Made by a program: the position numbers and the translations under genes
Part shown: positions 1 through 47,645 of the stretch, piece by piece
How the letters are laid out: every line of letters starts with the position of its first letter
Position numbering within the stretch: position 1 is the first letter of the stretch
The notes under the pieces: generated by a model
What the model saw: the letters and a program-made list of their open reading frames with translations, nothing else
What the model was told of the DNA's origin: nothing
Databases searched by the model: none
NCBI GenBank assembly: GCA_021778515.1
Contig: JAJYCJ010000007.1
Coordinates: 10,498-58,142, forward strand
Length of the DNA: 47,645 nucleotides
Source of the DNA: Acidobacteriota bacterium
GTDB taxonomy: Bacteria > Acidobacteriota > UBA4820 > DSQY01
Reading direction: 5' to 3'

Positions 1-197
1 AGTTCGAGGCGCTGAGGGCGGGGATCGTGGACGGGCGGCTCCTGGACGCCTTGGGGCCTGCTCGCGCGAAGGCGGTCCTCGCGCGCTTTCCTGGGGCGCT
101 GGAGGCCCTGAAGGGCGAGTACTGGCGAGCCCGAGACCGGGGGTGGAGCTTCCCGGAGCTGAGGCAGGCGCTGGTAGCCGCGTGGGCGGGGCCGTAG
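1..197 (+). CDS. C-terminal fragment of an unidentified protein
   Basis: An open frame runs in from the left edge (first full codon at base 3) and ends at TAG 195-197. The visible 64 residues are helical and Ala/Arg/Leu-rich (FEALRAG at the start, LVAAWAGP at the end). I do not recognise the family. Codon use has the strong G/C third-position bias of the other core genes here, which supports real coding. The stop codon is part of the GTAG foot of an intergenic REP-like repeat (CCGTAGGGGAGG), so the repeat abuts or forms the end of the gene. The start lies outside the window. Confidence 0.6.
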   Translation, partial: FEALRAGIVDGRLLDALGPARAKAVLARFPGALEALKGEYWRARDRGWSFPELRQALVAAWAGP

Positions 198-319
198 GGG
201 AGGCCCTCCGTGGCCTCCCGCCGCCGATGCGGCACCCGGCCCCATGCTGGGCGGCGGCGGAAGAATGACGACCGACCACCGACCACGGACCACCGACGAT
301 GGACGACCCTCCCATTACC

Positions 320-442
320 GTCACTGCGAGGCCCGAAGGGCCGCGGCAGTCCCGTGGTTGCAAGACCACAGGCTTAGGGTCCGGTCAAGCAGGGCCGGGA
401 TTGCTTCGCTGGGTGCCCTTCGCGGGGAGTCCTCGCAATGAC
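320..442 (+). mobile_element. MITE-like ~123-bp element, copy 1
   Basis: The element is bounded by GTCACTGCGAGG and CCTCGCAATGAC, a 12-bp terminal inverted repeat with one mismatch. It has no coding capacity and contains internal short hairpins. Four further copies of 121-123 bp lie at 674-796, 2063-2185, 19138-19259 and 29360-29480. Related sequences are widespread in bacterial genomes and give spurious peptides such as HCEARRAA. No clear target-site duplication is seen, partly because the flanks belong to a larger composite repeat. Confidence 0.75.
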
Positions 443-673
443 GGGTTAGGCGAGGCCTTCGAAGCGGCGGGCGGGGGCGCCCGCGCCACGGGGGTGAAAA
501 CCGGGGGGATCGGCCGCGGGGATGCGGCCGCTACGAAAACGCATCGGCCAAGGATCGCGACGTAGGGGAGGCCCTCCGTGACCTCCCGCCGTCGATGCGG
601 CACCCGGCCCCATGCCGGGCGGCGACGGATGAATGACGACCGACGACCGACGGCGGACGACCCTCCCATTACC

Positions 674-796
674 GTCACTGCGAGGCCCGAAGGGCCGCGG
701 CAGTCCCGTGGTTGCAAGACCGCAGGCTTAGGGTCCGGTCAAGCAGGGCCGGGATTGCTTCGCTGGGTGCCCTTCGCGGGGAGTCCTCGCAATGAC
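674..796 (+). mobile_element. MITE-like ~123-bp element, copy 2
   Basis: Nearly identical to copy 1, with the same GTCACTGCGAGG / CCTCGCAATGAC ends and the same left flank (CTCCCATTACC). The shared flank shows that a larger unit than the TIR element alone was duplicated. Confidence 0.75.
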
Positions 797-834
797 AGGC
801 GGGTGGTTTCGGCCGGGGGGTAGGGACGAACGGG

Positions 835-1989
835 ATGGACGGTGAGGCGTGGCGGGGGCTGGTGGAGGCGGTGGAGCGGCCGGCTTCGATCCTGGAGGGG
901 CCGGCGGCCGGGGATGTGGAGGGGCTGGCGGAGGCCCTCTCGGCGAATGGCCTCTTCCCGCTGGCTTACCACGCCTGGCAGGCGGCGGGGGTACTGCCGA
1001 AACTGCCGGAGGATGAGCAGGCTCTGCTTCGGGATCGCTTCATCCGGTACCTTGCGGGCTGGATGACGGCGTGGGAGGAGACGGGGCGGATTCTCGACAT
1101 CTGGCTCGCGGCGGGGCTGACGCCCATCCTGCTTAAGGGGGCCGACCTGGCGGTGCGCTATTACGCCGAGCCGCACCTGCGCCCCATGTCGGACCTGGAC
1201 GTGCTCCTTACCTCGACGGCCGAGTGTGAACGGGCCTACGATCTGTTGACGCAAAAGGGCTTCCGGACGCACGAGAGCCTTCCGCAGGAAACCTGGGCCC
1301 TCCTCCAGCACCTGCCGGCGCTCTCGGCGCCGGTTACCGGCTGGGCAGTGGAGATTCACGGGGCGCTCCTCTTGTCGCCGAGAGACTCGCGGTGGACGGG
1401 CGGGGGGGTGAGGCTGATCGAGGAGCGCCGCACCTACGCGTGGCAGGGGCGCCGGGTGGAGGGGCTGGCACCGGAGGCCCTGGCAGCCTTCCTCTGCGGA
1501 CACATGTGGTTTCAGCACGCGGGCGACGTACCGAGGGCCATGGTCCTCTACGATCTCAAGGCGATTCTCGACAGGGAGGGGAGCGCCTTCCGCTGGCCGC
1601 TCCTTCTGGAACTGGCGGAGGCGGCGGGCGTGACGGGGGCCGTGGGGCGGGGCTTCGGTCTGCTGGACGCCTTGCTGGGCGTGGCTCCTCCTCCGGAGGT
1701 GAGGAAGGAGATCCAGGCCCGCGGTCGCGAGGCGGAACTCGCCCTCTCGCCGGGCGGGGCGGCCGTGGAACAGCTCGTGGGGCGCCTGCGCCACGAGGGG
1801 CTCGGGGCGGCGGTCAGGACCGCATGGCGGATCGCCTTTCCGCCCTTCGGCTACATGCGCTGGCGCTACCGGGACAGGCGGAAGTGGCCCGTGGCGGCTC
1901 TCTATCCCTACCGCTGGGCCGGACAGGCGGTGCGGATCGTGCGATGGGCGATGGAGCGCGCGCGGCTGGCCGTGGGGGGGAGGAGATAG
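835..1989 (+). CDS. Nucleotidyltransferase family protein (NTP_transf_5-like)
   Basis: The 384-residue protein carries the signature of the uncharacterised nucleotidyltransferase family PF14907 around residues 97-125: ILLKGADLAVRYY followed by LRPMSDLDVLL, where the Asp pair would be the metal-binding DxD. Family members are often found in exopolysaccharide and glycopeptide loci; substrates are unknown. The C-terminal third is basic and Tyr/Trp-rich. ATG 835 is the first start after the repeat block and has only a weak purine stretch (GGGACGAACGGG) before it. Codon bias matches the neighbouring export genes. It stands alone between two repeat blocks. Family assignment is fairly firm; the reaction is not known. 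Confidence 0.85.
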   Translation: MDGEAWRGLVEAVERPASILEGPAAGDVEGLAEALSANGLFPLAYHAWQAAGVLPKLPEDEQALLRDRFIRYLAGWMTAWEETGRILDIWLAAGLTPILLKGADLAVRYYAEPHLRPMSDLDVLLTSTAECERAYDLLTQKGFRTHESLPQETWALLQHLPALSAPVTGWAVEIHGALLLSPRDSRWTGGGVRLIEERRTYAWQGRRVEGLAPEALAAFLCGHMWFQHAGDVPRAMVLYDLKAILDREGSAFRWPLLLELAEAAGVTGAVGRGFGLLDALLGVAPPPEVRKEIQARGREAELALSPGGAAVEQLVGRLRHEGLGAAVRTAWRIAFPPFGYMRWRYRDRRKWPVAALYPYRWAGQAVRIVRWAMERARLAVGGRR

Positions 1990-2062
1990 GCCGACGGCGG
2001 ACGGCGGACGGCGGCGGAAGAATGACGACCGACGACGGCCGATGGACGACCCTCCCATTGCC

Positions 2063-2185
2063 GTCACTGCGAGGCCCGAAGGGCCGCGGCAGTCCCGTGG
2101 TTGAAAGACCGCAGGCCTTGGGTCCGGTCGTGCAGGGCCGGGATTGCTTCGCTGGGTGCCCTTCGCGGGGAGTCCTCGCAATGAC
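2063..2185 (+). mobile_element. MITE-like ~123-bp element, copy 3
   Basis: It has the same 12-bp terminal inverted repeats (GTCACTGCGAGG / CCTCGCAATGAC), length and left flank as copies 1 and 2, and shows a few internal substitutions, so it is an older or diverged copy. Confidence 0.75.
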
Positions 2186-2302
2186 GGGTTAGGCGAGGCC
2201 TTCGAAGCGGCGGGCGGGGGCGCCCGCGCCACGGGGTGGAAAAGGGGGGATCGGCCGCAGGGATGCGGCGGGTACGAAAACGCACCGGCCATGGATCGCG
2301 AC

Positions 2303-2382
2303 GTAGGGGAGGCCCTCCGTGGCCTCCCGCCGCGGATGGGGAACCGGCTCCACTCCGGGCGGCCAGGGACGGCCGCCCCTAC
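2303..2382 (+). repeat. REP-like inverted hairpin pair (GTAG...CTAC), 80 bp
   Basis: The left hairpin is GTAG followed by GGGAGGCC-loop-GGCCTCCC. The right hairpin is GGGCGGCC-loop-GGCCGCCC followed by CTAC, so each arm shows GTAG at its 5' foot on its own strand. Both have 8-bp stems and 6-base loops. This is the REPIN/BIME arrangement recognised by RAYT transposases; a RAYT gene lies 3.1 kb downstream. Confidence 0.75.
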
Positions 2383-2452
2383 GGAGATGGAACAGCGACG
2401 GGCGGGGGCTCCCGCGCGACGGGGGGAACGGGGGCGATGCCCACATCTTGTG

Positions 2453-2467
2453 CAAGCAATCTGCTTG
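2453..2467. promoter_or_regulatory. Operator-like inverted repeat overlapping the -35
   Basis: CAAGCA-ATC-TGCTTG is a perfect 6-bp inverted repeat with a 3-base gap. Its right arm overlaps the -35 hexamer of the promoter at 2465. The position suits a repressor site controlling the export operon. No regulator gene is seen in the window. Confidence 0.4.
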
Positions 2468-2493
2468 ACACGGCAAGGGGTTGGCACTACAAT
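2465..2493 (+). promoter_or_regulatory. Consensus sigma-70 promoter for the beta-barrel gene
   Basis: TTGACA (2465-2470, 6/6) is followed by a 17-base spacer and TACAAT (2488-2493, 5/6). The predicted start is near 2500, giving a leader of about 48 bases before ATG 2548. This is the best vegetative-type promoter in the window and likely drives the first export gene. Confidence 0.75.
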
Positions 2494-2547
2494 TCAGGGA
2501 AACCGCTTGAAGAGGCGGAAGCTCCTGATGAATTAGGGGGGCCGCAC

Positions 2548-3840
2548 ATGATTGGGAAGCGAAGTTGGTTGGCAGTGGCTGCTTTGGTGGTTTCCGCCGC
2601 GGTGTGGGCGGGGGATGGTATTCCCATCGGCAATGCGGTCTTCTACCCTTCGGTGGAGGCCGTGTACACTCATACGGACAACCTGTTCCTGCAAGATCCC
2701 TCCATGCCGAACGGCAACGTGAGCGATTCCCTCTGGGAGATCCGGCCCGCGCTGGGTATCGAATTCCCTTTCAAGGAAAGCTCCATCCGCTTGGATTTCG
2801 GCTACCAGTACAAGGATTACAGGACCTACCAACTGAGCAGCCATAACACCTATTACGGTGATTTCAAAGGGAATTTCAAGTTCGCCAACGGCATGGCCCT
2901 GGATCTGGAGAACCACTACATCCGCGGCGTGCAGGAGGTCCTGGAGTTCGACCCCGGCTACGAGCAGTACTTCAGCAACTCTCCCTTCGACCGGGACGCC
3001 GTTCAGGCCGGGCTCACCATGCCCGTGAGCCCATTGAACACCCTCACCGTGTACGGAACCTACAACTACGTCCACTTCACCGGGGACAACCGCCAGCAGC
3101 AGCCCTTCTACGACTACGACCAGTCCGCGGGAGGGCTCACCTGGAAGTATCACTACAGCCCCGTATCGGACTTTTTGGTGGACGCGGAATACCTCAGCAG
3201 CCGGCCGACCAACACGGCGCAGGACGTCAACCTCTACATCAACTCCAACCGCAAGTACGACCAGCAGACCTACCTGGTGGGGTGGGAGGGCGCCTTCGGC
3301 AAGGAGCTGACGGGCTTCGCCAAGGCGGGCTATTCGAAAACGAACTTCAAGGACAACCCCTTCTCCAACTTCAGCGGTTTTGTCACGGAGGTGGGGCTCG
3401 GACTGCAGGCCTCGCAGAGCACCCACTTCGACCTGAAGCTGTCGAGGGAGCCCTACCAGTCCGTCTACAACGTCAACAACTACTATACGGCCACGGGCGG
3501 CACGCTGCAGGTTCAGCAGCAGGTGTCGAAGATCTTCTTCTGGACGCTCGGCTATTACTACCAGGAGAACCGCTACCCCGACGCCGTCGTGGCGAACCCG
3601 GCGGTACTGGGGTTCTTTCCCCCGCTGGAGTTCCAGTTGACGCAGGGGATGGTGCGGAAGGACGATATCGGCCGGGCCTTTGCCGAGATCGGCCTTCACC
3701 CCACCAAGAAGTTGAGCCTGCGGTTCAACTACCAGCACGAGAACCGCCACAGCAACATCAACTATTGGGACACGCAGCTCAGGAAGCCCTACTCTTACGC
3801 CGAGAACCTCTTCAGCTTCCAGGTCCAGCTCGGCTGGTAA
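2548..3840 (+). CDS. Outer-membrane beta-barrel protein of exopolysaccharide export
   Basis: The track ORF starts at 2236, but ATG 2548 is the true start: it follows AGGGGGG by 7 bases and begins a signal peptide (MIGKRSWLAVAALVVSA, cleavage near VWA-GDG). The mature part of about 407 residues has alternating aromatic and polar strands typical of a transmembrane barrel (FGYQYKDYRTYQ, DYDQSAGGLTWKYHY) and ends with an aromatic-rich strand, FSFQVQLGW, the usual BAM recognition end. It resembles the putative beta-barrel porin 2 group found beside Wza/Wzc genes. Likely role: outer-membrane pore or docking protein for polysaccharide secretion. Exact family not proven. Confidence 0.85.
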   Translation: MIGKRSWLAVAALVVSAAVWAGDGIPIGNAVFYPSVEAVYTHTDNLFLQDPSMPNGNVSDSLWEIRPALGIEFPFKESSIRLDFGYQYKDYRTYQLSSHNTYYGDFKGNFKFANGMALDLENHYIRGVQEVLEFDPGYEQYFSNSPFDRDAVQAGLTMPVSPLNTLTVYGTYNYVHFTGDNRQQQPFYDYDQSAGGLTWKYHYSPVSDFLVDAEYLSSRPTNTAQDVNLYINSNRKYDQQTYLVGWEGAFGKELTGFAKAGYSKTNFKDNPFSNFSGFVTEVGLGLQASQSTHFDLKLSREPYQSVYNVNNYYTATGGTLQVQQQVSKIFFWTLGYYYQENRYPDAVVANPAVLGFFPPLEFQLTQGMVRKDDIGRAFAEIGLHPTKKLSLRFNYQHENRHSNINYWDTQLRKPYSYAENLFSFQVQLGW

Positions 3841-3884
3841 GGCCTGGTTTCTCCGCGCAGCGGCGCCCCCGGAGCCGAACGGTG

Positions 3885-3904
3885 CGGCCGACTTCGGTCG
3901 GCCG
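3885..3904. other. UUCG-tetraloop hairpin after the barrel gene
   Basis: CGGCCGAC-TTCG-GTCGGCCG is a perfect 8-bp stem with the very stable cUUCGg loop. A second hairpin, CGGCCG-TCGT-CGGCCG, follows within 25 bases. No U-tract follows, so it is a poor intrinsic terminator; it could protect the 3' end of the mRNA or be a REP-like relic. Confidence 0.5.
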
Positions 3905-3971
3905 AAAGGGGGGCGGCCGTCGTCGGCCGGTCTGAAACGCCCGCCGCGCGAGCCGGCGGCCTTGCCGCCTC

Positions 3972-4006
3972 GCGTTTCCCGTCTCATCTCTTGCGTCTCG
4001 CGTCTC
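3972..4006. repeat. Degenerate 7-bp tandem repeat
   Basis: Five units in strict 7-base register: GCGTTTC, CCGTCTC, ATCTCTT, GCGTCTC, GCGTCTC. It is one of about ten such heptamer tracts in gaps of this window. Confidence 0.6.
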
Positions 4007-4018
4007 CCTCGCAAAGGA

Positions 4019-4047
4019 TTGCCTGGAGGGGGTTGGTATCATATGCT
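4019..4047 (+). promoter_or_regulatory. Candidate sigma-70 promoter for the Wza-like gene
   Basis: TTGCCT (4019-4024), a 17-base spacer and TATGCT (4042-4047). It is followed by an imperfect stem (CGGCC...GCTTAAGC...GGCCG, 4051-4072) directly before the ribosome-binding site. Plausible, with only partial hexamer matches. Confidence 0.45.
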
Positions 4048-4089
4048 CAACGGCCGGGGCTTAAGCTGGCCGTTTGAAGGAGGGTTCCT

Positions 4090-5244
4090 ATGCCGTGTGT
4101 CGGGTTCTTCTGGCGCGGGAGAAGATTCGGATGGGCCATCGTGACGCTGGCTGCGCTGGCGCTCTGTGGCCTTCCGCTCCTCGCCAAGGGGGAGAAGAGC
4201 GGGCAGGTGCGAGTCGAGGGCCGGCCCGGGGCCATTCGGTGCGTGATGGAGGGGGCGTGCCCCGTGCACGACGAGATCGCGGGCCAGACGGTGCGCTGGG
4301 TGATCGGATGCTCCGGCACTCCCACCGTGGCTTCCGGCCTGGAGGCTTACGTGACGGCGGTCCCCGGCGGGATCGCAGTGGATCTGCCCGCCGCTTCCAG
4401 CCCGTCGGTGACCTGGGAGCCGGGAGAGATGACCTTTCGCTGGAAGGCTCCCGGAGCGAAGGGCTCAACGGGGACCGGGCTCTTCGATACCTTCACCCCG
4501 CCGGCCTATCCCCTGGGCCCCGGCGACAAGCTGCTCATCACCGTCTACAACGTGCCCGACATGAGCCAGACGGTGGTGGTAGACCCCAACTCCATGATCA
4601 CCTTCCCCGTTCTGGACAAGGTGTCGGTGAAGGGTCTCACGGTGAACGACCTCCAGCACAAGATGGAGGAGCTGCTGAAACAGTACGTCAAGGAGCCGCA
4701 GGTCAACATCCAGCTCCTGGAGTACGGCAGCCGCTACGTCAACGTGCTGGGCGAGGTGGCCACGCCGGGGCGCATCCCGCTGAAGGGGGCGCTGAAGGTG
4801 CTGGACGCCATCACCCAGGCGGGAGGCTTCACGAACAAGGCGGGCGACGTGGAGATTCAGCGGGCGGATGCGAGCGGACAGCTCGAAAGCAAGACCTTCA
4901 CGCAGGAACAACTGCTCGCCGGAGGGGGCCACGACAGCAACATCTACGTGCTCGACCAGGACGTCATCAACGTCCTGCCTGTCAAGTCGATCTACGTCTC
5001 GGGCGAGGTGAAGAGCCCCGGCTCCTTCCCCTATACGAAGGACATCACCCTCTTGCGCGCCGTGGCCCTCGCCGGCGGGTTCACCCAGTGGGCCAAGAAA
5101 GACCGGGTGGACATCCTTCGCGAGAAGAACGGCCGGCCGCTCGTGGTTCACGTCAACGCCTCCAAGATCGAAAGGGGCAAGATCGACGACGTCCCGCTTC
5201 TGCCCGACGACCACATCGTCGTCCACGCCAGGAAATTCTTCTAA
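4090..5244 (+). CDS. Wza-type polysaccharide export protein (poly_export + SLBB)
   Basis: The 384-residue protein has an N-terminal hydrophobic export signal (residues 14-32), a small beta domain (about 35-125, AMIN-like in look), then the Poly_export domain from YPLGPGDKLLITVYN (about 137) to about 215. Two SLBB-type segments follow (VNVLGEVATPGRIPL near 218 and IYVSGEVKSPGSFPY near 302). It would form the periplasmic/outer-membrane channel for exopolysaccharide together with the neighbouring barrel and Wzc-like proteins. The start is set by the strong AAGGAGGG site five bases before ATG. No lipobox cysteine is evident, unlike E. coli Wza. The stop is followed three bases later by the first hairpin repeat. 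Confidence 0.92.
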   Translation: MPCVGFFWRGRRFGWAIVTLAALALCGLPLLAKGEKSGQVRVEGRPGAIRCVMEGACPVHDEIAGQTVRWVIGCSGTPTVASGLEAYVTAVPGGIAVDLPAASSPSVTWEPGEMTFRWKAPGAKGSTGTGLFDTFTPPAYPLGPGDKLLITVYNVPDMSQTVVVDPNSMITFPVLDKVSVKGLTVNDLQHKMEELLKQYVKEPQVNIQLLEYGSRYVNVLGEVATPGRIPLKGALKVLDAITQAGGFTNKAGDVEIQRADASGQLESKTFTQEQLLAGGGHDSNIYVLDQDVINVLPVKSIYVSGEVKSPGSFPYTKDITLLRAVALAGGFTQWAKKDRVDILREKNGRPLVVHVNASKIERGKIDDVPLLPDDHIVVHARKFF

Positions 5245-5250
5245 TCGGCC

Positions 5251-5539
5251 GTAGGGGAGGGCCTCCGCGCCCTCCCGCGGTGGGAGTCGGGAGGCGGGCG
5301 GCCAGAGACGGCCGCCCGTACGGGGGAAGAGCCGTAGGGGAGGGCCTCCGCGCCCTCCCGCGGTGGGAGATGGGAACCGGGCGGCCAGGGACGGCCGCCC
5401 GTACGGTGGAAGAGCCGTAGGGGAGGGCCTCCGTGCCCTCCCGCGGTGGGAGATGGGAGGCGGGCGGCCAGGGACGGCCGCCCGTATGGGGGTAATGGTG
5501 GGGAATGGTAACCGGGCGGCCAGAGACGGCCGCCCGTAC
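5251..5539 (+). repeat. REP-like array upstream of the RAYT
   Basis: Three inverted hairpin pairs, each exactly 71 bp from GTAG to GTAY (5251-5321, 5334-5404, 5417-5487), are repeated at an exact 83-bp period. A lone right-type hairpin follows (5514-5539), 52 bp after the preceding right hairpin. Left hairpin: GTAG + GGGAGGGC-loop-GCCCTCCC. Right hairpin: GGGCGGCC-loop-GGCCGCCC + GTAC. All stems are 8 bp with 6-base loops. The array ends inside the 5' end of the RAYT reading frame. Confidence 0.85.
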
Positions 5540-6053
5540 GGGGGTGGCGGTGGAAAATGGGAGGGGGTCGGGAGGAGGAGCGCTGGATGGGGGAGCCGAT
5601 AGGCCCACAACGCGCAAACGGATTCGATTGCCTTCTGAGGTGTACCGAACGCCCGGCCTAGTGTGCTTTGTGACCATCTGCTGCCACGATATGCGCCCAC
5701 TGTTTAAGGAAGAGGCCTGCGCAAGAGCGGTGGAAGAAACGCTGCAAGGTCGGGCCTTCAAAAAAGGTTGTTCGCTCCTTGCCTATGCTTTGATGCCCGA
5801 CCACGTCCATCTTCTGCTCCAAAACGGAGGCGGCGATTTGGTGCGCGCCGTAGCCGAATGGAAGTCTTATACGACAAAGTTGCTGTGGCAATTTGGTCAC
5901 GAAGGGCAGATCTGGAAAAGGTCCTTCTACGATCACTTTCTGCGGGACGAGGAAAGCGTCTTTCAAACGGCATGCTACATCACCGAGAATCCCTTGCGAG
6001 CTGGTATTGAACACGATCACTGGCATGTATGGCACCGCTGGATGCGGCCGTAG
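5505..6053 (+). CDS. REP-associated tyrosine transposase (RAYT, Y1/IS200-like)
   Basis: The conserved part begins at RIRLPSEVYRTPG (about residue 35) and shows the family signatures: the HUH metal motif in MPDHVHLLL (about 101), WKRSFYDHF, and YITENPLRAGI carrying the catalytic tyrosine. RAYTs are single-copy, domesticated relatives of IS200/IS605 transposases that nick REP hairpins next to GTAG. The track start ATG 5505 lies in the upstream repeat. A strong GGAGGAGGAG site (5571-5580) is followed in frame only by CTG 5583, so the true start is uncertain (5544, 5550 or 5583 are options). The stop TAG is the foot of the next repeat (CGGCCGTAGGGG). Both active-site motifs are intact. Confidence 0.9.
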   Translation: MVTGRPETAARTGVAVENGRGSGGGALDGGADRPTTRKRIRLPSEVYRTPGLVCFVTICCHDMRPLFKEEACARAVEETLQGRAFKKGCSLLAYALMPDHVHLLLQNGGGDLVRAVAEWKSYTTKLLWQFGHEGQIWKRSFYDHFLRDEESVFQTACYITENPLRAGIEHDHWHVWHRWMRP

Positions 6054-6223
6054 GGGAGGGCCTCCGCGCCCTCCCGCGGTGGGGAATGGGAGGCGGGCGG
6101 CCAGGGACGGCCGCCCGTACGGGGGTAATGGCGGGGAATGGGAACCGGGCGGCCAGAGACGGCCGCTCGTACGGGGGAATAGCGGGGAATGGGAACCGGG
6201 CGGCCAGGGACGGCCGCCGGTAT
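6050..6223 (+). repeat. REP-like array downstream of the RAYT
   Basis: One 71-bp inverted hairpin pair (6050-6120) is followed by two right-type hairpins (6147-6172 and 6198-6223) at 52- and 51-bp spacing. The sequence matches the upstream array apart from scattered substitutions; the third copy has GGTAT in place of CGTAC. GTAG 6050-6053 contains the RAYT stop codon. With the upstream array it brackets the transposase gene. Confidence 0.85.
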
Positions 6224-6256
6224 GGGGTATACTTTAGGTTTTAGGAAGGGGCATGC

Positions 6257-8392
6257 ATGCCCGGGAACGATGCCTCCATTCCACTGAGTCCCCAGGCCGG
6301 CGAACCGCAGGAGCTGGACCTCCTGAAGTGGTTGCACGTGCTGGCCGAGCACCGGTGGTTCATTGCCGGCGTGACGGGCGCCGTCGTGATCGTGGCGGCG
6401 CTGTACGTCTTTCTGGCGACCCCCCTCTATTCAGCCACCGCCACGGTCTACGTGCAGAGCCAGGGGCGCCAGCCGCTGGGCTACAACCCGACGGGCAGCG
6501 GAAGCTGGATGGAGGAGCAGAAGTTCTACAACTCCCAAGAGGCCATCATCAGGAGCGAGGAGGTAATGCAGGAGGTAGTGGACCGGTTGGGGCTGCAGAA
6601 CCACCCCGGCTTCATCGGCGCCAAGGATCCGGCGCAGGTGCTCATGGGCATGGTGAAGGTCGAGAACGTGCGGGACAGCGCCCTTTACAAGATCACCGTC
6701 ACGGCACCCTATCGGAAGGACGTGGCCAGGTGGGCCAATGCCGTGGCGGAGGCCTACCGGGATAAGACGCTGCGGGATGCCGTGGAATACCTGGGGAAGG
6801 CCAATGAGCTCATGCTGGCCGAGGCCCGCAGGATGCAAGAGGAATATATCCAGCAGCAGGCCAAAATGGCCAATTCCCTGCAGGCCAGCGGGTCGTACTT
6901 TCCCCAGAACCAGAAGGACATTCTCGACAAGCGCATCGAGGCGCTGGAGCTCAAGCTCAATGAAGTGACCGTGAAGGAGAGCGAGGTGGGCGCCCTCGTG
7001 AACCAGCTCCGCTCGGCCAGCGCGGTCAGCGGCCAGCTGGTGGACATACCCGGAGGCCCGGAAGATCCCTCTCTTCAGGCAATGGTCACCCAGTACAACC
7101 AGCTTCGCCAGGAGCTGGCCAAGCTCTCCGTCAGGTTTACGCCCAAGTACCCGGAGGTTCAGGACCTTCGGGCGCGGGTTCAGAAGCAGGCCCAGCTCAT
7201 CTTGGGCACCTACGAGAATCAACTGGCCGCCCTGCGGGCCGAGGAGCAGGACCTCCGGGACCAGCTCGCGCAGGTCAAGAAGCAGGGGCTGGCTTTCGTG
7301 GAGGGGGCCTCCCGCGAGGAGGCGCTGAGCTCCTCCGGCAGCGCCATCAAGAAGTACATGGACCTGCTCTACGACAAGATGCGGGAGCTGAACGTCTCCT
7401 CTTCGCTCCTCTCCAGCAACGTCCGGATCGTGGATCACGCCCTGCCCCCCGGCGGGCCGATCAAGCCCAACAAGAGGATGACGCTGCTGATGGCCCTCAT
7501 GCTGGGCCTCATGCTGTCAGTCGGCAGCGTGGTGGGCTATCAGTACCTCGATACCTCCGTGAAATCAGTGGAGGACATCGAGGAGCGATTGGGGCTCAAC
7601 CTGCTCAGCATGGTGCCCGCGCTCACGGAGGAGACGCTGCGCCCGGGAACGGAGGCCTTCCAGACTCTCCGGACGGCCCTCATCTACGCCAGCCAGAACC
7701 AGCAGAACAACGTGATCCTGGTGACGTCCGCGGCGCCGAGAGAGGGCAAGACGACCGTCGTAGCGAATCTGGCCAAGGTGCTGGCCGCCACGGGCGACCG
7801 CGTCATCGCCCTGGACTGCGACCTGCGCCGGCCGGCCCTGGCCCGGGCGATCAAACCCTCCGACGACGGACGCTCCAAGGGGCTCACCAACTACCTGGCC
7901 ACCCGGGAGAGCCGAATCGAGGACTTTATCCAGAACGGACCGCACCCGAACCTCTTTTTCATCGCGTCGGGGCCTCTTCCCCCGAATCCGCCCGAACTCT
8001 TCTCCATGAAGCGGTTTCAAGGGCTGATCCAGGAGCTGCGCAAGGCCTACCAGTGGGTGTTGCTGGATTCTCCCCCCTGCCTTTCCATCACCGATGCCCA
8101 GATCCTGGCGGGCATGGCCGAGTTGGTGGTGCTCACGGCAAAGTACAGGAAGACCAAGATGCCCCTCTTGGAGCGAGCCACCCTGAACCTGACCCGGCTC
8201 GGCGCCAAGGTGGCTGGCGTGGTTCTCAACGGGGTTGAAACCCATTCGTCCTACTATTACGACTATTACTCCTCCCACCATTACTACACCACCGGCACGG
8301 AGCCGAAGCGTTTTTCATGGCTTTTCGGCGGCGGGCGGCAATCGACAAAGGGAAAAGGCAAAGCGAAACGCCCTGCAGGCGGCGAAAACTAG
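6257..8392 (+). CDS. Wzc-like polysaccharide co-polymerase / tyrosine autokinase
   Basis: The 711-residue fusion of chain-length determinant and BY-kinase has a Wzz domain with a first membrane helix (about 32-55), a periplasmic coiled-coil region (about 180-360) with a GNVR-like stretch, and a second helix (about 408-432). The cytoplasmic kinase has Walker A SAAPREGKTT (about 489), Walker A' LDCDLRRP (about 518) and Walker B VLLDSPP (about 600). A Tyr cluster, SSYYYDYYSSHHYYTT, lies near 660, the usual autophosphorylation tail. It controls polymerisation and export with the Wza-like protein. ATG 6257 follows AGGAAGGGG by about six bases. A Lys/Arg-rich tail follows the Tyr cluster. Confidence 0.95.
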   Translation: MPGNDASIPLSPQAGEPQELDLLKWLHVLAEHRWFIAGVTGAVVIVAALYVFLATPLYSATATVYVQSQGRQPLGYNPTGSGSWMEEQKFYNSQEAIIRSEEVMQEVVDRLGLQNHPGFIGAKDPAQVLMGMVKVENVRDSALYKITVTAPYRKDVARWANAVAEAYRDKTLRDAVEYLGKANELMLAEARRMQEEYIQQQAKMANSLQASGSYFPQNQKDILDKRIEALELKLNEVTVKESEVGALVNQLRSASAVSGQLVDIPGGPEDPSLQAMVTQYNQLRQELAKLSVRFTPKYPEVQDLRARVQKQAQLILGTYENQLAALRAEEQDLRDQLAQVKKQGLAFVEGASREEALSSSGSAIKKYMDLLYDKMRELNVSSSLLSSNVRIVDHALPPGGPIKPNKRMTLLMALMLGLMLSVGSVVGYQYLDTSVKSVEDIEERLGLNLLSMVPALTEETLRPGTEAFQTLRTALIYASQNQQNNVILVTSAAPREGKTTVVANLAKVLAATGDRVIALDCDLRRPALARAIKPSDDGRSKGLTNYLATRESRIEDFIQNGPHPNLFFIASGPLPPNPPELFSMKRFQGLIQELRKAYQWVLLDSPPCLSITDAQILAGMAELVVLTAKYRKTKMPLLERATLNLTRLGAKVAGVVLNGVETHSSYYYDYYSSHHYYTTGTEPKRFSWLFGGGRQSTKGKGKAKRPAGGEN

Positions 8393-8628
8393 GCCGCGGG
8401 CAGCCCAATCGGCGATGTGGCGGCCGACTCCCACCGGCCAACCGGGCGGAACGGGGCGCCGGACGTAGGGGAGGGCCTCCGCGCCCTCCCGCGGTGGGAG
8501 ATGGGGGCAGGGCGGCCAGAGACGGCCGCCCGTACGGGGGAAATAGCGGGGAATGGGAAAGGGGGCGGCCAGGGACGGCCGCCCGTACGGGGGTAGCGGC
8601 CCATTCCCATCGGCCCGTGGCGCTCACC
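8393..8628. repeat. Repeat-filled gap with REP-like pair and extra hairpin
   Basis: A 71-bp hairpin pair (8465-8535) and one right-type hairpin (8563-8588, 53 bp on) have the same structure as the RAYT-flanking arrays. A GGCGGCCG...CCGGCC imperfect hairpin lies near 8417-8440. No gene is seen. Confidence 0.8.
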
Positions 8629-8657
8629 TTGACTTCGGGCGGCGGGATCATTACTAT
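8629..8657 (+). promoter_or_regulatory. Sigma-70 promoter for the small secreted protein
   Basis: TTGACT (8629-8634, 5/6), a 17-base spacer and TACTAT (8652-8657, 4/6). The predicted start is near 8664, just before the AGGAGGA ribosome site (8666-8672) and ATG 8680, so the leader is very short. Confidence 0.6.
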
Positions 8658-8679
8658 CCAACGATAGGAGGACACAGGG

Positions 8680-9153
8680 ATGGTCAAGCGAATGATGCTC
8701 TTAGTCGCGGCGGCGCTCTTGTGCTTGGCCACGGCGGCTTTGGCTCAGCCGTCGGAATCCACTATCACCCAGGGCCCATTCGCGGTCCTTCTGGCCTCCA
8801 ATCTGAATGCGCCGGCCCCGACGGGCGGCTGGAGCCCCGCTTCGGCGACCGCCTTCCTCCAGTCTCAAGGCCTCGTGCCCAGGTCGGGCGCGTGGTCTTC
8901 CGAGACCGATCTGACCGAGGGGGACATGGCCTTTATCTTCCGCATGATGGGGTTGAATGTCTTCACTGCGGACCCCAACACCACCGTGACCTGGGCCAAG
9001 GCGAAGGAACTGATGGGGCGCTACAGGGACTTTTTCAGGACCTATCGGTTGGTTCACCACAGCACGGATAACACCACCACGACGCACATTTATACGGGCG
9101 TTGGCGGAGAGAACGGCGCCGCACCGGCGCCCGCCTCCCCCTCGACGCCTTAG
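8680..9153 (+). CDS. Small secreted protein of unknown function
   Basis: The 157-residue protein starts with a clear Sec signal (MVKRMMLLVAAALLCLATAALA, cleavage before QPSES). The mature part has two helix-forming blocks (FAVLLASNLNAP and DMAFIFRMMGLNV) that recall S-layer-homology helices, a basic stretch, RYRDFFRTYR, and a Thr/Ala/Pro-rich tail. I do not recognise the family, and the SLH resemblance is weak. It has its own promoter (8629) and a strong terminator (9183), so it is probably a single-gene transcript between wzc-like and GT2 genes and may be abundant. A periplasmic or surface role in polysaccharide attachment is possible but unproven. Confidence 0.8.
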   Translation: MVKRMMLLVAAALLCLATAALAQPSESTITQGPFAVLLASNLNAPAPTGGWSPASATAFLQSQGLVPRSGAWSSETDLTEGDMAFIFRMMGLNVFTADPNTTVTWAKAKELMGRYRDFFRTYRLVHHSTDNTTTTHIYTGVGGENGAAPAPASPSTP

Positions 9154-9182
9154 CGCACTCCTCCTGTTCCACGCGGTACCAA

Positions 9183-9210
9183 GGGCCGCCGGGCAACCGG
9201 CGGCCCTTTT
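9183..9210 (+). terminator. Intrinsic terminator
   Basis: GGGCCGCCGG-GCAA-CCGGCGGCCC, a perfect 10-bp stem with a GCAA tetraloop, is followed by TTTT. It lies 30 bases after the stop of the small secreted protein. Confidence 0.85.
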
Positions 9211-9243
9211 CGCGTCTGGGGCGAAAGGGGCGCGGGGATAAGG

Positions 9244-9554
9244 GCGAGGCGCGAGGCGCGAGGCGCGAGGCGCGATGGATTCCCTATCGTGGCGGCCGGC
9301 TCCCGCCGGCCGCTCGGTGGAAATGGAAAGAATCGGCCGCGGGGACTGCGGCGGGTGCGAGAATGCGCCGGCCAGCGAACGCGGCGTAGGGGAAGCCCTC
9401 CGTGGCCTCCCGCCGCCGATGCGGCACCCAGTGCGACGACGGGCGGCCAGGGACGGCCGCCCCTACGGGCGCTACGAAGGCCTACCCTAGCGGTTCTCCT
9501 TTCGCTGCCGTCTGCCGTCTGCCGTCTCCTTTTGTCGGTCATTGGTCATTGCCA
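9244..9554. repeat. Repeat block: heptamers, hairpin, heptamers
   Basis: No gene is seen. Four perfect GCGAGGC units lie at 9244-9271. A GCGGCCGG-CTCCCG-CCGGCCGC hairpin (9292-9313) has the same 8-bp stem and 6-base loop as the REP hairpins. A GTAG...CTAC pair lies at 9386-9466. A second heptamer run at 9506-9554 has three TGCCGTC units, then TCCTTTT, GTCGGTC, ATTGGTC, ATTGCCA, all in 7-base register. Confidence 0.75.
9386..9466 (+). repeat. REP-like inverted hairpin pair (GTAG...CTAC), 81 bp
   Basis: This is the same long subtype as 2303-2382 and 29125-29205, with the GATGCGGCACCC-type linker between the two hairpins and a perfect CTAC at the right foot. Confidence 0.75.
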
Positions 9555-9690
9555 CCCTTTCGCCGCCGTTCCTCTACTCCACTCGCTTCCGACGGCCTGC
9601 GGTTCTTGCGTCCTTGTGGCCCTCCGGGCGCCCCTGTTAGCATGGGGCCGGCACGTCCTGACGCCGAACGGCAGGGAGGGAGCCCGCACC

Positions 9691-10461
9691 GTGATCGCAG
9701 GCCAGAATCTCGTGGTGGTCATGCCGGCCTACAACGCGGAGAAGACGCTCCGCCAGACGTACGACGACCTGCCGCACGAGATCATCGACGTGGTGGTGCT
9801 CGTGGACGATTACAGCAGCGACCGGACCACGGAGCTGGCCAAGGCGCTCGGGGCGACGGTGGTCCGCCACCCGGCGAACCGCGGCTACGGCGCCAATCAG
9901 AAGACCTGCTACGAGAAGGCGCTGGAGCTGGGGGCCGACATCGTCGTCATGGTGCATCCCGACTACCAGTACTCGCCCAAGCTCTGCGGCGCCATGGCCT
10001 GGATGGTGGCCTCGGGCGAGTACGACCTCGTCCTCGCCTCACGCATCCTCGGCGGCGGCGCCCTGCGGGGCGGCATGCCCCTCTGGCGATACGTCGCCAA
10101 CCGCGGCCTGACCTTCGCGGAGAACCTGCTGACGGGCCTCAAGCTCTCCGAGTACCACACGGGCTACCGGGCCTACTCCCGCCGGGTGCTGGAGACCATC
10201 CCCTTTGAAGCCAACTCGGACGATTTCGTCTTCGACAACCAGGTCATCGCCCAGACGGCCCTTATGGGCTTCCGCATCGGCGAAATCTCCTGCCCCACGC
10301 GGTACATGGACGAGGCCTCCTCCATCAATTTCCGCCGGAGCGTGGTCTACGGCTTCGGCGTCCTCGGCACCACCCTGCGCTTGCGCCTCGCCCGCATGGG
10401 CTGGCGCGGCGGCGGGCGCTGGCGGCGGAAGGGCGATGCCGGCGAGGGCGGAGCGTGTTGA
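9691..10461 (+). CDS. Family 2 glycosyltransferase (DPM1-like)
   Basis: The 256-residue inverting GT-A enzyme starts with LVVVMPAYNAEKTL. It has the nucleotide/metal-binding region VVLVDDYSSDRT (about 34-45) and the acceptor-side MVHPDYQYSP (about 87), typical of dolichyl-phosphate-mannose-synthase-like transferases that charge a lipid carrier. No membrane helices are evident. The track ORF begins at 9289 in repeats; GTG 9691 is preferred because GGGAGGGAG lies nine bases upstream and the fold begins directly after. It overlaps the next gene by 26 bases. A polyprenyl-phosphate sugar made here could feed the GT-C enzymes downstream. The product sugar is not predictable. Confidence 0.88.
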   Translation: MIAGQNLVVVMPAYNAEKTLRQTYDDLPHEIIDVVVLVDDYSSDRTTELAKALGATVVRHPANRGYGANQKTCYEKALELGADIVVMVHPDYQYSPKLCGAMAWMVASGEYDLVLASRILGGGALRGGMPLWRYVANRGLTFAENLLTGLKLSEYHTGYRAYSRRVLETIPFEANSDDFVFDNQVIAQTALMGFRIGEISCPTRYMDEASSINFRRSVVYGFGVLGTTLRLRLARMGWRGGGRWRRKGDAGEGGAC

Positions 10462-11485
10462 CGCGGCGGCTCCGCGGAGACACCGCGTGACCCCCGCCTC
10501 CGCCTCTGGCCAGGCCTGCCCGATCTGCCGGGAGACCGGGCAGGAAGGCCTCTTCGAGAGCGTGGATTACCTGACCGGCCAATCCTTCGCGGTGGCCCGA
10601 TGCGCGCGCTGCGGGACGGCGCGGACCCTCTTCCCGCACCCGGAGGAGGAGATCGGGCGCTATTACGGGGACACCTACTACGGGCGGGAGGGGCGGCGGT
10701 TCCTGGGCACGTTGGAGTGGCTGGTACGCCTCTTCAGGCGAGGGCGGGTGCGCGCGGTTCTGCGGCTTCATCCCGGGCCGGGCCGCGTCCTGGACGTGGG
10801 CTGCGGCCGCGGATTGATCCTCCGGCGCCTCCGGTCGTTGGGCTGGGACTGCTACGGCACCGAGCTCTCGGCGGATCTGGCCCAGCTCCTTCGGGAGAGC
10901 GGTGTAGAGGTCTTCGCGGGAGCGCTGGAGGAGTGGGGCCTGCCCCAGGCCTCCTTCGACGTGATCCTGCTCTGGCACTCGCTCGAACACCAGTTCGAGC
11001 CGGCCCGGGTCCTCGCGGAGGTCCGGCGCCTTCTCAAGCCGGGGGGGCGGCTGCTCCTGGAGGTCCCCAACCTCGGAAGCCGGCAGGCGCGGCTGGCAGG
11101 GAGCCGCTGGTTTCACCTGGACGTGCCGCGCCACCTCCTGCACTTCTCCCGGCCCACCCTCGCCGCTCTTCTGTGCGGACAGGGGTTCGAGATCCTGCGC
11201 TGGTCCACCTGGTCGCTGGAGCAGGGCCCCTTCGGCCTCGCCCAGAGCCTGCTGAACCGGATGTGCGCCTCTCCCAATCTCCTCTACGGCTTGATGAAGG
11301 GCCACGGTCCGGCGGAGCCGACGCGCCGGAGGATCTCCGGGCCTAGGCGCGCCTTGGACCTAGGCCTGACCATCGTGCTGGCGGCACCCGTGGTGGCCCT
11401 CGCCCTGGGCGCAGAGGCGGTTGCCGCGCTGGCGGGTCGGGGCGGCGTGCTGAGCATCGTGGCGCGTAAGGTGGAGGTGCCGTGA
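10436..11485 (+). CDS. SAM-dependent class I methyltransferase with Cys-pair N-terminus
   Basis: About 349 residues. An N-terminal zinc-ribbon-like segment (CPIC...CARC) precedes a Rossmann methyltransferase with SAM motif I VLDVGCGRGLIL (about 122) and the LWHSLEHQFEPARVL post-motif II region of the Methyltransf_23 group. A C-terminal hydrophobic segment (LTIVLAAPVVALALGAEAVAAL) suggests membrane attachment. Such proteins methylate sugars or capping residues in glycan loci. ATG 10436 (after GGAAGGG) overlaps the preceding GT2 gene; GTG 10487 is an alternative that starts closer to the Cys motif. The stop TGA is immediately followed by the ATG of the next gene, implying one transcript. Confidence 0.85.
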   Translation: MPARAERVDAAAPRRHRVTPASASGQACPICRETGQEGLFESVDYLTGQSFAVARCARCGTARTLFPHPEEEIGRYYGDTYYGREGRRFLGTLEWLVRLFRRGRVRAVLRLHPGPGRVLDVGCGRGLILRRLRSLGWDCYGTELSADLAQLLRESGVEVFAGALEEWGLPQASFDVILLWHSLEHQFEPARVLAEVRRLLKPGGRLLLEVPNLGSRQARLAGSRWFHLDVPRHLLHFSRPTLAALLCGQGFEILRWSTWSLEQGPFGLAQSLLNRMCASPNLLYGLMKGHGPAEPTRRRISGPRRALDLGLTIVLAAPVVALALGAEAVAALAGRGGVLSIVARKVEVP

Positions 11486-13471
11486 ATGGCCAGCCTGGGC
11501 AAAGGGCCTGACCCCTCTCGAAGGCCGGCCGGGGCCGCACTGGTGGTCCTCCTGGGACTGGCCGTGGCGGCCGCCCTGCTCCTCTTCTGGCAGTATGCGT
11601 CGCACAGTCCGAAGTACACCGTGCTGCGCTCGGATGCGGGCGGGCGGTGGATACGGCTGCCCGAGCCGGCGAACCCCAATGCGAGGCCGGTGTTTCCCCG
11701 CATCGCCCACTTTCGGTGTCTCTTCGAGGCCGGGAAGGGCGAGGAGCACCTGGTGGTGCGGGTGGCGGCGCTGAGGCGCTGCCAGCTCTGGCTCAACGGC
11801 CGGCCCCTCCTGCCCCCCGGCGACGGCGCGCCGTGGTACCGCGGCTCGACCGTGGATCTTGCCCCCTTCCTGCATCCTGGAGCCAACGAGCTGGTGGCGG
11901 TGGTGGAGAACAGCACCGGGCCGCCGGTCTTTCGCCTGATCGGCGAGGGGGGCGGCGCATCGCTCTCCACGCCGGGGGAGTGGGGCGTCTCCATGAACGG
12001 GCGGGAGTGGGTCCGCCCGCAACTCGCGAGCGAGAAGCGGCCCTTCCCCGTGGCGCTCCAGTGTCCTTCGGCCTGGCGCGGACTGCTCGGCGGCTGGCCC
12101 TGGCTGGCCGGCCTCGCCGCCCTGGCCCTCGCGCTGGCGCTCGGGCTTCGAGCGGCCAGGAGCCGGGGAGGGGCGGCGGTGGAGGGGTGGCTGGCACCGT
12201 CTCGCCTTCGCTGGCTCCTGCTGGGGCTGTTCGCCGCCCTCTCTTTGAACAACCTCGTCCGGCTACCCCCTTGGATCGGCTTCGACGTGCCCGGGCACCT
12301 CAGCTACATCGCCTATCTGTTGCAGCACCACCGGCTTCCGCTGGCGACGGACGGCTGGCAGATGTTCGAATCGCCCCTCTTCTACCTTTTGGGGGCCCTC
12401 GTCGAGGTGGCGGCGCGCCTGGCGGCCTCTCCGAAAACGGCGGAAGGGCTGGTGCGCCTGATCTCCATGGCCTGTGGCGCCGGGATGATCGAGGTGTCCT
12501 ACCGCACGGGGCGGCTGCTCTTCCCCGACCGGCCCGCCCTTCAGAGGATCGCCACGGTGGCGGGCGGCCTGCTCCCCATGAACGTCTACATGAGCCAGTA
12601 CGTGGGCAACGAGCCCCTGGAGGGGCTTCTCGCGGCCTGGGCGCTGTTTTTGGGGCTGCGACTGCTGGTGAAGGAGGGGGAGCCTTCGCTCTCCGAGTGC
12701 CTCGCCCTGGGCGGCGTGCTGGGGCTGGCCCTGCTGGCCAAGGTGACGGCCCTCCTGCTGGTGGGGCCGCTGACCCTGCTGGTTGTCTGGTCGGTCCTCA
12801 CCCGCAAGGGATCTCTCCGCCGGGCCCTCGGGGCGGCCGGGGCGCTGTTGGCGTCCTGCGGGGCCGTCTCGGGCTGGTATTACCTGCGCAACTGGATCGA
12901 GCTGGGCCGGCCCTTCGTGGGCGGCTGGCAGGCCCGCCCCGGCCTCGCCTGGTGGCAGGACCCAGGCTACCGCATGGCGGGAGATCTCCTCCGGTTCGGG
13001 CATTCGCTCCAGCAGCCCGTATACGCCGTCGGGTACGGTTTCTGGGACGGCCTCTACTCCTCCCTCTGGCTCGACGGGGGCCTCGGCTCCGCCGCGGCCA
13101 GGCCCGACGGCCCTTTCTGGCAGCCCGACCTGCTGCCGGCCATGGCCCTCCTAGCGCTCCCCCTGAGTCTGTTGATCCTCTGGGGCGTCATGCGGACCCT
13201 CGGGACCGGCGAGACGCCCGCGCAAAGGGGCCTGCGCTTCCTGCTGGCGTGCGGCGTCCTCTACCTCGGCGCCATGATTACGCTTTACATCGAGGTCCCG
13301 GCCTACGCCGCCGCGAAGGCCAGCTACGCCCTGGCGCTGGCGCCGGCCCTGGGCGCGCTCGCCGCCTGCGGCGCCGAACCCCTCCTCAAGAAGGCGTGGC
13401 CGGCGACCCTGCTGAGTCTTTACCTCTTCGTGTGGGCGGGCGTCGTATACTGCACCTACTGGGCGCGCTAG
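11486..13471 (+). CDS. GT39-like membrane glycosyltransferase with N-terminal sugar-binding-like domain
   Basis: The 661-residue protein has an N-terminal membrane helix (about 14-35), an extracytoplasmic beta-sandwich (about 40-180), then a multi-spanning GT-C body. The sandwich has CQLWLNGRPLLPPG and STVDLAPFLHPGANEL, patterns of the galactose-binding-like domain in GH2 enzymes. The first GT-C loop has GFDVPGHLSYIAYL, matching the acidic catalytic loop of PMT/ArnT-type transferases that use polyprenyl-phosphate sugars. It starts directly after the TGA of the methyltransferase gene. Probably transfers a lipid-linked sugar on the periplasmic face. The domain combination is unusual; acceptor and donor unknown. 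Confidence 0.8.
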   Translation: MASLGKGPDPSRRPAGAALVVLLGLAVAAALLLFWQYASHSPKYTVLRSDAGGRWIRLPEPANPNARPVFPRIAHFRCLFEAGKGEEHLVVRVAALRRCQLWLNGRPLLPPGDGAPWYRGSTVDLAPFLHPGANELVAVVENSTGPPVFRLIGEGGGASLSTPGEWGVSMNGREWVRPQLASEKRPFPVALQCPSAWRGLLGGWPWLAGLAALALALALGLRAARSRGGAAVEGWLAPSRLRWLLLGLFAALSLNNLVRLPPWIGFDVPGHLSYIAYLLQHHRLPLATDGWQMFESPLFYLLGALVEVAARLAASPKTAEGLVRLISMACGAGMIEVSYRTGRLLFPDRPALQRIATVAGGLLPMNVYMSQYVGNEPLEGLLAAWALFLGLRLLVKEGEPSLSECLALGGVLGLALLAKVTALLLVGPLTLLVVWSVLTRKGSLRRALGAAGALLASCGAVSGWYYLRNWIELGRPFVGGWQARPGLAWWQDPGYRMAGDLLRFGHSLQQPVYAVGYGFWDGLYSSLWLDGGLGSAAARPDGPFWQPDLLPAMALLALPLSLLILWGVMRTLGTGETPAQRGLRFLLACGVLYLGAMITLYIEVPAYAAAKASYALALAPALGALAACGAEPLLKKAWPATLLSLYLFVWAGVVYCTYWAR

Positions 13472-13487
13472 GGAGAACGAGCCACGA

Positions 13488-15182
13488 ATGGACACGCCGG
13501 CCGAGGTCACCAGAGAGAACGGCCCGCCCGCGGGCCTCCCATCCAGGAAGCGCCTCTGGCTCGCCGCCCTGGCCCTCGCGCTGGTGACCTTCGCGCTCTT
13601 CTCGCCCCTGCTGGGGGCGCACTTCATCAATTACGACGACCAGGGCTACGTGACCGACAACCCCCACGTGCTCCATGGGCTGACCTGGGCGGACGTCCAC
13701 TGGGCCTGGACGCACCTCTACTTCGGTTTCTACTACCCGCTCACGCTCATGTCGCACCAGCTCGACTGCCAGCTCTACGGCCTCTGGGCAGGGGGGCACC
13801 ACCTGACCAATCTCTTGTTCCACATCGGCAGCGCTCTCTTGCTCTTCGCCTTCTTCTGGAAGACGACGCGCGCCTTCTGGCGGAGCCTGGCGGTGGCCCT
13901 GCTCTTCGCCATCCACCCCCTGCACGTGGAGTCGGTGGCGTGGATCTCGGAGCGGAAGGACGTGCTGAGCACCTTCTTCCTGATGGCCATGCTGGTGGCC
14001 TATGCGGACTATGCTCGGGCTCCTTCATTCAGGCGGTACCTCGCCGTGTTCGGTGCCTTTCTCCTGGGACTCCTGAGTAAGTCCATGATCGTGACGGCCC
14101 CATTCCTGCTTCTTCTTCTGGACTATTGGCCCCTGCGGCGCTTTTCCCTCGGAGGGCTGACGGTCGAAGCGCCCAGGGAGGAGGGAATCCCCTCTGCCGC
14201 GCCGCGGCTGGACCCGCGCCTGGGTTGGAGGCTCGTGGCCGAGAAACTGCCGCTTCTCGGACTGTCGGTGCTCTTTTCCGTGCTGACCTTCCTGGCGCAG
14301 AGTCATGCCGGGGCCATCGGTGGGCCACCCCTCCGATTCAGGGCCATCAACGCCATATCGTCTTACGGCGCTTACCTTAGCAAGGCATTGTTTCCGGTTA
14401 ACTTGGCGTTGTTTTATCCACTCCGCTTGGAGTCCATTCATTGGGAGCAGGGTGCTCTGGGAGGATTGCTCCTGATAGCCGTCTTTCTCTTCGGTTGGCT
14501 CCGGCGTCATAGCAATCCTTATCTCCTAGTCGGCTGGCTCTGGTATGTGGGGATGCTTGTCCCCGTCCTCGGCTTTATCCAGATTGGTAGCATGGCCATG
14601 GCGGATCGGTATACCTATGTCCCGCTTGTGGGGGTGTTTATCCTGCTAGCGTGGGGTGTACATGACATTTGGGAACACATCGAAGGCCCGAAAATAAGGG
14701 GGGCCTTGCTTGTTCTGTCTGGAATCTGGCTGCTGTTTCTGATGATCACGACCTACCGGCAGAGCCATTACTGGCACGATTCCTTAGCGATTTGGAGGCA
14801 TTCCCTTCTTGTCACTCAACACAATGATACAGCCAGCAATTCTTACGGTCGTGCTCTCATGAAAAGAGGCTACTATCGGGAGGCAGAGATCTATTTCAAG
14901 CAGGCCCTTGCGTGGAATCCAGCCCATTTCCCGGCGTGGGTGAATTTGTTTATGGTGGCTGACCTTCAGGGACAAAACCGCCTAGCTGAAGGGGCGCTCA
15001 AGGAGGCGGCTAGGCTTCGTCCCACAAACATCGCCGTACACTTAGATTTGGCGAAGTTCTATCAAAGGGCTGGGCACAAGGAAGAGGCTCGAAAAGAATG
15101 GTTAAGGGTTCTTGCATTGGATCCATCCAATCAGGTCGCCAGGCGTGCTTCGAGCAAGGCGCAGGCCCCAGAATCGGAATAG
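13488..15182 (+). CDS. TMTC-like GT-C membrane protein with TPRs, paralogue 1
   Basis: The 564-residue protein has an N-terminal helix, then the loop INYDDQGYVTDNP with the acidic pair expected of GT-C catalysis, LTLMSHQLDCQLYG, GGHHLTNLLFH, HPLHVESVAW and SERKDVLS, then ADRYTYVPL. These are hallmarks of bacterial relatives of the eukaryotic TMTC O-mannosyltransferases. About ten or more membrane helices are followed by a TPR tail (about 440-555), the shortest of the four paralogues. Bases from about 14300 to 15180 look clearly less GC-rich than the 5' half, suggesting a mosaic gene. Starts 17 bases after the previous stop. Donor and acceptor are unknown; glycosylation of a secreted protein or glycan is inferred. 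Confidence 0.85.
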   Translation: MDTPAEVTRENGPPAGLPSRKRLWLAALALALVTFALFSPLLGAHFINYDDQGYVTDNPHVLHGLTWADVHWAWTHLYFGFYYPLTLMSHQLDCQLYGLWAGGHHLTNLLFHIGSALLLFAFFWKTTRAFWRSLAVALLFAIHPLHVESVAWISERKDVLSTFFLMAMLVAYADYARAPSFRRYLAVFGAFLLGLLSKSMIVTAPFLLLLLDYWPLRRFSLGGLTVEAPREEGIPSAAPRLDPRLGWRLVAEKLPLLGLSVLFSVLTFLAQSHAGAIGGPPLRFRAINAISSYGAYLSKALFPVNLALFYPLRLESIHWEQGALGGLLLIAVFLFGWLRRHSNPYLLVGWLWYVGMLVPVLGFIQIGSMAMADRYTYVPLVGVFILLAWGVHDIWEHIEGPKIRGALLVLSGIWLLFLMITTYRQSHYWHDSLAIWRHSLLVTQHNDTASNSYGRALMKRGYYREAEIYFKQALAWNPAHFPAWVNLFMVADLQGQNRLAEGALKEAARLRPTNIAVHLDLAKFYQRAGHKEEARKEWLRVLALDPSNQVARRASSKAQAPESE

Positions 15183-15245
15183 GGACGGCCAGCAAGCCGT
15201 GAATCTGGTGGGGAGGGAACATCGTCGTGGGCTCGATTGGATACA

Positions 15246-17282
15246 ATGGTAATCGAAATGGATCGTTCAGCCAAACGTAGAGTTCGCCAATCTTCCGGAG
15301 CGTTGCAAGGAACAGGCTGGGCACGCCGTCGCTGGCTTCTCGGCTCCATAGTCCTCGCGCTTGTTACCTTCGCGCTCTTCTCGCCCCTGCTGGGGGCGCA
15401 CTTCGTGGGCTACGACGACAACATGGTCGTGACGCGGAACCCGCTGGTGCAGAAGGGGCTCACGTGGGAGGGGGTCCGCTACTACTGGAGCCACATGGCG
15501 GGAGGGTTCTACGCCCCGCTGACCTATCTGTCGCACATGCTCGACTGCCAGCTCTTCGGGCTCTGGGCCGGCGGGCACCACCTGACCAATATCCTGCTGC
15601 ACATCGCGAGCACGCTGCTGCTCCTCCTCTTTCTGGTGAGGGTGACCGAAGCGCCGTGGCGGAGCCTTTTCGTGGCGGCGCTCTTTGCCCTCCATCCGCT
15701 CCACGTGGAGTCGGTGGCGTGGGTCGCCGAGCGCAAGGACGTGCTCTCGGCCCTCTTCTTCGTCCTGATGCTCCTGGCCTACCTGCACTACGTGCGCCGA
15801 CCGGGATGGGTTCGGTACGGCTGGGTCGTGGCGGCCCTGGTGATGGGCCTCTTGAGCAAGGCCATGCTGGTCACCGCGCCGTTCCTGCTCCTACTGCTCG
15901 ATTATTGGCCGTTGGGGCGCATGCCCGGCCCGCTGGCCGCGGGGCCCGAGGGATGGCCTGCGGCGGCGAGGGAGAACCCGGTCCGGAGCTGGACGATGCT
16001 GATCCTGGAGAAGCTGCCCCTGCTCGTCCTCTGCCTGTTCTTCAGTTGGCTCACGGCCCAGGACCAGCCGATCATCGGCTTCCACCGGATGCCGCTCACG
16101 TACCGGCTGATGAACTCCGCCATCGCCTACGGCCACTATACCTGGCTGACCTTCGTCCCCCACGGCCTGGCGGTCTTCTACCCGCTCGACTTCAAGACGA
16201 TCACGATCGGCAGGGCCCTGGCCTGGGGGCTGCCGGTGGCGGCGCTCACCCTCCTCGCCCTGGTTTCCTACCGGCGGAGACCCTATCTGGCGGTCGGCTG
16301 GCTCTGGTTCATCGGGATGCTCGTGCCGGTCATCGGGCTGGTCCAGATCGGCGCCCAGGCACGGGCCGACCGGTACACCTACCTGCCCTCCATCGGCCTC
16401 TTCATCGCCGTCGCCTGGGGTCTGGCGGAGGCGATCCCCGCCCGCCGGTGGGCGAGAGACGCGATCCTGGCCGCGGTGGCCTGCTGGCTCGTGGGCCTCG
16501 TGGCCCTCTCGGCCTTCCAGGTGACCACCTGGCACGACACCTACACCCTCTTCCGCCGGGACTACGCGGTGACCCACGACAACGCCAGGGCGGCGCGCTA
16601 CCTGGGACAGTACTACGCGGAGCGGGGCGAGCCGCACCGCGCCGCCGCCTACTACGAGGAGGCCCTGCGCATCGTCCCGACGCTGGACGTGGCGAGGCTG
16701 GAGCTGGCGGCCCTGTACGGGCGAATGGGCCAGATGCGAGAGGCCGCCGAGCTCCTGCTGAAGGGCATGGTGGTTTCGCCCCACGACACCGGCCTGGATG
16801 CGGCCTTTCTCGGCGCGTGCGGCCGCCTGCCGGATCCCGGCGAGCAGGCGGAACTCCTCGCCAAGGCCTGCCGCCTCCGCCCCGAGAGCACCTCCCTTCA
16901 CCTGGCCTGGGGCAGGAGCCTGCTGGCCGCGGGGCGGCTCGCAGAGGCCACGAAGGTTCTGCAAGAGGCCGCCGCGTCCCGGCCGAAGGAGCCGCAGGGC
17001 TGGTGCTACCTGGGCCACGCGCTCTTTGAGGGCGGACGCGAGCGCCCGGCGGCCGACGCCTTCGGGCGGGCCCTGACCCTCTCGCCGCGGGACCCGAGCG
17101 CCCTCGCGGGGCTGGCGTGGGTGCTGCTCAAGGCCCGCGATCCCGCGCTCAGGGACCCCGCGCGGGCCCTCCACCTCGCCCGGGAGGCCGTCCGCCTCAG
17201 CGGCGGCAGGGACCCATACGCCCAGACGGTCCTCTCGGCGGCAGAGGGGCGACCGACTCCGAAGGAGAAGGCCCATGGCTGA
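15246..17282 (+). CDS. TMTC-like GT-C membrane protein with TPRs, paralogue 2
   Basis: About 678 residues with the same architecture as paralogue 1: GYDDNMVVTRNP loop, LTYLSHMLDCQLFG, GGHHLTNILLH, HPLHVESVAW, AERKDVLS, ADRYTYLPS, then five or so TPRs (about 440-670). The 5' coding DNA shares a perfect 39-base block with paralogue 1 (near 13588 and 15367), pointing to recent duplication or gene conversion. Start choice is unclear: TTG 15237, ATG 15246 and ATG 15258 are in frame and none has a good ribosome site. The 3' end overlaps the next gene by 8 bases, so translation is likely coupled. Confidence 0.85.
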   Translation: MVIEMDRSAKRRVRQSSGALQGTGWARRRWLLGSIVLALVTFALFSPLLGAHFVGYDDNMVVTRNPLVQKGLTWEGVRYYWSHMAGGFYAPLTYLSHMLDCQLFGLWAGGHHLTNILLHIASTLLLLLFLVRVTEAPWRSLFVAALFALHPLHVESVAWVAERKDVLSALFFVLMLLAYLHYVRRPGWVRYGWVVAALVMGLLSKAMLVTAPFLLLLLDYWPLGRMPGPLAAGPEGWPAAARENPVRSWTMLILEKLPLLVLCLFFSWLTAQDQPIIGFHRMPLTYRLMNSAIAYGHYTWLTFVPHGLAVFYPLDFKTITIGRALAWGLPVAALTLLALVSYRRRPYLAVGWLWFIGMLVPVIGLVQIGAQARADRYTYLPSIGLFIAVAWGLAEAIPARRWARDAILAAVACWLVGLVALSAFQVTTWHDTYTLFRRDYAVTHDNARAARYLGQYYAERGEPHRAAAYYEEALRIVPTLDVARLELAALYGRMGQMREAAELLLKGMVVSPHDTGLDAAFLGACGRLPDPGEQAELLAKACRLRPESTSLHLAWGRSLLAAGRLAEATKVLQEAAASRPKEPQGWCYLGHALFEGGRERPAADAFGRALTLSPRDPSALAGLAWVLLKARDPALRDPARALHLAREAVRLSGGRDPYAQTVLSAAEGRPTPKEKAHG

Positions 17283-19134
17283 AGGCGCGGTGAAGCGTGA
17301 AACCACGCCCCGCTGGTGGGGCTGGTTCATGGCGGCCGGAGCGGCGGCGGCACTCGGCCTAGCCTGCTGTGCGCTCTTCCTGTCGCCCTTCGACATGGAC
17401 GAATTCGAGTTCGCCAGGGCCTCCTCCTTCGTGGCGGAAGGCCGGCTACCCTACGCGGGGTTCTGGGAGCACCACACGCCGCTGCTCTGGCTGGTGGCGG
17501 CACCCGTGGCGGGACCGGCCCTCAGCGCCGATCCCGTCCTTGGTCTGACGGTCTTGCGGGGACTCGCGGCCCTCTTCTGGCTCGCCACCGCTTGGATCGG
17601 GCTCGCCTGGTTGCGGAGGAGGGGCGTGCCCTGGCTCGTGGGAGGCCTGGCGCTGGCGCTCCTCTTCGCGCAGGACACCTTCCTCCGCACCGTGGTCCAG
17701 TTTCGCGTGGACTCGCTGATGGTCCTCCTGGTTCTTGGCGGCCTCGTGGCCTGCGACGTGGGATGCGAGACCGGATCAGCCCGCTGGCTGGGGCTCTCGG
17801 GGCTCTGCCTGGCCCTGGCCTGCCTGGCCTCGCAGAGGGCCCTCTTCTTCGCCGTGGCGGCGGTTCTGTGGGCCGTGGCGGCGGCCCTCTGGAAGCGCCA
17901 GGCGCCCTGGCGCTTCGCCCTTCCCCTGGCCGGCGCGGGAGCGGCGGTGGCGGCGGGGGTCACGGCGCTTCTTCTCGCCACGGGGACCTTCGGCCTCTTC
18001 TGGCGCGACGTGGTGACCCTCAACTGGTTGTACGAGAAGGCGGAGGGGGCGTATGGAGGGCTGAGGATCTGGTGGCCCGTCCTGCTGGAGCCGCTCCGCC
18101 AGGGATCCCCGGGGGCGCTACTCTTCTGGGGCGCCCTCCTGGCCTCTCTGGTGGCGGCCTTTCTGCCCGCGAGGCTGCGCGGGCCCCTGATCCGGCCCCT
18201 CTCGCTTGTCTGGCTCGGATGCGCGATCGCATCCAGCCTCGTGGCGGCCACCTTCGGCTACCAGTTCCTCGCGCTCTGGTGGCTCGGCGGACTGCTCGTG
18301 GCCCTGGCGGTGAGCCGGTGGGCCCTGATGAGGCAGGCCCTGGAGCGGCCGCTGGGGGCGGGCGTGGCGCTCCTGGTGGTGCTCGCCTGCCTGGGCGTGG
18401 CAGCGGCCGGACAGCCCTGGAAAGAGTGGGGGACGACCCGGGACCGCCAGGTCTGGCTCCTGGAGGAGGTCGCGGCCCGAACGAGCCCGGGCGAGGTGGT
18501 CTGGGAGGGCAGCGGCTGCGCCTTCGGAAGAAAGCCCGCCTCCACCTATTGGTTCACGCCCACTCTGGTGACCGCACTGGAAAAGCGGGGCCTTCTCTCG
18601 GCCTTCGCCCCGGCGAGGCTCAGGGCCCAACCGCCCTCCCTGGTGCTCATGGACGGCCGCTTCTCGCCCGCCCTGGACGCGGCGCCCGCTGAGGTCCGGG
18701 CCTTCCTGTACGCCCACTACCTGCCGGTCACGCGCCGCCTGGACCTGTGGGCGCCCGCCGCCGTGAAGCTTCTCGAACCGTCCTCGCCGCCCGTGGAATT
18801 CGCCCCTCTCCTGCCGGGACACTACCGGCTGGCCGTTCTCCCCCTGGAGCCCGACGAAGCCCTTTGGTTCGCTTCCGGGCTCCTGGACGGAATCGGCTCG
18901 GCGAGGCCCGTCCCTTCGCTCCCGGCGCCCCCGGGCCTCGTGCTCGCGACTTCGGCCAAGGCCGGGGCGAACGAGGGAGGGGCCCCCGCGTACGACTTCC
19001 GGCGGGGCGATTGGGTGCGTGCCTCCTGGCTCGGCAGCCACCCCGCGATCCTTCTGCTGGTGCCGACGGGGTATGACTCCGTCTATGTCCCCGTGTGGGG
19101 CGCCGAGGCGAAAGGGAGCAATGGCCCACCCTAG
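17275..19134 (+). CDS. GT39-like membrane glycosyltransferase 2
   Basis: The 619-residue protein has a first helix (about 14-37), then the acidic loop SPFDMDEFEFARASSF and WEHHTPLLWL, the typical start of PMT/ArnT-like GT-C enzymes, followed by many Ala/Leu/Trp-rich helices to about residue 370. A soluble C-terminal domain (about 380-619) contains EVVWEGSGCAFGRKP and GHYRLAVLPLEPDEALWF and would be extracytoplasmic. It overlaps the TMTC-like gene upstream by 8 bases and lies in the same run of envelope transferases. Likely donor is a polyprenyl-phosphate sugar; acceptor unknown. A TIR element follows four bases after the stop. Confidence 0.85.
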   Translation: MAEGAVKRETTPRWWGWFMAAGAAAALGLACCALFLSPFDMDEFEFARASSFVAEGRLPYAGFWEHHTPLLWLVAAPVAGPALSADPVLGLTVLRGLAALFWLATAWIGLAWLRRRGVPWLVGGLALALLFAQDTFLRTVVQFRVDSLMVLLVLGGLVACDVGCETGSARWLGLSGLCLALACLASQRALFFAVAAVLWAVAAALWKRQAPWRFALPLAGAGAAVAAGVTALLLATGTFGLFWRDVVTLNWLYEKAEGAYGGLRIWWPVLLEPLRQGSPGALLFWGALLASLVAAFLPARLRGPLIRPLSLVWLGCAIASSLVAATFGYQFLALWWLGGLLVALAVSRWALMRQALERPLGAGVALLVVLACLGVAAAGQPWKEWGTTRDRQVWLLEEVAARTSPGEVVWEGSGCAFGRKPASTYWFTPTLVTALEKRGLLSAFAPARLRAQPPSLVLMDGRFSPALDAAPAEVRAFLYAHYLPVTRRLDLWAPAAVKLLEPSSPPVEFAPLLPGHYRLAVLPLEPDEALWFASGLLDGIGSARPVPSLPAPPGLVLATSAKAGANEGGAPAYDFRRGDWVRASWLGSHPAILLLVPTGYDSVYVPVWGAEAKGSNGPP

Positions 19135-19137
19135 CCT

Positions 19138-19259
19138 GTCATTGCGAGGGCTCCTCGCAAAGGGCAGCCAGCGAAGCAATCCCGGCCCTGCATGACCGGC
19201 CCTAAGCCGGTGGTTTTCCATCCATGGGGCTGCCGCGGCCCTTCGGGCCTCGCAGTGAC
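19138..19259 (-). mobile_element. MITE-like element, copy 4 (inverted)
   Basis: Begins GTCATTGCGAGG and ends CCTCGCAGTGAC, so it is the reverse orientation of copies 1-3, 122 bp long. It lies directly behind the GT39-like gene. The remaining gap to 19495 has a heptamer tract (19303-19330: CTCCTCA, CTCCTCA, CTGCCCA, CTGTCCT) and otherwise no recognisable feature. Confidence 0.75.
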
Positions 19260-19302
19260 GGTAACGGGAGAGTCGTCCGCCATCCGCCGCGATGGGCTTT
19301 TG

Positions 19303-19330
19303 CTCCTCACTCCTCACTGCCCACTGTCCT
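19303..19330. repeat. Degenerate 7-bp tandem repeat
   Basis: Four units in 7-base register (CTCCTCA twice, CTGCCCA, CTGTCCT). The same motif and register occur at 29852-29879, in both places a short distance after an inverted TIR element (about 45 and 370 bases). Confidence 0.6.
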
Positions 19331-19495
19331 TCCAGGGAGTCCTGAGTCCCGCCCTTCACCCACTGCCGGCGCGATCCTGGACGCGCTTCGCTGGCCAGTA
19401 TGACCGCAGGAAAAAGCGCCATCGCCCCACGGAGTACAATGGCGGTGGGGCGATCCCGGGTCGCCCGGCCCTGCGACGGGAGGTGAGAGGCGGCC

Positions 19496-21094
19496 ATGAG
19501 CTCAGGAGGACAGGACGCGGTCGCGGTGGCGGGCGCGCCGCGGCGGAGGCTCTCGGGCTGGATCGGCGGCGTCCTCCTTGCCCTGGTCGTGGGCGCGGTG
19601 CTCCTCAGCCTGATCAGCCCCGTCTTCAACCCGCCCAAGTGGGACGAGTGCATCGTCGACTACGACGCCCGCCGTGTGGCGGCGGGGGAGGTGCCCTACC
19701 GGGATTTCTTCAACTTCACCCCGCCGGGCGTTTTCCTGTGGCTGGCGCCGATCGTGGGTGCGGGGGGCGACCATCCGCTGACGCGGGGGCGTTACGCGAG
19801 CCTCGTGCTGATCCTCCTCTCCTGGTGGCTGGCCGCCCTGCTTCTGAAGCGCAGCGGCTGGAGCGCCCGCAACGCCTGGCTGCTGGCCGCCCTCTACCCC
19901 GTGGCCCTCTACGCCTTCTGGCCCATTCCCTCCCACCAGTGGCTCGCCAACGCCTTCCTGATCGGCGCGTGGGCGCTCCTCTGCAAGCCGGGCGGCCTCG
20001 GCACCCGAGGCTGGGCGGCGGAGGGGCTTCTCGCGGGGTTGGCGGCCTTCACCCTCCAGCCCCAGGGAGTCCTGGCCCTCCTCTCGGCGGGCATCCTGTG
20101 GGCCCTGGAGCCCGAGGCCAGGGTGCGCAAGGGGGCGGCCTTCGCGGCGGGCTTTTCGCTCCTCTGGCTTCCCTTCCTCGGCGCGATGGCCTGGCTGGGC
20201 GGCCTTGGGGCCTTCTGGCGCGACGTGGTGCGCTGGCCCATGCACAACTACAGCCGCCTGGGCAACGAGAACGCCCACTTCCCCTTTCAGGACGTGCCCT
20301 GGCGCCTGGGGGACCTGTGGAGCCACTGGCTCCAGAGGCCCAGCGTGGGCCAGGCGGTGACGAGCCTGGCCGGGTTCCTTCTCTACGGCATCCTCCTGGC
20401 GGCCTTCGCCGCCCTCGTCGCGTGGGCCTTCGCCCGGTTCGCGGCATGGCTCCGCCGGCACCGCATGGGGAGCCCCTGGGAAGCCGCGGCCGTCGCCGTG
20501 ACCTTCCTCGCGCTGGGGCTTTTGTTGAGGGGCAACGCGAACTGGCTGCACCTGGTCTTCGCCCTCGGTCCCCTCGGCCTGCTCTGGCTGGCGTGGATCG
20601 GGCGGGAGGGGCCTTCGCCCAGGGCGCGCGGGGCGGTCGCCGCCGCCGCGGTCGTGCTCCTGGCGGCCGGGGCGGCCTATGCGCTGAGGGGGTGGTGGTT
20701 CTACAGGCCCGCGGCCTGGGAGTTCACGGACGCCGACCGGACCCTGCGGGAATCGCCCATCAACCGGTACCTGCGGGCACCCGGCGTCCTGCACCCGGGG
20801 GACACGCTGGTGGCCCTCCCCGAGGGCGGGGAGGTTTACCTCTACACGGCTCCCGCCGCCATCGGCTACACCTACTTCCAGCCGCTCGACAGGCACTACA
20901 ACGACCTGCGCGACCACGAGATCGCGGCGGCGCAGATGACCAAGGAGCGGCCGCGATTCGTGCTGATGCCCGAGGCCCTGGAGAAGGACTATCTGGATCC
21001 GCGCTCCCCCGTGGCGGCTCTCCTTCGGCGCGAATACGTTCGCGCGGGCGAAGTGGGTTCGGCAGTTCTTTACCAGCGGAGGGAGGGACCATGA
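19496..21094 (+). CDS. GT39-like membrane glycosyltransferase 3
   Basis: The 532-residue protein has a first helix (about 19-42), then the loop NPPKWDECIVDYDARR and VPYRDFFNFTPPGVFLW, a very common pattern in bacterial GT-C mannosyl/glycosyltransferase-like proteins. About ten more helices follow, and a short soluble C-terminus (about 410-532) contains ATGPAAIGYTYF-like turns (YTAPAAIGYTYFQP). ATG 19496 follows GGGAGGTGA by nine bases. The stop overlaps a 56-codon ORF by ATGA. Probably uses lipid-linked sugars on the periplasmic side. Specific donor unknown. Confidence 0.85.
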   Translation: MSSGGQDAVAVAGAPRRRLSGWIGGVLLALVVGAVLLSLISPVFNPPKWDECIVDYDARRVAAGEVPYRDFFNFTPPGVFLWLAPIVGAGGDHPLTRGRYASLVLILLSWWLAALLLKRSGWSARNAWLLAALYPVALYAFWPIPSHQWLANAFLIGAWALLCKPGGLGTRGWAAEGLLAGLAAFTLQPQGVLALLSAGILWALEPEARVRKGAAFAAGFSLLWLPFLGAMAWLGGLGAFWRDVVRWPMHNYSRLGNENAHFPFQDVPWRLGDLWSHWLQRPSVGQAVTSLAGFLLYGILLAAFAALVAWAFARFAAWLRRHRMGSPWEAAAVAVTFLALGLLLRGNANWLHLVFALGPLGLLWLAWIGREGPSPRARGAVAAAAVVLLAAGAAYALRGWWFYRPAAWEFTDADRTLRESPINRYLRAPGVLHPGDTLVALPEGGEVYLYTAPAAIGYTYFQPLDRHYNDLRDHEIAAAQMTKERPRFVLMPEALEKDYLDPRSPVAALLRREYVRAGEVGSAVLYQRREGP

Positions 21095-21261
21095 AGGGCG
21101 TCGGGGTCGCTTTGGGAACGGCTGGCTTCCGCGGGCGGCGATTCGTACACCGGCAGCGCGGTGGTTGTGGGAGCGATTGTCCGATCGCGAAGGGTGGAAG
21201 CGAATGGATGTCGGCCTTTGGAGGGCCCTCTTGCAACCATAGGCGAGGAGCTGAGGCATGA
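21091..21261 (+). CDS. Possible 56-residue coupling ORF
   Basis: ATG 21091 overlaps the stop of the GT39-like gene (ATGA), has GGAGGGAGG 4 bases upstream, and its own TGA overlaps the ATG of the next TMTC-like gene (ATGA at 21258). The peptide (MKGVGVALGTAGFRGRR...) is Gly/Arg-rich with four cysteines and no recognised domain; its codon use is unlike the neighbours. It may be a translational bridge, a degenerate remnant, or chance. Low confidence as a functional protein. Confidence 0.3.
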   Translation: MKGVGVALGTAGFRGRRFVHRQRGGCGSDCPIAKGGSEWMSAFGGPSCNHRRGAEA

Positions 21262-23384
21262 GGGAGTGGTCGTGGGGCCGCTGGAGGGAGGCGGGATGGC
21301 TCGCGTTCATCCTCCTGCTGACGCTCGCCGCTTACGGTCAGGTGGTCCGCTTCCCCTTCACCGGCTACGACGACGCCTACTACGTCGGTCCCGATACGGC
21401 CATGAGCCACGGCCTCTCCTGGGCAAACCTCCGCTACGCCTTCACGCATCTGCACTTCCATCTCTACTATCCTCTTACGCTTCTTTCCCACATGTTCGAT
21501 TGCCAGCTCTACGGCCAATGGGCGGGCGGCCATCACCTCACTAACCTGATCCTGCACCTCATCTGTATCGTCCTCGTTTATCTCTTGTTCCGCTTGGCAA
21601 CGAATGAGCCGGGACGGAGTGCCGCCGTGGCGGCCCTCTTCGCTCTCCACCCGCTGCACGTGGAGGCCGTGGTCTGGATCGCCGAGCGCAAGGAGCTGCT
21701 CTGCACGCTCTTCACCCTGCTGGCTCTTCTGGCCTACGGCGCGTACGCGCGCCGACGGAGACCGGGAGGGTACTTGGCTGTGAGCCTCCTCTTCGTGTGC
21801 GCCCTCTTGGCTAAGCCGATGGCCGTGACTCTTCCGGTGGTGTTCTTGCTGGCGGATGTCTGGCCCCTGGAACGCCGGAAGTGGGGAGGCGCGGGGAACG
21901 GTGCATCCCAAGTGGCTCGCTCCCCATGGGCTTCCCACTGGACGTCGGTTTGGCCGCTTCTGAAGGAGAAGCTCCCGTGGTTCGGGGTGAGCCTCGCCTT
22001 TTCCGTCTTAACCGTGGTGGCCAACCGCGAAGGCGGCGCTCTCACGTCGCTTGCGGCTCTGCCTCTGCCTTGGCGGATCGGCAATGCCTGTGATGCTTAC
22101 GGCCAGTATCTGGCTAAGACCTTTGTGCCGGCGGGGCTTTCCGTCTATTACCCTTACCCCGGCAGTGTACCGTGGGGTTTGGCGGCCATTTCGGCGCTCC
22201 TGCTGATCCTCCTGCTCTGGCTGGGGGTCCGGTTGCGAGCGCGGGCCCCTTACCTGCTCATCGGCACCCTGTTCTTCGTGGTGACCCTCCTGCCCGTCAT
22301 CGGGCTCCTCCAGGTGGGCTCCCTCCAGGCCTACGCCGACCGGTATACCTATTTCACTCTGTTGGGCCCCTTCGCCGCCCTCGTTTGGGGTATATCCGAC
22401 GGGGCGGAGCATTTTCACCTCAACCCTTCGTGGCTGAAGGGCGCCTTCATGGCGCTGCTGCTCCTTCTGACCGTTATTACCTGGTACCAAGTGCGGAACT
22501 GGCGGAGCGACGAGGAGCTCTTCGGGCGATCGCTGGCCCTCTACCCGAAGGGCAACTATGTGGCCTGGGCCGTGCTAGGCCATACTTACATGGAGAAGGA
22601 CCAGCTCACCCTGGCGCAGAAGGCCCTCGAAAATGCGGTGGCGATCGCGCCGGGTATCGGCTACACGAGGGTGAATTTGGGCGACGTCCTGGTGCGGGAG
22701 GGGGAGTACGGTCCAGCCGAGGCCTGTTATCGCGAGGCCCTCCACATCGGCGGCGCCAGTGAGAGTCTAGCTCTCTATGGATTAGGGCGGCTCTTGGCCG
22801 TGGAGCACCGCTCCGCTGAAGCCGTGCCCTATCTGCGGAGGGCCTGGGAGCGTCAGCCCTACATGGTGGAGGCGCCCATCACGCTGGCGAGCGCCCTGCG
22901 GAACGGCGGTCAACCGGAGCAGGCCCTAGCGGTTCTTCGCAAAGCGGAAGTCCTCTTTTCCGGGGACTGGCTGGTGCAGGCCAATCTGGGCCTCACGCTG
23001 GAGGTGCTCGGCCGCCCGGAGCAGGCCCTGGCGGTCTTCGACCGAGCCCTTCACCTGGGTGGCCCTGCCGTGTGGCGGGAGGTGGCGGCTCTGATGCTGG
23101 CGCCTCCTGGCATTCCTAGGCCCATTGCCGAGAAGGCGCTCACCGTGGTGGAAAGCGTGATTCGGGCCGAGCCGGGAAGCTGGCCGGCTTTCTCCACCCT
23201 CGCCGCCGCATGGTGCGCACTGCGACAGCGCGAGGAAGCGATAAAGGCCCAAGCTCAGGCGGAGCGGCTCGCGATGGTCCAGGGAGGGAAGGCGGCCCAG
23301 CAGGCTGCCTCCCGCTTGGCCCCGCCCTGTTTGAAGGCGCGGGGAACACCACCCCCCGCTGCGGTCCCGGGCGCGAATCCCTAG
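21258..23384 (+). CDS. TMTC-like GT-C membrane protein with TPRs, paralogue 3
   Basis: The 708-residue protein has TGYDDAYYVGPD in the first loop, LTLLSHMFDCQLYG, GGHHLTNLILH, HPLHVEAVVWIAERKELL, YADRYTYFTL, then at least five TPR-like helical pairs (about 420-680). It shares the W-R/H-(D/S) motif after the last helix (NWRSDEELFGRSL) with the other three paralogues. AGGAG lies seven bases before ATG 21258. Less GC-rich stretches appear around 22330-22480. Predicted as a periplasm-facing transferase with the TPR tail giving acceptor or partner specificity; that role is inference from TMTC proteins. Confidence 0.85.
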   Translation: MREWSWGRWREAGWLAFILLLTLAAYGQVVRFPFTGYDDAYYVGPDTAMSHGLSWANLRYAFTHLHFHLYYPLTLLSHMFDCQLYGQWAGGHHLTNLILHLICIVLVYLLFRLATNEPGRSAAVAALFALHPLHVEAVVWIAERKELLCTLFTLLALLAYGAYARRRRPGGYLAVSLLFVCALLAKPMAVTLPVVFLLADVWPLERRKWGGAGNGASQVARSPWASHWTSVWPLLKEKLPWFGVSLAFSVLTVVANREGGALTSLAALPLPWRIGNACDAYGQYLAKTFVPAGLSVYYPYPGSVPWGLAAISALLLILLLWLGVRLRARAPYLLIGTLFFVVTLLPVIGLLQVGSLQAYADRYTYFTLLGPFAALVWGISDGAEHFHLNPSWLKGAFMALLLLLTVITWYQVRNWRSDEELFGRSLALYPKGNYVAWAVLGHTYMEKDQLTLAQKALENAVAIAPGIGYTRVNLGDVLVREGEYGPAEACYREALHIGGASESLALYGLGRLLAVEHRSAEAVPYLRRAWERQPYMVEAPITLASALRNGGQPEQALAVLRKAEVLFSGDWLVQANLGLTLEVLGRPEQALAVFDRALHLGGPAVWREVAALMLAPPGIPRPIAEKALTVVESVIRAEPGSWPAFSTLAAAWCALRQREEAIKAQAQAERLAMVQGGKAAQQAASRLAPPCLKARGTPPPAAVPGANP

Positions 23385-23427
23385 CGGCCGCGTTCACCTC
23401 TACCGGTTGCCGCGAGCCCGAGTCTGC

Positions 23428-23456
23428 ACAGTGCTGCGGGTTCAGCGTAGTATAAT
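23428..23456 (+). promoter_or_regulatory. Candidate promoter before TMTC-like paralogue 4
   Basis: A perfect -10 hexamer TATAAT (23451-23456) is preceded at 17 bases by only a poor -35 (ACAGTG). It lies in the 133-base gap after paralogue 3. The -10 stands out in otherwise GC-rich DNA; activation by a regulator would explain the weak -35. Confidence 0.45.
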
Positions 23457-23517
23457 AAAGGCGTTGGCCTCCAGCGGGATAGGCGCCTGCCGGAAGAAAC
23501 GACCTTGGGAGGGGTGA

Positions 23518-25713
23518 GTGGTGAGCGTTCCCCAACGGTGGCGCAGAATTCCCCGCGAGGGGTGGATGGCCCTTTCACTGGTCGCGATGACCGCGGCGGC
23601 CTACTTCTACGTGGTCCACTGCGGCTTCGTCAATTATGACGACCCGGCTTATGTGACCGCTAACCCGGTGGTCCAGGCGGGGCTGACCTGGAGGGGGTTC
23701 CTTTACGCCTTCACCCACACGCCGTTATACCTCTATACACCGCTCACGCTCCTCTCCCACATGCTGGATTGCCAGCTCTTCGGGATGAACCCCGGCGGCG
23801 CCCACGCTATGAGCCTGCTCTACCACCTCATCAGCACACTTCTGCTCTTTTGGGCCCTCACCAAGATGACGAAGGAGCCCTGGCCGAGCTGGGCGGTGGC
23901 GGCCCTCTTTGGCCTCCACCCCATGCACGTGGAGGCCGTGGCCTGGATCGCCGAGCGCAAGGAGGTGCTCTCCACGCTCTTCGGCCTGCTGGCGCTTCTG
24001 GCGTACGCCTACTACGTCGAGAGCCGGAGCAGGCGAGCCTACTGGACGATTTTCGTCTGCCTCCTCCTGAGCCTGCTCGCCAAGCCCATGCTCGTGACCC
24101 TGCCCTTTCTTCTCCTGCTGCTGGACCTCTGGCCGCTGGGGCGGTTGGACCCCTTCGAGCCGTGGCCGCCCCGTGAAGAGGGCAAGGTCCCGCCGTGGCC
24201 CTATCGGCTGAAGCCAGGTTGGCTGCGCCAGATCTGGCCCCTCGTTCGCGAAAAGATCCCCCTCTTTCTGCTGGTCTTCGGCTTCAGCGTGGGGACCTAC
24301 CTGACCAATGCGCTCGGCGGATCTTTGCCGAGCACGAGGGCCTTTCCCATCGGCCTGCGCCTGGAGACGGTTCTTTACGCCTACGGGCAATACATCGCCA
24401 AGCTCTTCTTTCCCGTGGGGCTCAGCTTTTTCTACCCCGTCACACTTCTCGGCCTGACGGTGGTAAGCGTCCTCCCGCCGCTCCTCTTGCTGATGGCCGT
24501 CACCCTGCTCGCTCTGCGCCTGGCGCAGAGGGCTCCGTTCCTGCTCGTGGGCTGGCTGTGGTTCCTCGGTACGCTGGTGCCCGTCATCGGCCTCATCCGC
24601 GTGGGCTCCCCGCAGGCCTATGCCGATCGCTACACCTACTTCACCTACACGGGGCTCTTCGTCATTCTCGTCTGGACCGTCTACCGATGGGTGAAAGGGA
24701 GGGGGCTGGGAACCCGCATCGCCCTCTATCTGTTCTGCGGCTTGCTTCTCACCCTGGGGCTCCAGACGGCCTTTCAGGTCACGGTCTGGAGGGACAGCGA
24801 ATCGCTCTTCACCCATTCGCTCGAGGTAGCTCCCAAGGGCAATTACGTGGCCATGGGCGGGCTGGGCATGGTCTATTACGACAAGTACAAGAACATCGAG
24901 GGGGCCAAGACCCTGCTCAAGAAGGCCATTTCCCTGGGCCCCGTCTACCCCAATTGGTACAACCTGGGTGGCATCCTCGTGCGGGAGGGGGAATTCAAGG
25001 AGGGCGAGGCCTGCCTGCGCCAGGCCCTGGCCGCGAGCCAATGGAAGGATCAGAAGGCGAACGCGCTCTCCGCCCTGGCCTACGCCTGCGTGAGGCAGGC
25101 CCAGTACGCGCAAGCCCTGGAGTTCTCCAGGCGCGCCCTGACCCTCGCACCCGGCCAGGAGAGTGCCATCGAGAGCGAGGCCGAGGCTTTGCTGGGGCTC
25201 GGCCGGTGCCGCGAGGCGGAGCAGGTGGCCCGGGCCGGTCTGGCCGAACATTCCAAGAGCAGCGGGATCGCCGTCCGCTTGGCGGTGGCCCTCCTCGGGC
25301 AGGGGCAAGCCCAGGAGGGGGCGCCCTACATGGAGCGGGCACTAAAGATGCGCCGCGGCAACCCCGCGCTCTTCTTCGAGGCGGCTACCGATCTGCTCCT
25401 GATCCCTCACCCCGCCCCTGTCGTCCGCCAGGAGGCGCTCAGCATGGCCCTGCGGGCGGTCCGGGCTGCGCACGGCGGTCAGCCCTGGTACCTGCTCGTC
25501 TATGGCCAGGCGCTGGCGGCCAACGGGCAGAAGCTAGAGGCTCAACAGGTGCTGGAAGACTGCCTCGCCAAGGCCAAGGCGAAGGATATCAAGGGGCTGG
25601 AGCGGATGGCCCGGCGGGCGCTGGACGGCCTGGCCTCCACTGGGGCCGTGGTGCCGGCTGAGGCGGTGATGAGTGGAGAGGCCAGAGGTGAGACGCCAAG
25701 CGCTAGACGCTAG
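23518..25713 (+). CDS. TMTC-like GT-C membrane protein with TPRs, paralogue 4
   Basis: The 731-residue protein, the longest of the four, has VNYDDPAYVTANP, LTLLSHMLDCQLFG, HPMHVEAVAWIAERKEVLS and YADRYTYFTY, then six or so TPR-like units (about 440-700). The usual GGHHLTN is altered to GGAHAMS. Starts at GTG 23518 or 23521 after GGGAGGGG. The last codons and the stop lie in a 7-bp repeat run (AGACGCC, AAGCGCT, AGACGCT, AGACTCC; 25691-25718), so the C-terminus may have been remodelled by repeat expansion. It ends the plus-strand run of transferases before a bidirectional terminator. Confidence 0.85.
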   Translation: MVSVPQRWRRIPREGWMALSLVAMTAAAYFYVVHCGFVNYDDPAYVTANPVVQAGLTWRGFLYAFTHTPLYLYTPLTLLSHMLDCQLFGMNPGGAHAMSLLYHLISTLLLFWALTKMTKEPWPSWAVAALFGLHPMHVEAVAWIAERKEVLSTLFGLLALLAYAYYVESRSRRAYWTIFVCLLLSLLAKPMLVTLPFLLLLLDLWPLGRLDPFEPWPPREEGKVPPWPYRLKPGWLRQIWPLVREKIPLFLLVFGFSVGTYLTNALGGSLPSTRAFPIGLRLETVLYAYGQYIAKLFFPVGLSFFYPVTLLGLTVVSVLPPLLLLMAVTLLALRLAQRAPFLLVGWLWFLGTLVPVIGLIRVGSPQAYADRYTYFTYTGLFVILVWTVYRWVKGRGLGTRIALYLFCGLLLTLGLQTAFQVTVWRDSESLFTHSLEVAPKGNYVAMGGLGMVYYDKYKNIEGAKTLLKKAISLGPVYPNWYNLGGILVREGEFKEGEACLRQALAASQWKDQKANALSALAYACVRQAQYAQALEFSRRALTLAPGQESAIESEAEALLGLGRCREAEQVARAGLAEHSKSSGIAVRLAVALLGQGQAQEGAPYMERALKMRRGNPALFFEAATDLLLIPHPAPVVRQEALSMALRAVRAAHGGQPWYLLVYGQALAANGQKLEAQQVLEDCLAKAKAKDIKGLERMARRALDGLASTGAVVPAEAVMSGEARGETPSARR

Positions 25714-25718
25714 ACTCC
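25691..25718. repeat. 7-bp tandem repeat at the 3' end of a gene
   Basis: AGACGCC, AAGCGCT, AGACGCT, AGACTCC in 7-base register. The run includes the TAG stop of the TMTC-like paralogue 4. Confidence 0.5.
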
Positions 25719-25845
25719 AAGAAGGCTATTGAGCGAATCGCTGTTGGGCGAAGAAGCGAGCGGATCGTTCACCCGGATTTCCCCCACCAAGCCCCCAATC
25801 CACTTTGCAGGCGGCTTCGCGGCGAATCGCTACCCCACAAGAAAA

Positions 25846-25876
25846 GGCCCCGGTCAGGTCACCGGGGCCCTTTCTT
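25846..25876. terminator. Bidirectional intrinsic terminator
   Basis: GGCCCCGGT-CAGGTC-ACCGGGGCC is a perfect 9-bp stem. It is flanked by AAGAAAA on the left and CTTTCTT on the right, so both strands read a hairpin followed by a U-rich run. It ends the plus-strand TMTC-like run and the minus-strand pilin gene. The rest of 25714-25845 shows nothing recognisable. Confidence 0.85.
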
Positions 25877-25902
25877 GTCCCTGTGAAGGAATGACTACGA
25901 AA

Positions 25903-26388
25903 TCACTGGCAGGTGTGCTGCGGGCCGTTGGGTAGGACCGCAAAGGTATCGCCCTGCCAGGCGATATCGCACTCGAAGCACGTGGTGGAGACTACCGTGG
26001 AGTAGTTGGCGGTGCCATATACACCGGGCCAAAGGTCCGGTGAACCGTCCTTCCCAAGGGAGGCTACGTCAAATTGGTTCGAGGTGCCGGAATACTGGTA
26101 CGCCACGTTCCAGGGATCGGGGTTGGGAACCACCTTGATGTAATCGGGGGTCAACAAGGATCCAGCGCCACCACTGAGCGCGCCCGCAGTCTGGGTGGGA
26201 TACTGGTTCGTGTCCGTAGCGTAGGACTGCACGGCCGTGGCGATGGAGCGGACCTCGCTCATGGCCCTCTTCTGCTTGGCGCGCTGGATGGCGGAGAGCA
26301 GGTTGGGGATGGCGATGGCGGCAATGATGCCGATGATCGCCACGACGATGAGGAGCTCGATCAGCGTAAAACCTTTCTGTTTCTTCAT
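25903..26388 (-). CDS. Type IV pilin / GspG-type pseudopilin
   Basis: The 161-residue protein begins MKKQKGFTLIELLIVVAIIG, a textbook class III prepilin leader: cleavage after the Gly, methylated Phe +1, Glu +5 and a long hydrophobic helix. The globular part contains NQYPTQTAG and PNPDPWNVAYQY, like small major pilins and GspG, and a C-terminal Cys set (CFEC...C) that may form a disulfide. The track ORF starts at 26670, but ATG 26388 is fixed by AGGAGGT five bases upstream. A sigma-54 promoter lies just ahead, as for many pilA genes. No prepilin peptidase or pilus ATPase is nearby. A strong terminator follows. Pilin versus pseudopilin cannot be settled here. Confidence 0.9.
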   Translation of the reverse strand: MKKQKGFTLIELLIVVAIIGIIAAIAIPNLLSAIQRAKQKRAMSEVRSIATAVQSYATDTNQYPTQTAGALSGGAGSLLTPDYIKVVPNPDPWNVAYQYSGTSNQFDVASLGKDGSPDLWPGVYGTANYSTVVSTTCFECDIAWQGDTFAVLPNGPQHTCQ

Positions 26389-26414
26389 GCACACCTCCTG
26401 TGAGCCCAGTGTAA

Positions 26415-26430
26415 AGCAATCCCGGTGCCA
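26415..26430 (-). promoter_or_regulatory. Sigma-54 (RpoN) promoter for the pilin gene
   Basis: On the minus strand, TGGCACCGGGATTGCT has the -24 GG and -12 GC at exact consensus spacing. The predicted start is near 26404, 16 bases before the ATG with the ribosome site between. Sigma-54 control through PilR-type activators is established for many type IV pilin genes. Confidence 0.7.
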
Positions 26431-26765
26431 GAGGCAAAGGGCGGAGAATCCAAAGGGCCGCCGCGCCGGGTGACACGGGGTGTCACTCCCCGGAGACAAG
26501 GAGTGGCGGGGGAGGGGGAAGAAGAACCACCCCGAAGCCCTTGTTGCCCGTGGGGCGGGCGCCCCCGCCCGCCTGTTCGCGGCTGGGGGCAGCCGCGCCA
26601 CAAAAGAAAAAGAGGATGGTGGGTTGGCGCCTGTGGAGCGGCGCGCCCTCGCCCGCCATCCGCCCCTCACCTCACCTCGTAGGAGCGCTCTCCAGAGCGC
26701 GACGGGTGGGAAGGGAACGGCGGATCGGCCTCTGGAGGGGCCTCCTGCGGCGAGATTTCACCCGT
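26431..26765. repeat. Gap with GC hairpins, no gene
   Basis: A GGCGGGCG-CCCC-CGCCCGCC hairpin (26554-26573) and a GTAG-preceded GCGCTCT-CC-AGAGCGC hairpin (26679-26700) are seen. The ORFs on the track here are low-complexity shadows. The upstream activator site expected for the sigma-54 promoter would lie in this gap, but I see no obvious one. Confidence 0.6.
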
Positions 26766-28961
26766 TCACCCGGCGCCTGCCCCTCGGGCGAGGGAGGCAC
26801 CTCCCGAAGATTCTCGGAGCCGCCTGTTGAACCACGCGGTGAGGAGGAGGCCGAGCAAGGCCAGCAGGCCACCGTTGAGCAGCCCCTTCAGCCAGCCTGG
26901 ATCGAAGCGGATGGCGAGGTTGCGGGCCGGTTTGGACAGCTCCACCTGGATTCGGCCCCACTGGTCGGGATGGCAGGGGACGGCTTGGCCGTCGGCCGTG
27001 GCGTGCATCTGGCGGTACCAGAGAAAGTTGACCGTCACCGGGCCGGGCCCCATGCCGTTGAGGGCCACGTTGATGCCACGGCTAGGGAAGCGGATTGGCA
27101 GGGAGTGGCCGGGATCGCCCGTGGGGAAGGCCAGCGGGTCTGCGCCTTTGAGCGTCCAGACGTCGTCGGGGGAGGCGACGGTATGCGAGGCCACGTCAAG
27201 CCTGGGCAGGTACAAGAGGACCGGCCGCAGGGCCGAGATGCCCTCCATCCCCCGCTCGACTGGGTTGGGCGAGAAGAGGGGGTGAACGGCCGCCTCGTTG
27301 AGCACGAGGTAGCGCACGCCGTAGGCCTTGAGGGCGGCGGGGGTGTCCTGCCGGAGCCTGTCGTAAGCAAGGCGGAAGGGAGGCAGGGATTGGACCAGCG
27401 GGTCGTAGCCGAAGAAGGAGTAGAGGCCGTAGACGACAGGAAGGCCGTGCATCATCGAGAGGCCGTAGCCGGGCAGGAGGGAGCGCATGGGGGCGATGGG
27501 GATGAGGCGCCCCTGGGGCGGCGAACCGGCGTCCAGGGCCTTGGCGAGAGGCGGGGGCAACGCCGGATAGGGCTTAAAGCCATAGGAGTAAAAGGCCGGC
27601 CGGGCGATGGAGGCGTGATAGAGCAGGAGCGAACAGCCGAGCAGTCCCACCGCCAGGGGCGCCCACCGGCGCGGGGTCAGCGGCCTGAGGAGGCGGTCCA
27701 GAACCGCCCCTCCCGCCAGGGCCACGAAGAGGACCATGAAGGGCAGGGCCCGGAAGGGGTTGTTGTTCACGAGAGAGAGGAAGGGCAGGTGGCTCAGGAT
27801 CTGCCAGAGCCCTCCCTGTTCGCCCAAGGCCAGCAGGAAGGCTACCACGGCTAGAAAGAACCAGAGCCGCCGCTGACCCCAGTCCCGCCTCCAGCGCGAG
27901 GTGAGCCACGCCACCAGACCCAGCACGAAGGTGACGGCCAGAATGGTCCCGAAGTAGTAGAACTCGCTCATGTAGCGAAGATCGGTGCTGCCCCAGAAGT
28001 TGGGATGGGGGCAGTGGACCAGCGGGGCCGGGAGGAAGAGTGCCGCGAGGCCCGGTAGGATGCCGCGGCCGTAAGAGGGCGGGCGCACCATGTTGCGGGC
28101 GAAGCTCATCTGGCACCAGAGCAGGGGCGCCGCCAGGGCCGCTGCCCAGGTCAGGGCCGGCAGGCTCCAAAGGGCCCGGCGCCAGGTGATCTCCTCCCAG
28201 AGCACGAGCCAGAGCACCCCCAGGCCGAAGAAGAGCGCTGCGTAAGCCCACTCCTGAGGAAATCCCACCTGGTAGTAGACGCCGAGGACGAGCCCCGTCA
28301 CGAGGGCCCAGCGCCAGCCGATGGGCTTCTCCTTCAGCCAGAGCAGGCAGAGGGCGATGGCCGGTCCCGCCACCACCGTGGGAAGGATCATGTGCCAGCA
28401 CCGGCCCATGATGAGCACACCGCCCGAGAGGACGAGAGCCAGCGACGCGAGCGTGGCGGCCATGGGAGAGAGGCGCAGGCGGCGCGCCAGCCACCACATC
28501 AGGAGGAAGCCCGCCAGCAGGTGCAGGGCCGCGAAGACCTCCAGCAGGGCGTACTCGTCGTGCAGGCCGTATCGGGCGATGGCGTAGGCGAGCCAAGTGG
28601 GGGGGTAGGTCAGAGAGCCCCCGCCGGAGGAGGCCACGGGGCCGCCCAAAAGGCAGTTTGGACTGTAGTCGGGGAACTCGCCCCGCCACAGCGCCCGGCA
28701 ACCATAGAGCATGCCCGGCAGCTCCGTCACCAGCGCGTCGTCCTGCGTAAAGTAATAGGGCTGGTTGACCTCCAGGATGGTGAAGGCCAGGCCAAGTACC
28801 ACGAGGCCCAGCGCGAGCCAGCCCCAGGGACGCTTCGATGCCTGATCTTCTTCCGGCGGGGGTTCCAGCAGGCCGCCGAACCACCGGTCCACGCCCGGCC
28901 AGCGCCGCCTCGCAACCCACGCCGCCAGGCACAGGAGCATAAAGGAAACGAGCCACATCAT
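26766..28961 (-). CDS. YfhO-like multi-spanning membrane protein
   Basis: About 731 residues with a dozen or so hydrophobic helices. After the second helix comes the loop YYFTQDDALVTELPG with an acidic pair, then CLLGGPVASSGGG and YPPTWLAY, a pattern of the YfhO family and other GT-C-fold proteins linked to lipid-carrier glycosylation. A large extracytoplasmic segment (about 500-690) precedes a last helix (LLNGGLLALLGLLLTAWF). ATG 28961 is the first ATG; TTG 28967 is an in-frame alternative. The ATG overlaps the stop of a six-codon leader ORF that has its own GGAGGG site. Transcribed toward the pilin but separated from it by 377 bases. Function inferred only as polyprenyl-linked glycan modification. 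Confidence 0.8.
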   Translation of the reverse strand: MMWLVSFMLLCLAAWVARRRWPGVDRWFGGLLEPPPEEDQASKRPWGWLALGLVVLGLAFTILEVNQPYYFTQDDALVTELPGMLYGCRALWRGEFPDYSPNCLLGGPVASSGGGSLTYPPTWLAYAIARYGLHDEYALLEVFAALHLLAGFLLMWWLARRLRLSPMAATLASLALVLSGGVLIMGRCWHMILPTVVAGPAIALCLLWLKEKPIGWRWALVTGLVLGVYYQVGFPQEWAYAALFFGLGVLWLVLWEEITWRRALWSLPALTWAAALAAPLLWCQMSFARNMVRPPSYGRGILPGLAALFLPAPLVHCPHPNFWGSTDLRYMSEFYYFGTILAVTFVLGLVAWLTSRWRRDWGQRRLWFFLAVVAFLLALGEQGGLWQILSHLPFLSLVNNNPFRALPFMVLFVALAGGAVLDRLLRPLTPRRWAPLAVGLLGCSLLLYHASIARPAFYSYGFKPYPALPPPLAKALDAGSPPQGRLIPIAPMRSLLPGYGLSMMHGLPVVYGLYSFFGYDPLVQSLPPFRLAYDRLRQDTPAALKAYGVRYLVLNEAAVHPLFSPNPVERGMEGISALRPVLLYLPRLDVASHTVASPDDVWTLKGADPLAFPTGDPGHSLPIRFPSRGINVALNGMGPGPVTVNFLWYRQMHATADGQAVPCHPDQWGRIQVELSKPARNLAIRFDPGWLKGLLNGGLLALLGLLLTAWFNRRLRESSGGASLARGAGAG

Positions 28962-28978
28962 GAGCAACGCCCAGCCAT
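28958..28978 (-). other. Six-codon leader ORF coupled to the YfhO-like gene
   Basis: On the minus strand, GGAGGG (28988-28993) is followed by ATG GCT GGG CGT TGC TCA TGA (MAGRCS), whose TGA overlaps ATG 28961 as ATGA. It places the only good ribosome site in front of the mini-ORF, not the gene, so the gene may be translated by coupling. Confidence 0.35.
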
Positions 28979-29124
28979 GCCGCCGAACCCTCCGTAGGCA
29001 AGGGGATCAGAGCCCGCCCGGCCATCATACCCCAGGAGCGGACGAGGCCGAAGGCGGTGAAGGGTGGAGAGGTCGGCCGCAAGGATGCGACCGCTACGAA
29101 AGAGCACCGGCCATCGAACCCGGC

Positions 29125-29205
29125 GTAGGGGAGGCCCTCCGTGGCCTCCCGCCACCGATGCGGCACCCGGCGAGGATCCGGGCGGCCAGGGACGGCCGCC
29201 CGTAC
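29125..29205 (+). repeat. REP-like inverted hairpin pair, 81 bp
   Basis: GTAG + GGGAGGCC-loop-GGCCTCCC, a GATGCGGCACCC linker, then GGGCGGCC-loop-GGCCGCCC + GTAC. It belongs to the long subtype seen at 2303 and 9386, 23 kb from the RAYT gene. Confidence 0.75.
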
Positions 29206-29359
29206 GGACACGAAACAACGGCACCGGGCCCGATCCCGGGTAGCCAGGGACGGCCGCCCGTACGGGCGGCCGTGGGGCGGGCGCCCCCGCCCGCCGCTTC
29301 GAAGGCCATCGTTCACCGGCCGATCAGCGATCGGCCGCTGCATGGGCCACCCCTAGCCC

Positions 29360-29480
29360 GTCATTGCGAGGGCTCTCTCCAGCGGGCTTCAAGCGAAGCA
29401 ATCCCTAGCTTGTAAGACTGGATGCTCAGCCCTCAGTCTCGGAGGAGGGACTGCCACGGCCCTTCGGGCCTCGCAGTGAC
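29360..29480 (-). mobile_element. MITE-like element, copy 5 (inverted)
   Basis: GTCATTGCGAGG...CCTCGCAGTGAC, 121 bp, the same orientation as copy 4 and with a more diverged interior (GCTCTCTCCAGCGGGC near the left end). Confidence 0.7.
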
Positions 29481-29851
29481 GGCCAATCAACGGCCGGACA
29501 CAGATGGTGGTTCCAGCCCCGTGGTCCGGCCGGCGGGAGTCGGCCGCTACGGGAGATCGCGGGACGGCCTTTGTATCGGCCCCATCCTTGCGGCCGATAG
29601 TCCTGACCAAGTCGCCGTCGGGCGACGGCTCCCACGGTGTGCCCACGGGGTTTCGCAGCCGGGGGCGGCCGCGCCACGGCATCTCCCCGTGGGGCGGGCG
29701 CCCCCCTTGCGAAGCACCACCCCCCATGGTGGAGGCGCCTCCAGGCGGCGACCCTGATCCATCGGGACCAGGAGGTCCCTCCTACGGCACCGCGCGTCCA
29801 CCGTCGGGCATCGGTGGTCGGTCTTATGCCGTTGGCCGCGGTGGGCTTTTT

Positions 29852-29879
29852 CTCCTCATTCCTCACTCCTCACTGCCTT
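29852..29879. repeat. Degenerate 7-bp tandem repeat
   Basis: CTCCTCA, TTCCTCA, CTCCTCA, CTGCCTT in 7-base register, almost the same tract as 19303-19330. Confidence 0.6.
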
Positions 29880-29992
29880 TCGCACGAGCGACCTTCAGGT
29901 CGCGATGGCTCTCCTTTTACTTTTCACCCTTTACTTGACTCCCCCCGGGCCGGGTGCAAAACTGACGCCGCGGAAGGGAGGCTCATGGCGCC

Positions 29993-30784
29993 ATGAAGAC
30001 CGTCATCCTCGCGGGTGGATTGGGGACGCGGCTCCAGGAGGAGACCACCCTGAAGCCCAAGCCGATGGTGGAGATCGGCGGCCGCCCCATGCTGTGGCAC
30101 ATCATGAGCCTCTATGCCTGCCAGGGCTTCAAGGAGTTCGTCGTGGCGCTGGGCTACAAGGGCGAACTCATCAAGAACTACTTCCTCAATTACTACTACC
30201 TGCGCGGCAGCCTGAGCATCGACCTGGGCAAGGGTCAGGTGGAGGTCAAGGACGGCGAGCGAGAGGATTGGCTCGTACACCTAGTGGACACGGGCCCCTC
30301 CACCGAGACGGGGGGCCGCCTCAAGCGCGTGGCCTCGTGGGTTCAGGACGGCACCTTCCTGATGACCTACGGAGACGGCGTGGCCGACGTGGACCTCGGC
30401 GCCCTCCTCGCTTTTCACCGGAGCCACGGCAAGCTGGCTACCCTCACCGCGGTCCGTCCGCCGGCGCGCTTCGGCGCCCTCAGCATGGATGGCCACTTCA
30501 TCTCCCGCTTTGCCGAAAAGCCCCAGGCGGGGGAGGGGTGGATCAGCGGCGGCTTCTTCGTGCTCGAACCGAGGGTGCTCGACTACATCGAGGGCGACGC
30601 CATGATCTGGGAGCGCCAGCCCATGGAGCGCCTCGCCGCCGAGGGCCAGCTCGTGGCTTACCGCCACGACGGTTTCTGGCAGTGCATGGACACTCTCAGG
30701 GACGTGAAGTACCTGGAATCGTTGTGGGAGAGTGGTAAGGCACCCTGGCTAGGCACCAGCGGCCGACCACTTCAGGACGGGTGA
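29993..30784 (+). CDS. rfbF: Glucose-1-phosphate cytidylyltransferase
   Basis: The 263-residue enzyme makes CDP-glucose from glucose-1-phosphate and CTP, the entry step to CDP-3,6-dideoxyhexoses. The N-terminus has the nucleotidyltransferase signature MKTVILAGGLGTRLQEET with KPKPMVEIGGRPMLWHIM, and the family-specific LMTYGDGVADVDL (metal-binding Asp) and EGWISGGFFVLEP follow. Length matches RfbF/AscA/DdhA. A tiny ORF (ATG GCG CCA TGA at 29985) shares its stop with the start codon as ATGA, with GGAAGGGAGG just upstream. It opens the plus-strand sugar cassette; the next gene starts two bases after its stop. Cytoplasmic. Confidence 0.95.
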   Translation: MKTVILAGGLGTRLQEETTLKPKPMVEIGGRPMLWHIMSLYACQGFKEFVVALGYKGELIKNYFLNYYYLRGSLSIDLGKGQVEVKDGEREDWLVHLVDTGPSTETGGRLKRVASWVQDGTFLMTYGDGVADVDLGALLAFHRSHGKLATLTAVRPPARFGALSMDGHFISRFAEKPQAGEGWISGGFFVLEPRVLDYIEGDAMIWERQPMERLAAEGQLVAYRHDGFWQCMDTLRDVKYLESLWESGKAPWLGTSGRPLQDG

Positions 30785-30785
30785 C

Positions 30786-31904
30786 ATGAACCCTAGGAGC
30801 AAATCTGCGGCAACTGCCGTATTCCAGGCCAGCCCGCCCCTCTTCGAGGAGGATCTTTCCTCGGTCCTGGAGCGGACCCGGGACTTGTGGGAGGGCCTGC
30901 GCAACCAGCGGATTTTCGTGACGGGCGGCACGGGCTTTTTCGGCCGGTGGCTTCTGGAGTCGTTTCTGTACGCCAACCGCGAGCTCGGGCTTGCCTCTTG
31001 CATCACCCTCCTGACCCGCGACCCGGCCTCCTTCGTGGCGCGGGTGCCGCACGCCGCGGGTGACCCGGCCGTATCCTTGGTGCAGGGGGACGTGAAGAAC
31101 TTCGCCTTTCCGACTGGCGAGTATAGCCACATCATTCACGGGGCTGCGGAATCGTCCACCATAGGGAGCGACCGGGACCCCGAATCCATGTTTTCGACCA
31201 TTGTGGACGGAACGAGGCAGGTCCTGGACTTTGCGGCGGCCGCGGGCACCCGGCGCCTGCTCTTTGTCAGTACGGGGGCTGTCTACGGCCCCCAACCTCC
31301 CAACCTCGAGAGGCTCTCCGAGGAGTACTCCGGGGCGCCCCCTCCCACCGATGCGCGCTCTGCCTACGGCGAGGCCAAACGGGCCGGCGAGCTCCTCTGT
31401 GTGCTGCGGGCAGACGCGGGCGGGACGGAGAGCATGATCGCGCGGTGTTTCGCCTTCGTCGGACCGCACCTCCCCCTGGACGGGCACTTCGCGGTGGGCA
31501 ACTTCATCCGCGACGCCTTGGAAAAGCGGCCGGTCGAGGTGGCCGGCGACGGCACACCCTTCCGCTCCTACCTCTACGCCGCCGACTTGGCCGTATGGCT
31601 CTGGACTATCCTGTTCAAGGGCAGGGCAGGTCGCCCGTACAACGTTGGCTCGGAGGAGGCGATCAGCATTGCGGATCTGGCCGGCGCTGTAGCTAGCCTG
31701 GAGGCCCCTGCTCTCGAGGTCCGGGTAGTGCAACGGGCCAACCGCGGCGCGATCGCGCCCCGGTACGTCCCGTGCGTTCGCCGGGCCAGGGAGGAGCTGG
31801 GTCTTGGACAGACGGTCTCCCAAGAGTCGGCGTTGAGACGGACGATGGCTTGGTGGCGGGCCTGTGGCCAGGGCCGCATAGCGCATGGCCAAAACGGTGA
31901 CTGA
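30786..31904 (+). CDS. NAD-dependent epimerase/dehydratase (extended SDR)
   Basis: The 372-residue protein has an NAD-binding TGGTGFFGRW (about 45), the catalytic Ser/Thr region LFVSTGAVYGP (about 160) and Tyr-Lys in SAYGEAKRAGE (about 195), then LYAADLAVWLW and YNVGSEEAISIADL, typical of nucleotide-sugar SDRs. It lies just after rfbF, where RfbG (CDP-glucose 4,6-dehydratase) usually sits, but it lacks the RfbG-type sequence TGHTGFKGSW and so is more likely an epimerase or reductase on a CDP- or NDP-sugar. A GAGGAGG site at its end serves the next gene. Substrate undetermined. Confidence 0.85.
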   Translation: MNPRSKSAATAVFQASPPLFEEDLSSVLERTRDLWEGLRNQRIFVTGGTGFFGRWLLESFLYANRELGLASCITLLTRDPASFVARVPHAAGDPAVSLVQGDVKNFAFPTGEYSHIIHGAAESSTIGSDRDPESMFSTIVDGTRQVLDFAAAAGTRRLLFVSTGAVYGPQPPNLERLSEEYSGAPPPTDARSAYGEAKRAGELLCVLRADAGGTESMIARCFAFVGPHLPLDGHFAVGNFIRDALEKRPVEVAGDGTPFRSYLYAADLAVWLWTILFKGRAGRPYNVGSEEAISIADLAGAVASLEAPALEVRVVQRANRGAIAPRYVPCVRRAREELGLGQTVSQESALRRTMAWWRACGQGRIAHGQNGD

Positions 31905-31915
31905 GGAGGCAGCCC

Positions 31916-33418
31916 ATGCCTGACCCGATTCCTAACCCCTTCTTCGTCTTCGAGATGGCCAACAACCACATGGGGGACGTTAAGCACGGCCTCAAGATCA
32001 TCCAAAGCGTTCACGAGGCATGCCAGGGTTTCCCCTTCCGTTTCGGGTTCAAGCTCCAGTACCGCCAACTGGAATCCTTCATCCACCCGGCTTACCGCAC
32101 GCGAACGGACGTGAAGTTTGTGAAGCGCTTCATGGAGACCCGCCTATCCGAAAAAGAGTTCCGCATCCTCCTGGCGGAGATGCAGAAACGCGGCTTCCTT
32201 ACGGTCTGCACACCCTTCGATGAGCAATCCGTGGATCTCCTTGTGGCCCACGGCATCGATTACCTGAAGATCGCCAGTTGCTCCTCCACCGACTGGCCCC
32301 TGCTCGAGCGGGTGGTCCGAACGGGCAAGCCCGTCATCGTCTCCACGGCTGGGGCCACGATGGAGGAGATGGACCGAGTCGTGAGCTTCTTCGAACACAG
32401 GGCTAAGGATCTTGCGCTCATGCACTGTGTGGCTGAGTACCCCAGCCCAATCGAGCGAATGCAGCTAAACCAAATCGACCTACTGAAGGCGCGGTATCCG
32501 AAGATCCGGGTCGGATTCTCGACCCACGAACCCCCGGACGCCATCGAGCCCGTCAAGCTCGCCGTGGCCAAAGGGGCGACCCTCTTTGAGAAGCACGTGG
32601 GAGTGACCACGGACAAGTACGCGCTCAATTCCTATTCGGCCAACGCGGAGCAGATCAGGGCCTGGCTCACCGCGGCAGGCCAGGCCTTCGCCTACTGCGG
32701 CGGGGAGGGCCGGCAGGAGAGCAGCCCAGCCGAGGCAAGGAACCTACACGATTTGCGCCGTGGAGTCTTCGCGGCGGTTCCCATCCCAGCCGGGCGGAAG
32801 CTTGATCTGAAGGACCTCCTCCTCGCCATACCGACCCAGGAAGACCAGCTGACCGCCAACGACCTCTCTAAGTACGTGGACTTCTACCCGGAGGCGGACG
32901 TCCCCGCCCTGGCTCCTATCCTCTCCTCATCGGTGCGGAAGGTCGACAACCAGCAGCGTATCTATGACATCGTGGCCCGGGTCCGGGAGCTTATCCGGAG
33001 GAGCGGCGTCGCCGTTCCGCGCCAAGTTGACCTTGAGATCTCTCACCATTACGGCCTCGACCGCTTCGACGAGTTCGGACTAACCATGATCACCGTGGTA
33101 AACCGGGAATACTGCAAGAAGATTATCGCCTTGCTCGCTGGGCAGCGCCACCCCGAGCAATTCCACAAGCTAAAGGAGGAGACCTTTCACGTGCTCTACG
33201 GCGAGATTCAGCTCGAGCTCGACAGCGTAGCAGAGGTGCGGAGGGCCGGCGACGTGGTGACCGTGGAGCGGGGTGTGCGGCACGCTTTTTTCAGCCCCAT
33301 CGGGGCCATCATCGAGGAAATTTCCTCCACGCACTACAAAGACGACTCCTATTACACCGATCCAGTGATCGGGCAGAACAAGGATCGCAAGACACTCCTG
33401 ACCTACTGGTTGGAGTGA
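31916..33418 (+). CDS. NeuB-family nonulosonate synthase fused to a C-terminal cupin
   Basis: The 500-residue protein has a NeuB TIM barrel (about 1-265: FVFEMANNHMGD, LLVAHGIDYLKIASC, GFSTHEPPD, LFEKHVGV), an SAF-like segment (about 275-345, RRGVFAAVPIPAG), then a cupin (about 375-500) with RHPEQFHKLKEETFHVL, a metal-binding His/Glu pattern of sugar-isomerase-like cupins. NeuB enzymes condense phosphoenolpyruvate with an N-acyl hexosamine to form sialic, legionaminic or pseudaminic-type acids. Usual NeuB proteins are about 340-350 residues, so the cupin is an addition. GAGGAGG precedes ATG. No CMP-nonulosonate synthetase (NeuA) or hydrolysing epimerase is visible nearby. Exact product unknown. 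Confidence 0.88.
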   Translation: MPDPIPNPFFVFEMANNHMGDVKHGLKIIQSVHEACQGFPFRFGFKLQYRQLESFIHPAYRTRTDVKFVKRFMETRLSEKEFRILLAEMQKRGFLTVCTPFDEQSVDLLVAHGIDYLKIASCSSTDWPLLERVVRTGKPVIVSTAGATMEEMDRVVSFFEHRAKDLALMHCVAEYPSPIERMQLNQIDLLKARYPKIRVGFSTHEPPDAIEPVKLAVAKGATLFEKHVGVTTDKYALNSYSANAEQIRAWLTAAGQAFAYCGGEGRQESSPAEARNLHDLRRGVFAAVPIPAGRKLDLKDLLLAIPTQEDQLTANDLSKYVDFYPEADVPALAPILSSSVRKVDNQQRIYDIVARVRELIRRSGVAVPRQVDLEISHHYGLDRFDEFGLTMITVVNREYCKKIIALLAGQRHPEQFHKLKEETFHVLYGEIQLELDSVAEVRRAGDVVTVERGVRHAFFSPIGAIIEEISSTHYKDDSYYTDPVIGQNKDRKTLLTYWLE

Positions 33419-33437
33419 GGCGACCGGGAGACACGGC

Positions 33438-34031
33438 GTGCGGACGATAGCCTGGGACGTGGACGACGTTCTCAACGACTTCCAGAGAGAGTGGTTTGAT
33501 AGGGCGTGGCTTCCTGGCCACCCCCACTCCCCAGTCCGGTCCTACTCCGCTCTCACGGAGAACCCTCCGGACCAGATTCTGGGCGTTGGCCGCGAGGAGT
33601 ACCTGGAGTCGGTGGACGGCTTCCGGCGGGCAGTCTTCGAGGCGCCCCTGCGTCCGTCCCCGGCTGCGCTGGCTTGGTTCGAGCGCCACGGGACCAGCTT
33701 CAGACACGTGGTGCTAACCGCGATTCCCCGCTACGCATCGGGATTTTGGGCACAATGGGTGTTGGATAACTTCGGGCGGTGGATTCAAGTCTTCGCCTGT
33801 GTGCCCTCGCCAAGGCCATCGGATGGAGGGCCACCGACGGACGCTACCAAGGGGGACCTCCTAAGGTGGATGGCGAACGTGAACGTGCTTGTGGATGATA
33901 ACCCGGGTAACATCGAGGCGGCCGAATCGCTTGGATTGAAGGGGTTTCTGTACCCCCGCCCCTGGAATGGCCAGCGGCTGTCGGCGGAGAGCCTGTTGGA
34001 ACAGGTCTCGGCCCAGGCTCTTGCCGGGTGA
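33438..34031 (+). CDS. HAD-superfamily phosphatase
   Basis: The 197-residue protein has all four HAD motifs: I DVDDVLNDF (about 7), II VVLTAIPRY (about 92), III the Lys in TKGDLLRW, IV VLVDDNPGNIEA (about 152). The acid pair in motif I indicates a phosphohydrolase rather than a mutase. It resembles small 5'-nucleotidase or sugar-phosphate phosphatases. The GTG start 33438 has CGGGAG nearby. It sits between the NeuB-cupin and ThDP genes, so a phosphosugar intermediate such as a nonulosonate 9-phosphate is a reasonable guess, not shown by sequence. Confidence 0.8.
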   Translation: MRTIAWDVDDVLNDFQREWFDRAWLPGHPHSPVRSYSALTENPPDQILGVGREEYLESVDGFRRAVFEAPLRPSPAALAWFERHGTSFRHVVLTAIPRYASGFWAQWVLDNFGRWIQVFACVPSPRPSDGGPPTDATKGDLLRWMANVNVLVDDNPGNIEAAESLGLKGFLYPRPWNGQRLSAESLLEQVSAQALAG

Positions 34032-34041
34032 TAAGAAAGCG

Positions 34042-35814
34042 ATGATAAAGGTTTCGGACTATATTATTCAACGCATTGCCGAGGAAGGCGTCGGCCACAT
34101 CTTCATGCTGCCCGGTGGCGGATGCATGCACTTGGTTGATTCGCTTGGAAGGAATCAAAGAATCAAATACGTGTGCAATCTGCACGAACAGGCCTGCGCC
34201 ATTGCCGCGGAAGCCTATGCGCAATACACCAACGACATGGGCGTCGCGCTCGTCACCACCGGGCCAGGTGGGACCAATGCAATTACGGGCGTTGCAGCTG
34301 CGTGGCTGGATTCTACGCCCATGCTCGTTCTGTCGGGCCAAGTCAAACGGGCAGACCTGATCGGTGACCGGGGGGTCCGCCAGATGGGGTTCCAGGAGCT
34401 GGACATTGTGCGGATGGTGACCGGCATCACCAAATACGCCGTCACGGTGACCGACCCTCTATCCGTCAGGTTTCACCTGGAGAAGGCCTTTCACCTGGCG
34501 CGAACGGGAAGGCCTGGGCCCGTGTGGCTCGACATCCCCTTGGATGTTCAGGCGGCGACAATTGAGCCGGACAGTCTTCCTCGTTACTTGGCGGAGAGGA
34601 AGCCCCGGCAGATTTCCGAAGATCGTTTGGCCCAACTCGTGGACCAGGTCATGGCCCACCTCCGCGTTGCGAAGAGACCCGCAATTCTCCTCGGAAACGG
34701 TGTCAGACTGGCAGGCGCAGGTCGGATCTTTCTCGACGTGACTGAGTTGCTCAAAGTCCCGGTGCTTACCACCTGGAAGGCTCTTGATCTGCTGCCTGAT
34801 GACCACCCACTGTTTGCCGGGCGTCCTGGGGCGATCGGGCAGCGCGGCGCCAATTTTGCACTGCAGGCTGCTGATTTGTTGCTCGTCATCGGCGCACGGC
34901 TCGACTTGGGACAGACGGGTTACAACCACAAGAACTTTGCCCCAAGGGCAAAGAAGATCATCGTCGATATCGATGAGGCGGAAATCAACAAGCTAGACAT
35001 GCCCATAGAGTTGCCTGTCTGCGCTGATGCCAGGGCCTTTCTGTCCGCGCTAGCCAGTCACCTCGCGGGGCACTGTCTCAGTGATTGGTCAACCTGGATC
35101 AATCGCTGTCAGGAATGGAGAAGAAGATACCCAGTGATGCTTCCCGAGTATTCCAAGTTCGAGGATGGCATCAGCATCTACGCTCTGGTCGATGCCCTCT
35201 CCGAGCAGCTCTCGCCAGAGGACCTGATTGTTCCAGGTAGCTCCGGCGCTTGCAGCGAAGTGACAATGCAGGCCTTCCGCGTCAAAGCGGGTCAGCGAGT
35301 GTTCAACTCGGAAGGCCTAGGGCCGATGGGCTTCGGAGTCCCAGCCGCCCTGGGTGGATGCATCGCAAGCGGTGGAAGAAGAACGGTCTGCATAGACGGG
35401 GATGGCGGTTTCCACATGAACCTCCAGGAACTTGAAACAATCCGCCGGCTTGCTCTGCCCATCAAATTCTTCGTGCTGGACAATGGCGGGTACGAGTCCA
35501 TCCGGGCCACCCAGCGGAACTACTTCGACGGCCGGTTCACCGCGAGCAGCCCTGAGGGGGGCCTCACCCTGCCGCCAATCGGGCCGGTGGTGGAGGGGTA
35601 CGGGATAGCCTATGCGTCCAGCGAAAAGTCGGATGATCTCTGGGAGGGCGTCCACAGAGTCCTGTCGGCAACAGGCCCCATCATTTGCAGAGTGAAAGTC
35701 TCAAGCCGCCAGGTGACGGCGCCCCGAATCAGCTCCAAACAACTGGCAGACGGAACTATGGTGTCAACGTCCCTGGAAGACATGTGGCCTTTCCTCGATG
35801 CAGACGAGCTATGA
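34042..35814 (+). CDS. ThDP-dependent enzyme, acetolactate-synthase-like (YerE-type candidate)
   Basis: About 590 residues. The N-terminal PYR domain has the cofactor-activating Glu in CNLHEQACAIAAEAYA (about 53) and TTGPGGTNAITGVAAAW. A central domain (about 190-330) is the FAD/Rossmann-type third. The C-terminal PP domain has GDGGFHMNLQELE (about 452) to LDNGGYESI, the metal/ThDP motif. Such enzymes condense or decarboxylate 2-oxo acids. In glycan clusters with CDP-hexose genes, YerE adds acetaldehyde units from pyruvate at C-4 to make yersiniose-type sugars, which would fit RfbF and RfbH here. The track ORF starts at 33967; ATG 34042 is chosen because the domain starts there. DNA is visibly AT-richer from here on. 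Confidence 0.85.
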   Translation: MIKVSDYIIQRIAEEGVGHIFMLPGGGCMHLVDSLGRNQRIKYVCNLHEQACAIAAEAYAQYTNDMGVALVTTGPGGTNAITGVAAAWLDSTPMLVLSGQVKRADLIGDRGVRQMGFQELDIVRMVTGITKYAVTVTDPLSVRFHLEKAFHLARTGRPGPVWLDIPLDVQAATIEPDSLPRYLAERKPRQISEDRLAQLVDQVMAHLRVAKRPAILLGNGVRLAGAGRIFLDVTELLKVPVLTTWKALDLLPDDHPLFAGRPGAIGQRGANFALQAADLLLVIGARLDLGQTGYNHKNFAPRAKKIIVDIDEAEINKLDMPIELPVCADARAFLSALASHLAGHCLSDWSTWINRCQEWRRRYPVMLPEYSKFEDGISIYALVDALSEQLSPEDLIVPGSSGACSEVTMQAFRVKAGQRVFNSEGLGPMGFGVPAALGGCIASGGRRTVCIDGDGGFHMNLQELETIRRLALPIKFFVLDNGGYESIRATQRNYFDGRFTASSPEGGLTLPPIGPVVEGYGIAYASSEKSDDLWEGVHRVLSATGPIICRVKVSSRQVTAPRISSKQLADGTMVSTSLEDMWPFLDADEL

Positions 35815-35865
35815 GCCATAATGCTGCTGGAGGCTCTTCGTTCAACAGAAGCCCGCGGAGGCCAG

Positions 35866-37134
35866 ATGTCGAATATGACTAGGCCCCCTCGCGACCTGGA
35901 CTATTATCTGGGGCGAGACTTGCGATCAGAAAGGAACCGGGCGGCAGCGCTCTTCGCCCCGCACAAATCGGAGCCGTTCGGGCAGATGGTTCTGTACGGC
36001 GCGGGAAGACTGGGGAGGCTCTTGCTTGCGGGATTGACGGAAGAGGGAGTCGACGTGGTCGCCTTTTCTGACGGGGATGAGAAGTTGTGGGGTGGCCTTA
36101 TTGAGGGGAGAGAAGTTGTCCCGCCCCAGGAGGCCGCTAGGCGGTATGGCCGGGATTCAACATTCTTGGTTGCCATCTTCAACAGTCAGCACAACTATTC
36201 CCAGACATTCGAGTACCTTTGTACCCTGGGTTGCACGAGGGTAATCTCATGCCTAGCTGCCTTCTACAGATTCCCCAAGAGATTCCTGCCGTATTGGGCC
36301 GTCGACCTTCCGTACCGACTCATTGAAAATGCGAATCGCCTGAAGATGGTCTATTCATGCCTTGCGGATCAGGAATCTCGCGAGGAATTCTCGCGGGAAC
36401 TGGACTGGCGGATGGACTTGAATTTCGGCCCCTCTCCGCCCCGGTCCGTTCGTGAGCAGTACTTTCCCGATGACCTGATCGCCTGTGAATGTGAGGAAGT
36501 CTACATCGATTGTGGCGCCTATGTAGGCGATACCCTCTCGCAGTTTCTTGCCTGGTCTAAGGGACGCTTTCGAAGATATCTCGCCTTTGAGCCCGACCCT
36601 CGCAATTTCTCTTCCCTGCAATCGCTGGTCATAAACCTCCCACGCTCTCTCCGGCGGAGGATTGAGATTCGTTGCGATGCGATCAGCTCCGACTTTGCAG
36701 ATATGAGGTTCAAGGAGGTCGGGGACATTTCTTCAAGGCTGGATGAGAGTGGGGCGGTCGAGGTGAAAGCAATTCCTCTCGATTCCCTTCAAGGGTGGCT
36801 GAAGCCGACTATCATAAAGATGGATATTGAAGGGGGAGAGTTCGATGCACTGCAGGGGGCGCGCGAGATCATCCGCGACACGATGCCGGTATTGGCCGTC
36901 TGTGTCTATCATCGCCCTGACCATTTCTGGACCATACCGGAGTTGATTAGCCGCCTCTGTCCCCAATATCGCCTATATCTTAGGAGATATGCCGAGGTGC
37001 CCTGGGAACTGGTGTGCTACGGCGTCCCGCCCCACAGAGATCGAAAGGCCTCCAACGCCCGATACGACACTGGTGATGCATCGAAAAAGCGAGAAGGTCT
37101 CGGCGGGCATGCTGGAATTCATGACGAAGGCTGA
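35866..37134 (+). CDS. FkbM-family methyltransferase with N-terminal Rossmann-like domain
   Basis: About 422 residues. The N-terminal part has MVLYGAGRLGRLLLAGL then VVAFSDGDEKLWGG, like the nucleotide/CoA-binding domains fused to sugar enzymes. The methyltransferase has EEVYIDCGAYVGDTL (about 210), AFEPDPRNF and IIKMDIEGGEFDAL (about 315), all FkbM marks. FkbM proteins O-methylate sugars and other hydroxyls. ATG 35866 is preferred over 35821 because GGAGG lies four bases upstream. Codon use is less GC-biased than in the export genes. A similar Rossmann module is at the C-terminus of the methyltransferase at 38480. Confidence 0.85.
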   Translation: MSNMTRPPRDLDYYLGRDLRSERNRAAALFAPHKSEPFGQMVLYGAGRLGRLLLAGLTEEGVDVVAFSDGDEKLWGGLIEGREVVPPQEAARRYGRDSTFLVAIFNSQHNYSQTFEYLCTLGCTRVISCLAAFYRFPKRFLPYWAVDLPYRLIENANRLKMVYSCLADQESREEFSRELDWRMDLNFGPSPPRSVREQYFPDDLIACECEEVYIDCGAYVGDTLSQFLAWSKGRFRRYLAFEPDPRNFSSLQSLVINLPRSLRRRIEIRCDAISSDFADMRFKEVGDISSRLDESGAVEVKAIPLDSLQGWLKPTIIKMDIEGGEFDALQGAREIIRDTMPVLAVCVYHRPDHFWTIPELISRLCPQYRLYLRRYAEVPWELVCYGVPPHRDRKASNARYDTGDASKKREGLGGHAGIHDEG

Positions 37135-37154
37135 GATCTAGTGGAGGCGTCCGC

Positions 37155-38234
37155 ATGAGCGGGAACACTCATGGTGCAACCCATATTGAGGCCAGGAGCT
37201 TGCGGTGCAAGGAGCGGCAGCGCCTTCAGAGTATCATCCCTCTTTCGACGCCGTTCGCCATTTACATAGACCCCGCCAATGCATGCAACTTCCATTGCAC
37301 GTTCTGCCCGACGGCGTATCCGGATCTTCTCAAAAAGGTGGGCAGACCAAAGGGCCTCATGAAAATGGAACTCTTCAGGAAGATTGTGGAGGACCTGAAG
37401 GAGTTCGACAAAAGGCTCAAAATAGCGAACCTTTACAAAGACGGTGAGCCCCTCCTGAACAGAGACTTTCCCGAAATGGTCAGATATCTCAAGGATGCAG
37501 ACGTCGTTGATAGAATCTGGACTAAGACGAACGGGGCGCTCTTGAAGCCAGAACTGAACGAGAAACTGGCCAACTGCGGGCTAGACATGATCTGCATCTC
37601 CGTTGAAGCCGTGTCAAGCGAGGGCTATAAGCAGGTGGCCGGTGCGAATATCGACTACGTGACATTCAAGCAAAACGTGCGGGACCTCTATGAAAGGACT
37701 AAGACTACCAAGCTCTATGTCAAGATAGCCGATACAGGCCTCTCCGAACTTGAAGCGCGGCAGTTCTTCGACGATTTTCAGTCCACGTGTTCCTACATTT
37801 CCATCGAAAAGCTCATGGGATGGTCCAATTCGAGCGTTAAGGATTTTAGGCTGGGAACCAGGTCAGATACCTATGATGGTCTGCCTTTAACGCCCAAGCT
37901 GGTATGCCCTTATCCCTTCTATACCCTTGCCGTCAATTTCGACGGCTCGGTCTCTCTGTGTTGCGCAGATTGGGCCCATGATACGGTGGTAGGAAACGCA
38001 GCCACCGAATCACTTCGGCAGATCTGGGAGGGAGAGAGGTTGTATGAATTCCGCAAGATGATGCTCGAGGGGAGAAGGAATTCGAATCGTGCGTGTGGAG
38101 ACTGCCACTATATTCAGGTGGCTCCGGACAACATTGATGCTCACCGTGGGGAATTGCTGGAGAGGATTAGGAGGCAACACCAGGCATCCTCTGAGATCAC
38201 GCTGCCGGATGAGGGAAGTGGCTCAAAGGAGTGA
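37155..38234 (+). CDS. Radical SAM / SPASM-domain protein
   Basis: The 359-residue protein binds a SAM [4Fe-4S] cluster through CNFHCTFC (about 43). It continues with NLYKDGEPLLN, a GGEPLL variant, and ends in a SPASM-like auxiliary cluster region: CPYPFYTLAVNFDGSVSLCC, then CGDCHY. Such proteins occur in LPS/O-antigen loci, where some catalyse sugar dehydration, epimerisation or C-C chemistry; others modify peptides. GGAGG lies eight bases before ATG. No precursor peptide is visible beside it, so a sugar substrate is more likely than a RiPP. AT-richer DNA supports transfer with its neighbours. Confidence 0.88.
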   Translation: MSGNTHGATHIEARSLRCKERQRLQSIIPLSTPFAIYIDPANACNFHCTFCPTAYPDLLKKVGRPKGLMKMELFRKIVEDLKEFDKRLKIANLYKDGEPLLNRDFPEMVRYLKDADVVDRIWTKTNGALLKPELNEKLANCGLDMICISVEAVSSEGYKQVAGANIDYVTFKQNVRDLYERTKTTKLYVKIADTGLSELEARQFFDDFQSTCSYISIEKLMGWSNSSVKDFRLGTRSDTYDGLPLTPKLVCPYPFYTLAVNFDGSVSLCCADWAHDTVVGNAATESLRQIWEGERLYEFRKMMLEGRRNSNRACGDCHYIQVAPDNIDAHRGELLERIRRQHQASSEITLPDEGSGSKE

Positions 38235-38310
38235 ACCATAAGTGGGATCCAGGCTTATGGCCGGTCGGTCGATGATGTTCAATTTAGAGGAGGATGTGCT
38301 TCGAGGTTGA

Positions 38311-38439
38311 CGTCGTCTAGCGCAGAATTCCGGGGAGAAGGAGGCCCGTGCTGGTGTAGAGGAGAGATCAGGGAATCTGTCGATTGTGATGCCCTGCTAT
38401 CGGAGACGTGTCAAGGAAGAAGGGCGGTTTTCGGCGTGA
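38311..38439 (+). pseudogene. Possible relic of a GT2 glycosyltransferase start
   Basis: In the 245-base gap 38235-38479, one frame reads SGNLSIVMPCYRRR before stopping at 38437, close to the usual GT2 beginning LSIVMPCYNE. Nothing of the rest of a GT2 follows, so this would be a stub left by deletion. The gap also has a 7-bp hairpin CCATAAG/CTTATGG (38236-38260). Chance similarity cannot be excluded. Confidence 0.35.
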
Positions 38440-38479
38440 AAGGGTTACCGGCAGAAATCGCGTCATAGAAGGTCGAACG

Positions 38480-39676
38480 ATGGACGAACCTAAGTGGGGC
38501 CGGCGAAGATGCCCTGTCTGCGGCCATGACGGGAGGGAGATTCTATATCACCAAAAGTTCTTGGAGCCAGAAGGTCAGCAATTGCTCAGCGGCTACCTGG
38601 TCTGCACCTGCCGGGTGTGCGGGATGGCGTACGCAGATCACATCCCGTCCCAAGACAGGTTCGACGCCTATTATCGCGAACGGTCCAAATACGAGTATGC
38701 AGACAGGGAAGGAGAGCCTCCCGCCCATGATGTGGCCAGATTCATGGCAGTTGCGGAAGAGATCACCGATCTGGTACCCGATAGAAACCGGCGCATCCTG
38801 GAAGTGGGCGCCTCTACGGGGGGGATGCTTCTCACGCTAAGAGACAGGGGTTATACCAACCTTCTCGGTGTTGACCCGTCGCCGATGTGCAAAGAAATCG
38901 CAGCCAGGCGGGGGATTTGGGTGGAACCATCCCTCCCTGTGGCCGTTGGCGCCGGGTCCTTCGGCCTGATTCTCCTGCTCGCTGTTCTTGAACATATCCG
39001 TGACCTTGGCCGGTTTGTCCATTCTCTTATTCCCCTGCTCTCGTCGGAAGGTGAACTGTTGATCCAGGTGCCGGATGCAATGGGCTTCCACAGATGTCCG
39101 GATGCGCCATTTCAACAGTTCAGCGCGGAACACATAAACTATTTTTCTGCGACTTCACTAGGGAACCTCCTTCGGCCCAGTGGATTTGGAGAGGTTTCTC
39201 GGCGTCAATATCAAGTGAGCGGGGGCGAGGGATGCACCTTGCCAGTGCTCGACATGATGTTTCGTTCCCTTGGACGAGGCCTTATCGCCAAAGAATTCGT
39301 TTACGATACTGAGTCAGGGCCGGCCATTAGGCGCTACATCGGCAATTCAAGGGAGATGGATGCTCACCTGAACAGAGTGCTTGAAGATATTGGGGTATCC
39401 GGCAGGAAGATCATCGTTTGGGGTGCAGGCGCGCACACGCAACGTCTACTGGCCGAGGGGCGACTGCGAGGGATTGACGTGGTGGCCTACGTCGACTCCA
39501 ATGTCCACCTGCAGCACTCAATGCTGGACGGCACTCTCATTCTCTCTCCCCGCGAGCTGCACGACCGTTCGGAGCCCATCCTTATTTCATCGAGGGCATA
39601 CCAAGAGGATATCCGGAGACAGATTCTGATCACCCTTGGACTGAAGAACGAGGTGCTCACGTTGTACGAACTATGA
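38480..39676 (+). CDS. Methyltransferase with N-terminal zinc site and C-terminal Rossmann domain
   Basis: About 398 residues in three parts: a Cys-rich zinc site (CPVCGHDG near 12; CRVCGMAYAD near 53), a class I SAM methyltransferase (RILEVGASTGGML near 108, LLLAVLEHIRDL), and a C-terminal domain KIIVWGAGAHTQRLL (about 310) with VVAYVDSNVHLQ. This matches the C-methyltransferase layout (Methyltransf_13/23/14 type) known for NDP-deoxysugar C-methylation, where a 4-keto sugar is methylated at C-3. ATG 38480 follows AGAAGG by seven bases; the track start 38408 lies in the relic region. Sugar C-methylation would fit the 4-keto-deoxysugar genes, but is not proven. Confidence 0.85.
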   Translation: MDEPKWGRRRCPVCGHDGREILYHQKFLEPEGQQLLSGYLVCTCRVCGMAYADHIPSQDRFDAYYRERSKYEYADREGEPPAHDVARFMAVAEEITDLVPDRNRRILEVGASTGGMLLTLRDRGYTNLLGVDPSPMCKEIAARRGIWVEPSLPVAVGAGSFGLILLLAVLEHIRDLGRFVHSLIPLLSSEGELLIQVPDAMGFHRCPDAPFQQFSAEHINYFSATSLGNLLRPSGFGEVSRRQYQVSGGEGCTLPVLDMMFRSLGRGLIAKEFVYDTESGPAIRRYIGNSREMDAHLNRVLEDIGVSGRKIIVWGAGAHTQRLLAEGRLRGIDVVAYVDSNVHLQHSMLDGTLILSPRELHDRSEPILISSRAYQEDIRRQILITLGLKNEVLTLYEL

Positions 39677-39691
39677 CAGCTGGAGGCTCGT

Positions 39692-40624
39692 GTGAAGCTG
39701 ATCAGTGTTATGACGCCTTGCTATAACGAAGAAGCTAATCTGCTGGAACTGCGCGAGCAGGTCAGGCAAGCGTTCGAGAAGCTTCAGGACGTGGAGCATG
39801 AGCACATCTTCATCGACAATTCCTCCACGGACTCGACTCCCGAAGTGTTGCGCCGCCTCGCTGCCGATGATCGCCGGGTTCGCGTCATCCTAAATAGCAG
39901 AAACTTCGGTCCAGTCCGATCCAGCTACTACGGGCTCCTGCAATGCCGAGGAGATGCCGTCATCCCAATAGCAGCAGATTTGCAGGATCCTCCGACACTC
40001 ATCCCGGACCTCATCGAACAATGGCGCAGAGGAGCCAAGAAGGTCCTCGCAGTCAAGCGAGGAAGCGACGAAGCGATGCTGATGCGCAGAATTCGGAGAC
40101 TCTATTACAGGTTGGTAAATAGATTGTCAGAGATTCCGCTCACTGAGAACTTCCACGGATTTGGACTATACGATCGATTGGTAATTGAGACGCTAAAGCA
40201 AATGAACGACCCGTATCCATACTTTCGTGGACTGATTGCCGAAATCGGCTTGGAGCAGACCATCATTGAGTTTGAACAGCCGGCCCGCAAGCGCGGCAAG
40301 AGTTCCTACAACTTTTACCGCCTGTACGACCTGGCGATGCTAGGGATCACGAGCCACAGCCGGGTCCCGCTTCGCCTGGCCACCATGATTGGCTTCCTGA
40401 TGTCGGGCCTCAGCTTCTTAGCGGGCATGGGATATCTGGTGTACAAACTGCTCTTCTGGAACGAATTCACCCTGGGCATCGCGCCCATCCTGGTGGCGGT
40501 CTTCTTCCTGGGGTCGGTCCAGCTCTTCTTTACAGGCATTCTGGGGGAGTATATCGGTTTCATCTACACCCACGTCCAGAAGCGGCCGCTGGTTATCGAG
40601 AAGGAACGCATCAACTTCGACTAG
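39692..40624 (+). CDS. Family 2 glycosyltransferase, polyprenyl-phosphate type with two C-terminal helices
   Basis: The 310-residue protein has LISVMTPCYNEEANL at the start, IFIDNSSTDST (about 45), the DxD-like AADLQDPP (about 90), and NFHGFGLYDRLVI. Two membrane helices (about 228-250 and 265-290) end the protein. This is the layout of DPM/ArnC/GtrB-like enzymes that transfer a sugar from an NDP-sugar to undecaprenyl phosphate. It could pair with the GtrA-like protein at 44857. GTG 39692 is preceded by GGAGG at 39682-39686. It ends the AT-richer stretch. Confidence 0.9.
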   Translation: MKLISVMTPCYNEEANLLELREQVRQAFEKLQDVEHEHIFIDNSSTDSTPEVLRRLAADDRRVRVILNSRNFGPVRSSYYGLLQCRGDAVIPIAADLQDPPTLIPDLIEQWRRGAKKVLAVKRGSDEAMLMRRIRRLYYRLVNRLSEIPLTENFHGFGLYDRLVIETLKQMNDPYPYFRGLIAEIGLEQTIIEFEQPARKRGKSSYNFYRLYDLAMLGITSHSRVPLRLATMIGFLMSGLSFLAGMGYLVYKLLFWNEFTLGIAPILVAVFFLGSVQLFFTGILGEYIGFIYTHVQKRPLVIEKERINFD

Positions 40625-40687
40625 AATGGGGCCGCCGCAACGGGCGCGGTGCGGTGGGGCAGGGCGGCGGGCCCGAAGGGACAGACT

Positions 40688-41773
40688 ATGGCGAGAGTGA
40701 CCCCTACGATCCGAGAGGATGCACGACTGATCGCCGAGGAGATGGCCGGCGCGCTAGCGCCACTCCAGGGTACGCGGCTGCTCGTGACGGGGGTGGGCGG
40801 ATTTCTGTGCAGTTATCTGCTCGACACCGTCGCCGCGCTGAACGACATCGCCTTCGAGCGCCCCTGCAAGCTGGTGGCGATGGACAACTTCAAGAGCGGC
40901 CTGCCCGAACGTATCGAACACTTGGGCGGGCGGAAGGACATCCAGTTTCTTCAGCACGACGTGACCCTGCCCTTTCCCGTGGAGGGGCCCTTCGAGTGGA
41001 TCGTGCATGGGGCCGGCATCGCCTCGCCCACTTTCTATCGGCGCTTCCCGCTGGAGACCATCGACGTGAACGTTGCCGGGCTGCGGAACTGCCTGGATTT
41101 GACCCGCGAGGGCACACAGGGCGTCCTCTCCATGAGCACCAGCGAGATCTACGGCGATCCGGACCCGAAGTCCGTGCCCACCAGCGAGGACTACCGCGGA
41201 TTTGTCTCGTGTACGGGCCCCCGGGCCTGCTACGATGAGTCCAAACGGCTCGGCGAGACCCTTTGCGTGGCCTACCACCGGCTGTACGGCATACCCGTCA
41301 AGATGATCCGGCCCTTCAACGTGTACGGCCCCGGCCAGCGCCTCGACGACCGGCGTATCCTCCCCGACCTCATGGCCGGAGCGCTCGCCGGTGGGCCCCT
41401 GGTGCTCCTGAGCGACGGGAAGGCCACGCGGGCGTTCTGCTACATTCGCGACGAGATCCGCGGCATGCTCTACGCCCTGATGACGGCTCCGGCCGGCGAG
41501 GCCTACAACGTGGGAAACGACCGGACGGAGGTGACCATCCGGCAGTTGGCGGAGGTGGTTTGCAAGGTTGCCCGGCCCCAGCCGCTCACCGTCGAGCTGC
41601 GGCGGAGCGAGGAGGCCGACTACCTCACGGACAACCCTCAGCGCCGCTGTCCCGACATCACGAAGCTGACCGCATGCACGCCGTGGCGGCCCCAGGTGGA
41701 CTTGGAGGAGGGGGTGGCGCGCACCCTGCGCTCCTACCGCGAGGAGGCGGGCAAGGAGTCGGCTTGGAGGTGA
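40688..41773 (+). CDS. UXS-like NAD-dependent nucleotide-sugar decarboxylase/epimerase
   Basis: About 361 residues, extended SDR: TGVGGFLCSYLL (about 38), MSTSEIYGDPDP (about 147), YDESKRLGETL (about 185) with the catalytic Tyr-Lys, then RPFNVYGPGQRLDDRR, a signature close to UDP-glucuronate decarboxylase (UXS), and YNVGNDRTEVTIRQL. With Ugd downstream it could convert UDP-glucuronate to UDP-xylose; a different 4,6-dehydratase or epimerase role is possible. ATG 40688 is chosen over GTG 40649 because GAAGGGA precedes it. The stop overlaps the start of the cupin gene (GTGA). Confidence 0.85.
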   Translation: MARVTPTIREDARLIAEEMAGALAPLQGTRLLVTGVGGFLCSYLLDTVAALNDIAFERPCKLVAMDNFKSGLPERIEHLGGRKDIQFLQHDVTLPFPVEGPFEWIVHGAGIASPTFYRRFPLETIDVNVAGLRNCLDLTREGTQGVLSMSTSEIYGDPDPKSVPTSEDYRGFVSCTGPRACYDESKRLGETLCVAYHRLYGIPVKMIRPFNVYGPGQRLDDRRILPDLMAGALAGGPLVLLSDGKATRAFCYIRDEIRGMLYALMTAPAGEAYNVGNDRTEVTIRQLAEVVCKVARPQPLTVELRRSEEADYLTDNPQRRCPDITKLTACTPWRPQVDLEEGVARTLRSYREEAGKESAWR

Positions 41774-42204
41774 CGCGCGGCGACCGGGCCTTCACCATCC
41801 GGCGGGCCGACTACGAGGCAGCGGGGGAGGGGATGAGCCATCTCTTCCTCGTGGGGGATCTGGGCCGCGACCCGCCCCATCCCTTCGTGAGGGACCCCAG
41901 ACTGGAGCTGATCCTGACCTGCTACGAGGCGGGCGATGACGGGGAGTTCCATTGGCACCCCGAAGTCACCGAATACGAGATGGTCCTCGAGGGAGAGATC
42001 GGGACGCTCGACGTGGCCTCGGGCGAGACCTGCTGGAACACGGCGGGTGACCTCATCGTGGTGCCCGCGGGAGCCTGTGTCCGCCGGCTGGTGAGGCGTC
42101 CCGTGCGAACGCTGGCCCTCAAGGTGCCCTCCGATGCCCGGAAGGTCCACTGCGCCCGGTGTGACCGCACTTGCGCGTGTCGGGTTGCACCCTTTGGAGG
42201 CTGA
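41770..42204 (+). CDS. Small cupin protein with Cys-rich tail
   Basis: About 144 residues. The cupin core has EFHWHPEVTEYEMVLEGEI (metal-binding His/Glu) and GDLIVVPAGACVRRLV, and the C-terminus has CARCDRTCAC, an unusual cluster of four cysteines in ten residues. GTG 41770 overlaps the UXS-like stop by GTGA; the next ATG is four bases after the stop. Such cupins in sugar clusters act as NDP-sugar isomerases or as regulators. I do not recognise the precise family. The Cys tail could bind zinc. Confidence 0.75.
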   Translation: MTRGDRAFTIRRADYEAAGEGMSHLFLVGDLGRDPPHPFVRDPRLELILTCYEAGDDGEFHWHPEVTEYEMVLEGEIGTLDVASGETCWNTAGDLIVVPAGACVRRLVRRPVRTLALKVPSDARKVHCARCDRTCACRVAPFGG

Positions 42205-42207
42205 GTA

Positions 42208-43563
42208 ATGCGCGTCTGCGTGGTGGGGACTGGATACGTGGGGCTCGTGACGGGGGCCTGTCTCGCCAAGGTGGGTCACCAGGTCCAGTGTGTGGATGTG
42301 CGCCCCGAGGTGGTGGAGGCGATCAACGCGGGCCGCTCGCCCATCGTGGAGCCTGGGCTTGACGACATCCTGAAGGCCGGCGTGGCCGAGGGCCACTTCC
42401 GGGCCAGCCTCTCCTTGCAGGAGGGAATGGAGGGTGCCGAGATCGTGCTCGTTGCCGTCGGCACGCCGACGACCAAGGGCGACATCGACCTGCGCTACGT
42501 GCGCGAGGCGGCGGAAGGCATCGGCCGAACCCTGGCCGGGAGCTCCGCCTACCGAGTGGTGACGGTGAAAAGCACGGTGGTGCCAGGCACCACCGACGGT
42601 CTGGTGCGGACCAGTCTGGAGACGACGAGCGGCCGCAAAGCGGGGCAGTTCGGACTCTGCATGAATCCCGAGTTCCTCCGGGAGGGGTGCGCCGTCGAGG
42701 ACTTCCTGGAGCCGGACCGCATCGTGATCGGCCAGTGGGACGAGAGGTCGGGAGACACGCTAGCGAAGATGTACTCCCCCTTCTCCTGCCCCGTTGTGCG
42801 CACCGGACTCCGCAACGCCGAACTGATCAAGTACACGGCCAACGCGCTGCTCGCCTCGATGATCTCGTTCAGCAACCAGATCGCCATGATCTGCGAGAGC
42901 CTCGACGGGGTGGACGTGGACGAGGTGTTCACGGGTGTCCACCTGGACCGCCGACTCTCGCCCGTGGTGGACGGCCGTCGGGTCCATCCCGGCCTTTTGG
43001 CCTACCTCAAGGCGGGAGCGGGCTACGGAGGGAGCTGCTTCCCGAAGGACGTGCTCGCCCTCAGACAGTTCGCGCAGGAGTGCGGGGTGCCCGCGCCGCT
43101 CCTGGAGGCGGTGATGGCCGTCAATCGGTCCCGGGCGAGCCATCTGGCGGACCTGGTGGAGGAGCCGCTAGGAGGTGCGGAGGGAAAGAAGGTGGCCGTT
43201 CTGGGGCTGACATTCAAGCCCTTCACGGACGATCTGAGGGAGTCCCCCGCGCTGGCCGCCGTCGAAGAGCTTCTGCGGCGGGGAGCCGTGGTGCGAGCCT
43301 ACGATCCCGAGGTGCCGCCCGGCCGGACCGATCCCCACCTTCCTTCCGGACTTGAACTCTTTCCCAATGCCATAGACGCGGTGCGTGAGGCGCAGGCGGT
43401 GGTGCTCGCCACGGCCTGGCCGGAGTTTCTCGGCCTGGACTGGGGGGCCGTGTGTGCCGCCATGCCGCGCCCGGTCATCGTGGACGGTCGCAACGCTCTC
43501 AAAGAGGTGCAATGGCCCCATGGTGCCCTCTACCGGCCCATCGGGCGACGAACCGAGGTGTGA
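42208..43563 (+). CDS. ugd: UDP-glucose 6-dehydrogenase
   Basis: The 451-residue enzyme oxidises UDP-glucose to UDP-glucuronate with two NAD+. The N-terminal Rossmann domain starts MRVCVVGTGYVGLVTGACL; central EFLREGCAVEDFLEPDRIV and AELIKYTANALLA; catalytic Cys about residue 277 in GYGGSCFPKD; C-terminal VLGLTFKPFTDDLRESPAL. Length and motifs are standard. GGAGG lies eight bases before ATG. An acidic-sugar supply for the exopolysaccharide, or UDP-xylose through the SDR upstream, is the expected role. UDP-ManNAc-type dehydrogenases are related, but the motif set fits UDP-glucose better. Confidence 0.92.
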   Translation: MRVCVVGTGYVGLVTGACLAKVGHQVQCVDVRPEVVEAINAGRSPIVEPGLDDILKAGVAEGHFRASLSLQEGMEGAEIVLVAVGTPTTKGDIDLRYVREAAEGIGRTLAGSSAYRVVTVKSTVVPGTTDGLVRTSLETTSGRKAGQFGLCMNPEFLREGCAVEDFLEPDRIVIGQWDERSGDTLAKMYSPFSCPVVRTGLRNAELIKYTANALLASMISFSNQIAMICESLDGVDVDEVFTGVHLDRRLSPVVDGRRVHPGLLAYLKAGAGYGGSCFPKDVLALRQFAQECGVPAPLLEAVMAVNRSRASHLADLVEEPLGGAEGKKVAVLGLTFKPFTDDLRESPALAAVEELLRRGAVVRAYDPEVPPGRTDPHLPSGLELFPNAIDAVREAQAVVLATAWPEFLGLDWGAVCAAMPRPVIVDGRNALKEVQWPHGALYRPIGRRTEV

Positions 43564-43565
43564 GG

Positions 43566-44879
43566 ATGGCGTCGAAGGAAGAGCTGAAGCAACAGATCCT
43601 GGCCCTGGTGGAAGAGTACTACCGATCCGTGCACGAGCGGCCGGCTTTCGTACCGGGCAAAACCCGCATCACCTACTCGGGCCGCGTCTTTGACGACCGG
43701 GAAATGACCCAGCTCGTGAGCTCCTCGCTGGATTTCTGGCTGACCGCCGGGCCCTATGCCCGCAAGCTCGAGGCGGGGCTGGCCCTCTTCTTCGGGAGCG
43801 ATGACTTTATTCTGGTCAACTCGGGCTCCTCCGCGAACCTGCTCATGGTCGCCACGCTCTGCGCCAAGGGGCTGGAGGGCCCCCTGCCACCCCTCCGGCC
43901 GGGGGACGAAATCCTGACGCCGGCGGTGACCTTTCCGACGACGCTTACGCCCATCCTGCACAACGGGCTCGTGCCCCTCTTCGTGGACTGCGAGGTGGGC
44001 ACCTACAACGTCGATCCCGCACTCGTCGAGGCGGCCCTTGGACCGCGGACCCGCGCCCTGATGATCCCCCACACGCTGGGCAACCCATGCGATATGGCAG
44101 CCATCGTGGATTTGGCGAGGCGGAATGATCTGTGGCTCTTGGAGGACGGCTGCGATGCCCTCGGGGCCACCTTCGACGGGCGCCTTGTGGGTACCTTCGG
44201 CGCGCTCTCTTCGGTGAGCTTTTATCCCGCACACCAGATGACCATGGGCGAGGGCGGCGGCGTAGCGGTCAACGAGCCCGCCGTCAAGAAGACGCTCGTC
44301 TCGTTGAGGGACTGGGGCCGCGACTGTTGGTGTGAGCCTGGGAAATCCAACACGTGCGGCAAGCGCTTCGCGTGGCAGTCAGGCGATCTGCCCTTTGGTT
44401 ACGACCACAAGTACATCTACAGCAACCTGGGATACAACCTGAAGATCACCGATATGCAGGCCGCCATCGGCCTGGCCCAGCTCGAGAAGCTCCCCTCCTT
44501 CGTGGATCGGCGACGCCGCAACTTCGGGCGGATGCTGGCGGGCCTGCGGCCGCTGGAGGAGCGCCTGATCCTGCCGGTGGTCCACCCGTTGGCCAACCCG
44601 TCCCCCTTCGGTTTCCCCATGACGGTGCGCCAGCAGGGGCTGAGGGCGGAGCTGATCCGCCACCTGGAAGCCGCCAAAATAGAGACGCGGCTGGTCTTCG
44701 GAGGGAACATCCTGAGGCAGCCGGGCTTCCAGGGGATCCCCTGCCGCGTGCACGGCACGCTGGCAAACTCGGACCGCATCATGAACGACACGCTCTTCGT
44801 GGGCATCTACCCGGGGATCACCGACGAGATGGTGGACTACATGGTGGAGCGCATTCATGCCTTCTTCAAAGATCGCTGA
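43566..44879 (+). CDS. rfbH: CDP-4-keto-6-deoxyglucose 3-dehydrase (E1), RfbH/DdhC/AscC type
   Basis: The 437-residue protein is the length of characterised E1 enzymes. Instead of the PLP Lys of DegT aminotransferases it has His (about 223) in SFYPAHQMTMGEGG, the diagnostic change of the PMP-dependent dehydrase. It also has the [2Fe-2S] cysteines in RDWGRDCWCEPGKSNTC (about 254-264). It removes the C-3 hydroxyl of CDP-6-deoxy-4-hexulose, with a ferredoxin-type reductase (E3) that is not seen here. The track ORF starts at 43452; ATG 43566 follows the ugd stop by two bases with GTGAGG overlapping. Together with rfbF it shows that a CDP-3,6-dideoxyhexose or derived branched sugar is made. Confidence 0.95.
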   Translation: MASKEELKQQILALVEEYYRSVHERPAFVPGKTRITYSGRVFDDREMTQLVSSSLDFWLTAGPYARKLEAGLALFFGSDDFILVNSGSSANLLMVATLCAKGLEGPLPPLRPGDEILTPAVTFPTTLTPILHNGLVPLFVDCEVGTYNVDPALVEAALGPRTRALMIPHTLGNPCDMAAIVDLARRNDLWLLEDGCDALGATFDGRLVGTFGALSSVSFYPAHQMTMGEGGGVAVNEPAVKKTLVSLRDWGRDCWCEPGKSNTCGKRFAWQSGDLPFGYDHKYIYSNLGYNLKITDMQAAIGLAQLEKLPSFVDRRRRNFGRMLAGLRPLEERLILPVVHPLANPSPFGFPMTVRQQGLRAELIRHLEAAKIETRLVFGGNILRQPGFQGIPCRVHGTLANSDRIMNDTLFVGIYPGITDEMVDYMVERIHAFFKDR

Positions 44880-45804
44880 GAGCGAGCCCCTCTCGGGTGC
44901 GCCAGAGCCCGCCGACATGCAGAACGGCCCACCGGCTGGCTCATCCCGCCACGGGCAGATCGGAGGGCTCGCTCTCCGGTTCTGGCGTGCTCGCCTCCTG
45001 CGGTTCTTGGTAGTAGGAGCGCTCAATACCGTCTTCGGTTATGCGGTGTTTGCCGCCTTCATTCTGCTCGGGCTCCACTACGCCCTGGCCGCCTTTCTGG
45101 GAACGCTGCTCGCCATCGCTTTTAATTTCACTACCACGGGCAGGCTGGTCTTCCGAAGCCACGATAACCGGCTCATTTTCAAGTTTTTCGCGGTGTACGG
45201 CGTGAACTATGTGTTAGGGGTGGCGATTCTCAAGCTCTTCAAGATGATGGGGGTGCACGTTTTGGTGACGGCCGCCGTGGGGGCTCTGCCCCTGGCGGTT
45301 CTCTCCTTTGCCCTCATGCGACGGTTCGTTTTCGAACGGTCGGAGGGGGGGCTCAAAGCGGACCTTCTCGAAGCCTATCGGGAAGGAACCGGAATCTTGC
45401 GGGAGGTGTTGGCGACACCCACGGAAAACACGGTGATTCAATTTGTTCGGTACACGGTGGTGGGTGGAGTGGCTTTCGTGGTGGACTTCGGGCTTCTCTA
45501 CGCCCTCACCCAATACGGCGGTTTCTTTTACCTGACCTCAGCCACCCTCGCCTTTGTGGTGGGCCTGGTCATCAACTACACGTTCAGCGTCCTGTGGGTT
45601 TTCAGCAAGCGTGCCGTGAGTAACCGCTGGGTGGAATTCGGACTCTTCGCACTCGTGGGTGTGCTAGGGCTAGGGCTCAACGATCTCTTTATGTGGCTCC
45701 TCACCAGCGTGGCCGGCTTGTACTACTTGTACTCCAAGCTCATCACGACGGCCCTCGTTTTTGTCTGGAACTTCGCCATCCGGAAGGTGAGCTTGTTCCG
45801 ATGA
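44857..45804 (+). CDS. Tandem GtrA-domain membrane protein
   Basis: The 315-residue protein carries two GtrA domains in a row. The first is about 45-165 ([32 protein letters not shown]). The second is about 188-315 ([45 protein letters not shown]). Each has four helices and the conserved Asn/aromatic pattern before a K/R-rich end. GtrA proteins are usually about 130 residues and are proposed to flip undecaprenyl-phosphate sugars. ATG 44857 overlaps rfbH by 23 bases, with GGTGGAG upstream; its stop overlaps the next start (ATGA). The linker is charged and probably cytoplasmic. Confidence 0.88.
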
Positions 45805-47423
45805 GTCGTCCAGTGCGTAAAAAGACCGCGATCATCATCGGTGCGGGGCCGGCGGGGTTGACGGCGGCGTGGGAGCTGCTGGACCGCACCGAGGTTCAGC
45901 CCATCGTGCTAGAGGCCACGGGGGAGATCGGCGGCATCGCGCGGACGGTGGTCCACAAGGGCAACCGGATGGACATCGGCGGCCACCGCTTCTTTTCGAA
46001 GTCGGACCGTGTGATGGAGTGGTGGCAGAACGTCCTGCCCATGCAGGGGGCGCCGTCGCGGGACGACCGGCTCCTGCGCCGGGAGATCCCCCTGGCGAAG
46101 GAGGCCAGGACGCGCGCGCTCCGAGGCGAAGCGATGTCGCGGCCCGCCCCCGACCCCGAACGCGAGAACCTCGTCATGCTGGTGCGCCAGCGCCTCTCGC
46201 GGATCCTCTTCCTCCGCCGCTTCTTCAGCTACCCCATCACCCTCAGCCTGGACACGCTGCGCAAGCTCGGCCCCGTTCGGCTGGTTCGTATCGGCTTCAG
46301 CTACCTGCGGGCTTCGCTCTTCCCCATACGCGAGGAGCGCTCCCTGGAGGACTTCTTCGTCAACCGCTTCGGCCGGGAGCTCTACAACACCTTCTTTCGC
46401 GATTACACCGAAAAGGTGTGGGGCGTGCCCTGCTCCGTCATCAAGCCCGAGTGGGGCGCCCAGCGAGTGAAGGGGCTCTCGGTGTGGAGCGCCGTCCTCC
46501 ACGCGCTGGGCAAGCCCTTCCGGAGCCGCGGCGGCATCGCCCAGAAAGGAACGGAGACGAGCCTCATCGAGCGCTTCCTCTACCCCAAGCTCGGGCCGGG
46601 ACAGATATGGGAGACGGTGGCCGCCCAGGTGGCGGCGGCGGGCGGCGAGGTGCGGCTGAACCAGAAGGTGGTCGGTGTCCGGTGGTCGCCCGGACGTATC
46701 GAGGCGGTGGTCACGGAGAACGGGGTCACGGGAGAGCGGCACGAGATGTCGGGTGACCTCTTCTTCTGCACCATGGCCATCAAGGACTTGGTGGCGGCCA
46801 TGGGGGGCACCGTGCCGGCGGAAGCGGCCGAGGTGGCGGCGGGCCTGGTCTACCGCGACTTCGTCACCGTGGGGGTACTGCTGCGCAAGCTGAAGATCAA
46901 GAACGAGAGCCGGATTCCCACGGTGAACGGCATCATCCCCGACAACTGGATCTACATCCAGGAGCCCGAAGTGAAGATCGGCCGCCTCCAGCTCTTCAAC
47001 AACTGGAGCCCCTACCTGGTGGCGGACCCTTCCACCGTCTGGATGGGCGTAGAGTACTTCTGCAACGAGGGGGACGATTTCTGGGGAATGACGGACGAGG
47101 CCATCGGGGAGCTGGCCGTGAGGGAACTGGCCGCCATCGGCGTAATCGAGGCCGAGGAGGTGCTGGACAAGGTGGTCGTCCGCCAGCCCAAGACCTACCC
47201 GGCCTACTTCGGCACTTACGACCGCTTCCACGTTGTGCGGAGCTTCCTGGACGGGATCGAGAACCTCTACCCCATCGGCCGCAACGGCATGCACAAGTAC
47301 AACAACCAAGACCACTCCATGCTCTGCGCCATGACCGCCGTGGACAACATCCTCGCCGGGATCACCTCCAAGGAGAACCTCTGGGCCGTCAACACCGAGC
47401 AGGAGTACCACGAGGAGAAATGA
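45801..47423 (+). CDS. FAD-dependent oxidoreductase (amine-oxidase / UDP-galactopyranose-mutase-like fold)
   Basis: About 540 residues. The N-terminal dinucleotide motif [15 protein letters not shown] is followed by [13 protein letters not shown] and [11 protein letters not shown], matching NAD(P)/FAD oxidoreductases common in polysaccharide loci, more distantly related to Glf and protoporphyrinogen oxidase. The C-terminal [18 protein letters not shown] is the usual FAD-contact end of this subgroup. ATG 45801 overlaps the GtrA stop (ATGA), with GGAAGGTGA ten bases upstream; the track start 45693 is an overlap artefact. Substrate not known; sugar ring-form isomerisation or oxidation is a guess. 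It is the last gene in the window. Confidence 0.88.
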
Positions 47424-47447
47424 TGAGAGATGAAAGATGAGAGATGA
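47422..47447. repeat. Degenerate 7-bp tandem repeat after the last gene
   Basis: GATGAGA, GATGAAA, GATGAGA, GATGA in 7-base register, starting inside the TGA stop of the oxidoreductase gene. Confidence 0.6.
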
Positions 47448-47448
47448 T

Positions 47449-47594
47449 CCCAAATCCCGCGATTGGATATTGGAGCGGCTCCGAAAGGCTCATGGATGGT
47501 AGTTTCCGTGGACGGCGATCTTCACCCGCCAAGGGATTTGGGTTGCCTCCGACCCCGGACTTGATCCGGGGGAGGAAGCCCCAAGGGTGGGGTG
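47449..47594. repeat. Downstream structured region, no gene
   Basis: CCCAAATCCC (47449-47458) and GGGATTTGGG (47533-47542) form a perfect 10-bp inverted repeat 74 bases apart. Shortly after, CCCCGGA-CTTGA-TCCGGGG is a short hairpin. No U-tract and no ORF; it may be a non-coding element or repeat remnant. Confidence 0.4.
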
Positions 47595-47645
47595 GGGCCC
47601 AGCGGGCTTTGCCCGTGGGGCGGGGAGGGAATGGCCCTCCCCGTC

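Follow-up and report, generated by a model that had tools for sequence, protein, structure and literature searches.

Intergenic 7-bp tandem arrays in an Acidobacteriota genome as candidate relics of an element class that carries GxxExxY nuclease genes

The genomic window analysed here, a 47.6-kb stretch forming one end of a 58-kb contig from an Acidobacteriota bacterium (genome of 3.34 Mb in 176 contigs), contains short intergenic tandem arrays that differ in sequence and share a period of 7 bp. What produces a common period without a common sequence? The initial annotation had listed ten such tracts and described their register as strictly 7-base. Tandem Repeats Finder, combined with a run statistic of our own, placed 7-bp tracts at or near nine of the ten sites, and the intergenic and gene-end tracts are thus real; the one at 25691–25718 is weak (Table 1). 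Eight tracts in the gaps of the window had period 7, and all other periods together accounted for two minimal tracts only. The description had missed the one-sidedness of the arrays, which are purine-rich (R) by the upstream gene and pyrimidine-rich (Y) by the downstream gene, as well as their 8-bp relatives, which form inverted arms around a nuclease gene.

Table 1. Tandem 7-bp arrays of the window (R side, by the upstream gene; Y side, by the downstream gene)
Unit	Composition (purine fraction)	Position	Strand	Setting
GACGACC/GACCACC	mixed purine content	267..308	.	adjoins the CATTGCGAGG...GTGACGGTAATGGGAG palindromic repeat
GACGACC/GACGGCG		635..662	+	second copy of the 267..308 setting, beside the palindromic repeat
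GACGGCG	purine-rich (0.73)	1989..2014	+	R side, 4 bp past gene end (for the array at 1993)
CTCGCGT/CTCATCT	pyrimidine-rich (0.21)	3969..4006	-	tract heading the entry of the initial annotation; Y side, next start 84 bp on
CGCGAGG	purine-rich (0.72)	9244..9275	+	R side, 91 bp past gene end
CTGCCGT and GGTCATT	pyrimidine-rich (0.30)	9505..9551 (9505–9527, 9537–9551)	-	Y side, gap shared with the 9244 array; next start 103 bp on
CTCCTCA	pyrimidine-rich	19303..19326	-	midway in gap
CGCTAGA		25691..25718	+	at gene end; 25701–25715 weak alone because of its location and only 2.1 copies
CTCCTCA	pyrimidine-rich (0.14)	29852..29879 (called 29852–29874)	-	ORF start 31 bp on
GATGAAA/GATGAGA	purine-rich	47417..47447	+	overlaps stop codon; 1 bp past gene end (for the array at 47424); continues into repeat CCCAAATCCCGCGATTGGA

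Two other repeats accompany the arrays. A palindromic repeat of about 150 bp (CATTGCGAGG...CCTCGCAGTGACGGTAAYGGGAG) occupies positions 310–800, 2040–2190, and 19140–19290 of the window, and GACGACC/GTCGTCC heptamers adjoin each copy. The repeat CCCAAATCCCGCGATTGGA...GGCTCCGAAAGGC adjoins array elements or is contained in them at positions 47448–47520 of the window and at two further loci, L352 of this genome (1110–1180) and L075 (near 1065).

The survey was extended to 1.16 Mb of this genome (G000; 35% of the total, 67% GC) and 0.72 Mb of a sister species of the same genus (G001), with genes called by our own ORF and codon-score caller. The 167 kb of intergenic DNA in G000 contained 31 tandem tracts of period 7, 39 of period 8, and four of period 9; each of the other primitive periods up to 13 was represented by 0–2 tracts. 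Since the tracts make up a small share of intergenic DNA, its global autocorrelation rose only slightly at 7, and run statistics were therefore used. After removal of three N runs, exact runs of at least 12 matches numbered 17 for period 7 and 20 for period 8, and 0–3 for the others, except for multiples such as 14 and 16. The corresponding intergenic tracts in G001 were 19 (period 7), 10 (period 8), and 0–2 (others). The absence of a 7-bp excess had been named in advance as grounds for dropping the claim; the excess is present, and what does not hold is 7 as the sole period, given that period 8 is equally common genome-wide. A chance origin of the arrays was rejected, since order-3 Markov controls yielded nearly no tandem tracts. 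A coding origin was rejected as well: coding DNA, six times larger than the intergenic portion, held only a handful of exact runs. As separate observations, G000 intergenic DNA also contains 17 tandem tracts of period 29, none of which occurs in the sampled part of G001, and a (GGAGTGA) array of more than 30 copies in G001 (L111, 19762–20000) reaches the end of the fetched stretch.

The repeat units are diverse yet related, and are purine-rich on one strand. At least 15 heptamers (AAAAGTG, AGGAGTG, ACGCGAG, and ACGGCGG among them) and 18 octamers (including AGATGAGG, AGGTGATG, AAGACACC, and AGCGATTG) were identified in the third of the genome that was read. GGG is missing from most units, and units may drift in register inside a single tract (L068, 10206–10308). 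This diversity led us to reject a single spreading sequence. A purine-rich first half and a pyrimidine-rich second half were found in 37 of the 41 array-bearing gaps regardless of gene direction, with 15/18 for gaps containing only 7-bp arrays and 16/16 for those containing only 8-bp arrays; gaps without arrays did not display this trend. Like that of a hairpin, this order does not change with the strand on which it is read. The 8-bp arrays were complementary to their inner flank (18.4 inside vs 13.2 outside), and the 7-bp arrays had no complementarity to their surroundings (11.5 vs 11.6). Heptamers and octamers pair within single gaps at L002, L030, L041, L077, and L075.

G000 and G001 (94% median protein identity) were compared at 139 orthologous gaps. 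Seven of these carried an array in at least one of the two species, and one array gap was common to both. In the remaining array gaps, whole purine-loop-pyrimidine units were present or absent, eroded by substitution, or altered in copy number, as for CTTGGTGT, with five copies in one species and about two in the other.

The search for G000 octamers led to a gene of the GxxExxY family (TIGR04256/PF13366; PD-(D/E)XK nuclease family), which is located directly behind the purine arm at several loci. The gene is absent from the window; the genome carries one, at L030 (6029–6382). The 8-bp pattern (CRVVRAGR three times) was present in 16 of the 40 genomes in the sample of relatives. A stricter form, used for a wider contig search, was found in contigs named Chloroflexota, Planctomycetota, Verrucomicrobiota, Cyanobacteriota, Pseudomonadota, Bacteroidota, Spirochaetota, Acidobacteriota, and more. 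All 12 plus/minus pairs of octamer arrays less than 250 bp apart were purine-first. With gene coordinates taken from HMM matches in many phyla, inverted arms of matched 7–10-bp repeats were detected at 49 of the 56 GxxExxY loci at a score of at least 28 (46 at 30 or higher); only 2.3% of 437 control genes had arm scores of at least 30. The purine arm was upstream of the gene in 42 loci. Arm spacing mixes 7, 8, 9, and 10 bp, and a purely 7-bp arm beside GxxExxY has not been seen so far.

The association of the gene with the arrays was also evident at the genome level. GxxExxY was present in 36 of 40 genomes chosen solely for an octamer array, vs 5 of 24 array-negative relatives. Across 39 relatives, 11 genomes had both, 4 arrays only, 5 GxxExxY only, and 19 neither (Fisher p = 0.002), so that the exceptions amounted to 4/15 array-bearing genomes without the gene and 5/16 gene-bearing genomes without an array. 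Of 149 genomes from the phylum as a whole, 54 encoded GxxExxY. The family was also found in eight plasmid records and was not found in phage genomes. The arms occur in several sequence dialects, namely CACAGAG, CGCAAAG, CACGGAA, CGCAGATTA, CACGAAGGA, and GGGAGGAC. Hand-labelled into three classes and placed on the protein tree, they required 9 changes, whereas 500 shuffles gave a mean of 18.5 and never fewer than 13; the sequence of the arms thus goes with the clade of the nuclease. Two GxxExxY units of one genome (G016, L260 and L276) have a common outer end, GTAACTACTCAGGT, located beyond the 8-bp arms; in L260, ACCTGAGTAGTCAC is its match. Also, annotation of these genes calls for caution, as a purine arm in frame with the gene can falsely extend its N-terminus; spurious N-termini such as NHRGTEAQRK were observed at L030 (6029–6661), L162, and L215, and RKGAKAQRK is another example.

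Two fixed gene junctions illustrate how the units vary. Between nuoE and nuoF, G000 contains a 498-bp unit with a GxxExxY gene. The sister species G001 has the same ends at this site, the gene being deleted between short AGG homologies to leave a 104-bp hairpin. Species G002 and G005 possess hairpins with CGCAAAG/CGCCAAG arms and 7-mer AATTCGC arms, respectively, and the site is empty in G004. The flanks revealed no clean target duplication, and neither target-site duplication nor precise excision was demonstrated for the GxxExxY unit. Between leuC and leuD, arms of several dialects were detected in seven species, with the nuclease gene in four of them. In G000 (L352), CACGGAGAA arms surround another repeat, the same CCCAAATCCCGCGATTGGA that follows the window's 47417–47447 tract. 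The protein tree leaves most leuC–leuD copies unresolved and does not separate rewriting in place from repeated insertion.

Loss of the middle part was also observed in genome G141, where 27 insertion-sequence copies carry the unit. Both arms are kept in 27/27 copies, and the ORF is cut to at least eight different lengths; no copy without the unit was found among those with both flanks placeable. Together with the internal deletion in G001, these ORF-deleted copies indicate that losing the middle part can give rise to solo hairpins and orphan arrays. In genome G036 (L302–L321), the arms of the solo hairpins are nearly identical (three times CGCCAAG or CGCAGAG); the loops are AT-rich and unrelated, and the borders TTAA-like. 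The common arms and unlike loops are not explained by simple copying, and the arms seem to be rewritten or selected while the loops drift. The initial annotation had taken the common period and varied sequence to mean that the tracts have a generating process in common and are not copies of a single sequence that spreads; the many units, their single purine-first polarity, and the differing arms at the same junctions between species bear this out.

The GxxExxY protein of G000 scored 152.9 bits with TIGR04256 (cut-off 35) and 147.3 bits with PF13366 (cut-off 22). The PD-(D/E)XK residues are well conserved among the 57 sequences compared: E24 in 57, D64 in 55, E74 in 56, and K76 in 57. The predicted structure (pLDDT 96) gave Cas4 SSO0001 (4ic1; probability 0.99) and the catalytic domain of the homing endonuclease I-Bth0305I (3r3p; 0.89) as the nearest folds in Foldseek, with E-values of only about 1e-3 and 0.08. 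Thus, a likeness to homing endonucleases and Cas4-like PD-(D/E)XK nucleases is suggested by the model; the GxxExxY gene differs in being free-standing between genes and in having repeat arms. A PDB sequence search produced no match, and PADLOC assigned no family to the G000 protein and gave weak RT-PDDEXK and Cas4 matches for its relatives. To our knowledge, this widespread family has no known function. No link of GxxExxY to repeats was found in the open-access literature, where two papers mention the family, a reverse-transcriptase survey that only names it and one on an algal virus; one further paper names PF13366.

Several known systems share some of these features. Heptanucleotide STRR/LSSR repeats, reported from Calothrix, Xanthomonas, and others with units such as GGGNATC (PMC4692102) and TAACTGA (PMC4679880), are likewise intergenic tandem 7-mers at many loci, and occur beyond chance, as do the arrays described here. 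They differ in having one dominant unit per genome, read as G-quadruplex-forming or regulatory; the G000 arrays have no such dominant unit, consist mostly of units without the G-quadruplex-capable GGG, and combine many units with an equally common period 8, inverted arms, and a linked nuclease gene. The Xanthomonas and Nostoc heptamers lie close to whichever gene is 5' of them when the G-rich strand is read (PMC4692102), and this placement is the same purine-first polarity as found here, although PMC4692102 does not read it so. In the cyanobacterial genomes tested, eight of nine Nostoc-type GGGGAYT arrays had purine-first placement, as did all four close pairs read off listed coordinates, and a 7-mer locus of Nostocales has within it CTCATCTCC octamers that resemble those of G000. 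REP/REPIN sequences with their RAYT (TnpA_REP) gene are the nearest working analogue: they also comprise scattered short intergenic hairpins and a single small nuclease-type gene among the repeats. The RAYT system relies on a Y1 HUH enzyme and 20–40-bp palindromes, whereas the repeat-linked protein here is PF13366 and the arms consist of 7–10-bp tandem repeats. The window does contain a Y1_Tnp (RAYT-like) gene (5505–6050), which sits in other repeats, namely tandem 83- and 52-bp REP-like repeats (GTAGGGGAGGGCCTCCGCGCCCTCCCGCGG, GGCGGCCAGGGACGGCCGCCCGTACGG) at 5248–6227 and 8462–8600. MITEs and internally deleted insertion sequences resemble the GxxExxY unit, as distinct from the window tracts, in the retention of inverted ends, the loss of the coding middle, and a parent copy in the same lineage. 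The GxxExxY unit differs from them in lacking a DDE transposase, a demonstrated target duplication, and loops conserved between copies, and in having arms of short tandem repeats that vary between species at one site.

Plain slippage is a serious rival for the window's heptamers, though on the whole a somewhat unlikely one. It supposes that replication errors tandem-copy any sequence in non-coding DNA, with a 7–8-bp optimum set by polymerase contact length and no element involved. Among long simple repeats, heptamers ranked first in abundance in most genomes, and polymerase contact was put forward as their origin (Mrazek 2007, as told in PMC4679880 and PMC4692102); the variable unit sequences and the differing copy number of CTTGGTGT fit this explanation. 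Slippage predicts neither the purine-first polarity (37/41) nor units common to several phyla, paired arms, a nuclease gene between them, or dialects that follow nuclease clades, and both polarity and gene association recur in independent genomes. Slippage alone accounts for the periods and not for the polarity; it may act inside the arms. It is unlikely, too, that the 7-bp arrays are a separate repeat class whose resemblance to the 8-bp GxxExxY arms ends with composition and polarity. Their lack of complementarity and the lack so far of a purely 7-bp arm beside GxxExxY speak for such a class. Against it stand the pairing of 7- and 8-mers in single gaps, the 7-mer hairpin at the nuoE–nuoF site of G005, the octamers within the Nostocales 7-mer locus, and the mixed spacing of GxxExxY arms.

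Pyrimidine RNA:purine DNA hybrids are weak, and the purine-first order would therefore suit termination of transcription. If the arrays were selected as 3'-end RNA structures, acting as two-way terminators or mRNA stabilisers, their location at gene ends, their slightly lower frequency between divergent genes, and the single long hairpin that some array gaps form on folding (z as low as -5.4) would be accounted for. This explanation is nonetheless very unlikely. RNA folding of array gaps gave a mean z of only -1.1 vs -0.6 in other gaps, a modest gain; the compensatory signal in one G000/G001 hairpin was mixed, with more broken pairs (13) than changed-but-kept pairs (10); the presence of arrays varies between sister species; and the nuclease gene is left unexplained.

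We consider it somewhat more probable than not that the 7-bp tracts are members of one class of intergenic elements, composed of a purine-rich arm of degenerate 7–10-bp tandem repeats, a middle part, and a pyrimidine-rich repeat arm. In complete members, the middle holds a GxxExxY PD-(D/E)XK nuclease gene some 120 codons long. Loss of this gene would have left most copies as solo hairpins or, after more decay, as single R or Y arrays such as those in the window. The modest folding of array gaps, the lack of a demonstrated target duplication or excision, the unlike loops in G036, and the genomes with arrays or GxxExxY alone count against this view. With moderate confidence, the window's heptamers may be taken as decayed or unmatched arms of this class; this is the weakest step, because the 7-bp arrays lack complementarity and the window lacks a GxxExxY gene. 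By analogy with the action of RAYT on REPs, the nuclease might act together with repair or replication functions of the host to recognise the arms, perhaps in the form of a cruciform or of a single-strand hairpin, and spread or maintain the unit. Mobility driven by GxxExxY is our inference. The short repeats would arise, and be rewritten, through slippage and arm-to-arm templating.

The seemingly random stutter between genes is probably what remains of a mini-element, undescribed yet very widespread, the arms of which frame GxxExxY in most bacterial phyla sampled. More tentatively, GxxExxY proteins could be the enzymes of pan-bacterial mini-elements with nuclease-specific tandem-repeat ends, and most bacterial intergenic heptamer and octamer arrays, cyanobacterial STRRs included, could be their arms or relics; we give this wider proposal a little less than even weight. 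The over-representation of intergenic heptamers in bacteria was documented by 2007 at the latest, and no cause for it has gained acceptance. Tying it to GxxExxY would give the nuclease a predicted substrate and the repeat class a candidate enzyme.
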